Assembly: GCA_937922745.1 (NCBI GenBank)
Contig: CALAJO010000035.1
Coordinates: forward strand, 1 to 64,000
Reading direction: 5' to 3'
DNA from: an uncultured cyanobacterium
GTDB taxonomy: Bacteria > Cyanobacteriota > Vampirovibrionia > Vampirovibrionales > JAGQHJ01
DNA length: 64,000 nt
Made by a program: the position numbers and the translations under genes. Under the pieces are notes generated by a model. It worked only from the letters and a program-made list of their open reading frames with translations. It was not told where the DNA came from and searched no databases. Below, piece by piece: positions 1 to 64,000 of this stretch. Within the stretch, counting starts at the first letter, position 1; every line of letters begins with the position of its first letter.

Positions 1-58
1 GCCTGTGGTAGGATCTGAATCAGTCGATACACTATAGCTGGGTCAGTCAACCGGAGTC

Positions 59-808
59 ATGTCAACCATGAGAAAACCACTTAAAACCCTAACCACTGGC
101 ATACTCTTTTCCCTGGTGATGAACGTTTGCAATATCAGTCACGTTCTCGCCGATCCGACAGGACACGAGCGGATTGTGATTAACGTCGCATCCAGAATGC
201 TCACCCTGTACCACGGCGACCAGGTCGTCAGGGAATACCCGGTGGGGGTTGGCCGCCCAGCTTATCCGACGCCCCTTGGTAGCTACCACGTTATCCGCAA
301 GGTTGTGGATCCCATCTGGGAGAATCCCTTTAAGGGCACCGGCAAGCACCGAATCAACCCCGGATGGAGCAACCCGCTCGGCACCCGCTGGATCGGTTTC
401 CACGAAGCCAACGGCAACGAGTTCGGCATCCACGGAACGCCTGAAGTGGCTTCGGTTGGCCAATACAGTTCCCACGGTTGCGTGCGCATGCAAATCCGCG
501 ATGCCGAGGAGCTATTTGAAAAAGTGGATAATGGCACCCCGGTGGAGGTCATCTACGACCGGACCCTGATTACGAAAACCGACCAGGATCTGAAAATCCG
601 CATCCTTAAGGATCCGTTCGGCAAGGGGCTGCCCAGCGTCGGGTCGATTCGCAGCAAGATCGCCAAGCAGTTCCCCTCTGCCAAGATTGACGACAAGATG
701 CTGGTTCAGGCCGTGACCAATCCCAGCGAGACGCCGGTGACCATCGGCAAGGTGGAGGGCACCATTACGCTCCACGGCCGGGTCGATAACACCCAGTCCG
801 ACAACTAG
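59..808 (+). CDS. Secreted L,D-transpeptidase (YkuD fold)
   Basis: N-terminal signal peptide; HGTPEVASVGQYSSHGCVRM matches the YkuD HGT...SHGCxRM catalytic motif. Confidence 0.93.
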   Translation: MSTMRKPLKTLTTGILFSLVMNVCNISHVLADPTGHERIVINVASRMLTLYHGDQVVREYPVGVGRPAYPTPLGSYHVIRKVVDPIWENPFKGTGKHRINPGWSNPLGTRWIGFHEANGNEFGIHGTPEVASVGQYSSHGCVRMQIRDAEELFEKVDNGTPVEVIYDRTLITKTDQDLKIRILKDPFGKGLPSVGSIRSKIAKQFPSAKIDDKMLVQAVTNPSETPVTIGKVEGTITLHGRVDNTQSDN

Positions 809-879
809 CGCCATTCCATTTATAAAGTGTGCTGCTGGTTCGAGGGACTGCCTCGGCCAGCTAATCCCTAAATAAAAGG

Positions 880-908
880 ACAGCGAACCCGTTGGGTTCG
901 CTGTTTTC
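880..908 (+). terminator. Rho-independent terminator downstream of the L,D-transpeptidase
   Basis: acagcgaaccc-gttg-ggttcgctgt followed by tttcgttt. Confidence 0.8.
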
Positions 909-930
909 GTTTGTCCACACAACAATGCTG

Positions 931-1794
931 TTACTGGTTCTGCATCCGAACTATCGGGTTATAAGACGGACGGATGGCAATCTGGAGTTTGCCGGGTTGC
1001 TGCTGTACCTGGCGTACAGCCGGTTGGGCGCTCGCCACACGCGCCGGGGCGGCAGGCTTGCTAGCCACGGCACGGTACAGGTCTTCACCCTGTTTCCAGC
1101 CCACACTATAGAGATGGCGAATCGCCTGCTTGTCCCGCTCGGACAACTTGGGGACATAGTTTTTATATTCCGCAACGGACGCCCAGCCACGACCACTCTT
1201 CATAATATCGCTATCGTTGTGGCTGTGTTCGGAAATTCCCAGCGCGTGCCCGATTTCGTGCATAATATTGGCTTTGAGAAAACGATCTTCAATGCCGGGC
1301 GTCTTCATCTCAATATCGGCTTTCTCGATGGTGTAAACGGTTTCTCCCGCCATTTCCGGGTCGGCGAACCCGGCAACCCATCGAAAGCGAATATGCGCCT
1401 CACGGGGATCATCCACAACGGTGTATTTTAAACGACCCTCCAATGCATCGGCCCAGGCATCCATGCTCTCTTTGACGTAATTGACGTAGCGCCCCTTGTA
1501 AAGCTTCGTATCGGTGGCATGGGTTTCGATGTGGATGCGAATCGGTTCGTGCATTACCTGCATCAGCTGGTAAGTGCGCATAGAGCGCCAGGAATCATCA
1601 TAGTCCTGATTATAAATATCGCTGGCGGCCGAGTTGCCCGTATTATACCGGATCAGGCCATTACTCGGCTTAATTGGAGCGTTTGCCTCGATAAACTCAC
1701 GGGAGGACATCCCATTATTGATCTTCGCCGGGGTTTGAACCGGGAATAACAGCAGCCCAAATAACGCAAGCGCAATGTAACCCTTGTTTCTCAT
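931..1794 (-). CDS. Matrixin-type (M10-like) zinc metalloprotease, secreted
   Basis: Signal peptide; HEIGHALGISEHS matches HExxHxxGxxH. Confidence 0.85.
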   Translation of the reverse strand: MRNKGYIALALFGLLLFPVQTPAKINNGMSSREFIEANAPIKPSNGLIRYNTGNSAASDIYNQDYDDSWRSMRTYQLMQVMHEPIRIHIETHATDTKLYKGRYVNYVKESMDAWADALEGRLKYTVVDDPREAHIRFRWVAGFADPEMAGETVYTIEKADIEMKTPGIEDRFLKANIMHEIGHALGISEHSHNDSDIMKSGRGWASVAEYKNYVPKLSERDKQAIRHLYSVGWKQGEDLYRAVASKPAAPARVASAQPAVRQVQQQPGKLQIAIRPSYNPIVRMQNQ

Positions 1795-2287
1795 CTGAAC
1801 CTCTCACTTCCAAAAAGCTTTGGATTAAATTTTATATATTTGTCATATCGATTGAATCTACAGAGACTTTAACGAATATAAGCGATTTTTAAAATAACTT
1901 AAACAACCAATAGACCTATCACCACTTATCCAGTACGATAATCTATTTTTTGCTGCGCCTGGCATTAATCCTAACAATACGCTCCACTGCCTGGATTCTT
2001 ACTGCAAAACTCGGATAACAATGTCGTTTCTCCCTCGGAAGCCGCATTTGCCCCTTCATGTTTTAAGCCACTTAAGCACGTTAAAAATTCAGATCAGAAC
2101 AATAAGACAATTCTCCATGGATACAGTTGATCCCCGGACATGTTTGTCTTACTTCTTACAATGTATAGAGAGTGTCGTGATCAGCGCGGTTATTTGTAAA
2201 TTTATTGCAAAAATCAGGCAATTTCGGCTGTTCTTAATTTTTTATTAAAACAATCAGGTCAACACTTTCATCTCTTTCGAAGGGTTA

Positions 2288-3118
2288 ATGGTCAGAGGTA
2301 TCGCACAGATGTCGAACGCAACACAGATTTTTCCAAAAGCCGTCAAAATTGAAGGCATCCCGGTGATGGGCTTTAACAGCCCCGAAAGCCTTTTCGAGCG
2401 TTTGAAGCACGAAATCCGCAAGCCCGGCCAATCCCTGGTTTATTATCTTAATGTGCATGTCGCCAATACCGCCCGCGTCAATTCCCGCCTGAAATCTATC
2501 CTGAAAAAAGGCGATGTGGTTTACTGCGATGGCGCTGGCATCGTGACCGCCTCCAAAATGCTGGGCCAGCCATTGCCCACTCGCTTAACCGCTGCGGATT
2601 GGATTATGGACATGCTGGAAGACCTGGCAAACTCCGGCCACACCGTCTTTCTACTCGGTGGCGAACCCGGTGTTTCCGACGAAGCCATGAAAGTGATTGA
2701 TGAAAAAGTCCCTAACCACAGCGTTATCGGGCATCACCATGGCTACATCATCAAGGACAAGGATCTGGAGCAGTCCGTAATTGATCGCATCAACGAGCTG
2801 AAGCCGGATGTCCTCATCGTGGGTTTTGGCACCCCGTTACAGGAAAGCTGGATTGACGAAAATGCCCATCGCCTGAATATTCCCGTTTTGTACGCCATCG
2901 GCGCCACCATGGATTTTATTTCCGGCCGCGTGTCCCGCTGCCCGGCCTGGATGGGCGAAAAAGGACTGGAATGGGCTTACCGTTTATACACCGAGCCCAA
3001 GCGGCTGTTTGCCCGCTATGTTATCGGCAACCCCTGGTTTTTAGGGCGCATTATGTTTAGCGCCGCCAAGCAGCAAATGGCCTACATGGTTCCCCGTCCA
3101 TTCGCGCCATTGCGCTAG
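2288..3118 (+). CDS. WecG/TagA/CpsF family glycosyltransferase (start may be 2309)
   Basis: YLNVHVANTARVN, DGAGIVTASKMLG and VGFGTPLQESWI family motifs. Confidence 0.9.
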   Translation: MVRGIAQMSNATQIFPKAVKIEGIPVMGFNSPESLFERLKHEIRKPGQSLVYYLNVHVANTARVNSRLKSILKKGDVVYCDGAGIVTASKMLGQPLPTRLTAADWIMDMLEDLANSGHTVFLLGGEPGVSDEAMKVIDEKVPNHSVIGHHHGYIIKDKDLEQSVIDRINELKPDVLIVGFGTPLQESWIDENAHRLNIPVLYAIGATMDFISGRVSRCPAWMGEKGLEWAYRLYTEPKRLFARYVIGNPWFLGRIMFSAAKQQMAYMVPRPFAPLR

Positions 3119-3443
3119 TTGAGAGCAAACCTACTCTCGAGATTGCAAAATCTTTGGGCTTTTTGTACCCATACTCTCGCAAACCGTCTATTCGCCATTA
3201 AGATAGAGCTTGAGCCAGCCTGAGATTTATACAATAGCCTCAATGCGGGCTTCTACCGTTGCCTCCTTGCTGTCATATCGCTTGAGCAACCGGACAATCT
3301 AATCTTCCGTCAAACAGTGATTTCTTCCAGATTGACAACAACAAGGATGAATACAAGGCTAATGGCTTTGTTTTCTCACTTTTTGCGCCGACCCACAAAT
3401 GGGTTCGTTCGTCTCTTTTTTTGAAACCAGGATAGCCTTACGG

Positions 3444-4010
3444 TTACAGCGGTTGTTTTAAGCCGGGCGGCAACTGATTCCCCCACTTGGTGGCTTCGCT
3501 GTACTTGACCCCGGTGAGGATGGCCCACTCCATCTCGGCATTCTGGAAGTCCGCGCCGGAGAGGGTGGCCCCGGAGAAGTTGGCATCGTTAAGATAAGCA
3601 TGCTGGAAGTTCGCGCCGCTTAAGGTCGCGTCGATAAACTGGGCCTGGGCGGCATCCGCTCCCCGAAACCGGCATTCGGTCAGGTCTGCCCCGGTGAAGT
3701 TGGCCTGGTAGAGATCGGCTTCGCTGAAGTCCGCTTCGGTGGCGTTGGCGGAGATAAACACCGTTTCCCGAAGCGAGGCCTTGAGAAACGATGTGAAAAT
3801 CAGCGTGGCATTCTCCAGAATGCAGAAGTCCAGGCGGCTGCCGTTGAGATTGGCCTGGCTCAGGTTGATGCCGGTCAGGTCCAGGGCCTCAAAGTCCACG
3901 TTGCTCAGGTCGATAAAGTCAAACTCGGTATCCCGGCGGTACTGGTTAAAGGCTTCCACCCCTTGTTGAACGAGGAGTTCCAGCAGTTGGGCTTTGGAGA
4001 GCGGATTCAT
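3444..4010 (-). CDS. Pentapeptide repeat protein
   Basis: Repeated A(D/N)LxxAxF-type pentapeptides (e.g. LYQANFTGADLTECRFRGADAAQAQF). Confidence 0.92.
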   Translation of the reverse strand: MNPLSKAQLLELLVQQGVEAFNQYRRDTEFDFIDLSNVDFEALDLTGINLSQANLNGSRLDFCILENATLIFTSFLKASLRETVFISANATEADFSEADLYQANFTGADLTECRFRGADAAQAQFIDATLSGANFQHAYLNDANFSGATLSGADFQNAEMEWAILTGVKYSEATKWGNQLPPGLKQPL

Positions 4011-4208
4011 GGGCTTTCATTTCCTGTCTGGCCTGTTATCAAAGCCATTGTATGCCACCCGCGCCCACACTTCAAACCCTGCCGCCAGTATCCCTAAATT
4101 TTGCGGAAAATGCCGGTTCGCATTACAATTTGATTGGCAAACCTTGTAGGAGGGGTTTAAGCCATTGACAATTGTGGCATTAGGTTAATGGAGAACAAGT
4201 GTAATATT

Positions 4209-5384
4209 ATGGCGGCGACAATGACAATGAACGTTTCTGAAGACAAATGGGGCTTAACGGAAGAGCAGCGGATGATCCGCGACACGGTCCGTGACTTTGC
4301 CCAGAGTACGGTAGCGCCCAAGGCGGGCCATATCGATAAAACCCAGGAGTTCCCGATTGACACCTTCCGCGAGATGGGTGAAATGGGTTTGCTGGGCATC
4401 CCAATCCCGGAGCAATATGGCGGTGCCGGGTTGGATTACCTTAGCTACGCCATTACGGTGGAAGAGATGGCCCGCGCCTGTGCGTCCACGGCTTTGTCCC
4501 TGGCGGCGCATACTTCGCTGGTGTGCTTGCCCCTGTACATGTTCGGGAACGAAGAGCAGAAGCAGAAATATCTCACCAAGGTCGCTTCCGGCCAGGAGTT
4601 GGGTGCATACGGCCTGACCGAACCCAACGCGGGCAGTGACGCGGCAGGAACCGAAACCCGCGCGGAGAAGCGGGGCGACAAATGGATCCTGAACGGTTCC
4701 AAGATTTTCATCACCAACGCCAACTATGCCGGGGTGTATATCGCAACGGCCCTCACCAACAAGGAAATGGGAACAAAGGGCATCAGCGCCTTTGTGTTTG
4801 AGCGCAACACGCCTGGGTTTTCCCTGGGCTCCAAGGATGAGAAACTGGGCATGCGCGGCTCCGATTGGGGCACACTGGTGTTTGAGGACGCCGAAATCCC
4901 GTTGGAAAATAGGGTAGGCGAAGAGGGCCAGGGCTTTAAATATTTTATGAAAACCCTGGATTCGGGCCGTATTAGCATCGGTGCGCTGGGCGTCGGGATT
5001 GCGCAAGCGTCCCTAGATGCGGCGCTCAAGTATTCCAAGGAGCGTAAGCAGTTCGGCAAGGCCATCTCGGAGTTTCAGGCCATCCAGTTTATGCTGGCGG
5101 ATATGGCCATGGAAATTGAGGCGGCCCGGCATATGGTGTATCATGCGGCGCGTCTGCGGGATAACGGCCTGCCCTTCGGCAAGGAAGCAGCCATGGCGAA
5201 GCTCTTTGCGTCCGAAGTCGCCTCCCGTGCGGCGAACAAAGCCGTCCAGATCCACGGCGGTTACGGTTACACCAAGGACTTCCCGGTGGAGCGCTACCTG
5301 CGCGATGCCAAACTGTGCGAGATTGGCGAAGGCACATCCGAAATCCAGCGCATGGTGATTGCCCGCCATTTGCTGAACGCTTAA
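4209..5384 (+). CDS. Acyl-CoA dehydrogenase (butyryl-CoA dehydrogenase-like)
   Basis: [52 protein letters not shown] signatures; ORF extends upstream to 4188. Confidence 0.95.
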
Positions 5385-5408
5385 GCTTACCAGCAATCCG
5401 TTTTAAAG

Positions 5409-5443
5409 ACAGTGCCTTGGCTAATGCTGGGGCGCTGTTTTTA
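5409..5443 (+). terminator. Terminator downstream of acyl-CoA dehydrogenase
   Basis: acagtgcc...ggcgctgt stem followed by a T-run. Confidence 0.65.
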
Positions 5444-6344
5444 ATCGGGCATATATATCGCCGTCACAATCCCTGGGATGCTCAAACAAGCGCTCCAGCA
5501 AAATCCGGCGCATCTCTTGCCCATCCACCCAATGCGCCAACGACAGGCTCAAGGATTCACGGACACTATAATTAAACTCGTAGTCTCCCAAGGTGTTTAA
5601 ATACGCCAAGCACTGCAACACGGGTGAAAGCAAGTCGGCGGTCTGGCTGTGATACTCAAATGACAGGGCTGGAAGCGGTTGTGAAAGCCCCTTCAGCACA
5701 GGTAGCTCATAGCCTTCCACATCAATCTTGCAGAAATCCGGACGGCCATAAGCGGCAATCAACTGATCCAGCGTCGTCATCGGCACGGTTTGGGTATCAA
5801 ACCAGATGGCCCCGTTATCCGTGGCTTCGTTGAAGTCCTGGTATGCCTGGCTGACGGATGCCCGCTTATGATAAGTGCATTTGCGGAGCTGAATTTCCCC
5901 TTCGGCTTCGCCCAGCACCTTGGGAACCAGTTGCACGCGGCTGTCGTTGACGTATTTTCGCCGGAGGATGTCCTGGCACATGGCCTGCGGTTCTACGGCG
6001 ACGACATGGGCGCCAAGCGCCAGAAATGTTTCCACCCGGTTGCCGGTGTTGGCCCCAATGTCAAAGCAGAGGCTTCCTGGCTGGACAAATGGTTGGTAAA
6101 AATCAATCAGACGGGCTTTGTAGTCTTTCGCCTCAGGACTTCGGCTCTGCAATTGCTCCCGGGCGTAAAGATAATGCCCATAAAGCCCTAACTTATTCAT
6201 CATCAGGATGCCTTGGGCCCGAAGGCGCGGGTAACAGGGCATCCGTTTCAACAGTTTGATCATGACCGCTTTAACCGCTTGTACAGCTCTTCCATTAAAC
6301 CGTACTTTCAGGCTCAAAAACTCCATCAGGTGCTTTAGTTCCAA
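5421..6344 (-). CDS. FkbM family methyltransferase
   Basis: LCFDIGANTGNRVETFLALGAHVVAVEPQ; FCKIDVEGYELPVLKGL. Confidence 0.9.
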   Translation of the reverse strand: MELKHLMEFLSLKVRFNGRAVQAVKAVMIKLLKRMPCYPRLRAQGILMMNKLGLYGHYLYAREQLQSRSPEAKDYKARLIDFYQPFVQPGSLCFDIGANTGNRVETFLALGAHVVAVEPQAMCQDILRRKYVNDSRVQLVPKVLGEAEGEIQLRKCTYHKRASVSQAYQDFNEATDNGAIWFDTQTVPMTTLDQLIAAYGRPDFCKIDVEGYELPVLKGLSQPLPALSFEYHSQTADLLSPVLQCLAYLNTLGDYEFNYSVRESLSLSLAHWVDGQEMRRILLERLFEHPRDCDGDIYARLKTAPQH

Positions 6345-6374
6345 AGCCGCATCCGCCCTTATAATAAAGGGACT

Positions 6375-7160
6375 ATGGCTTTTCGTTACTCAATGAGCGA
6401 TATCCGGCGCAGCTATAAACGCCCCGATTCCTGGTGGGGGTTTCTCATCATGTCGCGGCTCTCCGGCAGGCTGTTGTGGCTGCTTGCCAATTTTACCCGC
6501 TTCCCGCCGGAAGTGGTGACGGTGGGCAGTTTTCTCGTCGGGTTGGGCGCAATCCCCTTTTTCCTACAGGGAACGCCGAAGGGCATCTTCATCGGCGGCC
6601 TGTTCGCCTTGCTCAGCGATATCCTGGATGGAACCAACGGCAAAATGGCGCGACTATACGGGGTTGCCAATGCCATGGGCGGCTACCTGGATACATTGTT
6701 CGATATCATCAAGATTAGCCTCTACCTGATTGTGATCCCGATCGGGCAATATTACCAGACGGGGGATATCAGGTTTCTGGTTCTTGCAACGTTGCTGTTG
6801 CTGGTTTTCAATCTTCGGATGTCCAACGAAAACCTGTTGGGGCGTATTCGGATGGGCTTGCCGTATACGCCGAAGACTGTCCAAAATGGCTCTAAAAAGG
6901 GGAATATAAGCGGTTATAGCCGCTTTATGAAGGAGAAGGGGATTCTTCCGATGCCGGGGGGCTCGGAACTGAACGCAATGATGTTTATTATAGGCCCCTT
7001 AACCGGCCAAACCCTGCCGTTATTAATCCTGGGTGGTATTGGCTTTGTCATCCTCAGCATGGGTTATACCATCCGAACCATGCTGCAAACCCGCGGCCTG
7101 ACACAGGGGATCGAAAAGGATCACAAGCCAGCACCGGAGCCGGACGCCGCCTTATCGTGA
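6375..7160 (+). CDS. CDP-alcohol phosphatidyltransferase family protein
   Basis: Multi-TM protein; LSDILDGTNGKMARLYGVANAMGGYLDTLFD resembles the CDP-alcohol phosphotransferase DG(x)2AR(x)8G(x)3D(x)3D motif. Confidence 0.85.
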   Translation: MAFRYSMSDIRRSYKRPDSWWGFLIMSRLSGRLLWLLANFTRFPPEVVTVGSFLVGLGAIPFFLQGTPKGIFIGGLFALLSDILDGTNGKMARLYGVANAMGGYLDTLFDIIKISLYLIVIPIGQYYQTGDIRFLVLATLLLLVFNLRMSNENLLGRIRMGLPYTPKTVQNGSKKGNISGYSRFMKEKGILPMPGGSELNAMMFIIGPLTGQTLPLLILGGIGFVILSMGYTIRTMLQTRGLTQGIEKDHKPAPEPDAALS

Positions 7161-7164
7161 TGGG

Positions 7165-7371
7165 TTATTTGGCCTTGCTGCCGTAAGGATCGCCGCCGCC
7201 AACCCAGCCATGGTTCCCACCGCCCGCCTGGTCATCCTTGTTGGGCTTTGCCCCTTTTGACACATCCCCGGTGCGGGTGGCCTTGTCCGGCGTACTCAGG
7301 TTTTGATTCGGAACATCATCGTGAGGGGGAAGTTTATCTTTCGCCATTGCATTTCTCCTCGGGTATTGCAT
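7165..7371 (-). CDS. Small charged, Gly-rich hypothetical protein
   Basis: ORF with atttctcctcg (SD gaggag on the minus strand) upstream of an internal ATG; convergent with flanking genes. Confidence 0.55.
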   Translation of the reverse strand: MQYPRRNAMAKDKLPPHDDVPNQNLSTPDKATRTGDVSKGAKPNKDDQAGGGNHGWVGGGDPYGSKAK

Positions 7372-7532
7372 ACATCAGGTTTCTATCATCATACCCGGCA
7401 GTCCCGTTCTGTTCATTCGACAACCGTCTTAGCCGTTGCGCTTTAACCGGATGCGAGAGCGCCTTTTGTGGAATAGACGGGTGCGATAAACACGATAAGA
7501 TGATGATGGCGACAGTTATCGGGGAAAATACA

Positions 7533-7736
7533 ATGTCAAAGCGGAGAGAATACCGGAACCAGGCTGGACAGCCTCAGCAACACAAGCCGGGCACGGAACG
7601 CCAGGCGCATGCCACAGACGTGCATAGCCAGGAATTTATTAGCAGCAACCTGGAGAGCAAGCGTACCCGCGGCAAGCGGGTCGATCAGACAGAGGATAAG
7701 CGGCCGGCGATGCTAGGCGACCTGGAAATGCCTTGA
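7533..7736 (+). CDS. Small highly charged hypothetical protein (67 aa)
   Basis: ATG at 7533, MSKRREYRNQAGQPQQHK..., preceded by a purine-rich SD-like ggggaaaa. Confidence 0.5.
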   Translation: MSKRREYRNQAGQPQQHKPGTERQAHATDVHSQEFISSNLESKRTRGKRVDQTEDKRPAMLGDLEMP

Positions 7737-7749
7737 CTGCTCATTGGTG

Positions 7750-9564
7750 TTATTTGAAGTTCAGGTTTTCCTTGCGCAGGCGGATGCTGACTGGTGTGAC
7801 TTCCATCAGCTCATCCGTTGCAATGTAGTCCAACCCAAACTCCAGGGTAACTTCGATAGGCGTTGAAAGGACTTCCAACACATCCGCCGTGGCGCTGCGC
7901 ATGTTAGTCAGTTTTTTGGCCTTGCAAACGTTCACTAACAGGTCGTTCTGGCGGTTGTGTTCGCCCACGATCATGCCTCGGTAAACCGTGGCACGGGGTT
8001 TAATGAAATAGATGCCCCGATCTTCCAGGTTTTTCAAGGAGTATGCAGTGGCTTCGCCGTTTTCGTGCGCCACTAAAACGCCATTGCGGGTTGAGCCAAT
8101 TTCTCCCACCCAGGGACGAAACTCCATAAAGGCGTGGGTCATCATGCCCTGGCCACGGGTTAAGCGGATAAACTCACTGCGAAAGCCCAGCAAGCCACGC
8201 GATGGAATGTGGAATTCCAGCAGGGTTCGGCCGGCATTGTTTTCCATATGCTGCATTTCGCCCCGGCGCTGGCATAGGCGTTCAATACAGCCGCCGGCAA
8301 TATCCTCGGGAACATCCAGAACCAGGGTTTCAAACGGTTCGTTCAACACGCCGTCAATTTCCTTGGTGAGAACTTCAGGCTTGCTGACCTGGAACTCGTA
8401 CCCTTCGCGGCGCATGGTTTCAATCAGGATACTCAGATGCAGTTCGCCGCGACCGCTCACGACAAAACTTTCCGGGGTTTTGCCTTCCTCTACCAAAAGG
8501 CTGATATTGCTTTTGGCTTCGCGCCACAGCCGATCCTTAATCTGGCGGGAGGTGACGAATTTGCCTTCGCGGCCAGCCAATGGGCTGGTATTTACGGAGA
8601 AGGTCATTTTCAACGTGGGTTCCTCAATGGAAATGAGCGGCAGCGGCTCGGGATTCTGCGGATCCGTAATGGTTTCCCCAATCTGGACTTCCGGAATCCC
8701 TGCAACCGCCACAATATCCCCGGCAGAGGCAGTTTCGACTTCCAGCCGTTTTAAGCCTTCGAAGCCGAACAGCTTGCTTACCCGGTGCTGCGACAGGCTG
8801 CCATCCCGTTGAACCAGCGTGACCGTTTGCCCTAAACGAATGGTGCCGCGTTGGATACGGCCGATAATAATCCGGCCCAGGTAATCGTTGTAATCCAGCG
8901 TTGAAACCTGGAGCTGGAGCGAGGACTCCGTATCGCCGGGCGGCGCCGGGATATTCTGGATAATGGTCTGAAATAACGGGGTTAAATCCTTGAACTCATC
9001 CGTCGGCTCTAACGCAGACGTTCCCGCCATGCCGCAGGCATACACCACAGGGAAGTGCAATTGATCTTCGTCCGCGCCAAGCTCGATAAACAGGTCGATA
9101 ACCCGATCCACCGCGCGCGCGGGATCCGCAGCCGGACGATCCATTTTATTAACGACCACCACGATGGTAAGGCCCAGCTCAAGCGCTTTGCGCAGCACGA
9201 ATCGGGTTTGGGGCATCGGGCCTTCTACCGCATCCACAACCAGCAGGGCACCGTCCACCATGGTTAATACGCGCTCTACTTCTCCGGAGAAGTCCGCGTG
9301 GCCTGGCGTATCCAGAATGTTAATGCGGTGATCGCCATAGGGAATGGCGGTATTCTTAGCCAGGATCGTGATGCCGCGTTCTCTTTCCAGATCGTGAGAG
9401 TCCATGGCGCGTTCGGCAATTTGTTCATTCTCGCGGAAAATACCGCTTTGGCGGAACATGCTGTCCACCAGCGTGGTCTTTCCGTGGTCTACGTGGGCGA
9501 TAATGGCGATGTTTCGGATTGCGGGGTTGGTAATAGCGGGTTTTGCGGGCGAGGAAGATTGCAT
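7750..9564 (-). CDS. typA: Translational GTPase TypA/BipA
   Basis: [34 protein letters not shown]; full-length TypA domain order. Confidence 0.97.
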
Positions 9565-9720
9565 AAATAAGGGTCACCTGTTGATTATTGCCCTTATTCT
9601 GGCGAGGAAACCGGCGAAAGTCAAATCAAACCGTTACGAATCTTAAGCTCTTGGCCTCAAGGCCCTTCAGCCTAAGTCATTCCTTTCATAAAAGCAAAAA
9701 TGGGAGGGCAGGGGATGCTG

Positions 9721-10395
9721 TTAGTTTTCAATTGTCAGCTTCATCAGCTTATCGCCCCGTTTAATCTTGCCGGCGACATCCAGGCCCTCGATCACCCGGC
9801 CGAACACTGCATACTGCCCATCCAGAAAAGACGCTTCATCCAGCGTGATATAAAACTGGCTGCTGGCGCTATTAGGATCGCTGGTGCGGGCCATGGCCAA
9901 AACACCCGGACCATCATGCTTAAGCTGTTCCGTTACCTCCAGGGGAATTTTTTTATCGGAGCCACCGCTTCCCGTGCCGGTCGGGTCGCCTGTTTGGATG
10001 ACAAAACCCGGCTCCACGCGGTGGAAGACAAGCCCGTTATAAAAGCCGGATTGTGCGAGGCGAATAAAGTTCTGCGTTGTGACAGGGGCTGCTTTTGTAT
10101 ATAGCTCTACGCGCATCATGCCTTTATTGGTTTCAATCCGGGCATTTACCGTTTCCTGCACAGGATTTTCATCTGCATTGGCAGGTTTTACAGATTCTGA
10201 AACCTCATGGACAGGCAAGGACGCCGCGATGGAATTCATATGGTTGTCCAACTGTCGGGAATTGACATATTGCATGACCAGCAGGGCAAACACAGTAATA
10301 AAAAGGAAGGATATCAACCGTTTCATAACCAGACTCCCAACAAGACAGGACAGTAGTAATAATATTAGTTTAACTGATTTTACAGTGGACTGCAA
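9721..10395 (-). CDS. Peptidyl-prolyl cis-trans isomerase, cyclophilin type
   Basis: [22 protein letters not shown], ...[24 protein letters not shown]. Confidence 0.95.
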
Positions 10396-10473
10396 AGATT
10401 GAATGATTGAAAAACTGCTTGGTGATTCCAGCTAAACCGCTTACGATTAATCCAAGATGCAAAGGATGCCAGA

Positions 10474-11754
10474 ATGTTCCCGACTGAAACCGTTACCATC
10501 GATAAGCTTGTTTACGAAGGCCATGGGCTTTCCCGGCTGGGTTCGGGGGAATTGGTGTTTGTTCCATTTACTGCCCCCGGCGATGCCGTTTCGATCCGAC
10601 TGGCGGAACGACGCAAAAAAGTTTGCTTTGGCGAAGTCGTGGAAATAGCCAACCCGGCAGCGGAGCGTGTGAAGCCGCCATGTTCGGTGTTCGGTACTTG
10701 TGGCGGTTGTCACTGGCAACATTTGTCCCAGCCTGCCCAGTTGGACTGGAAGCAGCGGATTGTGTCGGAAAGCCTTGAACGCATTGGCAAATTCAACAAT
10801 GTGAAAGTGTCGCCTTGTATTGCGGCCAACACCTGGCATTACCGCAATAAGGTGGAGTGGGTTGTAGACACCCGCGTTTTACCGGCCCGCATCGGGTATC
10901 TTCGGTATCGAAGCCATGAAATGGTGCCTTTTGAGCATTGCTGGATTATCCCTGAGCGCTGGACAGCCCTGGCGCATTGGCTGGCGGAGAATTTGCCGCA
11001 AGGGCTGGCTGTACGGCATATTCAGGTTAAATCAAACCGGCAGGATAACATTCTCCTATCCTTTATGGGTGAGGAATTAGCGTCCGGTTTATCCCCTTTG
11101 ATTGCAAAATTGACAGCGGCGTTTTCTGAAATCATTGGCGTGATGATTCAGGAATCGGGACGATGGACGGCTTTATTCGGTGAAAGCAGCATGACGGAGA
11201 CACTTGGTGCGCATCGGTATATCATTACTCCCGGAAGCTTTTTCCAGGTCAACCCGCCGGTTGCGGAACAACTGCTGGCATTGCTATCCGAGGTTGCTGT
11301 GCATTCTAGCTCCCTGATAGACCTCTATGCCGGAAGCGGGTTGTTCTCGATCCACCTGAACGAAGGTTATTCCCGTATCCTGGCAATTGAATCTTCAAGC
11401 GAGGCAGTTCGCAACGGCAAAGCCAATCTGGAGATGAATAACATCAGTCATATCCAGTTTCAACAAGGAGATGCCGTCAAAACACTATCCACCTTAGCGG
11501 AAACGTTTGACTCAGCCATCCTCGACCCGCCCAGAACCGGGTGTGAAGCGGATGTGATGGACTGGTTGGCGACACATATCCAGCAACAGATTATCTATGT
11601 CAGTTGTAACCCTACAACCTTGGCCCGGGATCTGCAAAAATTGACGGCTCAGGGTTGGAAAATTGATCGGGTGCAGCCGTTCGATATGTTTCCACAAACC
11701 TATCATGTGGAAACGGTCGTGCTACTTTCGCCTGCGGATAAAGCGCCGGGTTAA
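10474..11754 (+). CDS. 23S rRNA (uracil-C5)-methyltransferase, RlmD/RlmCD/TrmA family
   Basis: TRAM-like N-terminus; CSVFGTCGGCHWQHL Fe-S cysteines; DPPRTGC and YVSCNPTTLARDL motifs. Confidence 0.93.
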   Translation: MFPTETVTIDKLVYEGHGLSRLGSGELVFVPFTAPGDAVSIRLAERRKKVCFGEVVEIANPAAERVKPPCSVFGTCGGCHWQHLSQPAQLDWKQRIVSESLERIGKFNNVKVSPCIAANTWHYRNKVEWVVDTRVLPARIGYLRYRSHEMVPFEHCWIIPERWTALAHWLAENLPQGLAVRHIQVKSNRQDNILLSFMGEELASGLSPLIAKLTAAFSEIIGVMIQESGRWTALFGESSMTETLGAHRYIITPGSFFQVNPPVAEQLLALLSEVAVHSSSLIDLYAGSGLFSIHLNEGYSRILAIESSSEAVRNGKANLEMNNISHIQFQQGDAVKTLSTLAETFDSAILDPPRTGCEADVMDWLATHIQQQIIYVSCNPTTLARDLQKLTAQGWKIDRVQPFDMFPQTYHVETVVLLSPADKAPG

Positions 11755-12899
11755 ACCGGGTTGGCTTTTGCTGGCTTGCCCAAGCTAAATTGGATTTGCC
11801 CTGAAACTTGCTTTGCCAGGATTTCAGAGAACAGAATCGCGCCCTTGGGAGTCAGGTGGCGAACATCGGCGAAAAGGCCGTCTACCTGCTCCGGGCGATA
11901 GTCATCCAGGTCGATAAGGGGAACGTGATAACGCTGGCTAATTTGTCGAAGGCCTTTGTAGTAATCCTTGCTGAGCTTGGACTTGTTGAAACGGGCTAAA
12001 TACTCCGGGTGGTTCGGCCACCCAACCAGAACAACCGGAATATCCTGCTGTTTGCAATACACCAACATTGCTTCCAGCCGGTCAAAGTAAAGCTTATCCA
12101 TGGAGGCGAAGTAGAAACCTTCCGCCAGGCGGGCGTTTTCCTTAACCCCCTCTGGCGTGGCCATCATGGGGCTTGCAGGCTTGGGATGCCAACCATGGGC
12201 TCTAAAGGCACTGTTTTGGATAACCGGATCTTCCGGAGTGGCTTCGGTTGGGTTGTTATTAGCATGGGCGGCTCCAGAGAGTGACGCCGGTAAGGCTTTC
12301 TCAAACGTACTGGTTAGTTTTTTCTGCACGCTAATAGGCGAAACCAGGAGCCGGAAGCGATAAACCGCACTAAACGAAGAGTAGAAAAGCTCCTTCTTCA
12401 CGTTCATCGCAATTTCAGGGTTGGTAAAGATGAAGGGGATCAGCTGGGTGTCCATATCCAGAAGCGTCCGCATCTGCAATGCCGGCAGGTAATAATGCAG
12501 GCCGTTTTCTTCCATCAGGTTATCGGCGGCTTCCAGCATGACCATTTTAGGTTTACCGTAGTGCCGTATGTGATAATCCAACTGGGTCAACATCACATCG
12601 TAACGGCTGCCGGGGAGGCCCAGGTTAAACGATTGAACAGACTGGCCAGGCAGCGCGGACTCAAAGGCATGTGTGGCAAACCCATTATTGGTTTGGGAGG
12701 TTCCCAAAAAAAGAACGTCAAACTGCTTGGAGGGGCTTGCTTCAAGCAGTTCCAGCTTCTGCGGCAGCAGGTTGTCCGAACGCACATTGAGCTTGTCGCG
12801 CACTTTGGGCACCACTTGCACCCCGACGGTCAAAAACAGGTTAAAGGCCAGGAAGAAAACGAGGCCGAGGAGGATGGGTCTGAATAATCGGAATAGCAT
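11751..12899 (-). CDS. SGNH/AlgJ-like membrane-anchored protein, probable partner of the adjacent MBOAT
   Basis: N-terminal TM helix; FDVLFLGTSQTNNGF (SGNH block I-like) and C-terminal DVRHLTPKGAILFSEIL (DxxH-like); adjacent to MBOAT gene. Confidence 0.7.
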   Translation of the reverse strand: MLFRLFRPILLGLVFFLAFNLFLTVGVQVVPKVRDKLNVRSDNLLPQKLELLEASPSKQFDVLFLGTSQTNNGFATHAFESALPGQSVQSFNLGLPGSRYDVMLTQLDYHIRHYGKPKMVMLEAADNLMEENGLHYYLPALQMRTLLDMDTQLIPFIFTNPEIAMNVKKELFYSSFSAVYRFRLLVSPISVQKKLTSTFEKALPASLSGAAHANNNPTEATPEDPVIQNSAFRAHGWHPKPASPMMATPEGVKENARLAEGFYFASMDKLYFDRLEAMLVYCKQQDIPVVLVGWPNHPEYLARFNKSKLSKDYYKGLRQISQRYHVPLIDLDDYRPEQVDGLFADVRHLTPKGAILFSEILAKQVSGQIQFSLGKPAKANPV

Positions 12900-12909
12900 A
12901 ACGTTGCAC

Positions 12910-14343
12910 CTAGAATTGGAAGTAAATGAACTGTTGGGTTTGCGGGCTCATCGTCAGCCCGAAATAGATGAGCGCAAAGTACCCGACGGCAATGGCGCAA
13001 TCCTTCAGCAGTGGGCTGCTGATTTTATCCCGGTAGGTGCGGATGAGCCAATGCATCAGGAAGAACATAAGGATAATGAAGAGCGCGGATGTTAAATCGA
13101 GCGACTCCGTGCCGGACTCCACCGCGTTGACGATCTCATGGGCAACGGTGGCCATCTCCATCGGGTTGAGCATGGTGCCAATCATATGCAGGGCCTGCTC
13201 CAGTGTTTGTGCCCGGAAAAACACCCAACCGATGCAAACCAGGTGGAAGGTGAGCAGGACGGCAACCGGGCCGGGAATGAGGCGGTTGATTTTAAAATAC
13301 ATACAAAACTTGTGCAGCGATAGCAGAAGGCCCTGGTAAAGCCCCCAGATGACAAAGTTCCAACTGGCGCCATGCCATAGGCCGCCTAAGCCCATTGTGA
13401 TAAACAGGTTGAGATACGTGCGGAAGCGCGAGCATCGGGAGCCGCCCAGCGGGATATACAGGTAATCCCGGAGCCAGCGGGAAAGGGAGATGTGCCAACG
13501 TCGCCAGAAATCCGTAATGTTTTTGGCGAAGTAGGGGGCATTAAAGTTTTCCGGCAAGGTATACCCCATTAGCAGCGCAGAACCTTGCGCCATCAACGTA
13601 TATCCCAGGAAGTCGCAGAAAATTTGAATGGCAAAACCGTAAGTTGCCACCCAACTGCTGTTAAAGCCCTGCAAATCGGCATTACCGTAGATCATGTTGA
13701 CGTAAACCGCAATCACATCCGCAACGAACAATTTGATAAAAAGCCCGGTGCAGAATTTGTGAATGCCTTTAACCACGTTTTCCCACTTGAAAGCAGGATT
13801 ACTGTCGAACTGGTGCAGTAATTCGCTGGCGCGAACAATCGGGCCGGCAATCAGGTGGGGGAAGAAAGCAACATACGTTGAAAACCGCACAAAGGTGTCT
13901 GGCTTCTCAGTCCCCCGATAAATATCGACCAGGTAACTGATCAGGATGAAATTGGTAAACGAAATCGCCAAGGGGAGAAAGGTATGGGTCTCAAAGTGGT
14001 AGGCCGGGAGGTTCATTGCGGTCAACATAGCTTCAATGCTTTGCGCGAAGAAGTTCGCGTACTTGAAGTAGGCCAGCAGCATCAGTTCCGTTGTGATCCC
14101 GAAGATCAGCAGGTGTTTTTTATACTTGGGCCATTTGACCATGGCGACGCTGAGAAAGTAAAAATATGCGCTATCCCCAAAAATAACGGGGGCGTAAATA
14201 AGACCGAAAGGCGGGCTCCAGCTCATATAAAACACATAGCTGGCAACCAGCAGCAATGGCACCCTAAAGCGGTGAGGGAGGTTCCAATACAGAAGAACCG
14301 TGATTAAAAGGAAAAACACATAAAGCCAACTGCTAAAAACCAT
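12910..14343 (-). CDS. MBOAT family O-acyltransferase (AlgI-like)
   Basis: NFNAPYFAKNITDFWRRWHISLSRWLRDYLYIPLGGSR...GLWHGASWNFVIWG. Confidence 0.95.
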   Translation of the reverse strand: MVFSSWLYVFFLLITVLLYWNLPHRFRVPLLLVASYVFYMSWSPPFGLIYAPVIFGDSAYFYFLSVAMVKWPKYKKHLLIFGITTELMLLAYFKYANFFAQSIEAMLTAMNLPAYHFETHTFLPLAISFTNFILISYLVDIYRGTEKPDTFVRFSTYVAFFPHLIAGPIVRASELLHQFDSNPAFKWENVVKGIHKFCTGLFIKLFVADVIAVYVNMIYGNADLQGFNSSWVATYGFAIQIFCDFLGYTLMAQGSALLMGYTLPENFNAPYFAKNITDFWRRWHISLSRWLRDYLYIPLGGSRCSRFRTYLNLFITMGLGGLWHGASWNFVIWGLYQGLLLSLHKFCMYFKINRLIPGPVAVLLTFHLVCIGWVFFRAQTLEQALHMIGTMLNPMEMATVAHEIVNAVESGTESLDLTSALFIILMFFLMHWLIRTYRDKISSPLLKDCAIAVGYFALIYFGLTMSPQTQQFIYFQF

Positions 14344-14661
14344 TGGTCGTCATACTTCCATCTTCGTTAGGGGTGAGGCTGGGTACACTATATCCGAAAA
14401 GAGGGCGGGGATCATCAGTTTACTAATGTAATAGTAAATGAGGTTCCAAAATCTACTTTTTTAAAACCCTGCCAACGGGTTGGATTGTCCCAATGTTTTG
14501 CATGGGGAGGATAGTTTTACAATTAATGCCTTCGTGGCATACTATAAGGGCTGTTGCACGGGTTCAGCCGCTTTACAAACGGTTGTAACAACTCGGTGTC
14601 TCTGTTTAAACCATTCAGTTTTGTTATCAGCGCCAAAAATAGCGAAGGGAGAGTAACCAAC

Positions 14662-14871
14662 ATGGATCGATGCCCCGTATGTAGTGGCCGCCTTGTAATG
14701 AAGCCGGAAGGCAAGTTGTGCATGAAGTCCTCGTGCGAAGGCTCCAAACCCCGCGATCAGGAAGAAGGCGTGCTTTGTAAATGCGGCCAGCCGATGAATT
14801 ACAAAGGCATGGATTCCTGGGGACAGCCTAGCTATGCCTGTTCGGCTTGTGGGGCAACAACGAAACTATAA
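14662..14871 (+). CDS. Small zinc-ribbon-like protein (69 aa)
   Basis: CPVC...C..S.C and CKCGQP...YACSACG cysteine pairs. Confidence 0.65.
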   Translation: MDRCPVCSGRLVMKPEGKLCMKSSCEGSKPRDQEEGVLCKCGQPMNYKGMDSWGQPSYACSACGATTKL

Positions 14872-14884
14872 AACGGACTTGAAG

Positions 14885-16588
14885 TTAGGACGGCTGCATT
14901 TTTGCAGCAAAAGCAGGCGGCATGGGATAGAACGCCCTGTTAACGGGAACCGCCGGATTAAGCCAGGGCTGGCTTAATGGTTGCATTGGAATACGAAACA
15001 CCGGCTGCGGAGTTGGCTTTGCCTCCGGTGGTGGTTGTTGGCGCTTTTTTCGTTTTACTTGCCACTCGGTCCACTTAATGGCCAGGTAGGGTTCGGCGAT
15101 GCCTGTGAGGAAGAGCGATAAGGCCAGGCTTCCCGCGCTGATGAGGATAAATTTGCCAAGGGTGCCCGCATAAGTGGAAAGCGGTTTGGGCAGCAGTTTC
15201 TCAATTTCAATACGGCGCTTCAGGATGCTGCCGCCATTGCCGCTGGGCTTCATCATATTTTTATCTACCAAGCCGGCAATAAAGCGTTTGGCCAACGGGG
15301 TCATCAGGATCCACAGGCCCCAGCCCAGGAAGGAGTCCACCATGCGCTCGCGATACTCAATCTCGCTGCGGGCCGCAGTAAGCCGGGAGAAGATGAGAAA
15401 CGCAAAACACGACGCCATCTGTTGCGGCGTCGTGAATGGTAGGCCTTTTCCAAACTGCATCATAGAGCCCAGGCGTTTGAGGAAGTTTTTGGAGAAAGGA
15501 TTGTTCAACGCGTTGCGCCAATCCCCAAGCGAGAGCTTCACCGCATCGAATATGCCGAATGCAAACGGCAAGGGAATCAGCGCGCCCAGCAGGGGGCCGA
15601 TCTTCCCTTCCTTCAACGATTGCGTGAGATAAGGGAAAAATTTCTCGGCGGCGTTTTTAGGCTTGGTTTCCGCTTCCTGCTTTTCCCTTAATCCCATTTC
15701 GCCGGGATACATGGTTGTCCCATCCAATTTTCGGGTAATAAAGGTGTTGATATAGGGGACGGCCAGTGTCGCCGCCATGGCAAACCCTAAGCCAATCGGC
15801 AGACGCCATTTGTTGACCTTCAAGGTTTCCGTAATGCTGTTGATGGCGCGTGTATTCCAGTTGCCGGCCTTGCCGGAACGCTTGCGCATAAACTGCACAA
15901 ACCTGGTGGTATCGTCCAGCAGGTCATCCAATTGCACCGTGTGTTTCAACTGCTTGAACGAAACCACTTTGTCCAGTGTTTGCCGGTTGGGATTCAATAG
16001 TTTGGCAATCTGTACGGCGGCATCCCCATTGCTCAGAGCGTTTTTGGCCTTCGGCGCCTGGTTCGCCAATCGGGTCATAATCTGGGCGATGGCCGGGCTG
16101 TGCTTCCTGGAAACGGTGTTGCTCAGGTTATTGATAAATGCGGCTTCATCCGGGCTTTGTTTCGCAACGGCCTTAAAAAATTCCATGGTTTCGTTACTGG
16201 TAAAGTGGTTGGCAAAGTTGGGCTTGCGGAACCGACTGAGTAGCGACGCCAGGCCGAAGGCCACTAATCCGCCGGACACATTATCCGTGAGGATCGACAT
16301 CACTTCCCGAAATAAGCGCTCGCGGGCGGCGGACCAGTTGAGTTGTTTCTCCTGCACGCGGTCTTCCGGCTTGATGAAATATTGCCGGAACAGATCCATG
16401 CCAGTTCGTAGCAGCCCAAAGCCGCCCAAGTCCTCCAGAAACATCTCGCGCACCCTGTCCGCCTGGATCCATGATAATTTGCTGTCGATAGCGCCAATAG
16501 CAGCGGGTGACATAAAGCCTTTGAACCGGGCAGCCTGCTGCACCGGCCTGTTGGGGATATTTTGTTGTACCGGGTTGAGGGTCGTCAT
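14885..16588 (-). CDS. Large multi-TM orphan protein with N-terminal RFKGF leader
   Basis: 567-aa ORF, several hydrophobic segments, starts MTTLNPVQQNIPNRPVQQAARFKGFMSP; no domain recognised. Confidence 0.85.
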   Translation of the reverse strand: MTTLNPVQQNIPNRPVQQAARFKGFMSPAAIGAIDSKLSWIQADRVREMFLEDLGGFGLLRTGMDLFRQYFIKPEDRVQEKQLNWSAARERLFREVMSILTDNVSGGLVAFGLASLLSRFRKPNFANHFTSNETMEFFKAVAKQSPDEAAFINNLSNTVSRKHSPAIAQIMTRLANQAPKAKNALSNGDAAVQIAKLLNPNRQTLDKVVSFKQLKHTVQLDDLLDDTTRFVQFMRKRSGKAGNWNTRAINSITETLKVNKWRLPIGLGFAMAATLAVPYINTFITRKLDGTTMYPGEMGLREKQEAETKPKNAAEKFFPYLTQSLKEGKIGPLLGALIPLPFAFGIFDAVKLSLGDWRNALNNPFSKNFLKRLGSMMQFGKGLPFTTPQQMASCFAFLIFSRLTAARSEIEYRERMVDSFLGWGLWILMTPLAKRFIAGLVDKNMMKPSGNGGSILKRRIEIEKLLPKPLSTYAGTLGKFILISAGSLALSLFLTGIAEPYLAIKWTEWQVKRKKRQQPPPEAKPTPQPVFRIPMQPLSQPWLNPAVPVNRAFYPMPPAFAAKMQPS

Positions 16589-16609
16589 TTTTCTCGCATC
16601 CTGTAAATT

Positions 16610-16666
16610 TACCCAATCAGAAAAGCCACCGTTTGATTCGGGAGAATGACGGTGGCTTCTGATTGG
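16610..16666 (-). promoter_or_regulatory. Long inverted repeat in the 5' region of the 567-aa gene
   Basis: ccaatcag-aa-aagccaccgt ... acggtggcttctgattgg, ~18-bp arms, about 20 nt upstream of the start codon. Confidence 0.6.
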
Positions 16667-17043
16667 TCTTTACAGATTTTTTTAAAAAAGCAGCAACGGG
16701 CCCGTCATCTCCAACAAATGGTTGTGGTGATGATGGTGCAGATGATTCAGGTTGTTGCGTCTGTTTTTCATACTGTTATTAAACCGGCTCAAACAAAAAG
16801 TTGCTACTTCAAGGCAACATTTCTTCATATATTAAAACCCAAACACCAGTACTTGAAGGACGGTCATTGCTTGAGGGCAACCCATTTCCTTCTGTGCATA
16901 TTGGAATACGAGCCATATATTTTCAATTACGAATACCGAATAGGTATATTATCCTTTTGAGCAATGATCTCTGCGGGGGCTCCAAGTAGAATGCTCTCAA
17001 ATTCTCGTTGTCGTGATTCTCTACAAATGGATAGGAGCAACCA

Positions 17044-17223
17044 ATGTCAAAATGGGATGTTAAGGAATTGGCCGTGGAGGATAAACGGTCGAGCCTGAAG
17101 AAGCAAAAGACGACAAAAAAACTGCACCGTGAAAGACAGAATTTAAGGTTGATTTCCCAGGCGTATGGGCAGCCCTTGGGCCCGCTGATAGAAGATACCC
17201 AGCTGGAGGAGCTGCTGATTTAA
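17044..17223 (+). CDS. Small basic hypothetical protein (59 aa)
   Basis: ATG at 17044, preceded by ggataggagcaacc (SD aggag); MSKWDVKELAVEDKRSSLKKQKTTKKL...; terminator downstream; not in the ORF track (<60 aa). Confidence 0.65.
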   Translation: MSKWDVKELAVEDKRSSLKKQKTTKKLHRERQNLRLISQAYGQPLGPLIEDTQLEELLI

Positions 17224-17269
17224 AATATCGGATTTATTTCACAAATCACACTCTCAATCGTACATCAGC

Positions 17270-17308
17270 TAAAAGAGGCTTACCTGCGTAAGCCTCTTTT
17301 CTTTTAAT
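17270..17308. terminator. Bidirectional terminator between convergent genes
   Basis: aaaagaggcttac-ctgc-gtaagcctctttt, A-run one side and T-run the other. Confidence 0.9.
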
Positions 17309-17323
17309 TGTTGTGGTGTGGCT

Positions 17324-17869
17324 TTATAATCTCGTCCAAGCGCGAACATACGGCGGATCCCAGCCGCTGGTGCCATCAAAGGCGTCACGTGTCGCAATCC
17401 GTCTTGTCCGGTAATCCAGCCGAAGGTCAACGCCTGGCAAGTCATAAGGAGCGGGATTGGCAGCATCCGGGTCGTAATGAAACGTTGCGATGGAAGAAGC
17501 CATATTCCAACCGCCAATCCGGATGACGCCACCATCCGGCAAGCGGTAACAGGGATTGGCATTGCTACACGGAAGACTGTTACTGCTGACCAATTTACCA
17601 CTGGTTACTTTGGCAGTGTATCTCATCTCATTCGCAATTTGCTCAGGAACGGTTGAAGTGGATAAATCGGTGGATTTGCGATCCCGCTTTTCCGTTGCAA
17701 CCAAAAGCTCTGCGGTTACATTTTTACATTTAAACAGGGCGTTATTACTGGCAGTGCTATAAATTACTCCCGGAATGGTCAGGACCGCGAGGACGCCGAG
17801 AAGTGAAAGGGCAAAAAGCACTTCCACCAAACTGAAACCTTGGGACGATGATCGGGGGCAAGCGGACAT
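17324..17869 (-). CDS. Type IV pilin/pseudopilin-like protein
   Basis: Prepilin motif GFSLVEVLFALSLLGVLAVLTIPGV. Confidence 0.9.
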   Translation of the reverse strand: MSACPRSSSQGFSLVEVLFALSLLGVLAVLTIPGVIYSTASNNALFKCKNVTAELLVATEKRDRKSTDLSTSTVPEQIANEMRYTAKVTSGKLVSSNSLPCSNANPCYRLPDGGVIRIGGWNMASSIATFHYDPDAANPAPYDLPGVDLRLDYRTRRIATRDAFDGTSGWDPPYVRAWTRL

Positions 17870-18150
17870 ATCGACACTCCTTGACGCGTGCTATGGTTTC
17901 GGCCAAAGCCGTGAAAACTTAAAGTTTCGCTGGCTTTCGTTCGCCCTCGTGGATTTATCGATGGGTCAGTCAGTGCTGCAATATTCGGGATGGAATCCTC
18001 CAATAGCCCCGTCGCACAAAGCTAAAGAAATTCTTAAATCACTTGTTATAGCCGTAACATTCAGTTAACATCCGTCATCGGTTCAAAAAAAAGCGCTTTT
18101 ATATATATACAAAACATCACTTTCTTCTCCTAACTCTCAATTCCTATCAA

Positions 18151-18181
18151 CTCTCTACCACGATGTAGAGGGTTTTTTTTT
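18151..18181 (+). terminator. Orphan + strand intrinsic terminator
   Basis: ctctctac-cacgat-gtagaggg followed by tttttttt; no + strand CDS upstream. Confidence 0.7.
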
Positions 18182-18261
18182 GCTATATCTTACTTTTCCA
18201 TTTAAAAAACCTTGGACGTAACGTCGACAGAGAGGTTTAGGTCAGACAACGATAATGCCAG

Positions 18262-20634
18262 CTAAGATTGTTCAGGCGTTTCCTGTTCCGGTTTGGGCTC
18301 GTCTTTTGCGTCGTTCTCTTTGTCTTTCTTTGGCTTGTACTTGGGCGCAACCACTTCCGGCGGAGGAAAGTGCCTGTCCGGTTCGTAACCAGGCTGAAAC
18401 AGGTTAAGCGTATTAAAGTCCATTACTATCTGCGAGGATTCCGGGTTAATCATAATACCGAAGAATGTCCGCTTTTGAATTAAATCAAACGCCAGGGAGA
18501 ATTTAACGTTCTTGGAGCCGGTGGACAGGAAAACCCGGTTGTCTACCAACAGGTCATTCCGCGCGTTATCCCGGTTGAGGTTAAACCCGAGGAACGTTCC
18601 CAGCGTCAAGTACTTGCCCAGGTCAATGGAGTTGACGGTTTGAACGTAATTCCGGCCGCGGAAATAGGTATCGAAGACGAAGGGGCTCTCCCCAAACACA
18701 GTCCCGTACAAGTAACGCGTTTGTGAATAAAACGGTCCTGCCAGCAAGGTTAAGTAGGGCCCTCCCTGGGCGATGCCGTAGAAATCGCCGGTGCCGTAGC
18801 CGGAAAGCCGGGTTTGGGCAATGGCCCCAACCGCCCCGAAATTCCCCAGGTAAAACAGGGGCTGGGGCGTAATGGCCTGCGCCTGGAATTGCACGCGTGC
18901 GGTTGTAACCGGGGTTAAAACGTTAGGAGCAACAAAATACCGGCTTTCCCGCGTGGGGAAAAACTCATCCCGTGCAATCCCTGCCGTGGTGTAGGTTCTC
19001 ACCAGCAATTTATCGTTAAACCGCTTGCTATCCAAATGGACATACTCGGCAATAATGTTGGGACGCTCGATGTTAAAAAAGCCGTTGTTGTAAAACTGGT
19101 TGTACCCTAACCGGATGCGGTTCTCACTTTGCCCGTTAATCCGATGCTCCATCAGGAAGATAGGCTCACGGACGGTCGAATTATAGCCAAACTCGGTCCG
19201 GTTATTCGCGGAGCGATAATTGGCGATTAAACCCATGCCGGGTTTGGGCGTAATATCCGGGTTTAGCCGAGAGCTTGAAACCCGGAGCCTTCTTCCACCA
19301 CCATATGAGACAATGGGGGAAAGTTTCAGCCAGCCGTTATGAACCCTGAAATCAAAGCCAGGGCCTGCGTATACACCGCCGTAATCCAGGTTATACCCGA
19401 TACGTGGCCCCAGATAACTCATAAACCCGTCGGTTTCACTATAACCAAAGTCCAATCGAGGGGCGTAAAAAACAGGAACATCGTTATAGCGGAAGGTGGT
19501 GCCCTCCAGCTTGATTTCATCAAACCCGTCCAAGGCGCGGTAAATGTTTATTTCGTTGGAGTGCGTGTGATAAAGGTCATTGTCCGGATCAAAGTCAATT
19601 GCAGCAACATCCTTGGGGCTAATGGGCTTGTCCACAATTTGCGCTTCAGGGCTTGTCAGCTCCTCATCCTCAAACATGTTGTAGCCCATGGCGTCCAGTA
19701 GGGTAGGGTCGATAAAAGCCAGGCGGCCGATTGCCCCGGTGGTAAAACGTCGCTGGAAGTTTGCGGAATAGGTTGCATAAACCGCGCCGTTTCCAAGCCG
19801 CACGCCCCGGCGCTGGAACCGCCGGCTGTATCGTTTCAAGGCGTTTTCATCCACCAGTAAGCGCCCATCTTCCAGGATCATATATTGATCCGTGCGCACG
19901 CCGTATTCGGACTGGATTTTAAAGTTTTCCGACATAGTGCGCGGCTTGGTAAAGTAGGAGATTTCCTTGTTAAAGTCGTAGCGGGCTTTTTTGCTGCCAA
20001 TGACATTGCCGTCCCGGATGATGAAGACGTTCCCGGTGGCAACCATATCATCGGCCTTTTCGTTAAACACGACCTTGTCGGCAAGCAGCTCGGTATTCTT
20101 CTCGGGGATAATAATGTAGACTTCGCCCGTGGCCGTATAGATACCGCTTCCCGGATCATAGCTCAGGGACTCGCTGTTGATATGGATATTCACGGTTTCA
20201 CCGGAATCCGGGTCGGTAGACTGCACCTGCAACTTTCCTGCGGGCTCGGGCGCCGTGGTTTCAGTCAACGTTTCCGAAGAAGTCATCGCCGGGGTCGAAG
20301 GCGTTTCCACCTGCGAAGATGGTGCAGAAGCATCCGCAGGCGGCGTTTGATACTGGACTGCGTTTTGGGAGGCTTCCGGCGGCTCAACCGCTTGCGCAAC
20401 AAACTCGGTTGGCGTTGGGGGTAGCGGCGCTGCATTCGATATTTTTTGAGAAGGCGCTTTGGGTAAGGGGGCCGGTGAGGCGAAGGCAATTGTTTCAGTC
20501 GCTAGGGGCATCGCGGGAAGGGGAGGGCCGGCGTTTTCAGCATAAACCCCTGTCCCGGCCTGCAAGGAAGCAATCAGGATCGTCAAACAAAAAGCAGGCG
20601 GGATACTGCGAGCGGGGAACAGGGAAAATTTCAT
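18262..20634 (-). CDS. LptD/OstA-like outer membrane LPS-assembly protein
   Basis: Signal peptide, Pro-rich linker, OstA-like repeat region (INSESLSYDPGSGIYTATGEVYIIIPEKNTELLADKVVFNEKADDMVATGNV) and long beta-rich C-terminus. Confidence 0.8.
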   Translation of the reverse strand: MKFSLFPARSIPPAFCLTILIASLQAGTGVYAENAGPPLPAMPLATETIAFASPAPLPKAPSQKISNAAPLPPTPTEFVAQAVEPPEASQNAVQYQTPPADASAPSSQVETPSTPAMTSSETLTETTAPEPAGKLQVQSTDPDSGETVNIHINSESLSYDPGSGIYTATGEVYIIIPEKNTELLADKVVFNEKADDMVATGNVFIIRDGNVIGSKKARYDFNKEISYFTKPRTMSENFKIQSEYGVRTDQYMILEDGRLLVDENALKRYSRRFQRRGVRLGNGAVYATYSANFQRRFTTGAIGRLAFIDPTLLDAMGYNMFEDEELTSPEAQIVDKPISPKDVAAIDFDPDNDLYHTHSNEINIYRALDGFDEIKLEGTTFRYNDVPVFYAPRLDFGYSETDGFMSYLGPRIGYNLDYGGVYAGPGFDFRVHNGWLKLSPIVSYGGGRRLRVSSSRLNPDITPKPGMGLIANYRSANNRTEFGYNSTVREPIFLMEHRINGQSENRIRLGYNQFYNNGFFNIERPNIIAEYVHLDSKRFNDKLLVRTYTTAGIARDEFFPTRESRYFVAPNVLTPVTTARVQFQAQAITPQPLFYLGNFGAVGAIAQTRLSGYGTGDFYGIAQGGPYLTLLAGPFYSQTRYLYGTVFGESPFVFDTYFRGRNYVQTVNSIDLGKYLTLGTFLGFNLNRDNARNDLLVDNRVFLSTGSKNVKFSLAFDLIQKRTFFGIMINPESSQIVMDFNTLNLFQPGYEPDRHFPPPEVVAPKYKPKKDKENDAKDEPKPEQETPEQS

Positions 20635-20887
20635 TCAGCCTCTTCTTCTACCTGTAGGCGTTTTCACCAGGGGAACGATATACCAAGCTAGGGATATTTT
20701 ACCAAGAGCTTCCGAATCAAGCCAGAGAATTTAAAGATAACGTTGGAAACAAACTTTACGGATTAAAGTATTCGCACTGTTTTCAAATTCTATCCAGGTA
20801 CTCTGTCCTGTAAGGCTCATAGGATTTTATAGGCAATTGTCATACAATAAACCCATCTGCTTTTTGTTGTTGGGAAAAGAGAGGCCC

Positions 20888-21697
20888 ATGACCGAAACAC
20901 AGGTGCAATCAGGCACGGCATCGCTTTTTAGCTTAAAAGACAAGGTGGCCTTGATTTCTGGCGCAACCGGCAAGCTGGGTACGCAAATGAGTATTGCCCT
21001 GGCGGAAATGGGCGCCCGTGTTGTCGCGGTTGCCCGCAACCCGGAACCATTGACGCACCTGCAGCTGGAGATTAACCGCAAGACTGACGGGGAGTGTATG
21101 GCAATGCATGCCGATATGCAGGATGCGCAATCCATCCAGGCAATTGTTGATCAGGCGATCAGTCATTTTGGCCGGTTGGATATCCTGGTGAATAATGTTA
21201 CCGGCAATACGGCCAAACGGGTGGAGCAACTCACCCAGGGCGAATGGTCCGCAACGCTGGATCAGATTGTGACGGGGATGTTCCTGTGTTGCCAGGCTGC
21301 GGGCCAGCACATGGTGAAACAGGGCAATGGCAGCATCATCAATATTGCATCCATTTATGGGCTTGTCGCGCCGGATCAGAACATTTATGGGGACTCCGGC
21401 TTTAACAGTTCCGTGGTGTATGGCACCGGTAAGGCCGCCGTCCTACAGATGACAAAGTACCTTGCATCCTACTGGGGGCACCAGGGTATTCGTGTCAATG
21501 CGATTACCCCCGGCGGGGTGTTGGATGAATCGAACAACCATCCGGTGTTTCGGGAGAACTACCATCGCCGTACCCCCCTGGGGCGGATGATGAACCGGGA
21601 GGAAATACGGGGCCCGTTAGTTTTCCTGGCTTCCGACGCATCAAGCTACGTAACCGGGCATAACCTGGTGGTGGATGGAGGTTTTACCATCATCTGA
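20888..21697 (+). CDS. SDR family oxidoreductase
   Basis: ALISGATGKLGTQMSIALAEMGARVV; YGTGKAAVLQ; C-terminal DGGFTI. Confidence 0.95.
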   Translation: MTETQVQSGTASLFSLKDKVALISGATGKLGTQMSIALAEMGARVVAVARNPEPLTHLQLEINRKTDGECMAMHADMQDAQSIQAIVDQAISHFGRLDILVNNVTGNTAKRVEQLTQGEWSATLDQIVTGMFLCCQAAGQHMVKQGNGSIINIASIYGLVAPDQNIYGDSGFNSSVVYGTGKAAVLQMTKYLASYWGHQGIRVNAITPGGVLDESNNHPVFRENYHRRTPLGRMMNREEIRGPLVFLASDASSYVTGHNLVVDGGFTII

Positions 21698-22644
21698 TGC
21701 AGTACAGGGCGTTAGGGAAAACCGGTTTACGCGTTTCAGAAATCAGCCTGGGGACTGTCCAGCTTGGCTTGCCGTATGGCGTCCCGGATAAGGACGGCAA
21801 CCTCCCTAGCCTTACCGAGGCCCAGTCCCTTGCCATCCTGGATCGGGCTTATGCCGAAGGGGTTAACTTCCTGGATACGGCACGGAACTATGGGAATAGT
21901 GAGGCGATCATCGGTCGTTCTCTGAAGCGACGCCAGGAGGAGGTTGTCGTTGCAACCAAGCTGGAGGCACTCTCGCCGGAGATGACGGACGATGAAATGG
22001 CGAAAGCTATCCGGCAATCCATCGAGCAGTCTCGTCGTGCGCTGGACAGGGAAACCATCGATTTGTTACAAGTCCACAACGCAGCAGAAGCCCTGCTGGA
22101 TCGCGAAGTCATCCTCGATCTGCTGGCCCAGGCGCGTCATCGGGAGTGGATTCGGTATCAAGGGGTTACGACCTATGGGGTTTCCGCACCGGAGAAGGCC
22201 ATTGAGCAAGGGTATTGGGATACGGTGCAGGTGGAGTTCAACCTGTTTAACCAGCAGGTAAAGCCGATATTCGACCTGGCTGCCGAGCATCAGGCGGGTC
22301 TCATCATCCGTTCTGCCATGCTGAAAGGCGCCATGACAGCCACTGAGGAAGACACGCCGGAACCGCTGAAGGAGCTTCATCGGCGTGCGCAGCAGTTGCC
22401 GGACTTTTTCGAGCGCCGAGGCCTCCCTATTCCGCAATTGGCGCTGCTTTATGTCCTGAGCCATCCGGCCGTCAGCACCGTGCTGACAGGTGTTATTTCG
22501 ATAGAACAACTACTCCAAAACCTGGCGGTTTCTCAAATGGAGCGCCTTCAGCCGGAGCAACTGGAGGCGTCCAAAGCACTTCATATTCCCAACCCGGCGC
22601 TCACGGATCCCCGTTTGTGGCAGTTTGATAAGCTAGTGCGCTAA
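21697..22644 (+). CDS. Aldo/keto reductase, overlapping the upstream SDR stop (TGATG)
   Basis: LGKTGLRVSEISLGT; GVNFLDTARNYGNSEAIIG. Confidence 0.95.
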   Translation: MQYRALGKTGLRVSEISLGTVQLGLPYGVPDKDGNLPSLTEAQSLAILDRAYAEGVNFLDTARNYGNSEAIIGRSLKRRQEEVVVATKLEALSPEMTDDEMAKAIRQSIEQSRRALDRETIDLLQVHNAAEALLDREVILDLLAQARHREWIRYQGVTTYGVSAPEKAIEQGYWDTVQVEFNLFNQQVKPIFDLAAEHQAGLIIRSAMLKGAMTATEEDTPEPLKELHRRAQQLPDFFERRGLPIPQLALLYVLSHPAVSTVLTGVISIEQLLQNLAVSQMERLQPEQLEASKALHIPNPALTDPRLWQFDKLVR

Positions 22645-23694
22645 GGCCGGCTCTTTATCTTCGTAAGGATAATCCATAGTGCCTTTATAGTGCATTGGGG
22701 GCTCATCGGTAATGCCGAAGTTGTCCGCAACCAGGGCCTGAATTTTATCCAGCTCGTCCTGGGTCAAGTCCGGGCAATCCGGTGCGGAGCCAAACTCATG
22801 CAACTGGGCTTCATCATAAATGTTCGGCAGCGTGGCGCAGACTAAAGGATCCGCCAGGAGGAACTTAAGCGCAGCCTGGCCCAGTGTACGGTTGGGCTTT
22901 TCCAGGAAGCGAAGCTGCTCGACTTTTTTAACGCCGTTGGTCAGCCAGTGCCGTGGGCGGTGCGAGCGGTGATCCTTCGGGTCAAACTTGGTCTCCAATG
23001 TATAATGCCCCTCCAGCATACCGGAGGCATGGGGAACCCGAACCAGCATGGAGGTCACGTTTCCGTTGCGGCGGCTTTCTTCCAGGAAGGCATTACCCGG
23101 GTGCTGCTCCAGGATGTTATGGATGACTTGAAGCACCGGCACTTTGCGCTCGCGAATGGCGCGCACGCCTTCGGCCAGCCAACCAATCGCCGGGCCGAGA
23201 GCCACACCGTAATGCCGTATCTTGCCTTCGCTTTTCAATGCTTCCAGGGTTTCGTAGATGGCATCATCATCAATATGCTCCATCTTGGCGTTGTGAATCT
23301 GGTAGATATCGATGCTATCCGTGCCCATACGCTTCAGGCTTTGCTCGCAGGCAAAGCGGATGAACTCGGGCCGCAAGTCCTGGGGCAGTTCGCGCTGTCC
23401 GGCCCTGGAGGTATCGTTGTTGTAAAAGTCATAACCAAATTTCGTGGCATAGACCACTTTATCCCGCATATGGCCAAACGCCTTATTCAATAATTCCTCG
23501 CTGCGGCCTGCGCCGTAGGTGTCAGCCGCGTCGAACAGGGTAATGCCGTAATCCTCGTAGGCTTTGCGCATCATGGCAATGGCCTGCTCATCGGTGACAT
23601 CTCCCCACCACCCGGTAGAAAGCGTCCAGAGGCCCAAGCCGACTTCGGACACGGAAATATTGGTATTGGCAACGTTGCGGTATTTCATTTTCAA
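22633..23694 (-). CDS. Aldo/keto reductase
   Basis: VSEVGLGLWTLSTGWWGDVTDEQAIAMMR; LFDAADTYGAGRSEELL; ends overlap the convergent AKR by 12 bp. Confidence 0.94.
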   Translation of the reverse strand: MKMKYRNVANTNISVSEVGLGLWTLSTGWWGDVTDEQAIAMMRKAYEDYGITLFDAADTYGAGRSEELLNKAFGHMRDKVVYATKFGYDFYNNDTSRAGQRELPQDLRPEFIRFACEQSLKRMGTDSIDIYQIHNAKMEHIDDDAIYETLEALKSEGKIRHYGVALGPAIGWLAEGVRAIRERKVPVLQVIHNILEQHPGNAFLEESRRNGNVTSMLVRVPHASGMLEGHYTLETKFDPKDHRSHRPRHWLTNGVKKVEQLRFLEKPNRTLGQAALKFLLADPLVCATLPNIYDEAQLHEFGSAPDCPDLTQDELDKIQALVADNFGITDEPPMHYKGTMDYPYEDKEPALAH

Positions 23695-23971
23695 CTCTCC
23701 TTTATGCAGGAAATGCGTATCAATCTTTTTTTACTATACCCAAAAACCGCTCCTGTTTCCCCGTTTTTAACTGAGATTTCTCAGGTCTTAAGGCGGCACA
23801 CCGAATCTTAATGTTTGGCGCGGTTAACGTAAAAGTGATGGTTTTCAAAAATGAACGAACGAACCCAATTGTAACTGTGCGAAACGAACCCAATTGGTTG
23901 AAAGATAAATATAGTAAGAATAAAGTGCTGTAAAGCACACTTCAGAAAATAAGAGACTGCGGCGCAATGCC

Positions 23972-25357
23972 TTAGAAAATCTGGGTGTGGGCGCCAGCCG
24001 GGTTGAGGAACTTGGTGATGTTGTTGCGGAAGAGCAGGTCAAATTCCCCGACGGGGCCGTTACGCTGTTTGGCGATAATGACGGTGGCCGTGCCGGGTTT
24101 TTCGGACATATCCTTGGTGTAGTATTCGTCGCGGAAGAGGAACATAACCAGGTCGGCATCCTGCTCGATGGAGCCGGATTCCCGGAGGTCGCTGAGCATG
24201 GGTTTCTTGTCTTCCCGGCTTTCCACGGCGCGGGAGAGCTGCGAGAGAGCGATAACCGGGGCTTTAATCTCCCGCGCAATCCCTTTCAGGCCGCGGGAGA
24301 TGGCGGAGATCTCCTGCACGCGGTTTTCCCCCTTGCCTTTGCTGCCCAAACCCGCCTCCATCAACTGCAAGTAGTCGATGATGATCAGGCCCATATCCCC
24401 CAACTCCATTTTGAGTTTACGGGCCTTTGCGCGCAGCTCCATCAGGGAAACGCCGGGCGTATCATCAATATACATCGGGGCATCCCCAAGGCGGCCCATG
24501 GCGCTGGAGAGCTTGGCAAAATCCTGCTGGTGAATTTCCCCGGTGCGGATGCGCTGGGCGTCCACTTCGGCCTCGGAGCAGAGCATCCTGGAAACCAGTT
24601 GCTCCTTGGACATCTCCAGGCTGAAGATTAACACCGGGCGACGTTCGTGCAGGGCGACATGCGTGGCGATGTTCAAACAAAAAGCCGTCTTCCCCATGGA
24701 AGGACGGGCTGCGACGATGATGAGGTCGGATTGCTGGAAGCCGCTGGTCATCGTATCCAGGTCGTAGAACCCGCTGGCCACACCCATGAGTGTGCCCTTG
24801 TTGTTGAAGCGATCCTCGATTTGGTCGTAGCTGATCGGCAGGATGTCCTTAATCGCCACTAAATCTTGAGTTGATGCTTGCTGAGAAATATTGAAAACCA
24901 GCTGCTCGGCCTTATCAATGGCGGCCTCGGCGTCCGTTTCCTCGTAGGCGGTGTAAACAATATCCGTCCCGGCGCTGATGAGCGACCGCAACTTGGCTTT
25001 TGCCTTGATGATGTAAGCGTAATGCTCCACGTTCTCGCTGGTAGCGATTGCCAGGGCCAAGTCGTTAATGTAGGAGCGGCCACCGACTTCATCCAGTTTG
25101 TCTTTATCCTTCAGCCGCTCTGAAACCGTGACAATATCGACCGGTTCGCTTTTATCGAAGAGTTCCAGGATGGTTTCGAAAATCAGCGCATGGTGGCTGC
25201 GATAAAAATCGACGGGTTTGATAATCTCCACAATCTTGAGCAGGGCATCCGGATCAACCAGGATGCTGCCCAATGTTGCTTGTTCCGCTTCTGTGCTTTG
25301 TGGCGGAATCCGTTCAAAAGGATTTTCCGCTACATCTCGTACGGCATGCAAAGCCAT
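23972..25357 (-). CDS. dnaB: Replicative DNA helicase DnaB
   Basis: RIPPQSTEAEQATLGSIL; IVAARPSMGKTAFCLNIA; IIIDYLQLM; ALSQLSRAVE. Confidence 0.97.
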   Translation of the reverse strand: MALHAVRDVAENPFERIPPQSTEAEQATLGSILVDPDALLKIVEIIKPVDFYRSHHALIFETILELFDKSEPVDIVTVSERLKDKDKLDEVGGRSYINDLALAIATSENVEHYAYIIKAKAKLRSLISAGTDIVYTAYEETDAEAAIDKAEQLVFNISQQASTQDLVAIKDILPISYDQIEDRFNNKGTLMGVASGFYDLDTMTSGFQQSDLIIVAARPSMGKTAFCLNIATHVALHERRPVLIFSLEMSKEQLVSRMLCSEAEVDAQRIRTGEIHQQDFAKLSSAMGRLGDAPMYIDDTPGVSLMELRAKARKLKMELGDMGLIIIDYLQLMEAGLGSKGKGENRVQEISAISRGLKGIAREIKAPVIALSQLSRAVESREDKKPMLSDLRESGSIEQDADLVMFLFRDEYYTKDMSEKPGTATVIIAKQRNGPVGEFDLLFRNNITKFLNPAGAHTQIF

Positions 25358-25651
25358 TCGGCCTAACTCATTCCTTCCTGAGGCTTGTTTAAACCTCTAT
25401 AACCTCTTTATCCACGAACACAAAAACAACTATCTGACAGCTAATCTCATGATATCGGAAAACTTTAAATTGAAAGATTTTGAGTTGTAGATTTTACGTA
25501 ATGCAGCAAGTCTGTAACAAATTTAGTTTCAAATAAATTTTTCAACCGTTTTGCCGAAAGCCCCATTAAGGGGTGAACGATAGTGCCATTTCCCCTTAAG
25601 GCCTTGCTGGGCTAAATGGAATAAGTTAGGTGTATAGAAGGGAATCCCAAG

Positions 25652-26962
25652 ATGCTAAGTTACCCGGAAGAAACGATGGTTCAGGAAACCGCTCCCCAAC
25701 CGCAACACGCGTTCGCCTATTTCCCGGCAATGCCGCAAACGTTGGAGGAAACCGGGATTTCCCCTGTCCTGGTGGAGGAATTGATTTTTAAGGCGTTGCT
25801 TGCAAAAGGCGTGCTGGCCGGACGGGAAATTGCAGATGAGATTTCCATGCCGTTCAAAGTGGTCAATCCCATTCTGGCCGATCTCAAGGCCCGGATGTTC
25901 GTGGCACACCGCACCACCGCAGCGTTCGGCGATTTTTATTATGCCCTGACGGATGCGGGTAAGCAAAGCGCCATGATTGCCAAGGAGTACTGCGCCTATA
26001 TGGGCGCAACACCGGTTCGCTACGAGGAATACATCCAAAGCGTCTACGCACAGAGCATTCGGCGGGAAGCGCCCAAAGTGGCCGACCTGAAACGGGCTTA
26101 CTCGGATATTATTGTGAGCGATGATGTTTTAAACACCATTGGCCCGGCGATTAACTCCGGCCGGGGTATCTTTCTTTTCGGCGAGCCGGGGAACGGGAAG
26201 ACAACCATTGCCGAGCGCATCTGCAATTGCTTCCAGGAGGATATTTTTATCCCCAAGACTTTGTGGATCGAAGGGGAAATCGTGCAACTCTACGACCCGC
26301 AGAACCACGAGGCCGTGCCGGTGGATGATAACCTGAAGTACGACACCCGCTGGATTCGGATTAAGCGCCCCACGGTAATCGTGGGTGGCGAACTGACGAT
26401 GGAAGCGCTCGATATCAAATACAACCCAACGCTTAAAATCTCCGAAGCCCCGTTACAGATGAAGGCCAATTGCGGCACCTTTCTGATTGACGACTTCGGC
26501 CGCCAGCGGATTGACCCGAAAGACCTGCTGAACCGTTGGATTGTGCCGCTGGAAAAACATTACGACTTTCTGCTCCTGCCGAACGGGAAAAAGATCCAGG
26601 TTCCGTTTGATGAGTTAATCATCTTTTCCACCAACCTGAACCCCCAGGAACTGGTGGATGACGCCTTCCTGCGCCGGATTCCCTACAAGATTGAAATTAC
26701 CAATCCCACGGAAGCCGAATTCCGCCATGTCTTCAAGTTCCAGTGCGATAAGTACGGCATTCCGCACGATGAGGCCATGGTTTCCTACCTGGTAACCAAC
26801 CATTACAACGGCAAGCGGGGGTTCCGGGTCTGCCATCCGCGCGATATCCTGGATCAGATTCGCAATACGGCCGCCTTCCTGGGAACCGAACCCAGAATGA
26901 CGCCCCAACTGCTGGATATTGCATGCAAAAACTACTTTGCGGCGATGGAATGCATTACATAA
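25652..26962 (+). CDS. AAA-family ATPase with N-terminal winged-helix-like domain
   Basis: GIFLFGEPGNGKTTIAERI Walker A; CGTFLIDDFGRQ Walker B; IIFSTNLNPQELVDDAFLRRIPYKIEI. Confidence 0.85.
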   Translation: MLSYPEETMVQETAPQPQHAFAYFPAMPQTLEETGISPVLVEELIFKALLAKGVLAGREIADEISMPFKVVNPILADLKARMFVAHRTTAAFGDFYYALTDAGKQSAMIAKEYCAYMGATPVRYEEYIQSVYAQSIRREAPKVADLKRAYSDIIVSDDVLNTIGPAINSGRGIFLFGEPGNGKTTIAERICNCFQEDIFIPKTLWIEGEIVQLYDPQNHEAVPVDDNLKYDTRWIRIKRPTVIVGGELTMEALDIKYNPTLKISEAPLQMKANCGTFLIDDFGRQRIDPKDLLNRWIVPLEKHYDFLLLPNGKKIQVPFDELIIFSTNLNPQELVDDAFLRRIPYKIEITNPTEAEFRHVFKFQCDKYGIPHDEAMVSYLVTNHYNGKRGFRVCHPRDILDQIRNTAAFLGTEPRMTPQLLDIACKNYFAAMECIT

Positions 26963-27034
26963 TTCAGGTAGGGCAATTTTAGTTAGGCTTCTGTTTTACT
27001 TCTGCTAGTTTTAAGAAACAGCGGAGGTTAAAAA

Positions 27035-27400
27035 ATGCTGACTTGCCGAGTGAATAATTTTAGAGCTACATCGACAAATAAGGATATTAAGCAACAAAGA
27101 TATTCTCAACGTTTGCGCCAAGTTGCTCCTTTATTAAACTCAGGCCAGATTGAATTACCAAGGGGCAGCAAAAATCCTAGCTTTGAATATGCAATTTATC
27201 CATTATCGTCTCCAGGTTCTAAGCAAGATACTTGGGACACAGTTAGTTTAAAGTTTACAGATCCAGCAGGAAATGATTGGAAACTTTCATGTGAACAAAC
27301 TAGCTCAACGCTTCCTGGCCAAACTGTGCAGCAATTCTGGAGTAATGCCTATGGGGGTATGTCCGCACTCGTTTCTCATCTAAGACAATCTTTCCAATAA
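27035..27400 (+). CDS. Orphan protein with leader MLTCRVNNFRATS
   Basis: Strong SD (gcggaggt) 8 nt upstream; terminator downstream. Confidence 0.65.
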   Translation: MLTCRVNNFRATSTNKDIKQQRYSQRLRQVAPLLNSGQIELPRGSKNPSFEYAIYPLSSPGSKQDTWDTVSLKFTDPAGNDWKLSCEQTSSTLPGQTVQQFWSNAYGGMSALVSHLRQSFQ

Positions 27401-27432
27401 GTCTCTATTCTTTGCATTGGAAAATCTTTTTT

Positions 27433-27462
27433 ACAGGGTAGCAGAAATGCTATCCTGTTTTG
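27433..27462 (+). terminator. Terminator downstream of 27035..27400
   Basis: acagggtagc-agaaat-gctatcctgtttt. Confidence 0.65.
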
Positions 27463-27727
27463 CGATAGGCGATGCTTGAAGATTACCAGATTCAACCTTT
27501 TACAAACAAAACAAACACGATGGTTACATCCATTAAAGTTCACCTTCCATTTATAATGGAAAAATAGAGAGCAGCGTCGCTGTTACTGGCGTATTCGAGA
27601 AGAAGTCGAGAATGCAGCTTGCCGTTATTCCAACCAGGCTGTTTACGGTTGCCGCCAACCTGGAGCCCGGCTCGCCAGAAGCCATTTTAACAAATAACGG
27701 CCTCAGTAGGGTAGTCAAACATCCAGG

Positions 27728-28465
27728 TTACTTCCCAAAGATTTTAATTAACCCGACACTGACCCCATACAACCCGAAGAGACATCCGGCCATCAGCAAT
27801 TGCGAGAAAGGATCAGGTGATGGGGTAACGATTGCGCCAAGTAAAAAGCACGCCACCACAGCCCACTTCCATTGGGCAAGCAACGCGGAGGAAGAGGTAA
27901 ATCCTATAAGAGAGGCAAACAGCAAAAACAGCGGCACTTGGAACGTAAGGCCGGATGCGAATATAAACCCGCCGCAAAAATCCAGGAAACTGGCAAAACT
28001 TAACTGGTTTTGGGCAAACTCGCTGCCATAATCCAGCAAAAAATGCAGCATGGCGGGCAATATCACGCCGTACCCAAACGCAATACCAGCCATAAAAAGA
28101 GCAAAGCCTAACGCCACAAGCGGAATAACCAGGCGTCTTTCCTTTCCTTCCAGGCCGGGGCTGATAAACCGGATGACCTGGTAAAGGATGACCGGCAGAG
28201 ACAGCCCTATACCAGCCATCACGGAAAATTTGAACGTTGATAAAAAGACCTCTCCCGGTGTTAGCTGGACAAATAACGTCCCTTCCGGCGTCAGTTTTTG
28301 CAGGGCTTGAATTAAAGGCTTGGCAAAATAAAAGGACAATCCCGTTGAAAGCATAACCGTGGCCAGACAAACCAGCAGTCTGCGCCTCAGCTCGGCAAGG
28401 TGTGCCGTAAACGGCATATTGTGAGGTGTGACAGGTTTGCCCGGAGTTGCGGTTACAGGACTCAT
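27728..28465 (-). CDS. tatC: Sec-independent protein translocase TatC
   Basis: MPFTAHLAELRRRLL; six TM segments; VRFISPGLEGKERR. Confidence 0.93.
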   Translation of the reverse strand: MSPVTATPGKPVTPHNMPFTAHLAELRRRLLVCLATVMLSTGLSFYFAKPLIQALQKLTPEGTLFVQLTPGEVFLSTFKFSVMAGIGLSLPVILYQVIRFISPGLEGKERRLVIPLVALGFALFMAGIAFGYGVILPAMLHFLLDYGSEFAQNQLSFASFLDFCGGFIFASGLTFQVPLFLLFASLIGFTSSSALLAQWKWAVVACFLLGAIVTPSPDPFSQLLMAGCLFGLYGVSVGLIKIFGK

Positions 28466-28686
28466 GATGAACTTAAAGCACTTGTATTGCGCCTTAAGCG
28501 TAACATAATTGTTTCAACTTTCAAGCAAAGGCTTTACAATTTGCACCTCCTATTGGATAGTAGTAGATGCGGTTTTAAATTATTCATTATTTTCAAAATA
28601 GGGTATATTCGTTATTCATTCACTTGTACTTAAGGAGGAATAAGGCGTGAACCGCGACGCCTAAATAATAATATGGGGTGTATAGT

Positions 28687-30657
28687 ATGATTGCAGCATT
28701 GTCATTGGGCAATACATTGTCTTTTAGACCGTCTGGCTACATTCGGCCCTGGTCGCCGGAGCAGCGGCCAAATAACCTTCAAATCAACCAATCGGATAAC
28801 ATCCAGGTCATCCGATTCTCCAGGAGGGCCGCCCAGCGCGCCGGTAAAAACCTTCTTTTCCTAACGGTCGAGCGCCCTTACCGGGTTGGCGGCGGTGGAT
28901 TGGGAACGGCATCCGTCCTGATCCCAAAAGGGATTAACGAAAACCGATCGAAACTCAATGGCGCAAAACAGGACTGCCGGGTCTTGATGCCTATGTTGAA
29001 AGGGCTTGAGGGTTTTGAGTACACTGGTAAGTTTAAGCTGTTGCCCACTCAAGACGGCATTGAAAAATTCGAACTCTACAGCAAGTACGAAAAAGAAAAC
29101 GACACCTGGGTTTACGCCATTAAGAACGAAAAGTACTTTGATCACCAGGTTCTTTACTTTGGCCCCCGCACGGATGAAGATGGCAGACGCCTACCAGAGG
29201 ATCGGCCTGAGAACCCATGGCCCAACGACCGGATTTTCAAGTCCATCATGATGTTTTGCCGGGCTGCCGCGGCATTTACTCCGGATTTGGAAGGCAGTTC
29301 CGATCAGTCCGGTAATCGCTGCGATCAAAAGCAATTTAACGGCAAAATTGATGCGGTAATTGCCAATGACTGGCATACCGGCCCCTACTTCAGCGAACTG
29401 CCTGATGCCGACAGAATGGGCAAAATATTTATGCTGCATAACCCTTACGATGAAGCCAGGCCTACTGCCATTGCCCGCATGAACAAGTTGCTGCCTCCTG
29501 ATTTTGCAATGACAACCTTCTCTCCGTTAGCAATTGGCATTAAGCTTGCAAATACAATTATTGGCGACCCGAACTACATACGGAAACTTACTGCTAATGT
29601 GACGGAGAATTCTGCCCAGTGGGCGCGGTTCCTCCAGGAAAAAGTACAGCAGGGCCGCGTATATGGTGTACACCATAATACCGATGCCAGGTTCGATCCT
29701 TACAAGACGCCTGTTGTGCAGTTAAAAGACGGAACCACGGTTGAGCCCCTGAGCAAGGCGCGTATGAAAGCCGATCCGGCTGGGGAGTGGAACCGCTACA
29801 AGTCCCAGTACAAGCAATATATCCAGGAGCAGTTCGGCCTGAAAGTCGATCCAAATGCAAACCTGGTCGTATTCCTTAACCGGTTGGAACCGTGGCAGAA
29901 GGGTATTTTTATTGCTTTCGACGCCATGGACAAAATTATGTCCAAACACAAAAATACCCAATTCCTCATTGTGGGCGGACGAATTGATATTCCCCACGTG
30001 AATGCCGCCATTGATGCCAGAATGGAAAAATTAAACCAGAAATTTGCAAAGGCCGGCAATACGCGTTTCCTGTATGTTGGCGCACAGCCGCCGGAAATGG
30101 TTTCTAAGATTTTCGCCGCGGCGACATTAGGGCTTAACCCGATGATTTATGAGCCTTACGGCATGGTGCATCTGGAAGAAATGAAGAAATTCGTGCCTTC
30201 TGCCGCATTTGATACGTCAGGACTTTCGTCCACCATTTATGACCCACAATATATTCAAAGCGATCAGGCGGCAGAACGGGTTCGCCCTTCAAAGGGGTAT
30301 GGCCAAACCGGGTTCCTTGGCCCTGAGGTTAACGGAGCTGCTTATTATCCTGCGCTCAACAGGCTACTAAATAAGTTTAACCCCGCTTCGCCCGTGAAGC
30401 GTCTCAGTGCCGGCCAACCTCAAACCCTCGCACAAACTGCCGACAGCATGGTACAAGTTATCGAGCGCGCCTTAACGTTAAAGCAGGAGCATCCGGAAGC
30501 GTTTAGAGCCATTGCCATGAATGCAAATCGTTATGCCAGTAACGAACACAGTTGGAAGAAGCTGGTCGATCGGTATATGGCGCCTGTCTTAGAGGCATTA
30601 AAGATTCGGGATGCCCAGCAAACTGAAAAAAAGCCATCTAACTTGCAAGTCGCATAA
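28687..30657 (+). CDS. Glycogen/starch synthase-like GT5 with unusual ~60-aa N-terminal extension (ORF extends upstream to 28678)
   Basis: VERPYRVGGGGLGTASVLIPKG; ANDWHTGPY; NLVVFLNRLEPWQKG; PMIYEPYGMVHLEEMK. Confidence 0.85.
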   Translation: MIAALSLGNTLSFRPSGYIRPWSPEQRPNNLQINQSDNIQVIRFSRRAAQRAGKNLLFLTVERPYRVGGGGLGTASVLIPKGINENRSKLNGAKQDCRVLMPMLKGLEGFEYTGKFKLLPTQDGIEKFELYSKYEKENDTWVYAIKNEKYFDHQVLYFGPRTDEDGRRLPEDRPENPWPNDRIFKSIMMFCRAAAAFTPDLEGSSDQSGNRCDQKQFNGKIDAVIANDWHTGPYFSELPDADRMGKIFMLHNPYDEARPTAIARMNKLLPPDFAMTTFSPLAIGIKLANTIIGDPNYIRKLTANVTENSAQWARFLQEKVQQGRVYGVHHNTDARFDPYKTPVVQLKDGTTVEPLSKARMKADPAGEWNRYKSQYKQYIQEQFGLKVDPNANLVVFLNRLEPWQKGIFIAFDAMDKIMSKHKNTQFLIVGGRIDIPHVNAAIDARMEKLNQKFAKAGNTRFLYVGAQPPEMVSKIFAAATLGLNPMIYEPYGMVHLEEMKKFVPSAAFDTSGLSSTIYDPQYIQSDQAAERVRPSKGYGQTGFLGPEVNGAAYYPALNRLLNKFNPASPVKRLSAGQPQTLAQTADSMVQVIERALTLKQEHPEAFRAIAMNANRYASNEHSWKKLVDRYMAPVLEALKIRDAQQTEKKPSNLQVA

Positions 30658-30667
30658 TAACCAAACG

Positions 30668-30705
30668 AAAAGCCGCCTCCTGAAACAGGAAGCGGCTTTT
30701 TAACG
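30668..30705. terminator. Bidirectional terminator between glycogen synthase and glpX
   Basis: aaaagccgcctcctg-aaa-caggaagcggcttttt. Confidence 0.88.
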
Positions 30706-30711
30706 TTTAAA

Positions 30712-31749
30712 CTAGTGGAATTTAACCGGGCCACGACGCTCGCTGGACATATGGATGGTATCGACAAACCGGATAATCCCGGATTTATAAGCCATCACAA
30801 TGCTGTGGGTGCGAGAGCCGGTACCAAAGTACCGTACACCCGTTAGCGTATCGCCTGTGGTAACGCCGGTTGCGGCAAATACAATCTCTTCACCCGGTAC
30901 AAGATCGTTGGTTTCATACACCAGTTCTTCACTGGGATCGATGCCCATGGCTTCCCCACGGGCCCGCTCCTCCGGGCTGCGCCAGCGAATCTGCGCCTGG
31001 ATTTCGCCACCCAGGCATTTCACCGCGGCGGCCGCCAAAACGCCTTCCGGTGCGCCACCAATCCCCATAACGGCGTGGATACCGGAACCGCTTAGCGCAG
31101 TTGTAATGGCCGGCATCACGTCACCATCGGAAATCAGCTTAATCCGGGCGCCGCATTGCCTCACATCGTTAATCAGTTCGCTATGGCGTGGCCGATCCAG
31201 GATGACCACCGTAATGTCTTCAATGTTTCTCTCCAGACTCATAGCGATGACGCTGAGGTTGTATTTGACGGGGGCATTGATATCCACCTTGCCCTTGGCG
31301 GATGGCCCAACAATCAACTTGCGCATGTAGGTATCCGGCGCCTGGAACAAGCCGCCTTTAAGGGAAATGGCCAGCGTCGCGATTGAGTTGGGCAAACCAT
31401 TAGCCACCAGGTTGGTGCCTTCAATCGGGTCGACGGCCAGATCCATCTCCGGCAACTCCGGGTTGTTTTGTCCCACCTTCTCGCCGATATAGAGCATCGG
31501 GGCCTCGTCGCGCTCGCCTTCGCCAATGACAATCGTCCCATTCATCGGGATTCGATTGAGGTTCTCCCGCATGGCCGCAACCGCCGCCGCGTCCACCGCG
31601 TTCCGATCGCCTGTGCCCATAAACCGGCCGGCGGCAATGGAGGCTGACTCAACCACACCCAGGATCTCCCTGGAGAGAAACCGTTCTACTGTAACGCCAT
31701 CCGGTATTGCTGTGGGCATTTTATACTCTCGCTCAAGTACTTCTAACAT
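30712..31749 (-). CDS. glpX: Class II fructose-1,6-bisphosphatase / sedoheptulose-1,7-bisphosphatase (start may be 31719)
   Basis: [59 protein letters not shown]. Confidence 0.96.
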
Positions 31750-31968
31750 ATACTATACACCCCTATTGTTAACTCACTAACCTAAAAGTTTGAATGGAAT
31801 TTATCAAAAACACGCCTCAATGTCACGGAGGAGAAAATATGCCGGAGGTTGCTTTGGGCCATCATTACAGGATTACGGGGCCCAAATTGGATGGATAATT
31901 TCCCAAGACATGATTCCGGGACTGTTCATCCGTTACAATCAATTTAAAGGAGAATGCAGGAAGTTGAT

Positions 31969-32241
31969 ATGCCCAAGGCGCGATTTGAACCCTCTGGCCT
32001 GGAGATTGAAATAGACGAAACCTCCACTTTGCGAGAAGCCGCGCATGTACTAGGCGTGAATGTGCATGACCGCTGTGGCGGAAACGGGGCCTGTTGCAAT
32101 TGCATAGTCACCGTGCTGGAAGGAATGGACAACATTTGCCCCAAAAGTGTGGTGGAAGACGCCGTTTTTTACCTCGGCCCCAACGACCGCCTCTCCTGCC
32201 AGTGCATCATCCACGGCGATGTGGTGGTTCAGGTGGATTAA
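31969..32241 (+). CDS. 2Fe-2S ferredoxin (plant/bacterial type)
   Basis: HDRCGGNGACCNCIVTVLEG ... LSCQCIIHGDVVV. Confidence 0.88.
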   Translation: MPKARFEPSGLEIEIDETSTLREAAHVLGVNVHDRCGGNGACCNCIVTVLEGMDNICPKSVVEDAVFYLGPNDRLSCQCIIHGDVVVQVD

Positions 32242-32297
32242 GCAATTTTTGTTTCAGCCCGGTTTTTAATTGCCAGAACGTAGATCGGAATGAGGAA

Positions 32298-32722
32298 ATG
32301 ATCATGCAAATCCGTTTTACGCCTTTGGGAGAGCACAAAACCAGAAAGAACAGGTTGCTCGATTTTTGGAGCGTACGAAGGAACTAGACATTCCTGCTTT
32401 ACACTTTTGGGTGACTGGCAAAAATGGAAACCATCTCATCGCCAGAGAACCACAAGGTGATGAAGTGGTACAACTTACTGATTACGCTATGAATAAGCTA
32501 GCTTCCGACACGTACGTGAATCGTGAACAACATTACATCGCTACGACTGAACAAGATGTCTCAACAATTCGTTTCTTAATCTCATTTTGCAAGAGTATGT
32601 ACGTAAAGGGAGAGGGTAATGAAAAAGCAGGTGACTTGCTTAGCCATACAGCTCAAAAAGTAGTCAATTCTTTGGTTTCTTATATTGAAACAAGGGTAAA
32701 ATTTGGTATTGTTAACATTTAA
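32298..32722 (+). pseudogene. Orphan leader protein (MQIRFTPLGEHK/NQKEQVARFLERTKELDIP...) interrupted by a -1 frameshift
   Basis: ATG at 32298/32304 reads MQIRFTPLGEHK, then the frame continues only after a -1 shift at the AAAA run (~32337-32340). Confidence 0.6.
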
Positions 32723-32770
32723 GACATAATTCTCTTAAGTTAGTAACACCCAAAATTTTAAATAAAAAAG

Positions 32771-32800
32771 AGGACCTCTACACACGAGCAAAGAGGTCCT
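32771..32800 (-). terminator. Terminator of the ClpP-like gene
   Basis: aggacctct...agaggtcct with a T-run on the minus strand. Confidence 0.85.
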
Positions 32801-32837
32801 AAATGGGAGGGCAAATCACATCAAGCCTGCTGGTTTT

Positions 32838-33824
32838 TTACGCGATAATCTCCAGTCTCGGCTGACGTGTCTCCTCTGGCCTGGCCCTGCGAGAAGGGCC
32901 AAGTAACCCTTCCCTACCCGACAGATGGAATCGGGCATAAGGCTGGCCGGAAGATATGGATGTTCGACTGCTTCCCTGCCTCTCTTCTCCGGACGGTAAT
33001 GCCTCTTCGTAGTGCGGCACCCTGTCAAAGTCAATTCCCTGTTCAGGCTGCGCTTGTTGGGCCCTTGGGTTTGAAAACCGCGGGTCAATCTCAACTGTGG
33101 GCAAGTCGTCATAATCGTTTTCTTCATCACGCCGGCTGATTTCGGCATCCTTCATATGCGCCACCGCCTCACGCGAGACTGCCTGGTTGCCTTGCAGCAG
33201 CACGTAATCCACCAGGCCCAGCTTGAGCGCCTGTAGCGGATAGATATAACAATCGCTGCTGGTCATCTCCCGAACTTTGGCCATGGGCAAGCCGGTCTTC
33301 TGACTGATCAAGCGGTCTATCCGGTCGCGGGCGCGGGTAATCTCCCGGCTTTTATTGGCAATTTCCTCGGCATTGCCGCCAATTTTTTCCACCCACGGCT
33401 GATGGACCATCAGCTTGGCATATCGGTCGATAAAGACACGGGGATCCTTGCCTGCCGTCATCAATAACGTAACCGCCATGCTGCTGGCCTGTCCCATCAC
33501 GATTAAATCGAGAGGAAAAGGCATCTGGCGGAGCATGGCGCTGAGTTTGTAGCCTTGCGTAATGGAGCCGCCGGGCGAGTTGATTATCATCTTCAGGCTT
33601 CCGTTATCCTGATTAGCCCGTTTTTCCTGGGCAATTTTCAACAGCGCATTGGTGGCTGTATACACAATTTCGTCCGTAATGTCCGCTGTAAAATCCAGCA
33701 CGTAGGGGTCTTCCATCATGGTTTCCCCAAACCGGACTGAAGGTTTTCCCCGGTCTTTCGGCCCTGGCAGCAATTGCATCGCCGCATGCGATGTGATCCG
33801 TTGATTCGGAAGCACACTCAGCAT
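32838..33824 (-). CDS. ClpP-like serine protease with N- and C-terminal extensions
   Basis: INSPGGSITQGYKLSAMLR; VMGQASSMAVTLLMTAGK; LMVHQPW; C-terminal ~100-aa disordered tail. Confidence 0.88.
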   Translation of the reverse strand: MLSVLPNQRITSHAAMQLLPGPKDRGKPSVRFGETMMEDPYVLDFTADITDEIVYTATNALLKIAQEKRANQDNGSLKMIINSPGGSITQGYKLSAMLRQMPFPLDLIVMGQASSMAVTLLMTAGKDPRVFIDRYAKLMVHQPWVEKIGGNAEEIANKSREITRARDRIDRLISQKTGLPMAKVREMTSSDCYIYPLQALKLGLVDYVLLQGNQAVSREAVAHMKDAEISRRDEENDYDDLPTVEIDPRFSNPRAQQAQPEQGIDFDRVPHYEEALPSGEERQGSSRTSISSGQPYARFHLSGREGLLGPSRRARPEETRQPRLEIIA

Positions 33825-34077
33825 TATAATTCGTCCTCGCTTGTTCCCACCTCTTTTGGTTCAGCCTGGTTAAGAGCAAGCCAAACCGTATCTCAACCGA
33901 ATGGTTATTTCCCTGCCTCACTAACAGAAAAATCATACTAATGGTTAATTAAACATGCAATATATATTAAGAAATGTTTCTCCCAATTTCTTTAAACACG
34001 CTGGCATCAAATCTGGGAGCACGGTTTTTATACAAGTAGAGGGGATAACGATTTGTTGTGAAGGGGGATAAACAGAG

Positions 34078-34554
34078 ATGGGCTTATTTGGCATTCCTAG
34101 GGCTGCACGAGCATTCCAACCTTTTGATTTACCGCCTGGCGGCTTTCAGGCCGGTGTAACCACCGTACCAAATTTAACTGAACCCATTGATGTGGTTTGT
34201 ATCGGTAAGCGCGATAATAATTGCACTGGAGAAGAGCCAATGCTGAGAGAAGGTCGTATTAGCGTTTCCGCAGTACCAGATGAAGGCGAGCCAGAGCAAA
34301 CCCAATCATCAGCTGTAGAACTTGAACTACGGGATGATCCTCGACTGAATCATATTTTTGGCCAGCTTGGCTTGCAAGCCCCACCATCTATTACGGTTGG
34401 GGAAAAAGATAATGCTTTTGCAAAAAGCAAGGGTACACCAACCACAGGCTTTCGAGATTCCGAAAGAATTCCACTCGATCCCGAAAGCCAGGCAGTTGTA
34501 CCGGCAGAGATGGGAGCTCCAGGCAGGAAGCCTCGCATTGTATTGAGCGCCTAA
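34078..34554 (+). CDS. Orphan protein (MGLFGIPRAARAFQPFDLPPGGFQAG...)
   Basis: ORF with upstream aagggggata; no domain recognised. Confidence 0.6.
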   Translation: MGLFGIPRAARAFQPFDLPPGGFQAGVTTVPNLTEPIDVVCIGKRDNNCTGEEPMLREGRISVSAVPDEGEPEQTQSSAVELELRDDPRLNHIFGQLGLQAPPSITVGEKDNAFAKSKGTPTTGFRDSERIPLDPESQAVVPAEMGAPGRKPRIVLSA

Positions 34555-34904
34555 ATTTTAGTCCTCCTTATCCCACGCCTGCATTCACCGGCTGATACAT
34601 TGAAGCCGGTGAAATGCGCGTGTGTAAAAAATTACGGGAAATCCGCAGAAAACCATTTTCTTTCCCAAACGGATGAGGCATACTATCGGCAAGAGTGCGT
34701 TAATAAAATGGCCCTTTTGCTGATGACGTCTTTGGTTGAATCACCCAAACGCTTGCCAGGTACGCAAAAAAAATTGGATTCCCTGAATTTGAAAAATTTG
34801 GGCCAAAATGGCTGGAAACTATCAAAAATGCAAGTCTTCCGGTTTTTTTATGTCTGGTACAATAACAAAAGTACCGTGCAAACACCGTCCCTTGCTTTTG
34901 GAAT

Positions 34905-36218
34905 TTGATAATGACTGTGGCAAAACACTATACCGCACCCAAGGCGAAAGCCAAAAATAACGAACCCTCTTGGTTTGTCGTCATTCTCCTCAGTGGTATT
35001 CTTAGCGGCATGCTGCTTTTTACCATTGGCTGGTACATGTCGCTGCCGGAGACCCAACGCACCGCCGTAATCGACAAACTGGTCGCAACCAAGGATATCT
35101 TCCCCGGCATTATGGGCCTCAACCAATCCAAGCTGTTGCTGGTCATGGGCGTCGATATGCCGCCCCTTGGGTCAACGGACGACTATCACGCTGTTCGGAC
35201 GGATACAATGATGCTGGTGAAGCTGGATAACGGCAGCAAGCGCATCAATGTCGTGTCCATTCCTCGGGATAGCAAGGTGTATATCGCCGGCAGCAACCGA
35301 GTCGATAAGATTAACGCCGCCTTTACCTATGGCGGCCCGGAATCGACGGTTGCCACCGTGGAGTCCACGCTTGGGGTTGACATTGACAACTATATCGTGG
35401 CCAATATTCGTGGCGTGCGGGATTTCATCGATGCCCTTGGCGGGATCGACATTTATGTTGAAAAGCCGATGCACTATCGTGACCGCACCGCAGGATTAAA
35501 TATTAACCTTGAACCCGGATACCAGCATCTTAACGGTGTTCAAGCGGAAGGGTTTTTAAGGTTCCGTCATGATGCACTGGGCGATATTGGCCGGATTCGT
35601 CGGCAGCAGCAGTTCATTAATGCCGTTAGCGCCAAGGTAAAAGACCCGGAAACGCTATTGAGAATCAAGCCGATTTTATCCGCCAGCAACAAGTTTGTTT
35701 TAACCGATATGTCTACCCAGGATCTGATTCGCCTGGCCATGTTCGCCAAGGACATGGATAAATCCGGCGTCCAAACGGCCACGCTGCCCGGACGCCCCTC
35801 TTTAAACAGCGCCGTCAGCTATTGGATTATCGACCCGCAAGCGGCTGAGGCTGTTTTAAACCGCCTTATTGTGGGCGTAAACAGCAGCGAGGAACTGGGT
35901 GTAAACGAAAAACCCACGGTCGGCCTGCTGTATACCAGCAGCCATCAGGGGCAGGTGGCGGATTACCGCGCCAAACTGGAAGCCGAAGGGTTTGATGTGG
36001 TTTGCCGATCCCAAGTGCGGCGCAGCACCACCAAAGTAATTACGCATAACGCCGCAGCAACCCAAAAAACCAGTGCCCGTCTGCTTGAAACCATGCCGGC
36101 CTTGTCTAGCGCGCAGTTGATTTTTTCGCCGCATGGCGGTACATTTGAGACGAATTCATGCGGTCGTTCCGATTACACCATCGTTCTTGGAGAAGATAGG
36201 AGTGCATCAAACCAATGA
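34905..36218 (+). CDS. LCP (LytR-CpsA-Psr) family protein with LytR C-terminal domain (start may be 34911)
   Basis: HAVRTDTMMLVKLDNGSKRINVVSIPRDSKVYI; NRVDKINAAFTYGGPESTV; GFLRFRHDALGDIGRIRRQQ. Confidence 0.94.
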   Translation: MIMTVAKHYTAPKAKAKNNEPSWFVVILLSGILSGMLLFTIGWYMSLPETQRTAVIDKLVATKDIFPGIMGLNQSKLLLVMGVDMPPLGSTDDYHAVRTDTMMLVKLDNGSKRINVVSIPRDSKVYIAGSNRVDKINAAFTYGGPESTVATVESTLGVDIDNYIVANIRGVRDFIDALGGIDIYVEKPMHYRDRTAGLNINLEPGYQHLNGVQAEGFLRFRHDALGDIGRIRRQQQFINAVSAKVKDPETLLRIKPILSASNKFVLTDMSTQDLIRLAMFAKDMDKSGVQTATLPGRPSLNSAVSYWIIDPQAAEAVLNRLIVGVNSSEELGVNEKPTVGLLYTSSHQGQVADYRAKLEAEGFDVVCRSQVRRSTTKVITHNAAATQKTSARLLETMPALSSAQLIFSPHGGTFETNSCGRSDYTIVLGEDRSASNQ

Positions 36219-37003
36219 AGAAATGGATCGTCCCCGTATTGGCCGTTACCCTGCTGAGCAGCAGTGTCTGTACGCAAGCTCACGCATGGCCATGGGGTAA
36301 AAAAGACAAAGAAGAAACCACCCAGGTCAAAACACAGACAAAAACCCAGGTGAAGGCCAGCGCTCCCAAAACAGCGCCAAAGGTTGATGAAACCCCTGCC
36401 GCTTCCCAAGCCGAAATGATGCCGCTTGCGGATACCGCTGCCGATTCGCCCAAGGTCAAAATCCAAAGCCCCATTAGTGCCGAGATTGACGGCTTGAAAG
36501 TGGAAGACCCTATTGAAAGCACAGTGCTGCCTCCGGATAAAACGTTTGTCGCGATTGATGACCCCAGTAATCCTTTGGGAATCAGCACTTCCGCACAAAA
36601 GCTAAATGACAGCGCATTGCTCATCAGCCAAAAGAAGTACGCCGAAGCGGAAAAAATCCTGAATCCTTTGAAAGATTGGCTGATTGATGCCACCGAAGCC
36701 CACATTACCCTGCACAAAACGTTGAAGCAGATCGGCAGCGCCCAGGTTCAGGCGGAACTGGAAAAGCAGCTTGCTTTGCAGTTTGCATTGCTCCGCGATA
36801 AGGCGTTCTTTCAGTTGGGAATGGTATCCGTGGGACGGAATGACTATAACAACGCTATCAAAAACCTGTCTCGCGTAATCCAGTCCCAACCCAGAAGCGC
36901 GATGGGCGCCCAAGCCTACGAAGTGCTTCAGAAAATTGGGTTTACCGAAAGAATCCAGCTTCGCGAAACCAAAAAAGAAGTGACGACATCCAGTAGTAAC
37001 TAA
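36215..37003 (+). CDS. Secreted TPR-like hypothetical protein, translationally coupled to the LCP gene
   Basis: Signal peptide (MKKWIVPVLAVTLLSSSVCTQAHA); 4-bp overlap with upstream gene; helical repeats. Confidence 0.75.
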   Translation: MKKWIVPVLAVTLLSSSVCTQAHAWPWGKKDKEETTQVKTQTKTQVKASAPKTAPKVDETPAASQAEMMPLADTAADSPKVKIQSPISAEIDGLKVEDPIESTVLPPDKTFVAIDDPSNPLGISTSAQKLNDSALLISQKKYAEAEKILNPLKDWLIDATEAHITLHKTLKQIGSAQVQAELEKQLALQFALLRDKAFFQLGMVSVGRNDYNNAIKNLSRVIQSQPRSAMGAQAYEVLQKIGFTERIQLRETKKEVTTSSSN

Positions 37004-37014
37004 CGTTACGGTAT

Positions 37015-37278
37015 ATGACACGCCAGAGCGTTACGCTTGCCACAACCATTGCCGCTGAGGATGGCCTGCTTGCAGACTTGTTTGCAGGCCTCCGCAGTTG
37101 TGCCGTAAACGTTCGCAAGCTTGCTTACATGGCGTGTTTTTCAGCCCAGCTTCAAGGGCACTGCTATATCCACTTAGAGTTGGAGTACGCCCAGGATAAC
37201 CCGGAGCAGGTCTCCCATATCGAACAGCTCCAACTCAGGTTCCATCGGCTGGCGAGCAGTTGCAATTGCCATCAATAA
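37015..37278 (+). CDS. Small hypothetical protein
   Basis: ORF between the TPR gene and a strong terminator. Confidence 0.45.
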   Translation: MTRQSVTLATTIAAEDGLLADLFAGLRSCAVNVRKLAYMACFSAQLQGHCYIHLELEYAQDNPEQVSHIEQLQLRFHRLASSCNCHQ

Positions 37279-37286
37279 AACAGAAC

Positions 37287-37325
37287 AAGAAAAGCCCCGG
37301 TTATATCAACAACCGGGGCTTTTTA
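37287..37325. terminator. Terminator
   Basis: aaaagccccggtt-atatcaac-aaccggggcttttta. Confidence 0.92.
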
Positions 37326-37448
37326 GTGTGTTGAGGAGAGAGCGTCAATGAACAAGAGGTTACTGTATCGTGTTATCAGGAGAAACTTCCTGTCGGTGAC
37401 GGAATCCCTGATTGGAAGCGGACTGTCCGCTTCCAAAAGTTAACTGGC

Positions 37449-38528
37449 TTATTGGGTTGCCAGGTATTCCCGCAGATGCTGGATGTCCTTGTTCATCCGA
37501 AGCTTTTTCAAGGAGCGTTCCTCAATCTGCCGGATTCTTTCCTTGGAGTAACCCATCGCCTTCCCGATTTCTTCCAGGGTTTTGCGACGACCGGAGAAAA
37601 TCCCGTAACGCTCGATCAGAATGTGCCGCTCTTTGGGAGAAAGCACTTCGATGGCCTGAATCAGATCCTCGGACAGGAATTTCTTGGAGATAACGGAGGT
37701 CGGCGAGACTTCCTCTCCCGTATCCTGTACGTAATCTTCCAGCGTCAGGTCTTCGCCAATCGGCGTATCCAAACTGCGAGACTCGGTGGCCATTGCGGTT
37801 AAAATCGCTCGTACTTTCTTCTCGGGCAATTTCAACTCCTTGGACAATTCCTTGATGTTGGGCTCGCGGCCCAGCTTTAAGGACATCTCGCGGCTGGTGG
37901 TCTTCAGCAGCCGAATTTTATCCGACATGTGAATCGGGATCCGAATGGTACGGGACGTATTGGCAATCGAGCGAATAATGGCCTGGCGGATCCACCAGGT
38001 TGCATACGTGGAAAACTTGAACCCTTTACGGTAATCGTACCGCTCAACCGCTTTAATCAAGCCCAGGCTCCCTTCCTGAACCAAGTCCATAAACAGGACG
38101 CCTTGACCGATGTATTTGCGGGCGATACTAATCACCAAACGAAGGTTGGCTTTCACCAGTTTTTCCTTGGCGCGTTTGCCTTCCTCGCCACCCTGGCGAA
38201 TCTTTTTGCCAAGTTCAATTTCTTCCTTATGTGTCAGGAGCGATGAACGGCCCACATCCTTCAGGAACATCTGGAGAATGTCATCCGCCTTGAAATTATA
38301 TTTCTCCTCGGTCGACAGACTCTCGGATGCCAGAATGAGCTGTTCTTCCTTTTCAAGGTTCTCGGCATCATCCAGATCGAGCTGGGCAGGTTCTGCAACG
38401 TCGGCGAATTCTTCATCTTCGTCCAGAAAAATCTGTTCCAGTACGCTGTTCTCATCCACTACAACGGCAGAATCATCCAATTCCAGTTCGTCTGCTTGAG
38501 CCACTGCTTTTGTCTTCTTTTTCCCCAT
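37449..38528 (-). CDS. rpoD: RNA polymerase primary sigma factor RpoD/SigA
   Basis: [53 protein letters not shown]; region 4 [16 protein letters not shown]. Confidence 0.95.
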
Positions 38529-38950
38529 GGCCTCTTCCTATCCTTCTTTCAACTTTCTTACCGCTTCTATCTGTTTATCCAATTTCAGCCTATGTCATCA
38601 GCACTTGGAATATTGGGCTAAATCATGTTGGCTATAGATTATGACGCATGTTAATGGATTTGTTCCTCTTTTTTAGAAAAAAATTTTTGACATTAATGAT
38701 TTCTTAAGCATTGTGGATTAATTGCGAAACATAGGTCAGAAGGGTTTTTATTGATGAGCTTGTATTTTTAAAAGTGTGATTTAATCAATTACCCTATTGT
38801 TCTATTTTAGAAATTTAAAAACGGTTTTAACACCCCTAATCGGGTAGCAAATACGTCCAGGCACACAACCGTCAATACCCCTGCCTGGTAAAATACAGGC
38901 AGCACGGGAAATTATTTGACTTTTACTTAAACTAGTCGATTAGGCTATTT

Positions 38951-39850
38951 TTATCCCAGAATGGCATCGGTTTGCAGGCGCATCTGCAACACATCCGCCA
39001 GGATGTCGGCCGTTTCCGGCGCGTGAACCAGGTAAAGGGACGGCTCAACCACTTCCAGCTCCGATACGCAAAGCCGGTTCTTGTCATCAACCACCATATC
39101 CACACGGCCGTATAATGTCTCAAACCCGGCGGCATCCAGCACGCTCTCTGCAAAGGCAATTTCTTCCGCCATGGGTTGATAACGCCGGGTTGTCCCTCCC
39201 AAATGCTCGTGGACTTTAAACTGCCCGGACTGCGGCTTCTTAACGACAGCGTGGGTAAATGCGCCATCCACAAAAACAAACGAGTATTCTCCCACCGTGG
39301 TGATGCTTTGAATAAACGGCTGAATCATCAACGAGCGCGTTTGCGCCAGCAGCGCCATCTGCGCCTGAACATCCGCCATGTTCTCAGGTGTAACCCAGTG
39401 CGTATCGTTACCGTTGGCAGAAACCGTAGGTTTTATTACGGCCTGCTCCCACTGGTTGGATGCCATCACCGCAGCCAAGTCAAACGGCTCGCCGGCCGCA
39501 ACCCAGCGTGTCGGCACAATCCGAACGCCGCGTGCTTCCAGATCCTGAAGATAAACCTTGTCCGTATTCCATCGAATGACCTCAAACGGGTTCCAAAGCT
39601 GGGTCACTTCGGCGACCTGCTGCGCCCAAGCCAGGAATTGATCCTTGCGCGGCGTGTAATCCCACGTGGAGCGAACCAGGCACATCTCCATATCGCCCCA
39701 GTCCACCGCCGGGTCATCCCAGATGAGAGGCTGTGCATCGATATTGCGCTTTTGCAAAGCATAAAGCAATAGCCTGCTGTCGTCATCCAACAGGGGTAAG
39801 GCTGCACTGGTTGCTAATCCGATATCCATCTCATCCACTCTTTCTGTCAT
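38951..39850 (-). CDS. ATP-grasp protein (glutathione synthase/RimK-like)
   Basis: TRWVAAGEPFDLAAVMASNQWEQAVIKPTVSANGNDTHWV; YGRVDMVVDDKNRLCVSELEVVEPSLYL. Confidence 0.85.
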   Translation of the reverse strand: MTERVDEMDIGLATSAALPLLDDDSRLLLYALQKRNIDAQPLIWDDPAVDWGDMEMCLVRSTWDYTPRKDQFLAWAQQVAEVTQLWNPFEVIRWNTDKVYLQDLEARGVRIVPTRWVAAGEPFDLAAVMASNQWEQAVIKPTVSANGNDTHWVTPENMADVQAQMALLAQTRSLMIQPFIQSITTVGEYSFVFVDGAFTHAVVKKPQSGQFKVHEHLGGTTRRYQPMAEEIAFAESVLDAAGFETLYGRVDMVVDDKNRLCVSELEVVEPSLYLVHAPETADILADVLQMRLQTDAILG

Positions 39851-39927
39851 CGCGAGGCAATATGCCTAAAGTGTAACACTTTAAACGCCTATGCCAAGAC
39901 CAACATGAGCAGCGATACGAAACAGAC

Positions 39928-40488
39928 CTAGGCAAGGTAAGGTTTAAATTCTATCCGCTTCACTTCTACAGAATCATATGGATTTTTCGTCTTAGAGGGT
40001 GATACAGAATGCGGTTGCAGGAAAACATCAATCTGCCGGGTTGCGCCTGAACTGATAACATCCCTTAATGTACGGGCTTTAAGTGCCTTTCTCTCTTCTT
40101 CCAGTCCTGGACAGGTCAACTCTCCTGAGCGTTCGTCAAACTCCAGCTGACTTTCATATTTGGCTTCGATCACTCCTAATTCTACTTGATACCGTTCTCT
40201 GTCTGGCCCCGTTAACCAGGCAGTAACGCGTTGCCCATTACTTATTCCAGAAAGGCATAAAATCCGCTCTCCAGATTGATAGTCCTTGTCGTGCTTTGCA
40301 AAATAGTCGTGTACTCTTTTCACTTCAGGTGCAAAAGCTTTCAAAGCCGGATCCAAAGGGTTTTTTGAAAGGTTCCAGGAGAGCGCGCCAATCGCGTTTT
40401 GCCTGCTTTTGGCACTGGGACGGCCTCCCTTGACATACTTGACGTCTCCGAAAACAAATTGAGATGAAAATCGCAGATTCGAATCCAT
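39928..40488 (-). CDS. Orphan protein with leader MDSNLRFSSQFVFGD
   Basis: ORF with internal ATG at 40488, upstream aaggga. Confidence 0.65.
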   Translation of the reverse strand: MDSNLRFSSQFVFGDVKYVKGGRPSAKSRQNAIGALSWNLSKNPLDPALKAFAPEVKRVHDYFAKHDKDYQSGERILCLSGISNGQRVTAWLTGPDRERYQVELGVIEAKYESQLEFDERSGELTCPGLEEERKALKARTLRDVISSGATRQIDVFLQPHSVSPSKTKNPYDSVEVKRIEFKPYLA

Positions 40489-40653
40489 GTGATATTCCCT
40501 TAATGAGACACTGTGAATATTAACGATTATCAATAAGAAAAATTGTTATAATCGTCTTCTGTCTTAACAAAAACCAGCCTAATCAAGGGGCTCAGTATTA
40601 TACAGCTGATGTTTCGTCTAAACTAAAATCATTTCCCATAACTTGGTCTCGTC

Positions 40654-41355
40654 ATGCGTGTTTTATCTATTGCACACTCAGGTAGAAATAAAGCGTCGTT
40701 ATCAAAGAGAAACTCTACAGCAGTATTTCCTGTGAGCCAGGTTAACGACCGTCTTGCATTTTCTTTCGGAAATAATGCCAGCCATAAACCAAAACAGGGA
40801 AAAAACACCGTATATATTCCTGCACCTGCTATTCTTATTCAACAAGGTTCTGTAACACACAACCCCATTTATCAGGTGCTGACAAACTGGAGCGAGGCTG
40901 CCCGGAATCATGCAATCACCATTAAACCCTCGCCGCTGCCAGTAGAAGAAGAGCCGGACAGGGAAACCCGGTTGCTGTTTTCATTTACTGTCTATAACCA
41001 AACCTTTCAAGTCGATACCCTGCCTTCACCGGACTCGCTGGAGACTGACATCCGCGTTACAGCTCTGCCCGGACCGGGTGACACTTCAGCTCCTCCTGCC
41101 TTTAAACAGCTTACCTTTAACGATCTGGGCTATCCGGGCACGGAGTATCGACAGCTTACACTCGTGGATTCGCAAGGCCAACGTCATAACATCACCGATA
41201 TGCCGGCTGAGCAGTTGGCGCCCTGGGTGGGCGATGAGGAACTCAGCAGCTTCCATGTGAGTGAGGAAACAATCGCCATGGCCAATGACTTCTTTTTCGA
41301 CCTGATCCACCAAGCCCGCAAGATGTTTGACCCATTGCGCAACTTATCGGCTTGA
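40654..41355 (+). CDS. Orphan protein with N-terminal LAFSFGN leader motif
   Basis: 233-aa ORF; no domain recognised. Confidence 0.7.
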   Translation: MRVLSIAHSGRNKASLSKRNSTAVFPVSQVNDRLAFSFGNNASHKPKQGKNTVYIPAPAILIQQGSVTHNPIYQVLTNWSEAARNHAITIKPSPLPVEEEPDRETRLLFSFTVYNQTFQVDTLPSPDSLETDIRVTALPGPGDTSAPPAFKQLTFNDLGYPGTEYRQLTLVDSQGQRHNITDMPAEQLAPWVGDEELSSFHVSEETIAMANDFFFDLIHQARKMFDPLRNLSA

Positions 41356-41400
41356 GTGTTTTTAATAGACTGAATCGAAATAATCCTTGGGAGAAGCCCT

Positions 41401-42312
41401 ATGCTCCAATCTGTTTCCTTTCTCTCTGCACAACGCTATCATGCCGGCGCTGCCACAAAATCCGCCCAAACTCGGCCACCCGGACAAGTGAGGATGGGAA
41501 GCGCCAATAATAACACTTGTTCCCCTGGTCGCTCCTGCGGCTCCTGCATTGGCGATTTCTTCTACAACCTGTTAATCAAGCCGTTCGAAAAAGTGTTCAA
41601 TCGGCTTAGCGAAATTCTGACCAATATCATGGATCAGGCTGAAGCGGATTTGAGGGCGGAGATTGAGGCGCAGAAACAGACCGAACAGCAAACATCCCTT
41701 CAGGATCCGAACCGGCCACATGTACGCAAGTGGAGCCTGGTTTCACCCCAGCCGAAAGAGGATCTCCTGATGAGGCTTTCTTCCAATCGTCGCAGCCGGT
41801 TCCACTCCCTTTCCGATGGGTTTAAGCAGCTTGGCTATCAAAACGGCTTCAGGCCAATGCCAAAGGGAGAAGGCATTAACGGCTACAGCAAACCCATGAC
41901 GGATTTGGTGGGCGTGTTGTTGGGCCTGAAACACGACCATAATGTGCCGATTGATGTTAAACGGATTGCGCGGCTTGCCAAGCAACTGAACAATGTGATG
42001 AACAAATCCGTAACGACCGAAAAACTGGACAAACTGGTGGTAGAAGGCTTCATCGAACGGCAACCCCACATTAGCCATGCCGGGGATGTGAAGGAAGATC
42101 TCGATATTTTCCGAAGCATTCGCAAATCCATGAGGGACGACATCCTACCGGCACAAAAGCGAAACACCCCCGTCCAGGACAGAAATGTTGTGGCAGCATT
42201 GGAAAAACGAAAAGCCGAAACCGAAAAAGCCCTTCAACTGGTTGATAGATTGGCGCAATTGGTTGATTCGGGCCTGGTTCTGCAATTCCCCGACATGCTG
42301 GATATTCAATAA
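41401..42312 (+). CDS. Orphan protein (MLQSVSFLSAQRYHAG...)
   Basis: 303-aa ORF with SD gggagaag; terminator downstream. Confidence 0.75.
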   Translation: MLQSVSFLSAQRYHAGAATKSAQTRPPGQVRMGSANNNTCSPGRSCGSCIGDFFYNLLIKPFEKVFNRLSEILTNIMDQAEADLRAEIEAQKQTEQQTSLQDPNRPHVRKWSLVSPQPKEDLLMRLSSNRRSRFHSLSDGFKQLGYQNGFRPMPKGEGINGYSKPMTDLVGVLLGLKHDHNVPIDVKRIARLAKQLNNVMNKSVTTEKLDKLVVEGFIERQPHISHAGDVKEDLDIFRSIRKSMRDDILPAQKRNTPVQDRNVVAALEKRKAETEKALQLVDRLAQLVDSGLVLQFPDMLDIQ

Positions 42313-42343
42313 AACGCATCAATATTTGAGGCTCAACCCAATG

Positions 42344-42382
42344 AAAGCCCTGTTTCATCGGATACAGGGCTTTACATTTTTT
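42344..42382 (+). terminator. Terminator downstream of 41401..42312
   Basis: aaagccctgt-ttcatcggat-acagggcttt then acatttttt. Confidence 0.85.
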
Positions 42383-42483
42383 AACAAACTAGCATCAACA
42401 GATCAAATACTTGTTTTTATAACAATATAAAGAGAGATTATTTTTTCGTGTTGTTATACATGGTGGATAGGAGTTAGAGAACA

Positions 42484-43062
42484 ATGTCCCTCAATTTTGA
42501 CATGGGGAATCCCCTGCTGCCGCAGGGCAAGCCAAAGCCCTCGCAAAAATTATCCCCAAACCTGTTGCCGTCAGCATCACTGTCTTCATCATTGCAGGCA
42601 GTACTTCAGTCTCAGGTTAGCGGCATTGTATGGAACGAGATTTACGACAGCCTGAATCCGGAAGTAAAACGGATGAAACGCGCCCGAGAACTTGGTTTAT
42701 ACGATTACGCCTCGCAAGCGCAAATAACGGAGGCGGAACATCAGCAATACCTCATCCAGTTTGCCCGCAAGGTAGGCCTGCCGGAAGACACCCCGATTGA
42801 AAAGGTGGAGCATCTGTACTCCGAGGTGGAGCGCCAGGAATTTGCCCGCAAATACAACCTGAATGCCGAAACCGCCACCTGGTCGAACATTCGCGAGGCC
42901 ATCGACAAGCGCCAGGACCAACTCAAGGCGCTGAACCTGCAAAAGGACTTTTCGAACCAGGACGAAATCATTAAGTCCCTCCACCTGCTGGGCCTGTCGG
43001 AAGACGCCCGGTCAACTGATATCTCGGAGAAGCTAAAAACCCGCGACTCGAAGAAAGACTAG
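42484..43062 (+). CDS. Orphan hypothetical protein
   Basis: 192-aa ORF with SD taggag; helical composition. Confidence 0.7.
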   Translation: MSLNFDMGNPLLPQGKPKPSQKLSPNLLPSASLSSSLQAVLQSQVSGIVWNEIYDSLNPEVKRMKRARELGLYDYASQAQITEAEHQQYLIQFARKVGLPEDTPIEKVEHLYSEVERQEFARKYNLNAETATWSNIREAIDKRQDQLKALNLQKDFSNQDEIIKSLHLLGLSEDARSTDISEKLKTRDSKKD

Positions 43063-43075
43063 GGGTTCCAGTTTT

Positions 43076-43777
43076 CTACTCTGATGGAGGCAGAGCAGGC
43101 TTTGAAGCTGCGGCACTCAGGGACTGACGGATACCCTCGGCATTAAACCGGCTAAAATCAATAAAATTCGGGACATCTTGCGCTCTCCGATCCAAAAGCA
43201 GGCTTGTCGCAAAGATGAATAGCCCACGCAACGCATCACCCTCCGCGCTTGCAGCGCGCCTTACCGCCTCGCCGTGATTATACCGGGGCGGAAAGAATAC
43301 CTCGTTCCACGCGCGTGGAGAGTACCCCAGCAAGGGATGATGGCTCAGCCCCTGGGCTAAACGGTTGGACGCCCTCCCAACCAGGCCATGGGCTTCCGAA
43401 GCACGGCACAGGTAGTCAACAATATTCATGGATAATTGTGCGTCCGCTAATAGGTTCGCGGTAAGTTGAATTAATTCCGAATTGACGCCTCGATCCGGCG
43501 TGGTCCTGGCCATTTCCCAAAGCGGGCTGCTATGCGCTTGCGGCACTTTAAAAAAGCTAAAATGATCGATTTCAAGCTTCTGGAGCAAAGTTGAGTAGAT
43601 TGCGGCATATTCCTGTTGAATGTCAGCCAAGGGTTGTGAAGGCAACGCCGAAAACCCGGCCAGCATCTTTTCCACCTGTTGCTCAAAAGGGGTTCCCTTG
43701 GGTGACTCGGTGCTGGAGGCTCTTCTCTGCACTGCCCCAGCAAGAGGGCCTGTTATTAGATGTCTGATCAAATCCAT
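43076..43777 (-). CDS. Orphan hypothetical protein
   Basis: ORF starting MDLIRHLITGPLAGAVQRR...; no domain recognised. Confidence 0.65.
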   Translation of the reverse strand: MDLIRHLITGPLAGAVQRRASSTESPKGTPFEQQVEKMLAGFSALPSQPLADIQQEYAAIYSTLLQKLEIDHFSFFKVPQAHSSPLWEMARTTPDRGVNSELIQLTANLLADAQLSMNIVDYLCRASEAHGLVGRASNRLAQGLSHHPLLGYSPRAWNEVFFPPRYNHGEAVRRAASAEGDALRGLFIFATSLLLDRRAQDVPNFIDFSRFNAEGIRQSLSAAASKPALPPSE

Positions 43778-43916
43778 CTTTAATGCTCCCATAATTTCTG
43801 GGAGAATAAAGCACCCTCAAAATTCAAAATTGCCTAGCCTGACGCATTGACTCAGCATCAGATTCAATACAAATTTATCAGGCAGTATCTAACGGGGAAA
43901 AGGCCCGGCAAGCCGC

Positions 43917-45413
43917 CTAGTCATTCTTATACTGCTGGAAGTTGTACCCGGATCCGATGACATCGCGTGGGGCGTAAGGGGCGTTGTGGCGCACCACCAG
44001 GCTGCTGCTAACGGCCAGCCCGCCAGAAACCTTGGATGAATTGACCACGCGGCCATTGACTACCATCTGCGTGGAGCTTCCCCCATCAAAGTTCATGGCT
44101 TCAACGGCGCCCAGTTCCCGCATCAAAGTGGCCATTTCCGTCAGGGTCATCCCCACGGAGGTATCCGCCTGGCGCCCGTCAACCGTTACCATCAGCATCT
44201 TCTTGTCGGCCTTGATCCCGACCGCCGTACGCGGCGCAGGCTTGGTAAACGAGCCATCGCGGAAAGATTGCTCTTTCAGGTCGACATAAACCTGGCCATT
44301 GCGAACCAGGTAAGGCCCGCCACTAATGGCATACTGCACATCCGACCAATCGGGAATGGTGTACACTTGTGGTGATAAACTATCCCCAGGCTGCGCCATG
44401 GCCGCAAGGCCCATTCTCGGCCCAACCAGCACGTACCCATTCCCCGGAATGGACAACGGCATATCGGACACTTCCGTAATCTGGTTGTTCACAATCTGGA
44501 TCTGCACGCCTTCTGGCGGGGTGTTCGGCGACATCTGCCCCCAGCGCGGCGTGTACAGGATAAACTCGGATTTGCTCAAGCGAGGCTGATTGACGTTATG
44601 CAACGGCAAACTCTGGCCGGCGGCATCCACAACCTTGCCCCCAAGGGACAGGCGGGCCATTTTAAACTGTTTATCGGTCGTCATCCCTAGGGCAACGCGG
44701 TTATAGAGCGGGCCGGCAATCAGCTCCCGATTCATAATCATCGTGCCCAGGTTCGTGCCGCTATCCGGCTTGAAGAATGCGGCATTCACCCCGGCCAACG
44801 CCCCGGATCGGTTTACCATATCGGCAACCTTGGCCTTGCCATGCAGCCGGGTGGTCGCCAGTACCGGTTCTATCGTAATATCCGGGTTGGAAGTATCAAT
44901 CTCCAGGATGTTGATGTTCATCGGCCCGGTTGCATAAGTCTTCACAATCTGCTTGTGGGTAACGCCCGGCACCACCTGCTGGCTTTGCTCATGGTTATAA
45001 TTTTCCTGGATGCTCAAAACGAGGCGATCCGGGTTGCTTAGCGGAAAAACCCGCGTGGGCGAAGGGACTTTGCGCTTGACGAACAACTGCACCTTGCCGC
45101 CGCGTACCTCGCAATACATGGACTTTAAATTTTTATGCCCCGGAAAAGCTTGAGAACAATTTTTAATCTGCGAATCAATCCCGCCATTAAATTGCAGGGC
45201 AACCGTATTAGGGTCGTCCTGGGTCAGCACCACATCTTCGGCTGGGCCATTCAAGTCCAGCACGATTTCGGTCTTGACGCCGCCCTGCTTTATCCTCACG
45301 TTGGTCAAGTTCGCCGCATCAGCCGAGCCGGAGAGCATGCTGACTGATGATGCAACGGTTAACACCGCTAATGCCAGGGAAAAAGCCGTTTTAGGTTTAA
45401 AAAGCATATCCAT
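43917..45413 (-). CDS. AMIN domain plus phosphodiester glycosidase (NAGPA-like) secreted protein
   Basis: Signal peptide; NLTNVRIKQGGVKTEIVLDLNGPAEDV AMIN-like; GVNAAFFKPDSGTNLGTMIMNRE and EAMNFDGGSSTQMVVNG motifs. Confidence 0.88.
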   Translation of the reverse strand: MDMLFKPKTAFSLALAVLTVASSVSMLSGSADAANLTNVRIKQGGVKTEIVLDLNGPAEDVVLTQDDPNTVALQFNGGIDSQIKNCSQAFPGHKNLKSMYCEVRGGKVQLFVKRKVPSPTRVFPLSNPDRLVLSIQENYNHEQSQQVVPGVTHKQIVKTYATGPMNINILEIDTSNPDITIEPVLATTRLHGKAKVADMVNRSGALAGVNAAFFKPDSGTNLGTMIMNRELIAGPLYNRVALGMTTDKQFKMARLSLGGKVVDAAGQSLPLHNVNQPRLSKSEFILYTPRWGQMSPNTPPEGVQIQIVNNQITEVSDMPLSIPGNGYVLVGPRMGLAAMAQPGDSLSPQVYTIPDWSDVQYAISGGPYLVRNGQVYVDLKEQSFRDGSFTKPAPRTAVGIKADKKMLMVTVDGRQADTSVGMTLTEMATLMRELGAVEAMNFDGGSSTQMVVNGRVVNSSKVSGGLAVSSSLVVRHNAPYAPRDVIGSGYNFQQYKND

Positions 45414-45535
45414 GCACTCTCCATTACTCTTAAGACTATCTCATTTCATGTAAACGTAAATAAAAGCCGTTACCGTCCATCATTCGGAGGAGGTTGATCA
45501 TGATATCGAAGAATCTACCCGCACCTTGATAGCAT

Positions 45536-45649
45536 ATGCCTTTCTCCATCATCTCATCCGGTTTTACCGCACAAAGCGCACGGCGGGAAATAATGGGATC
45601 TCAAGCCGACGATTGTTCAGCTTCCATTCCTAACCTTTTTGGACGCTGA
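45536..45649 (+). CDS. Possible 37-aa micro-ORF consisting only of leader-like sequence
   Basis: MPFSIISSGFTAQSARREIMGSQADDCSASIPNLFGR*; weak SD. Confidence 0.2.
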   Translation: MPFSIISSGFTAQSARREIMGSQADDCSASIPNLFGR

Positions 45650-45837
45650 TCCGGCCCCAACGTTCCCACGTTTTTAATAGATTACAGCCTGAACCAAAAG
45701 AGGTCAAAAAGATCCCGGACTCCAATCAGGATTTACATCGCTTGTAAATTTTTGAACCGTCACGCAATTTCACCTTCCAAAAATTGTTTATTTAAATGTA
45801 TATATTTCGATTTGAGTGCGAGGAGAGAGAAAACGCA

Positions 45838-46218
45838 ATGGATCAGTCATTTGGTACCGGTTTTGGATGGAATCAACCGAACTATCCGGTTCAGAATTAC
45901 GGCAGCGCTAAACAGTTCGAACAGGTCGCCAGGTTTGCGGATTACTTCTTCGGGGATGGCGACAGCCAGATCTCCAAGGATGAGTTGATGAGCCTGCAAC
46001 CCTTTGTGCCGGACTTTGAGCCTTTAAACGTGCTAATAGAGAACTTTGAAACCTTTGCCGGGCAGGATAACGTGATTAGCCTGCAATCCTATAACTCCTA
46101 CGGCGTGGATAACAACGAGATCGAATCCCTGGCCTGGCAGGACGGCAACGCCGGAAACATTACCTCGGAGGATCTGGCCAGGCGGCAAGAAGTTCAGGCG
46201 TATAACCAGCAGCTGTAG
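45838..46218 (+). CDS. EF-hand-like small protein
   Basis: YFFGDGDSQISKDEL resembles a DxDxD EF-hand loop; SD gaggagag upstream of ATG 45838. Confidence 0.65.
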   Translation: MDQSFGTGFGWNQPNYPVQNYGSAKQFEQVARFADYFFGDGDSQISKDELMSLQPFVPDFEPLNVLIENFETFAGQDNVISLQSYNSYGVDNNEIESLAWQDGNAGNITSEDLARRQEVQAYNQQL

Positions 46219-46306
46219 GCCGTTGTAACAGATGAGCCCGTATTAAACAGTTGGGCACTGTTGCTCCCCAAGCGAGCTTGCTACAATACTCTCCATACGA
46301 TTTTGG

Positions 46307-47623
46307 ATGAGGAAGCAGGCTTTGATTACGTTGGAAATTTCGCCGGAAGCGGTAAAGCCGGAACAACACCCCGCATTTGAAATGAAGACCGACGCGCCGG
46401 AAGGGGAGTGGGAAAAAACCACGGTTTACACCTCGCCCTCCGGCACGCCGTTGGGATGGGCCAAGCAGAAAAAGAACCCGACCCATCTGGTGCGGTTTTT
46501 TCAGGGCAAAGGCGGCTTCTGCGCCATTGTCTCCAACGATGACGTAATCTACTTTGGGCTTCCCGGCAGCCGCATCGAGCTGAACGACACCATTGTTGAA
46601 ATTCCGGGCGAGCCCATCCAGGGTAAAACCGAAACGCTGCTGTATCCCAACTCCAACACGCCGGTTCAGCAAGTTACCCCGCAAGCCATGATCTTGGGCG
46701 CGGGGCTCGCAACGCGCTTTGAGCCTATCTCTGGCGATACTACCGGCCTACCCAAACCCGGCGTTCCGCTTGCCGGGGAAGATTCCGTCATCGCCTCCAT
46801 TGCCAAGCTGCTGAAGAAGCACGGCATTAAGACGATTTACATCAACACCTTTTACAAGCCGGATGCGTTAAAGCGCCAACTTGCCGGGCTGCAAGGTATT
46901 GAACTGGTTTATATCGATGAGGACGCCCCCTCCGGAACTGCCGGCGGGCTGTCTAAAGCGCTGGAACAGAAGATGCTGGATGCAAACGCACCCATCATCA
47001 TCATCCAAGGCGACGCGATTACGGATGCCGATCTGTCCTTTTTGCTCAACACGCACCAGCAGCGCCATGCGGCCGTTACCATCGGCGGGCAGATTGTTTC
47101 TGACCGGGATGTCCACAAGTTCGGCATTATCGAAACCGATGCGTCTGGTGGCGACGGGCAGTCCGGGAATATTGTTTCCTTCAAGGAAAAACCCGCTTTG
47201 GAAGAAGCCGGGCCCAGCCGTTTCGCCAACGCCGGTTTTTACATCCTGGCGCCGGAGGTTTTCCCGTTATTCCTGCAAGGGTGGAAAAACACCCAGGCCA
47301 ACCAGGCCATCTACGATTACGCCAAGGATTTCTTCCCGCTGGTTCTGGACGCCGTCCAGAACCGGCAGCTTCAGGATGCATCCGGGCAACCGATGGGTTT
47401 CTGGGCGCAAGCCGTGGGCGGTTACTGGAGCGATATCGGGATGCCGGAACAATATATCGAAGCCGTACACGATGTTTACGCCGGCCGTTTATCGTTGGAT
47501 ATGCCTGCGAACCCTGCCGACTTTTACGAAAACGGCATTATTTACTGGCCCGGAACCAAAGCCCTGGCCCAGGCAGCGCAAGCCCAGCTCAGCGGCAATG
47601 TCATCGTTAGCCCAAAACCCTAA
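46307..47623 (+). CDS. Nucleotidyltransferase (sugar-1-phosphate NTase-like) with extra N-terminal domain
   Basis: AMILGAGLATRFEPISGDTTGLPKPGVPLAGEDSVI; FGIIETD; ...ANAGFYILAPEVF; GYWSDIGMPEQYIEA. Confidence 0.88.
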   Translation: MRKQALITLEISPEAVKPEQHPAFEMKTDAPEGEWEKTTVYTSPSGTPLGWAKQKKNPTHLVRFFQGKGGFCAIVSNDDVIYFGLPGSRIELNDTIVEIPGEPIQGKTETLLYPNSNTPVQQVTPQAMILGAGLATRFEPISGDTTGLPKPGVPLAGEDSVIASIAKLLKKHGIKTIYINTFYKPDALKRQLAGLQGIELVYIDEDAPSGTAGGLSKALEQKMLDANAPIIIIQGDAITDADLSFLLNTHQQRHAAVTIGGQIVSDRDVHKFGIIETDASGGDGQSGNIVSFKEKPALEEAGPSRFANAGFYILAPEVFPLFLQGWKNTQANQAIYDYAKDFFPLVLDAVQNRQLQDASGQPMGFWAQAVGGYWSDIGMPEQYIEAVHDVYAGRLSLDMPANPADFYENGIIYWPGTKALAQAAQAQLSGNVIVSPKP

Positions 47624-47629
47624 TCCGGT

Positions 47630-48091
47630 TTAGTGTTGGGCGTAATCCATGCGCCCAATGGTGATTTCCGCATTTTTCGGGTCAAACACTATTTTAATCG
47701 CATTCAGGAGCGGCTGATAGAGCGCCCCGAGGTCTGTATTTTTAAAGGGCCCTTCCTTTTGCAGGTACAGCCAGGTATCCATGAGCTTTTCCATCGTTGG
47801 GCTAAGCTGTTCTACAGGCGGCCTGCCTTGAATTTGCGCCAGCTTTGCCGCCAAAACCCGAACCCCTATAGCAATGTCGGAAATGGTGCCATACGCGATG
47901 CGCCTGGCTATCTCATCAATCGGCATGGCCACGATACCGCGAATAGCTCTGCGCTCCGGGGTATCTGCCGAATCGAAATGATCCAGCACGGCACCCACCT
48001 CGCTTACCTGTTGCTGGGTAGCGCCAAAGCGATTTTGGCTTGAATTTACCTTTACTGGGTGAGCGAACCCCGTTTTTCCAATCTGCATCAT
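47630..48091 (-). CDS. Orphan protein with N-terminal QNRFGA leader motif
   Basis: Start MMQIGKTGFAHPVKVNSSQNRFGATQQ with SD aggagag upstream. Confidence 0.7.
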   Translation of the reverse strand: MMQIGKTGFAHPVKVNSSQNRFGATQQQVSEVGAVLDHFDSADTPERRAIRGIVAMPIDEIARRIAYGTISDIAIGVRVLAAKLAQIQGRPPVEQLSPTMEKLMDTWLYLQKEGPFKNTDLGALYQPLLNAIKIVFDPKNAEITIGRMDYAQH

Positions 48092-48168
48092 CCAAATCTC
48101 TCCTGAAACAAATGACCCTATTAAAAAGTTGCTCAAGCATTTGGATTGCTTTTTTGGCAAGATAATTC

Positions 48169-48864
48169 ATGTCATCCCTTATCGCGATAATGCCCACGGT
48201 GTCTATCCAAGCCAACATTGCGCAAATCCAATCGCAGTTCCCGGCAGGCCGGGAAATTTGCCTGGTTGCGGTTTCCAAATACACCACCCCGCAACAGATG
48301 ATAGAGGCGTATCACTGCGGCATCCGCGATTTTGGGGAAAATAAAATCCAGGACGTGATTCGTAAAAAATCCGAGCTGCCCGCGGAAATCGAACCGAAGA
48401 TTCGCTGGCATTTTTTGGGACACCTCCAAAAAAACAAGGCCGTCAAAGCCATTGAGCTGGGTTTTTATTGCATCCATTCCGTGGACTCCCTGGCGCTGGC
48501 GCAAAAATTATCTACGCTTGCGCTGGCCCATGGCATCAAACAACGTGTCCTGCTCCAGGTCAACCTCACGCGCGAGCCTCAGAAATCCGGCTTTCTGGAA
48601 GCGGACCTGGCGCATGTCTTTCCACAATTAATAATGCTCGAAGGGTTGCAGATTAACGGGCTGATGACCATCGGGCCCAACCCGCCGACACCGGAAGCGA
48701 GCCCCGCCGTTTTCTGCAAACTCAAATCCCTGCGGGATAACCTTTCCCATGAATCCGGGATAGCCTTGCCGGATCTTTCCATGGGAATGAGCCAGGATTT
48801 TCATCACGCTTTGAAATGTGGTGCTACAATTATTAGGGTAGGCAACCGACTATTTAACCCCTAA
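48169..48864 (+). CDS. yggS: YggS family PLP-binding protein
   Basis: LVAVSKYTTPQQMIEAYHCGIRDFGENKIQD; WHFLGHLQKNKAVKA; LSMGMSQDFHHALKCGATIIRVGNRLF. Confidence 0.95.
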   Translation: MSSLIAIMPTVSIQANIAQIQSQFPAGREICLVAVSKYTTPQQMIEAYHCGIRDFGENKIQDVIRKKSELPAEIEPKIRWHFLGHLQKNKAVKAIELGFYCIHSVDSLALAQKLSTLALAHGIKQRVLLQVNLTREPQKSGFLEADLAHVFPQLIMLEGLQINGLMTIGPNPPTPEASPAVFCKLKSLRDNLSHESGIALPDLSMGMSQDFHHALKCGATIIRVGNRLFNP

Positions 48865-48939
48865 GTTGCCGGGGAAAATTTTTTATTGTTTAACCGTTAC
48901 CAAAATACAAAGGATAGAATCGAGGAGGTCCGAAACGTT

Positions 48940-49422
48940 ATGAGTGGATTCGTCAACCGGATTAAAAGCTGGGTTACAGGCGATGATTTTGATGAAGATG
49001 TGTTCAGTGTAGACGACGAGTTTGAGCCGGAGCGCCCTATGTACAACAACCAAACCCCGCAGGAAGAAACGTTTGCTGCAACCAGCCGTCGCACCCCGCG
49101 CAGCCTTAAAGTGGTTGAGCATCCTGGTGTAAACGCCACCCAGGTTATTGTGTTGGAGCCTAAAGCATTTGAAGAGTCCCTGGAGATTGTTGAGCATCTG
49201 CGTGCCAAAAAATCCGTTATTTTAAACATGCACCTGTTGGATACGGCCCAATCCCAACGGGTTGTTGATTTCCTGTCCGGCGCAACCCACGCCATCGATG
49301 GAAACCAGCAACGCATTGGCGATGGCGTCTTTATTTTTACGCCCAACAACGTGTCTATTTCCACCGAACAAACCAAGGCAATGGATTTTACAACGCAGGC
49401 CTTCTGGCACACCAACCGTTAG
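48940..49422 (+). CDS. sepF: Cell division protein SepF
   Basis: QVIVLEPKAFEESLEIVEHLRAKKSVILNMHLLDTAQSQRVVDFLSGATHAIDGNQQRIGDGVFIFTPNNV; adjacent to yggS. Confidence 0.95.
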   Translation: MSGFVNRIKSWVTGDDFDEDVFSVDDEFEPERPMYNNQTPQEETFAATSRRTPRSLKVVEHPGVNATQVIVLEPKAFEESLEIVEHLRAKKSVILNMHLLDTAQSQRVVDFLSGATHAIDGNQQRIGDGVFIFTPNNVSISTEQTKAMDFTTQAFWHTNR

Positions 49423-49425
49423 AGA

Positions 49426-49818
49426 GTGGGGTTTGCCCCTGTGCTGGCTAAACTGTTCTGGCTCTGGCTTGGCGGGGGTATCGGTACAATCTGTCGATAC
49501 TGGCTGGCAACAAAACTCTATTTCCGGTTTCAAGAATCCGTTTTTCCATATGGCACCCTGGGAGTCAATCTCCTAGGGTGTTTTTTCATCGGGTTGCTGG
49601 TGGAAATACTGGATAAACAAGGCGCACCGCCGCACATTCGGTTATTTCTCATCACCGGCCTTTTGGGCGGCTTTACCACCTTCTCCGCCTTTGGCCTGGA
49701 AACCTTGAATTTAATCAAGCAAGGCGCGCTGCCGGCCGCGTTTATTTATATGATGGCCTCTGTCGGGCTGGGCCTTTTGGCCGTTTGGGGCGGCGTCCAA
49801 CTGGCCAAACCGGCCTAA
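49426..49818 (+). CDS. crcB: Fluoride ion channel CrcB/Fluc (start codon uncertain)
   Basis: GGGIGTICRYWLA; YGTLGVNLLGCFFIGLL; GLLGGFTTFSAFGLE. Confidence 0.95.
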   Translation: MGFAPVLAKLFWLWLGGGIGTICRYWLATKLYFRFQESVFPYGTLGVNLLGCFFIGLLVEILDKQGAPPHIRLFLITGLLGGFTTFSAFGLETLNLIKQGALPAAFIYMMASVGLGLLAVWGGVQLAKPA

Positions 49819-49846
49819 GATTTTCTCAAACCTAAAGAATTGATTA

Positions 49847-49880
49847 GGGGCGTAACAAACTGTCACGCCCCTTTAAAACC
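49847..49880 (+). terminator. Terminator downstream of crcB
   Basis: aggggcgt-aacaaactgtc-acgcccctttaaaa. Confidence 0.7.
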
Positions 49881-49955
49881 GGGTTTTCATGCAATCAACA
49901 TAGGCAATAATTATTTGGGCAGGATAAAACGAACTTTATCTGGAGGGTTATTGAT

Positions 49956-50450
49956 ATGACATGGTGTGGGACAAACACGGCTTCGGGGTGTGGGAATAAC
50001 CAAGGTTACGCGGCTTTTCTGGGGCTAATGCAGGCTTTTAGAAATAACAACAGCAGCCAGGGCGGAGGCGTCATTAGCGGGTGCTTCAATTCGCAGCCCA
50101 ACACTCCGCCAATCCAATATGGCAACTGGGGAAGTTCGCAAGGTGGCTTTTCCTGGCCGGTACAGGACGATTACGCGGTGAATCCCTACCCGCTGCCGGG
50201 ATATAACAGCGTGCCGGGGCACAGCAGCGATTACTGGGAAAGCAGCGGATTCGGCGGCGGCTGGCTCTCCGACTACGGATCGCCCACGCCCTCTATTTAT
50301 GATATCGATCCCGGCATTTACTCCTTTAGCGATTTTAATGGCGACCCGGGCATTGTTTACGAATATGACTTCAGTGGCGATCCCGGTATCGTGGTGGAAC
50401 CGCAGCGGCAAACACCCGCAGGAGCCGGGGATACTTCCTCCATCGGCTAA
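49956..50450 (+). CDS. Low-complexity Gly/Ser/Tyr/Pro-rich orphan protein
   Basis: SD ctggagggt upstream; internal repeats FNGDPGIVYEYDFSGDPGIV. Confidence 0.7.
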   Translation: MTWCGTNTASGCGNNQGYAAFLGLMQAFRNNNSSQGGGVISGCFNSQPNTPPIQYGNWGSSQGGFSWPVQDDYAVNPYPLPGYNSVPGHSSDYWESSGFGGGWLSDYGSPTPSIYDIDPGIYSFSDFNGDPGIVYEYDFSGDPGIVVEPQRQTPAGAGDTSSIG

Positions 50451-50797
50451 GCCGGCCGAGGGTGCGGCAACAGATACTCCCGAATCAAGGTATCGACGTC
50501 CTTGACCTGCACATTACGAAAGTACAGGACAGGCGGTTGCTCCAGCTCGCCCAAGGCCTTGTTGACGATGGCAACCGTGGTGCCGTCCTGCTTGCATCCT
50601 AAAATGCAACCGCTGTTAAACACAAATACGGAACGGCTCAAGCCGTATTCCATCACCTTGCGCTGGAAAGCCTGAAGGACGGCGACCCCCTGGGTCAGGT
50701 CGCACTGCTCGAACGAGCGGGTAACCGGGTTGGTGCAAACCCACACAAAATGGGTGTAATGATAGCCAAATGCCTGTCCGGGAATAAAGGGTTCCAT
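50447..50797 (-). CDS. Thioredoxin-like [2Fe-2S] ferredoxin domain protein
   Basis: HYTHFVWVCTNPV...C...VFVFNSGCILGCKQDGTTVAIV...VQVKDVDTLIREYL. Confidence 0.6.
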   Translation of the reverse strand: MEPFIPGQAFGYHYTHFVWVCTNPVTRSFEQCDLTQGVAVLQAFQRKVMEYGLSRSVFVFNSGCILGCKQDGTTVAIVNKALGELEQPPVLYFRNVQVKDVDTLIREYLLPHPRPA

Positions 50798-51288
50798 CAT
50801 AACTCCTGGCGTTGTGCGCGCAGCCGGTTCTGCCGGTATGCCATGCTTACTGTATCGCAAACCCCGGCAATACAGCCCAATTTTTTCGGAATGTAACCAA
50901 CAGCATCAAAACCCGCTCACATAGCCAGGTTGTAAGCTCTAAACCACCAAGTAGATCCACCGCCAAGTCAGCTATCCTCAAAAATGAGGGCTGTAATTTC
51001 CCTCCCCACCCAACCATGCTGCAAATCAAGAAGCCCAACAAATGTCTCTCTCTATGCCAAATATTTTTATAATGCGCGAAAATGCCAGAATGGGGCTGTG
51101 GCAATCTCCTCAGGCAGAAAACGTTCCGGCCAATTTGTCCCTCCTTTTTGGGATCCCTGTCCGACGCCACAAACCGGAAAAAAACGGGGGCTTGGCTAGG
51201 GGAGCGATAGGCAGAAAAATCGATTAACGATATGATGAGAAGAAGAAGAGAAGACGCTAGCATAATGGCTTGGGATAGAGGTGTGTTA

Positions 51289-53145
51289 ATGAACAGGGTG
51301 GTTCGTGGATTTGTATTGGCTTCCGGCCTGGCGCTAAGCCTGATGGTTGCCCCGGCTGCGATGGCGGCAACCCTTGAGGAAGCGCAACAGTTGGAGCAGC
51401 AAGGCGACTGGCAGCAGGCCAAGACGGTGTACGCAGAGCTGCACCAGCAAGACCCACAGGATGTTCAGGTACTCCTTAACCTGGCGCGCCTGACCGCTTG
51501 GAGCAAGGATTACGACGGCGCCTACGCGCTCTATCAGCAGGCTTTAAACCACGCGCAAAACGACTTTGACAAGCTGGAAGCGGAACTGGGCAAAGGGCAG
51601 GCCTTAAGCTGGGGCGGGAAAAACCCGGCCGCCATAGGCCAATACCAGGCCACGCTAAAGGCCTACCCGGACAACCCGGAAGTGCTGTTTCGCCTGGCCC
51701 AGACCGAGGCTTGGACATCCCGCGTACCGCAGGCGCGGGCGCATTACCAGGCCGTGCTGGCGCAAAACCCGGATCATCTGGGGGCCAAGCTGGGCCTGGC
51801 AGAGCTGGATGCATGGCAAGGGCATTACCAGAGGGCCATTAACGAATACGACGACCTGTTGACTGAATTTCCAGATAACCCGGAGGTGTGGGTGGGGCTG
51901 GGCCGGGCGCAGGGTTGGCGGGGCGACCTGCTGAAAGCCAAGGATACGCTGACAAAAGCAAGGCAACGGTTCCCGGGGAACGATGCCGTTTTAACCGCTT
52001 ACTTCCAAGCCACCCAGGCCCTAGGCAAGCCGGACATGTCGGTGTTTCAATCCGGCAAGGCGGATGGATTCCAGCAGCTTGAACAAGCCCGGCAGCAACA
52101 GGCGCAGTTGCAACGGCCTGCCGTGCAAAGCGTGTACACCGGCCATACCGAAGCCGGCACGGTGGACGAGAAACTCAAATTCAACCGTGTGAGCAACCAG
52201 GTAACGCTTTATCTCAGCGCGGATACGGCACTGAACCTGACTTACGAACCTACATTCTACGAAAGCGGCGGTGACATCGAATCCGAAACCCGCAACCTGT
52301 TTGGCGCAGGCTTTACCCGCCAGTGGACGGATCGGCTCCGCACCTCGGTTTGGGCCGGTGTTGCCGATTACAGCAACGGCGGCGGGAATCCGCTGTTTAC
52401 CAATATCAGCCTGGCCCTTCGCCCTAACGATGCCTGGCAGCCCACGCTGCGGTTCGATCGCTACGGGGTGGAAGAGTCCGTGCTGTCCGCTAGCGGGCTG
52501 CGTCCGGTGGTCGGCGTCTTTGCCAATCAGTTGGTCGGCCGGGTCATTCGCAACGAGTGGACGCTGCAAAACGTGTTTCGGCTGCCGCACCAATGGGTGG
52601 CGCAGCTCAACACCGCCATCGGGTTTGATAACGGCGAGCAGATTGAGGATAACAGTTTTTACAAAGTGGAGTATCAGTTGGGCCGCAGCTTCCTCCAGCG
52701 ACTGACGCCAACCGGCAGCAGCCGCTGGTACGGCAACCTGGAGGGCAAATACTGGCACTTCGAGGATGATCGTTTAAACAATGGCGGTGCCTTCCTGGTG
52801 GTTAAGCCTTTTGGCCTGCCCTTGGGCATCGATGGCGTCTCCCCCATTCCTTCCGCAACCAACCCCGGCACCGGCGGTTACTTCAGCCCGGATCATTACT
52901 GGTTTAACGCCTTGCGGCTGGGCAATCGCGGGCAAGTCTGGAACCAGCGACTGACTTACGACCTCAGCGCCTTCCTTGGCTACCAGGATATCAGCCGGTT
53001 GGGCGGCAGTTTCGCCCGAGGGGTGCAACTGCTGGGTGAGCTGCTTGTTACGCCCACTGTCAGCACCCTGTTCGGGGTTAATTACAACAACGCCCAACAG
53101 TTCGAGCAGGTGACGTTTTACCTCGGGCTACGCAAACGGATCTAG
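51289..53145 (+). CDS. TPR-containing outer-membrane beta-barrel protein (YaiO/PgaA/BcsC-like architecture)
   Basis: Signal peptide; TPR repeats; C-terminal beta-rich region ending in FYLGLRKRI; next to GT2; ORF extends upstream to 51232. Confidence 0.8.
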   Translation: MNRVVRGFVLASGLALSLMVAPAAMAATLEEAQQLEQQGDWQQAKTVYAELHQQDPQDVQVLLNLARLTAWSKDYDGAYALYQQALNHAQNDFDKLEAELGKGQALSWGGKNPAAIGQYQATLKAYPDNPEVLFRLAQTEAWTSRVPQARAHYQAVLAQNPDHLGAKLGLAELDAWQGHYQRAINEYDDLLTEFPDNPEVWVGLGRAQGWRGDLLKAKDTLTKARQRFPGNDAVLTAYFQATQALGKPDMSVFQSGKADGFQQLEQARQQQAQLQRPAVQSVYTGHTEAGTVDEKLKFNRVSNQVTLYLSADTALNLTYEPTFYESGGDIESETRNLFGAGFTRQWTDRLRTSVWAGVADYSNGGGNPLFTNISLALRPNDAWQPTLRFDRYGVEESVLSASGLRPVVGVFANQLVGRVIRNEWTLQNVFRLPHQWVAQLNTAIGFDNGEQIEDNSFYKVEYQLGRSFLQRLTPTGSSRWYGNLEGKYWHFEDDRLNNGGAFLVVKPFGLPLGIDGVSPIPSATNPGTGGYFSPDHYWFNALRLGNRGQVWNQRLTYDLSAFLGYQDISRLGGSFARGVQLLGELLVTPTVSTLFGVNYNNAQQFEQVTFYLGLRKRI

Positions 53146-53325
53146 AACCGGCCTGAGCGGCGTACACCAAAGGATTGGTTTTTTGGCAAAGGCCTGTTTT
53201 AAGCGGCGCTTTTCTGAAAAAAGTGCTTAAATATAAAGTAGTCCTATTTATCAGAGTGGAAACAAGTGTTACGTAAACGGCGCGGCACCCTGCACTGGGG
53301 TTTCTGCGGTGAGGTTGGCTGGTGA

Positions 53326-54927
53326 ATGTCTAGACTGGAGAGGTTGTTCATCACCTTGGTTTGTTTAATGGGGGTATTTGCCATGCTGCACTTCCTGCTC
53401 TGGTGGTTCCAGCCGCAACATGTGTCCCAGCCGGTGCTGTATGCCTTGCTAAGTTTTACATTCGTGTTTATCATGGCGCGAATTGCGGGCTATTGGTGGG
53501 TTTTCGTCCATATCCAACCCTATCAGGCAGTTGAACCGCCACCGGGCCTTACCGTGGACGCCATGACAACCGCCGCGCCCGGCGAGCCCATTGAGATGAC
53601 ACAGACCAGCCTGCTGGCCTTGAAGGCCATGACCTACCCGCACGAAACCTACCTGCTAGACGATTCCAACAACCGCCTGCTGAAAGACTTCTGTGAAGCC
53701 AACGGCATCCACTACCTTACCCGCCCCGACCGGGTTGACGCCAAGTGCGGTAACGTGAATTACGGCTTACGCAACAGCGCCGGGGACTTTGTCCTTATCA
53801 TCGACCCGGACCACGTGGTGCAGCCGGATTACCTGGATCATGTGCTGGGGCACTTCAACAACCCCAAGGTGGGCTTCGTTCAGACGGCGCAGGCCTATTA
53901 CAACCAGCCTCGCAGCTTTGTGGCCAAGGGCGGCGCGGAGCAGACCTACATGTTCTACGGGCCCACGATGCGGGGCTTAAACGGCCTGAACGCCAACCCG
54001 GTTATCGGTACCAATTGCACATTCCGCCGCGCCGCATTGGATTCGATCGGCCTCTACAAGCCCGGCTTGGCAGAGGACTTGCACACCTCCATGGCGTTGC
54101 ATTCCTTGGGTTGGGAATCCGCCTACGTGCCCAAAATCCTGGCGAGGGGCCTCACGCCGGAAGACCTGCCCTCCTTCTGCCATCAGCAACTCAAGTGGTC
54201 ACGCGGTGTGCTGGAGTTGCTGGTTAACGCCTTCCCCAAATACCAGGCCGGTATGGGCTTGCGTCAGCGTTTGGCGTACCTGTTGTCCATGTCCTACTAT
54301 TTCGAGTCCATTGTCCTGCTGATCAACCTGGTCCTGCCGCTCATCTGCATCTGGATGGGTGTGCTGCCCGCCGATATGTCCGCGCGGGATTTCCTGTTTC
54401 ATTTGGCGCCATGGCTGGCGGTTTCCGGGTTCTTCTTCGTTTACGTCCAGCGTTGGCTTTGCGCGCCGGAGGAACGCGGCAGCATGTGGCGAGGCATGGT
54501 ACTTTACTTCATCACGGTGCCGTTCCACCTGCTCGGCATCCTGTATGCTATCGTCGGCCGAACCATTCCCTACCTACCCACGGCGAAGGTGTCCTCCAAC
54601 TCGGTTCCGGTTTCCCTTTTGGCGCCGCAGCTCCTCATCCTGGCCCTCTCCGCAATGGGTGGGTGTTACGTGTATTTCGCCCAGCAAGATGCCATGCTCA
54701 ACGGGATGGGCTTCTTCTCCTTGTGGAACGCCGCCGTGCTGCTGACCGGCATCGTGTGCTGCGTCCCGATGCATCCCCATTATTTTTCGCGCCACAAGCT
54801 CTTTGTTCGGGTTTGCAACCAGGCTGCCATTGAGGCCTTCCGCGTTTACCGGGCCATACATCACAAGCCCGCGCTGGTCAAACTCATCCTGGTTGCGGCT
54901 TACCTACGCAAGTTTACGCTGAACTAA
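53326..54927 (+). CDS. BcsA-like membrane glycosyltransferase family 2
   Basis: YLLDDSNN, IIDPDHV, LAEDLHTS, HQQLKWSRG GT2 motifs with multiple TM helices. Confidence 0.92.
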   Translation: MSRLERLFITLVCLMGVFAMLHFLLWWFQPQHVSQPVLYALLSFTFVFIMARIAGYWWVFVHIQPYQAVEPPPGLTVDAMTTAAPGEPIEMTQTSLLALKAMTYPHETYLLDDSNNRLLKDFCEANGIHYLTRPDRVDAKCGNVNYGLRNSAGDFVLIIDPDHVVQPDYLDHVLGHFNNPKVGFVQTAQAYYNQPRSFVAKGGAEQTYMFYGPTMRGLNGLNANPVIGTNCTFRRAALDSIGLYKPGLAEDLHTSMALHSLGWESAYVPKILARGLTPEDLPSFCHQQLKWSRGVLELLVNAFPKYQAGMGLRQRLAYLLSMSYYFESIVLLINLVLPLICIWMGVLPADMSARDFLFHLAPWLAVSGFFFVYVQRWLCAPEERGSMWRGMVLYFITVPFHLLGILYAIVGRTIPYLPTAKVSSNSVPVSLLAPQLLILALSAMGGCYVYFAQQDAMLNGMGFFSLWNAAVLLTGIVCCVPMHPHYFSRHKLFVRVCNQAAIEAFRVYRAIHHKPALVKLILVAAYLRKFTLN

Positions 54928-55481
54928 CCCTGGGCAATCGCCACGGGCCGAGGCTGGAGTAAAGCATCCACCATCTGGGCTTCCTGTACTAAATACCGGC
55001 GATATGCCTGCAAGGCTTGTTTGATAACCGGGCGCGGCCCCAGGGTATTTGTATGAACAACATCCTTTTGGAAAATCCCTTCAGGCAGCCCATCTGGGGA
55101 TGATTGGGCCTTTTGAACCAACCTGGCCAGCAGGCGGCTTAATAGCAGTCCCCATTCGGTCGGCTGAAGATCCAATTGCGATGCGGTCACTCGTTCCAAG
55201 CGCTCAGGCAGTGGCTTGTGGAGTAGGAGTTGTGCCCGAGTCGCTAGTACCTGCAAAGCCTTATCAATATGCCCCATAGTCATTAACTGCTGTTGCGCCA
55301 TGGCCAGTGTACCATTTGCCGCCTTAACGGTATCCACCGCTTTAGCGCTAACGCCAGCGCCATTAATAGCACGGATGTCTTGATCCACTGAATCCAGTAT
55401 GTCGCTGCATGTCGGGGGAACATCACGCGCGGGGGCCTGCGCTTTGGTTGCTGAAAAACGAACGGCTGATAAGGGCATCAT
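54924..55481 (-). CDS. Tandem paralogue 1 of an orphan leader-protein family (intact)
   Basis: MMPLSAVRFSATKA leader; shares ...ALQVLATRAQLL, LLSRLLARLVQKAQ, RPVIKQALQAYRRYL with paralogues 2 and 3. Confidence 0.75.
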   Translation of the reverse strand: MMPLSAVRFSATKAQAPARDVPPTCSDILDSVDQDIRAINGAGVSAKAVDTVKAANGTLAMAQQQLMTMGHIDKALQVLATRAQLLLHKPLPERLERVTASQLDLQPTEWGLLLSRLLARLVQKAQSSPDGLPEGIFQKDVVHTNTLGPRPVIKQALQAYRRYLVQEAQMVDALLQPRPVAIAQG

Positions 55482-55518
55482 CGAAGCGACCTCTGTTATG
55501 GTGCATGGGAACATCCCT

Positions 55519-55556
55519 CATTAAAAAACAAGGGGCACTCCAAAATTGCTTGATGG
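55519..55556 (-). repeat. Diverged copy of the array terminator repeat
   Basis: tcattaaaaaacaaggggcactccaaaattgcttgatgg. Confidence 0.5.
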
Positions 55557-55563
55557 AAACGTA

Positions 55564-56110
55564 TTATGAAGTGCGTCCTGCCAGCGCTGCGTCCACCCTT
55601 CTGGCTTCGGACTCCAGCTGTTTCTTATATGCGCCAAGCGCCTCTGCAATAACAGGAAGGGGCCTTGGGGGTTCGTTTTGCGATTGGTGAACCAGATGCC
55701 GGGGTGGAATGTCGTAACCTATTGGCATGGGAAACTGTTGTGCTTTTTGCACCAGTCTCAGGAGCATGCCTGCCAGGAACCAGCCTTGGGCTTTTGGTTC
55801 AAAACCTTGGGTTCTCAACTGTTGTTTGCGTGTGGCTCGCTACCATGGGCCTTTGTATCAGGTGCTGGGCACGTAGCGCCAAGACTGTCATGGCCTGGTC
55901 TGGGCGTCCTTCTCTCATAAACTCTTCTTGAACCATGGCCATGCCGGTATCGGCGTTTTGCAGGGCAGAGGGATAAGGAACTATCCCATCATTATTGATA
56001 ACATTCAGATAGGGCTGAATTCTTTCTTGGGCGGTTTGGTTATGCCGCTGGGAAGCGAAGCGGGGCAGTGAGGGCTTTGTCGTCATCAAGCGCAGGGAGG
56101 GAATGGACAT
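55564..56110 (-). pseudogene. Tandem paralogue 2, interrupted by +1 frameshift at a TTTT run
   Basis: MSIPSLRLMTTKPSLPRFAS...TTVENPRF* then in +1 frame FEPKAQGWFLAGMLLRLVQKAQ...; aligns to paralogue 3 FQPRNQGWFLASVLTRLV. Confidence 0.75.
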
Positions 56111-56142
56111 AAAAGTAAATCCTTATAAATATGAATAGCACA

Positions 56143-56177
56143 TGCCTTTAAAACAAAAGGCGCTTAAAAATTGCCTG
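56143..56177 (-). repeat. Array terminator repeat, copy A
   Basis: tgcctttaaaacaaaaggcgcttaaaaattgcctg; minus strand forms aggc...gcct followed by TTTTGTTTT. Confidence 0.7.
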
Positions 56178-56186
56178 ATGGGCGCA

Positions 56187-56727
56187 TTATCTATATTGTC
56201 CTGCCAGCGTAGCAACCACCCTTTTAAGTTCAGTTTCCAATCCATTTCTATATGCTTCAAGGGCTTCTGCGATAATCGGCAGGGGTGTTGGAAGTTTTTC
56301 TGGCCCTTGATGAACCAGGTACTCAGGTGGAATATTATTTGGGGTTGAGTCTCCTTGCTGGGCTATGTTAACCAGGCGCGTGAGTACGCTGGCCAGGAAC
56401 CACCCCTGGTTCCTGGGTTGAAACACTGGCGCGTCTTCGGTCTGCGAGTAACGGGTACCATGTATTAATGGCTTTTCCGCCAGACACTGGGCACGTCGCG
56501 CTAAAACTTCCAGAGCCTCCTTAATTTTCCCGAGTCTCATAGTCGCTGCTTGAATCCTGGCCATTTTAGCATCGGCCTGCTGCATGGGCCTTTGGCTCAA
56601 TAACTACTCTGTCATGGGTGACCTGAAACAGATAGGGCTCAATTAATTCCAAGGCGGTTTCCTGCCTGGAAGCGAAACGGGGTAGCGGTGGCTTTGTCGT
56701 CATTAAGCGAAGGGATGGAATGGGCAT
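56187..56727 (-). pseudogene. Tandem paralogue 3, interrupted by +1 frameshift, probably at a CCC run
   Basis: MPIPSLRLMTTKPPLPRFASRQETALELIEPYLFQVTHDRVVIEPKA... then in +1 frame MQQADAKMARIQAATMRLGKIKEALEVLARRAQ... Confidence 0.75.
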
Positions 56728-56758
56728 AAGGGTGGATATCCTCTTGTTGAATACTACC

Positions 56759-56792
56759 TGCCTTAAAACAAAAGGCGCTTAAAAATTGCCTG
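56759..56792 (-). repeat. Array terminator repeat, copy B (near-identical to copy A)
   Basis: tgccttaaaacaaaaggcgcttaaaaattgcctg. Confidence 0.7.
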
Positions 56793-56824
56793 GATACAAA
56801 ACGCCCGATTCCTGCTGATACTCG

Positions 56825-57532
56825 CTAGATATCCTGTAAAAGTGGGGAAACATCCTTTTCCAGCTTTGAATTTTCCACTGAGGTTAATGCCGGGTCCATG
56901 GTAATGACGCGGAGGAGGGTTTCCCTGTATTGTTTGCTGGGTTCATCGCAAAGCACAAAGAAATAATCGGCCAGGTTTTCCGGGGTTGCCGGCGCATAGC
57001 CTTTCTCTATCAATTCCTGGATGACCGGATAATCTTCCATTCGGCGGGGTGAGCGGCTTTTAAATACCCACTGCCCGTGATGGAGCCAGGGTTTCTCAAT
57101 ATGGCCATCCGGGCGCACAAACTGCCCAACCGTCAGGTCCACCAGATAAGGTTTGCCTTCCACGGTGATTAAATTGAAATAATGGGGGATTTGTTTTGGA
57201 TACGCCAGGGCTTGGGCGCCCACGGTCAGCGGCAGCTTGCTGTGGGCATCGGAGGTATGCAGAAGACGGCTGGACAGGTATCGCCTTTGTGCCAGAAGCT
57301 GGACGATATGGCTGGATTCAATACAGGCAATCAGTCGATTCCCGGCGCTTCTCTCGGCAGGTTTGCCCTCTTGCCGAAGGTGCCTGCTGAGGGCTGTATC
57401 CGCATCCGCAACCAGCTGCACCAGCGCCGCAGGCGCAGGTACGCTCCCGAATCGGGTTTGACACGTTCTGGAGGCAGGCATTTGGCCATAGCGGGTGCGA
57501 TAAGATGTGAACGGTGCGGAATTGAGTTTCAC
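56825..57532 (-). CDS. Leader protein with possible papain/transglutaminase-like fold
   Basis: GTG start, MKLNSAPFTSYRTRYGQMPASRTCQTRFGS leader; NRLIAC...SSH and HYFNLITVEGKPYLVDLTVGQF resemble Cys and His/Asp blocks of papain-like folds. Confidence 0.65.
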   Translation of the reverse strand: MKLNSAPFTSYRTRYGQMPASRTCQTRFGSVPAPAALVQLVADADTALSRHLRQEGKPAERSAGNRLIACIESSHIVQLLAQRRYLSSRLLHTSDAHSKLPLTVGAQALAYPKQIPHYFNLITVEGKPYLVDLTVGQFVRPDGHIEKPWLHHGQWVFKSRSPRRMEDYPVIQELIEKGYAPATPENLADYFFVLCDEPSKQYRETLLRVITMDPALTSVENSKLEKDVSPLLQDI

Positions 57533-57629
57533 TTTTCCATACCCTGCTGCGTAGCAGGATAAAACCCAATGAATGCCGTTTGTTGACTCAAACCGGTTTT
57601 ACAGCGTAGTAGGGTTTTTTCCGGAAGCG

Positions 57630-59144
57630 TTACCCTTCAATTTTATCCAGGTTTTTAACAGGTGGGCCGTCAATCACATGCCCGGTGGCATCGTAGCGAC
57701 CGCCGTGGCAAGGGCAATCCCAGCTTTTTTCGGCATTGTTCCAGTTGACGTGGCAACCCATATGCGTGCAAACTGGCGACATCAGGTGGACTTTACCGGA
57801 CTCGTCCTTGTAGGCGGCCACCTTCTTGCCCTCTTTCATCAGGATGCAGCCTTTGCCTGCGGGAATCTCGGCCTCGGTTTGCGCCTCGGAGGGTTTGAGC
57901 CGGTCGCCGACAAAATGGGCAACCGTTCCCACGTTTTCCGAGATGAACCCGGCAGCCGACGCCAGCGGCTTGACGCGATCCGGCCGGTAAACAGCGGCCC
58001 AGGCATTATCCACACCCAAGATGGCGTCCGCAATAATCTTGCCTGCATAGGTGCCCCCTGTCAGGCCTTCGCCGGTAAAGCCCGTGGCGATATACACGTT
58101 GGGCGCGGCCTGGGTAGGCCCGATATAGGGCAACCCGTCCACGGGGTCGTAAAGCTGGGCTGACCAGTGATAGTCAATCGACCGGACATCGTAATGGCGA
58201 TGCGCATATTCTTCCAGCCCCTTAAAGCAGGTGGCCGTATCTTCCTTCTCGCCGGTCTTGTGGTCTTCCCCCCCAATAATTAGGAGCGGGCCGTTTTCAT
58301 CTTCTGTCAGGCGCATGTAGTGGTACGGTTCATCCATATCCCAGTACAAACCGTCCGCAATAATATCGTTCACCCGCACACCGATGATATAGGAGCGGAT
58401 GGGCTCCAGACGCGTCTGGATACTGGGCCATAACCCGATGGGCGTATGAGTCCCCAGCACCACCTTGTTTGCTGTAATGGTCCCGCTGCGTGTTTTAACC
58501 ACGCATTGCTCCCCCTGGTCAATGCCTACCACATGCGTATTTTCGAAGAGAAGCTCGTCTTGTGCCGCGACCGCTTGCGCCAACCCCTGCACGTATTTCA
58601 GCGGATGAAAACGCGCCTGTTCCGGCAGCAGAATGGCTTTATGGGTATTAAACGGCAGCGGCGCATGGTCAATCAATTCGCAGGGCACATTGGCTTGCTG
58701 GGTGGCATTAAACTCCTTTTCCAGCGCCTTGACCTGGTCGGGTTGCTCTGCATAAAGGAAGCCGGGGATGCGTTTGAACTCGCAATCCATGCCATATTGC
58801 CGGATGTTGGCCTCGATCATGTTGATTGCGTCCACCTGGCATTGCCCGACCAACTGCGTCTTTTCCGTCCCAAAATCGTGGTGGATGCTGGAGTATTTCA
58901 TATCCAGCAACATGGAGGTTAAGTGCCCGCTATTAAAACCGGAAACCCCGTAACCCACATGGTTTGCTTCAACAATGGCGACTTTCAGGCCCCTGTTCAT
59001 AAGATATGACGCTGTGCTTAAGCCGGTAATCCCCGCCCCAACAATGGCAACATCCACGGTGATGTTTTCCTTGAGCTGTGGAAACGTCGTCTCTTTGGCC
59101 TTGTGTGTCCAAATCGATTCCGAGCGGTGGGTGACGACCGACAT
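57630..59144 (-). CDS. FAD-dependent oxidoreductase (DAO family) with C-terminal Rieske [2Fe-2S] domain
   Basis: VDVAIVGAGITGLSTASYLMNRGLKVAIVEA; CTHMGCHVNWNNAEKSWDCPCHGGRYD. Confidence 0.95.
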   Translation of the reverse strand: MSVVTHRSESIWTHKAKETTFPQLKENITVDVAIVGAGITGLSTASYLMNRGLKVAIVEANHVGYGVSGFNSGHLTSMLLDMKYSSIHHDFGTEKTQLVGQCQVDAINMIEANIRQYGMDCEFKRIPGFLYAEQPDQVKALEKEFNATQQANVPCELIDHAPLPFNTHKAILLPEQARFHPLKYVQGLAQAVAAQDELLFENTHVVGIDQGEQCVVKTRSGTITANKVVLGTHTPIGLWPSIQTRLEPIRSYIIGVRVNDIIADGLYWDMDEPYHYMRLTEDENGPLLIIGGEDHKTGEKEDTATCFKGLEEYAHRHYDVRSIDYHWSAQLYDPVDGLPYIGPTQAAPNVYIATGFTGEGLTGGTYAGKIIADAILGVDNAWAAVYRPDRVKPLASAAGFISENVGTVAHFVGDRLKPSEAQTEAEIPAGKGCILMKEGKKVAAYKDESGKVHLMSPVCTHMGCHVNWNNAEKSWDCPCHGGRYDATGHVIDGPPVKNLDKIEG

Positions 59145-59423
59145 CTTGAAATCCTCCTGCGCATTGATACCGTGTATATGCCACAGTAGCGGATCTCATC
59201 CGTATCCGGTACGCCAAAATGAGCAATCTTTTTAAAAGCCCTTTCTCTTTTGAGCAGAAAGATTGCTTTTGGATGGACTAACTACCACATATGTAACATT
59301 TTGTTAAAACTTACGCACTGTCACGCATTTTTTACCCTTGAGGGTGCTTTATGTAGGAGCAAGGTGAAATACATAATGCATAAGACATTATAATCCTTGC
59401 ATACTGCCTCTCTCTATCCGTTA

Positions 59424-59462
59424 TCTCTTGCTACTTCCCCCCCTCAGCAAGAGATTTTTTTT
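59424..59462 (+). terminator. Orphan + strand intrinsic terminator
   Basis: tctcttgct-acttcccccccctc-agcaagaga followed by tttttttt; no + CDS upstream. Confidence 0.85.
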
Positions 59463-59569
59463 GCGTATTTTTAGGTCCACTTATTTCAATTAATAGTGCA
59501 ACTACAATTTGAGACAATTTTTATCTCTATCTTGTATAAGTTCTTGCGGCAATGCGCCTTAACAAAGGC

Positions 59570-59598
59570 TTGGTTTAAGGTGACTCAAGTATTATGAT
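59570..59598 (+). promoter_or_regulatory. Candidate sigma-70-type promoter of the micropeptide locus
   Basis: TTGGTT -17 bp- TATGAT. Confidence 0.4.
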
Positions 59599-59714
59599 CA
59601 CATTAGCCTGGCTGCAATACCTTCTTTCCCTTCTGATTGGCAGGCGGAAAGCGTTAGTTGGGGGGCGTACAAAAAAGTACCCCCTAACACTAACGGAAAG
59701 GAGGTACCTCATGA

Positions 59715-59777
59715 ATGGATGATAATACTTACCATTTACTGATGGTTGTGGTCATCATTCTAGCCCTACGTGGTTAA
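59715..59777 (+). CDS. 20-aa hydrophobic micropeptide MDDNTYHLLMVVVIILALRG
   Basis: Perfect SD aaaggaggt at 59697-59705; flanked by 5' hairpin and 3' terminator. Confidence 0.5.
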   Translation: MDDNTYHLLMVVVIILALRG

Positions 59778-59796
59778 CAGAGGCTAGGTGATCCGG

Positions 59797-59825
59797 AGAG
59801 GCGTCTGTTGCAGCAGGCGTCTTTC
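59797..59825 (+). terminator. Terminator-like hairpin downstream of the micropeptide
   Basis: gaggcgtctg-ttgcag-caggcgtctt stem (with wobbles), then tcc and a short T-run. Confidence 0.5.
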
Positions 59826-60050
59826 CACTTTCAGAATAGCGTATCGCTTGATAGTTATCAATACAAATACGGTGTATTTTTAACATTTGTTGTATTGTTC
59901 GGTTCGTCCATTCTAAAAGATACTTGAATCACCCATAAAAACCGTATTGATTGGATCTTCCACTTGGAATCCTTATGAAACTGCCAACCTGGATAAAACT
60001 AGGGCGTGCTGAAATACGGTTAAATAGGATCAACCCCAGGAGGCCATGCC

Positions 60051-60242
60051 ATGGAGAAAGACCAACAACCAAGAACGGAAACGATCTTTACGCAATCCCT
60101 GTCCCCCAGGATTGACCAGGACGCATTGACAGTGGATGGCGATAGCCCGCTTCCCCGGCCGATGACATCGGAGGAGTTGCATAACCCGAAAACGGCCAAG
60201 GAAATCCCCAAGCGGGATATGGATACCGATCTGGGCGCGTAA
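60051..60242 (+). CDS. Small acidic/disordered hypothetical protein (63 aa)
   Basis: SD aggagg upstream of ATG. Confidence 0.6.
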   Translation: MEKDQQPRTETIFTQSLSPRIDQDALTVDGDSPLPRPMTSEELHNPKTAKEIPKRDMDTDLGA

Positions 60243-60329
60243 ATGCAGCGCTCCGCTTCTTCCAGGGGACGATGTGCAACTTTTTGTAAATAATGCTCAA
60301 CCGCAAGGGCGCTTGCCCGATACAGCGGT

Positions 60330-61403
60330 ATGAACAAACCATGTGCCTTCAAACCTTATCTCACCATATTCCTTCTCTCACTATGGCTATGCATGCCTGT
60401 TACCGGCTTTACTGCTGTGGCGCCCAATGCGCCGCATTACCTGGGGGATGCGTTAATTAACGGCAAAACGGTGCAACGCTGGCACGACCAGACCCAGGTT
60501 ATCAATGTGAACATCCAGACAGGGCAATCCGTTGCCGGATGGAACCCGCAGATGATAACCCTGGTGAAGCAGGCCTTTACCGAGTGGCAAACGGCCCTGA
60601 ATGGCCGAATCCGGTTTAACTACACCAACGACCCCACGAAAACGGATGTGACGATTAAATGGCGCCGCAACCTGCCCGGCACGGAAGTGGGCGTCCAGAA
60701 AATCCGGTGGCACGATAACATCCTGACGGACGCGGACATTGAGATTGCCGTGCATAACCCGCAGGGTAAACCCCTTACCCAGCGGGAAATCCAGTATGTG
60801 GCCCTGCACGAAATCGGGCATATGCTGGGCATTAAAGGGCATAGCGCCAACCCCAACGATATTATGTACGCCAGCGTCCAGCCCCGTGTAACCCATTTAA
60901 CCGCGCGGGACAAGAATACGATTACGGCCTTGTACAAGCAAAAAGCACATATTACCAATCCACCCGGCGTTGCGTTGATGCAATACCGCCTGTACGAGTA
61001 TCACATTCGCCTGGGGTACGACGCCCACCAGCAAAACCGATTTGAAGCCGCCTATAACTATTTTGTGAAAGCCAAAGGCCATTACAAAAACGATCCGCAG
61101 ATCGATTATTTTATTGGCCTGAGCGCCTATAACAGCCGAAAATACCCGGCCGCCATAGAACACCTGACCAAGGCCAGCACCCGACCTGGGGAAAATCAGG
61201 GTAACGCCACGTACTTCCTGGCCAACTCCCTGATGGCGATGGGCTCCAACGAAATTGCCGGCGGGAAAAAAGCAAGCGGTATGCAGAAAATCCATCAGGC
61301 GCGTACCTATTACAGTTCCATCGTGAAAAACCCCAAAGCGCCATCCGACCTGAAGAAGATGGCCAACGCCAACCTGTCCAAACTCGCCACTGTTGCCCTG
61401 TAA
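60330..61403 (+). CDS. Matrixin-type metalloprotease with C-terminal TPR-like region
   Basis: Signal peptide; VALHEIGHMLGIKGHSANPNDIMY. Confidence 0.88.
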   Translation: MNKPCAFKPYLTIFLLSLWLCMPVTGFTAVAPNAPHYLGDALINGKTVQRWHDQTQVINVNIQTGQSVAGWNPQMITLVKQAFTEWQTALNGRIRFNYTNDPTKTDVTIKWRRNLPGTEVGVQKIRWHDNILTDADIEIAVHNPQGKPLTQREIQYVALHEIGHMLGIKGHSANPNDIMYASVQPRVTHLTARDKNTITALYKQKAHITNPPGVALMQYRLYEYHIRLGYDAHQQNRFEAAYNYFVKAKGHYKNDPQIDYFIGLSAYNSRKYPAAIEHLTKASTRPGENQGNATYFLANSLMAMGSNEIAGGKKASGMQKIHQARTYYSSIVKNPKAPSDLKKMANANLSKLATVAL

Positions 61404-61419
61404 CCGGGAGTAATTCTTA

Positions 61420-62517
61420 ATGTCCAGCATCAAGCGACTTATTTCCAGTCTGGTTCATGCCGTCGTCATCGTCTCCCTTATCGGCCTCAGCTTGCCGCAC
61501 GGCCTGTCCTGGGGAGAGGCGGGGCATTACTATAATCACATCCTGGTTAAAGGCAAGCTGCAACGATTTAACGACAACACGCGCGTGATCTATTACAGCC
61601 TGGATAGGCTGGATAACTTGCCCGGCTGGGATTATACGCAATGGAACTTCCTGAAGGACCAGGTCGTGGCCGATGCTTTCTCCGATTGGGAGCAGGCGCT
61701 GCATGGGCAGGTAAATTTCCGTTACACAACTGATCCGCGCCTGACGGATATTGCCGTCCACTGGCGAACCGGCTTTGACAATGAAGCCATCCTGGGGATG
61801 GAACGGCCCAACACCATTGCCGGAACCTACCTGGCGAACGCGGATATCGAGATCACCCTCTCCCGGCAGGGAAAACCCTTAAGCCGGGAGGAACTGAAAG
61901 CCGTGGCCCTGCACGAAATTGGCCATGCACTGGGAATGAACGGACACAGCCCCTATCCCGGTGACATTATGTATCCTTCCGTGCAGGCCAAGGTCAATCG
62001 CCTGTCTTCACGAGACGTCCAGACCATGCGGATGATTTACAATAATAAACCGCACATTACCAACCCGCCCGGCATCCACCTTGCGGCGTTCCGCGCGGCT
62101 TTGGATTCCTTTAGCAAGGGCTATGCCGCTTACCGGGCAAAACAGTACGACAAGGCCTACCAATTGCTATCCACCGCCAGCAAGCTGTACCCGCAGGAGA
62201 TGGGTTATCAGTATATGACGGGGCTTGCCGCCATGGCCGGAAAGCAATATCCACAGGCGCGGCCGTATTTTGAAAAAGTAGCGGCCACGCCCAACGATAA
62301 CCAGGCCAATGCCCAGTATTACCTGGCCGAGTTAATGATTCAGCAGGCGCAAGCGGCATTGCAAAAAGGTCAGAAAGCCCAGGCGTTGAAGTCCTACCAG
62401 CAGTGCGCCACCTTGCTGACCACCCTGATGAACAACCCCAAGGCGTCCAGCGAGGTCAAGAAATCCGCCAAGGCCCGCAAGGACGAAGTGGCCGCCAAAA
62501 TGGGCCAGATGGTTTAA
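61420..62517 (+). CDS. Matrixin-type metalloprotease with C-terminal TPR-like region, tandem paralogue
   Basis: Signal peptide; VALHEIGHALGMNGHSPYPGDIMYPS; co-linear with upstream gene. Confidence 0.88.
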   Translation: MSSIKRLISSLVHAVVIVSLIGLSLPHGLSWGEAGHYYNHILVKGKLQRFNDNTRVIYYSLDRLDNLPGWDYTQWNFLKDQVVADAFSDWEQALHGQVNFRYTTDPRLTDIAVHWRTGFDNEAILGMERPNTIAGTYLANADIEITLSRQGKPLSREELKAVALHEIGHALGMNGHSPYPGDIMYPSVQAKVNRLSSRDVQTMRMIYNNKPHITNPPGIHLAAFRAALDSFSKGYAAYRAKQYDKAYQLLSTASKLYPQEMGYQYMTGLAAMAGKQYPQARPYFEKVAATPNDNQANAQYYLAELMIQQAQAALQKGQKAQALKSYQQCATLLTTLMNNPKASSEVKKSAKARKDEVAAKMGQMV

Positions 62518-62592
62518 TAACGGCAAAACCGGGTATAAAAAGGATACCGCCCTCAACAATGACGGCTATAGTATTAAAGAGGCACCCCGCTG

Positions 62593-62886
62593 ATGAGGAA
62601 TCCTTATTTGGTTAAGCCACAAACCGCCCTAGCCGAAAAGATTGTCTTCTGGCTGTTAATGGCCTCTGTTGCGCTGGCTTGCTTTTTCATCATTATCGTG
62701 GCCTCCAGTTATAACCAAAGCGAAGTGAGCAGCCGATATGCCCGCCCCTTCGAGGAGCGGCAGGCACTGTACAAACAACGCATGGCGCAAAAGCAGGCGG
62801 AGTCACCGAACAAACCCATTCGCTCACACGGCATGCGGGAAGCCGAAATCCAGAAACGCGAAGGAAACCATTACTCGACTTATTAA
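62593..62886 (+). CDS. Small single-TM hypothetical protein
   Basis: One hydrophobic segment (IVFWLLMASVALACFFIIIVASS), downstream of the metalloprotease pair. Confidence 0.6.
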   Translation: MRNPYLVKPQTALAEKIVFWLLMASVALACFFIIIVASSYNQSEVSSRYARPFEERQALYKQRMAQKQAESPNKPIRSHGMREAEIQKREGNHYSTY

Positions 62887-62918
62887 TCACGAAAGCATCT
62901 ATGTGACGCTTTCACTAT

Positions 62919-63695
62919 CTATGTAAGTTGCGAAAGGCGTTGAATCGCCATGCTTGCCAAGCCTTGCATATAGGACGAACCAGTAAAATCTTCGAAACGG
63001 CGATGCGCTCCTGCTCTATGCGCCAAGGAAATTCGGTGGGGGTTTCCGATAGAAACTGTCATCGTATCCGTACGCGAGCCCAATTGATAAGTAATTTGCA
63101 GTTGAGAGCCTGGATCCAGGTTCCGCTGTAGTGGCTCCACAGTGACACCGTGGTCATAATCAAAGTTAAAACCTACCTGTGCATTTCCACCTTTAAATTG
63201 TCCTGTACATACACCGATTAAGGATTCGGCTAAACCGCCTTCCTCCTTGTTAGGGGCTCGATGCTTTAGCAGGACTGCATTCAGTTGGTTAACTGTGTAA
63301 TCGACTTGGGATTGAAAGCGACTATCGTCCGATAAGTTAACTGTGTCTTGCGAATACCATTGTGATTTACCGGTTATTTCGTGCTGTCCAGGCTTTCCAA
63401 CACGTATCGAGATTTCATCGTCAATCGTCGGTAATGTCGCATCTATTTTCAAAGTGGAGCCCTCGCCAACTAAGCCTTGTTGTAAATTCGCAGCCAAAAC
63501 CGTTGCTTTTCCAACAGGGCTTGTGTCAAAAACAAAAAAGGCTCTACCATCCTTAATAGAAATACTATTGGTATTGTGCTTGGCAATCCTACCCAATGAT
63601 TGTCTTAAAGAGTTCTCTGCACTCCCTCTAAAGCGGGCTTGCTGTTGCTTAGCAGGCAAGTTAACCCGAACGTTGTTAACTCCATATAATCTCAT
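62919..63695 (-). CDS. Orphan protein with N-terminal ARFRGS leader motif
   Basis: MRLYGVNNVRVNLPAKQQQARFRGSAENS; SD ggagat upstream of the internal ATG at 63695. Confidence 0.75.
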   Translation of the reverse strand: MRLYGVNNVRVNLPAKQQQARFRGSAENSLRQSLGRIAKHNTNSISIKDGRAFFVFDTSPVGKATVLAANLQQGLVGEGSTLKIDATLPTIDDEISIRVGKPGQHEITGKSQWYSQDTVNLSDDSRFQSQVDYTVNQLNAVLLKHRAPNKEEGGLAESLIGVCTGQFKGGNAQVGFNFDYDHGVTVEPLQRNLDPGSQLQITYQLGSRTDTMTVSIGNPHRISLAHRAGAHRRFEDFTGSSYMQGLASMAIQRLSQLT

Positions 63696-63854
63696 CTCTT
63701 TAAAATCTCCAAAGTTGAACAACACATTCTCGTTTGAACTAATAAACGTGTTGAAGCAATCAAAATGCCTGGTTTTTATCCACCCTGTTAATTTTATTTA
63801 CATTAAAATTCAGCTTACGACCCGTGTGCGTCTTGCTGCTTGACTTGAAACAGC

Positions 63855-64000
63855 TTAAATTTTCAGCAGAATGTCAATCTTGCCGTGCCGGTTGTGGACA
63901 TCGACCATCACCAGGTTATCGGTGCGTTTAAACTCCAGATCCAATGTTGCAGCGCCGATGCGCAGGTTGCGGATGCGCAGGTAGCGCATCCAGCGGGGCA
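63855..64000 (-). CDS. C-terminal fragment of a CDS truncated by the window edge; tail resembles an amylo-alpha-1,6-glucosidase/glycosidase
   Basis: Minus-strand frame ...WMRYLRIRNLRIGAATLDLEFKRTDNLVMVDVHNRHGKIDILLKI*. Confidence 0.4.
   Translation of the reverse strand, partial: PRWMRYLRIRNLRIGAATLDLEFKRTDNLVMVDVHNRHGKIDILLKI

What the first reader, a model, noticed from the sequence alone, without database searches (positions are those of the whole stretch)
59570..59825. Compact micropeptide locus resembling a type I toxin or small membrane protein gene
In order: TTGGTT-17-TATGAT; a strong 5' hairpin (gttagttggggggcgtac-aaaaaa-gtaccccctaacactaac, ~59653-59694); a perfect aaaggaggt SD; MDDNTYHLLMVVVIILALRG; a terminator-like hairpin. 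It sits in an otherwise CDS-free ~0.9-kb gap. A strong SD next to a sequestering hairpin with a 20-aa hydrophobic product is typical of type I toxins, though I recognise no named family. ATG 59711 (MNG*) is an alternative start that could couple translation.
Basis: partly seen in the sequence, partly recalled or inferred. Interest (0 to 1): 0.6.

Follow-up and report, generated by a model that had tools for sequence, protein, structure and literature searches.

The report
Candidate RNA-locked toxin–antitoxin micro-locus
In a bacterium related to the algae-killing Vampirovibrio, a 250-base stretch appears to encode a 20-residue greasy peptide whose mRNA folds up to hide its own ribosome-binding site, with what looks like an antisense RNA on the opposite strand; this is the layout of a type I toxin–antitoxin pair, but it has no detectable relatives and nothing about it has been tested in cells.

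Summary
Tools add three things it could not see. (1) The Shine-Dalgarno is sequestered not by the named hairpin but by a separate upstream arm (59618-59628 with 59696-59706). The predicted transcript 59604-59828 is the most strongly folded of 1,703 225-nt windows (z about -5.9; ends chosen by me). Predicted SD opening is 0.00, and about 0.5 if the 5' arm is removed. (2) The peptide's hydrophobic core was matched by none of 40,000 simulated post-SD ORFs. (3) On the minus strand a 10-12-bp hairpin plus T6 (one of two strong terminators on that strand in 64 kb) lies inside the locus; with a weak promoter at 59861-59833 it predicts a ~156-nt antisense RNA covering ORF and SD. This is type I toxin-antitoxin architecture, most like Ibs/Sib in size. 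Membership is unproven: no homologue in 289 class genomes, phages or plasmids; no match to any named toxin; transcription and toxicity untested. The organism is a Vampirovibrionales MAG. The only conserved part of the gap is something else: an upstream ~62-nt C/U-rich small RNA at 59399-59463, found in 12 of 18 genomes of the order and absent from Rfam.

The parts
59570..59598 (+). putative promoter of the peptide mRNA, TTGGTT-17-TATGAT, TSS about 59605
   Evidence: 8/12 to consensus, below scan threshold; predicted TSS coincides with the 5' end of the outer helix
59605..59828 (+). predicted peptide mRNA (structured transcript)
   Evidence: -93.5 kcal/mol against shuffle mean -66.2, z -5.8, 0/200; reverse strand only z -3.2; rank 1 of 1703 windows
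59606..59613 (+). 5' arm of outer helix, pairs with 59782-59789 (5'-3' long-distance interaction)
   Evidence: 5 Watson-Crick + 3 G-U
59618..59628 (+). anti-SD arm UACCUUCUUUC, pairs with 59696-59706
   Evidence: SD unpaired probability 0.00 with it, about 0.5 without
59646..59651 (+). GGAAAG, copy of the start of the SD arm; predicted to pair with the anti-SD arm before the SD is transcribed (possible switch)
   Evidence: fold of 59604-59694; inference
   Evidence: z -4.0
59697..59705 (+). Shine-Dalgarno aaaggaggt
   Evidence: AAAGGAGGT once in 64 kb
59711..59722 (+). three-codon ORF MNG* at 6-nt SD spacing, overlapping the start of the 20-aa ORF
59715..59777 (+). 20-aa hydrophobic ORF MDDNTYHLLMVVVIILALRG
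   Evidence: best 11-residue KD mean 3.68, 0/40000 simulations; no Pfam/NCBIfam match
59782..59789 (+). 3' arm of outer helix
59795..59826 (+). 14-bp 3' hairpin (mRNA 3' end or stabiliser), no U-tract
   Evidence: 4 G-U pairs make it specific to the + strand
59671..59709 (-). intrinsic terminator of candidate antisense RNA: GGTACCTCCT...AGGGGGTACT + T6
   Evidence: one of two >=9-bp/T6 terminators on the minus strand of 64 kb; 0.13% of locus shuffles give one >=7 bp, 0.03% >=10 bp
59671..59826 (-). candidate antisense RNA (~156 nt), covers ORF, SD and half of the central hairpin
   Evidence: inferred from promoter-like 59861-59833 and terminator 59676
59833..59861 (-). putative antisense promoter TTGATA-17-TATTCT, TSS about 59826
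   Evidence: 9/12, chance-level as a class; second candidate TTTATG-18-TAGAAT at 59939-59910
59579..59592 (+). left arm of 14-nt inverted repeat GGTGACTCAAGTAT
   Evidence: with 59920-59933 the only copies within 1 mismatch in the 3.16-Mb genome
59920..59933 (-). right arm of inverted repeat GGTGATTCAAGTAT
59399..59463 (+). separate conserved C/U-rich small RNA with terminator (not part of the peptide locus)

Best explanation
A chromosomal, type I toxin-antitoxin-like module. The + strand RNA (about 59605-59828) encodes a 20-residue membrane-active hydrophobic peptide. As made, it cannot be translated, because an upstream anti-SD arm pairs with the SD and a 5'-3' helix closes the molecule. Loss or refolding of the 5' arm (cleavage, or a switch to the earlier GGAAAG copy) exposes the SD. 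An antisense RNA from the minus strand (about 59826-59671), terminated opposite the SD, pairs with the opened mRNA and silences it. Shown by computation: the ORF, the SD, the folds on each strand, the terminator. Inferred: both transcripts, processing, antisense pairing, membrane toxicity.
For: Fold z -5.8 on the + strand against -3.2 on the reverse. SD unpaired probability 0.00 against 0.14-0.73 for 13 other genes in the window, rising to about 0.5 when the anti-SD arm is removed. Core hydrophobicity 0/40000 simulations; the only such ORF with locked SD and antisense terminator in 278 kb scanned. Antisense terminator at 59676: 0.03-0.13% of locus shuffles. Its 2 G-U pairs become A.C mismatches on the + strand, while the + strand helices carry 9 G-U pairs in all, so each strand has its own structure. 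12 of 20 residues are hydrophobic; IbsC (19 aa) keeps toxicity at 15 aa with 10 hydrophobic residues (PMC8309996). A non-translatable, aSD-locked primary transcript is called a hallmark of type I loci (PMC6733600).
Against: No homologue in 289 genomes of the class, the order by structure model, phages or plasmids, so no codon-level or covariation test. Both promoters are weak matches. The 3' hairpin lacks a U-tract. The hydrophobic core (11-14 residues) is short for a membrane span. The statistics were set after seeing the locus. One MAG only.
Confidence: 0.5

Rival explanations
1. A real, translationally locked small membrane protein with antisense or structural control, but not a toxin: a regulatory micropeptide expressed only when the lock opens.
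For: Same anatomy. In Microcystis, four of six tested predicted type I loci had no effect in E. coli (PMC12390103).
Against: The antisense terminator opposite the SD and the Ibs-like size are what toxin loci show; no partner gene is nearby.
Confidence: 0.2
2. A structured 5' leader with leader peptide (attenuator or riboswitch-like) of the downstream 63-aa/matrixin genes (60051 onward).
For: The run of Val/Ile/Leu codons and the following hairpin resemble ilv/leu leader peptides (own knowledge); no U-tract at 59826, so read-through is possible.
Against: Downstream genes are a small protein and matrixins, not branched-chain amino-acid genes. In G002 the 63-aa homologue follows a glucosidase after about 100 bp without this leader. 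No Rfam match.
Confidence: 0.1
3. A structured non-coding RNA (or a small inserted element between the inverted repeats 59579-59592/59920-59933) in which the peptide is incidental.
For: Most strongly folded stretch of the window; single copy; 14-nt inverted repeats about 330 bp apart (about 0.06 expected by chance in the gap, own estimate).
Against: A perfect SD, sequestered, in front of an extreme hydrophobic ORF is not expected of a non-coding RNA. No other copies; no target-site duplication or transposase seen.
Confidence: 0.12
4. Chance assembly of intergenic sequence without function.
For: No conservation anywhere; weak promoters; post hoc tests.
Against: Several features (fold, SD, hydrophobicity, antisense terminator) coincide in 250 bp; fold, hydrophobicity and terminator are each rare under shuffling or simulation (0/200, 0/40000, 0.03-0.13%).
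Confidence: 0.08

Closest known systems
Ibs/Sib (E. coli type I TA)
   Same: Peptide size (19 against 20 aa), hydrophobic core, antisense RNA predicted to cover the whole ORF and its SD
   Different: No sequence match; here the SD is locked by a long upstream anti-SD arm and a 5'-3' helix; single copy; not in Proteobacteria
AapA/IsoA (Helicobacter type I TA)
   Same: Anti-SD pairing and a 5'-3' long-distance helix give an inert primary mRNA (PMC6733600); possible metastable alternative pairing
   Different: Peptide not matched to it by any family search; here the anti-SD arm lies 5' and the opening step would be 5' loss, whereas AapA3 is activated by 3' truncation
MsoT1/MsoA1 (Microcystis aeruginosa)
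   Same: Candidate type I pair with opposite-strand RNA in the same wider phylum (PMC12390103)
   Different: 63-aa, two-helix toxin with many homologues; antisense covers only the 3' part of the CDS and 3' UTR
ilv/leu leader-peptide attenuators
   Same: Short ORF rich in Val/Ile/Leu codons followed by a hairpin
   Different: No amino-acid biosynthesis operon downstream, no U-tract, SD sequestered
Yfr1 (RF01116), for the neighbouring sRNA only
   Same: About 60 nt, single copy, unpaired ACU(G)CCUC-like pyrimidine stretch before a terminator
   Different: No ACUCCUCACAC, no 5' stem-loop, Rfam model does not match

Membership tests
type I toxin-antitoxin system | small (<60 aa) hydrophobic peptide | tested here: met
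   20 aa, 12 hydrophobic; KD-11 3.68, 0/40000 simulations
type I toxin-antitoxin system | predicted alpha-helical transmembrane segment | tested here: inconclusive
   hydrophobic core only 11-14 residues; too short for the structure predictor
type I toxin-antitoxin system | primary transcript with SD sequestered by an anti-SD | tested here: met
   in-silico only:
type I toxin-antitoxin system | antisense RNA antitoxin | tested here: inconclusive
   strong minus-strand terminator at 59676, weak promoter; no trans-encoded complement found in own genome
type I toxin-antitoxin system | toxicity of the peptide and neutralisation by the RNA | not testable with these tools
   needs expression experiments
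named type I toxin families (Ibs, Ldr, Hok, Fst, TisB, AapA and others) | sequence homology to the family | tested here: not met
   no Pfam or NCBIfam match at E<=1; no tblastn hit in phages or plasmids; families too short to be modelled there were not compared one by one
amino-acid leader-peptide attenuator | cognate biosynthetic operon downstream | tested here: not met
   63-aa unknown protein and matrixins downstream
amino-acid leader-peptide attenuator | terminator with U-tract after the leader ORF | tested here: not met
   hairpin 59795-59826 followed by ACUUUCAG; not among + strand terminators
Yfr1 (neighbouring sRNA) | match to RF01116 / ACUCCUCACAC motif | tested here: not met
   no Rfam match in the gap; own genome negative while cyanobacteria score

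The most novel reading that the evidence does not exclude
The first type I toxin-antitoxin module in the non-photosynthetic sister lineage of Cyanobacteria (Vampirovibrionia): an orphan, among the smallest known, in which the mRNA is locked by a 5' anti-SD arm plus 5'-3' helix and the antisense terminator is built from the complement of the SD itself, so that one sequence serves translation on one strand and termination on the other.
Probability: 0.35. Interest if true: 0.65.

Novelty: new member of a known kind. Interest (0 to 1): 0.5.

Why it matters
Type I systems were known only from Proteobacteria, Firmicutes and Tenericutes until one Microcystis candidate in 2025 (PMC12390103). A compact candidate in a non-photosynthetic relative of Cyanobacteria would widen their range, and suggests that such loci may be missed because the peptides are too short and too variable to find by homology. 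The overlap of SD, anti-SD and antisense terminator in 90 bases gives a precise, easily tested design.

Tried and rejected
Pairing between the conserved upstream sRNA and the peptide mRNA: duplex energies rank only 88th or lower of 4,264 segments, and the sRNA exists in genomes without the peptide locus: rejected. Known RNA families: none at gathering score, only chance hits at high E. Repetitive element: one copy in the genome. Orthologous locus in G002 (63-aa gene): peptide locus absent. FAD-Rieske orthologue in G015: contig ends before the upstream gap. Single-sequence structure model: no hit in the order beyond E about 0.8. Short BLAST hits in family f6 genomes (26-29 nt, E 5e-4 to 5e-3 per genome over 289 genomes): taken as chance. 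Gapped extension of the 14-nt inverted repeat: not beyond shuffles. attC-type site: arm order wrong (GTTAG...CTAAC), by inspection.

Full report
Setting. The window lies in a 3.16-Mb, 167-contig assembly. Named relatives that share the neighbouring sRNA are Vampirovibrio and other Vampirovibrionales, so the host is a member of that order, a non-photosynthetic relative of Cyanobacteria. The finding lies in the 906-nt gap between a FAD/Rieske oxidoreductase gene (57630-59144, minus) and a small gene of 63 aa (60051-60242), which is real because genome G002 carries a 53% identical homologue. Matrixin genes follow.

Check of the observation. All listed elements are at the stated coordinates. The promoter is only 8/12 and fails the scan. 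The hairpin 59653-59694 is real (z -4.0) and the 3' hairpin is a strong 14-bp stem without a U-tract. ATG 59711 has the better SD spacing (6 nt) but gives only MNG*; ATG 59715 (10 nt) gives the 20-aa peptide.

What the fold adds. Folding the transcript from the predicted start (59604-59828) gives -93.5 kcal/mol against a shuffle mean of -66.2 (z -5.8, 0/200); the reverse strand gives z -3.2. Against 1,702 other 225-nt windows of both strands it ranks first; since I chose its ends, the fair comparison is the on-grid windows covering it, with z -3.7 to -4.4. SD unpaired probability is 0.00, against 0.14-0.73 for the SD regions of 13 other genes in the window. It rises to about 0.5 when the transcript starts after the anti-SD arm. 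Before the SD is made, the anti-SD arm is predicted to pair with an earlier GGAAAG copy (59646-59651), a possible metastable alternative (inference).

What the ORF adds. The best 11-residue hydropathy is 3.68. Of 40,000 simulated sequences with the gap's dinucleotide composition, 15% held a 15-40 aa ORF in SD range and none was as hydrophobic. In 278 kb of window and related loci, only one other weaker candidate (L034, SD AAGGA, TTG start, SD not locked, no antisense terminator) turned up.

What the other strand adds. A search for perfect stems of at least 7 bp followed by at least six T found two terminators on the minus strand of the 64 kb; one is inside this locus, ending at the T6 opposite 59671-59676. 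Shuffling the locus gives such a site in 0.13% of cases (0.03% for at least 10 bp). Its arms are the complement of the SD region and of the 3' arm of the central hairpin. Two of its G-U pairs become A.C mismatches on the + strand, whereas the + strand helices carry nine G-U pairs in all that fail on the minus strand: each strand has its own structure. A promoter-like site at 59861-59833 would start the antisense RNA at about 59826, but sites of this quality are at chance level.

Relatives. No match to the locus in the class (289 genomes), by single-sequence structure model in the order, by peptide in the order, or in phages and plasmids. G002, which has the downstream 63-aa gene, lacks it: there a glucosidase gene ends about 100 bp upstream. 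Coding constraint and covariation therefore cannot be tested. This is the main weakness.

Mechanism. The most likely reading is a type I toxin-antitoxin-like module: locked mRNA, opening by loss or refolding of the 5' arm, antisense RNA as silencer, membrane-active peptide. The lock, the ORF and the terminator are shown as sequence and prediction; transcription, processing, pairing and toxicity are inferred. Literature support: aSD locking and 5'-3' interactions are a hallmark of type I mRNAs (PMC6733600); IbsC, 19 aa, stays toxic at 15 aa with 10 hydrophobic residues (PMC8309996); the first cyanobacterial type I candidate was reported in 2025 (PMC12390103). Filing it as a member of a named family is not justified.

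The conserved neighbour. The part of the gap that relatives do share is upstream: 59399-59463, a ~62-nt RNA gene, CAUACUGCCUCUCUCUAUCCGUUAUCUCUUGCUACUUCCCCCCCUCAGCAAGAGA followed by U(9), ending in a terminator with a C-rich loop. It is found once per genome in 12 of 18 genomes of the order (one weakly), in differing gene contexts where examined, in no other sampled genome of class or phylum, and not in Rfam. The CU repeat varies in length and one stem pair shows a compensatory change. It recalls Yfr1 in size and pyrimidine motif (PMC2190773) but fails the Yfr1 model. It does not preferentially pair with the peptide mRNA, so I treat it as independent.

Noticed in passing
window 59399-59463 (+); L003-L012, L013-L020, L032: Apparently undescribed, highly conserved ~62-nt C/U-rich small RNA gene of Vampirovibrionales (12 of 18 genomes, single copy), invariant CUCUCUCUAUCC stretch and terminator stem, variable CU-repeat length, C-rich loop suited to pair with Shine-Dalgarno sequences. 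Yfr1-like in size but not matched by RF01116. Probably of more general interest than the finding.
   Followed up: partly
window 59289-59360 and L003, L005-L007, L010, L011 upstream of the sRNA: Conserved upstream block (TTGTaAAA...CAATT...GG.GNTTTATG) before the sRNA, perhaps its promoter or a longer 5' part of the RNA.
   Followed up: partly
window 59579-59592 and 59920-59933: 14-nt inverted repeats GGTGAYTCAAGTAT flank the peptide locus; the only two copies within one mismatch in the genome; the left one lies in the spacer of the sense promoter, the right one between the hexamers of a second candidate antisense promoter (TTTATG-18-TAGAAT). Shared operator or ends of a small inserted element.
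   Followed up: partly
window 60051-60242 (+); L046 1459-1674: 63-aa protein family with conserved C-terminus (PRPMT.EE...DMDTDLGA), no Pfam or NCBIfam match, shared only by two genomes of the family in the set.
   Followed up: no
window 16500-16825 and 37126-37525: Other strongly folded stretches (z -4.2 to -5.7 on both strands), likely intergenic terminator hairpins.
   Followed up: no
window 60330-62517 (+) and 931-1794 (-): Three matrixin-like (M10) metallopeptidase ORFs, two of them in tandem; the first (60330-61403) matches PF00413, the others were judged only by resemblance of the HE.GH zinc motif.
   Followed up: no
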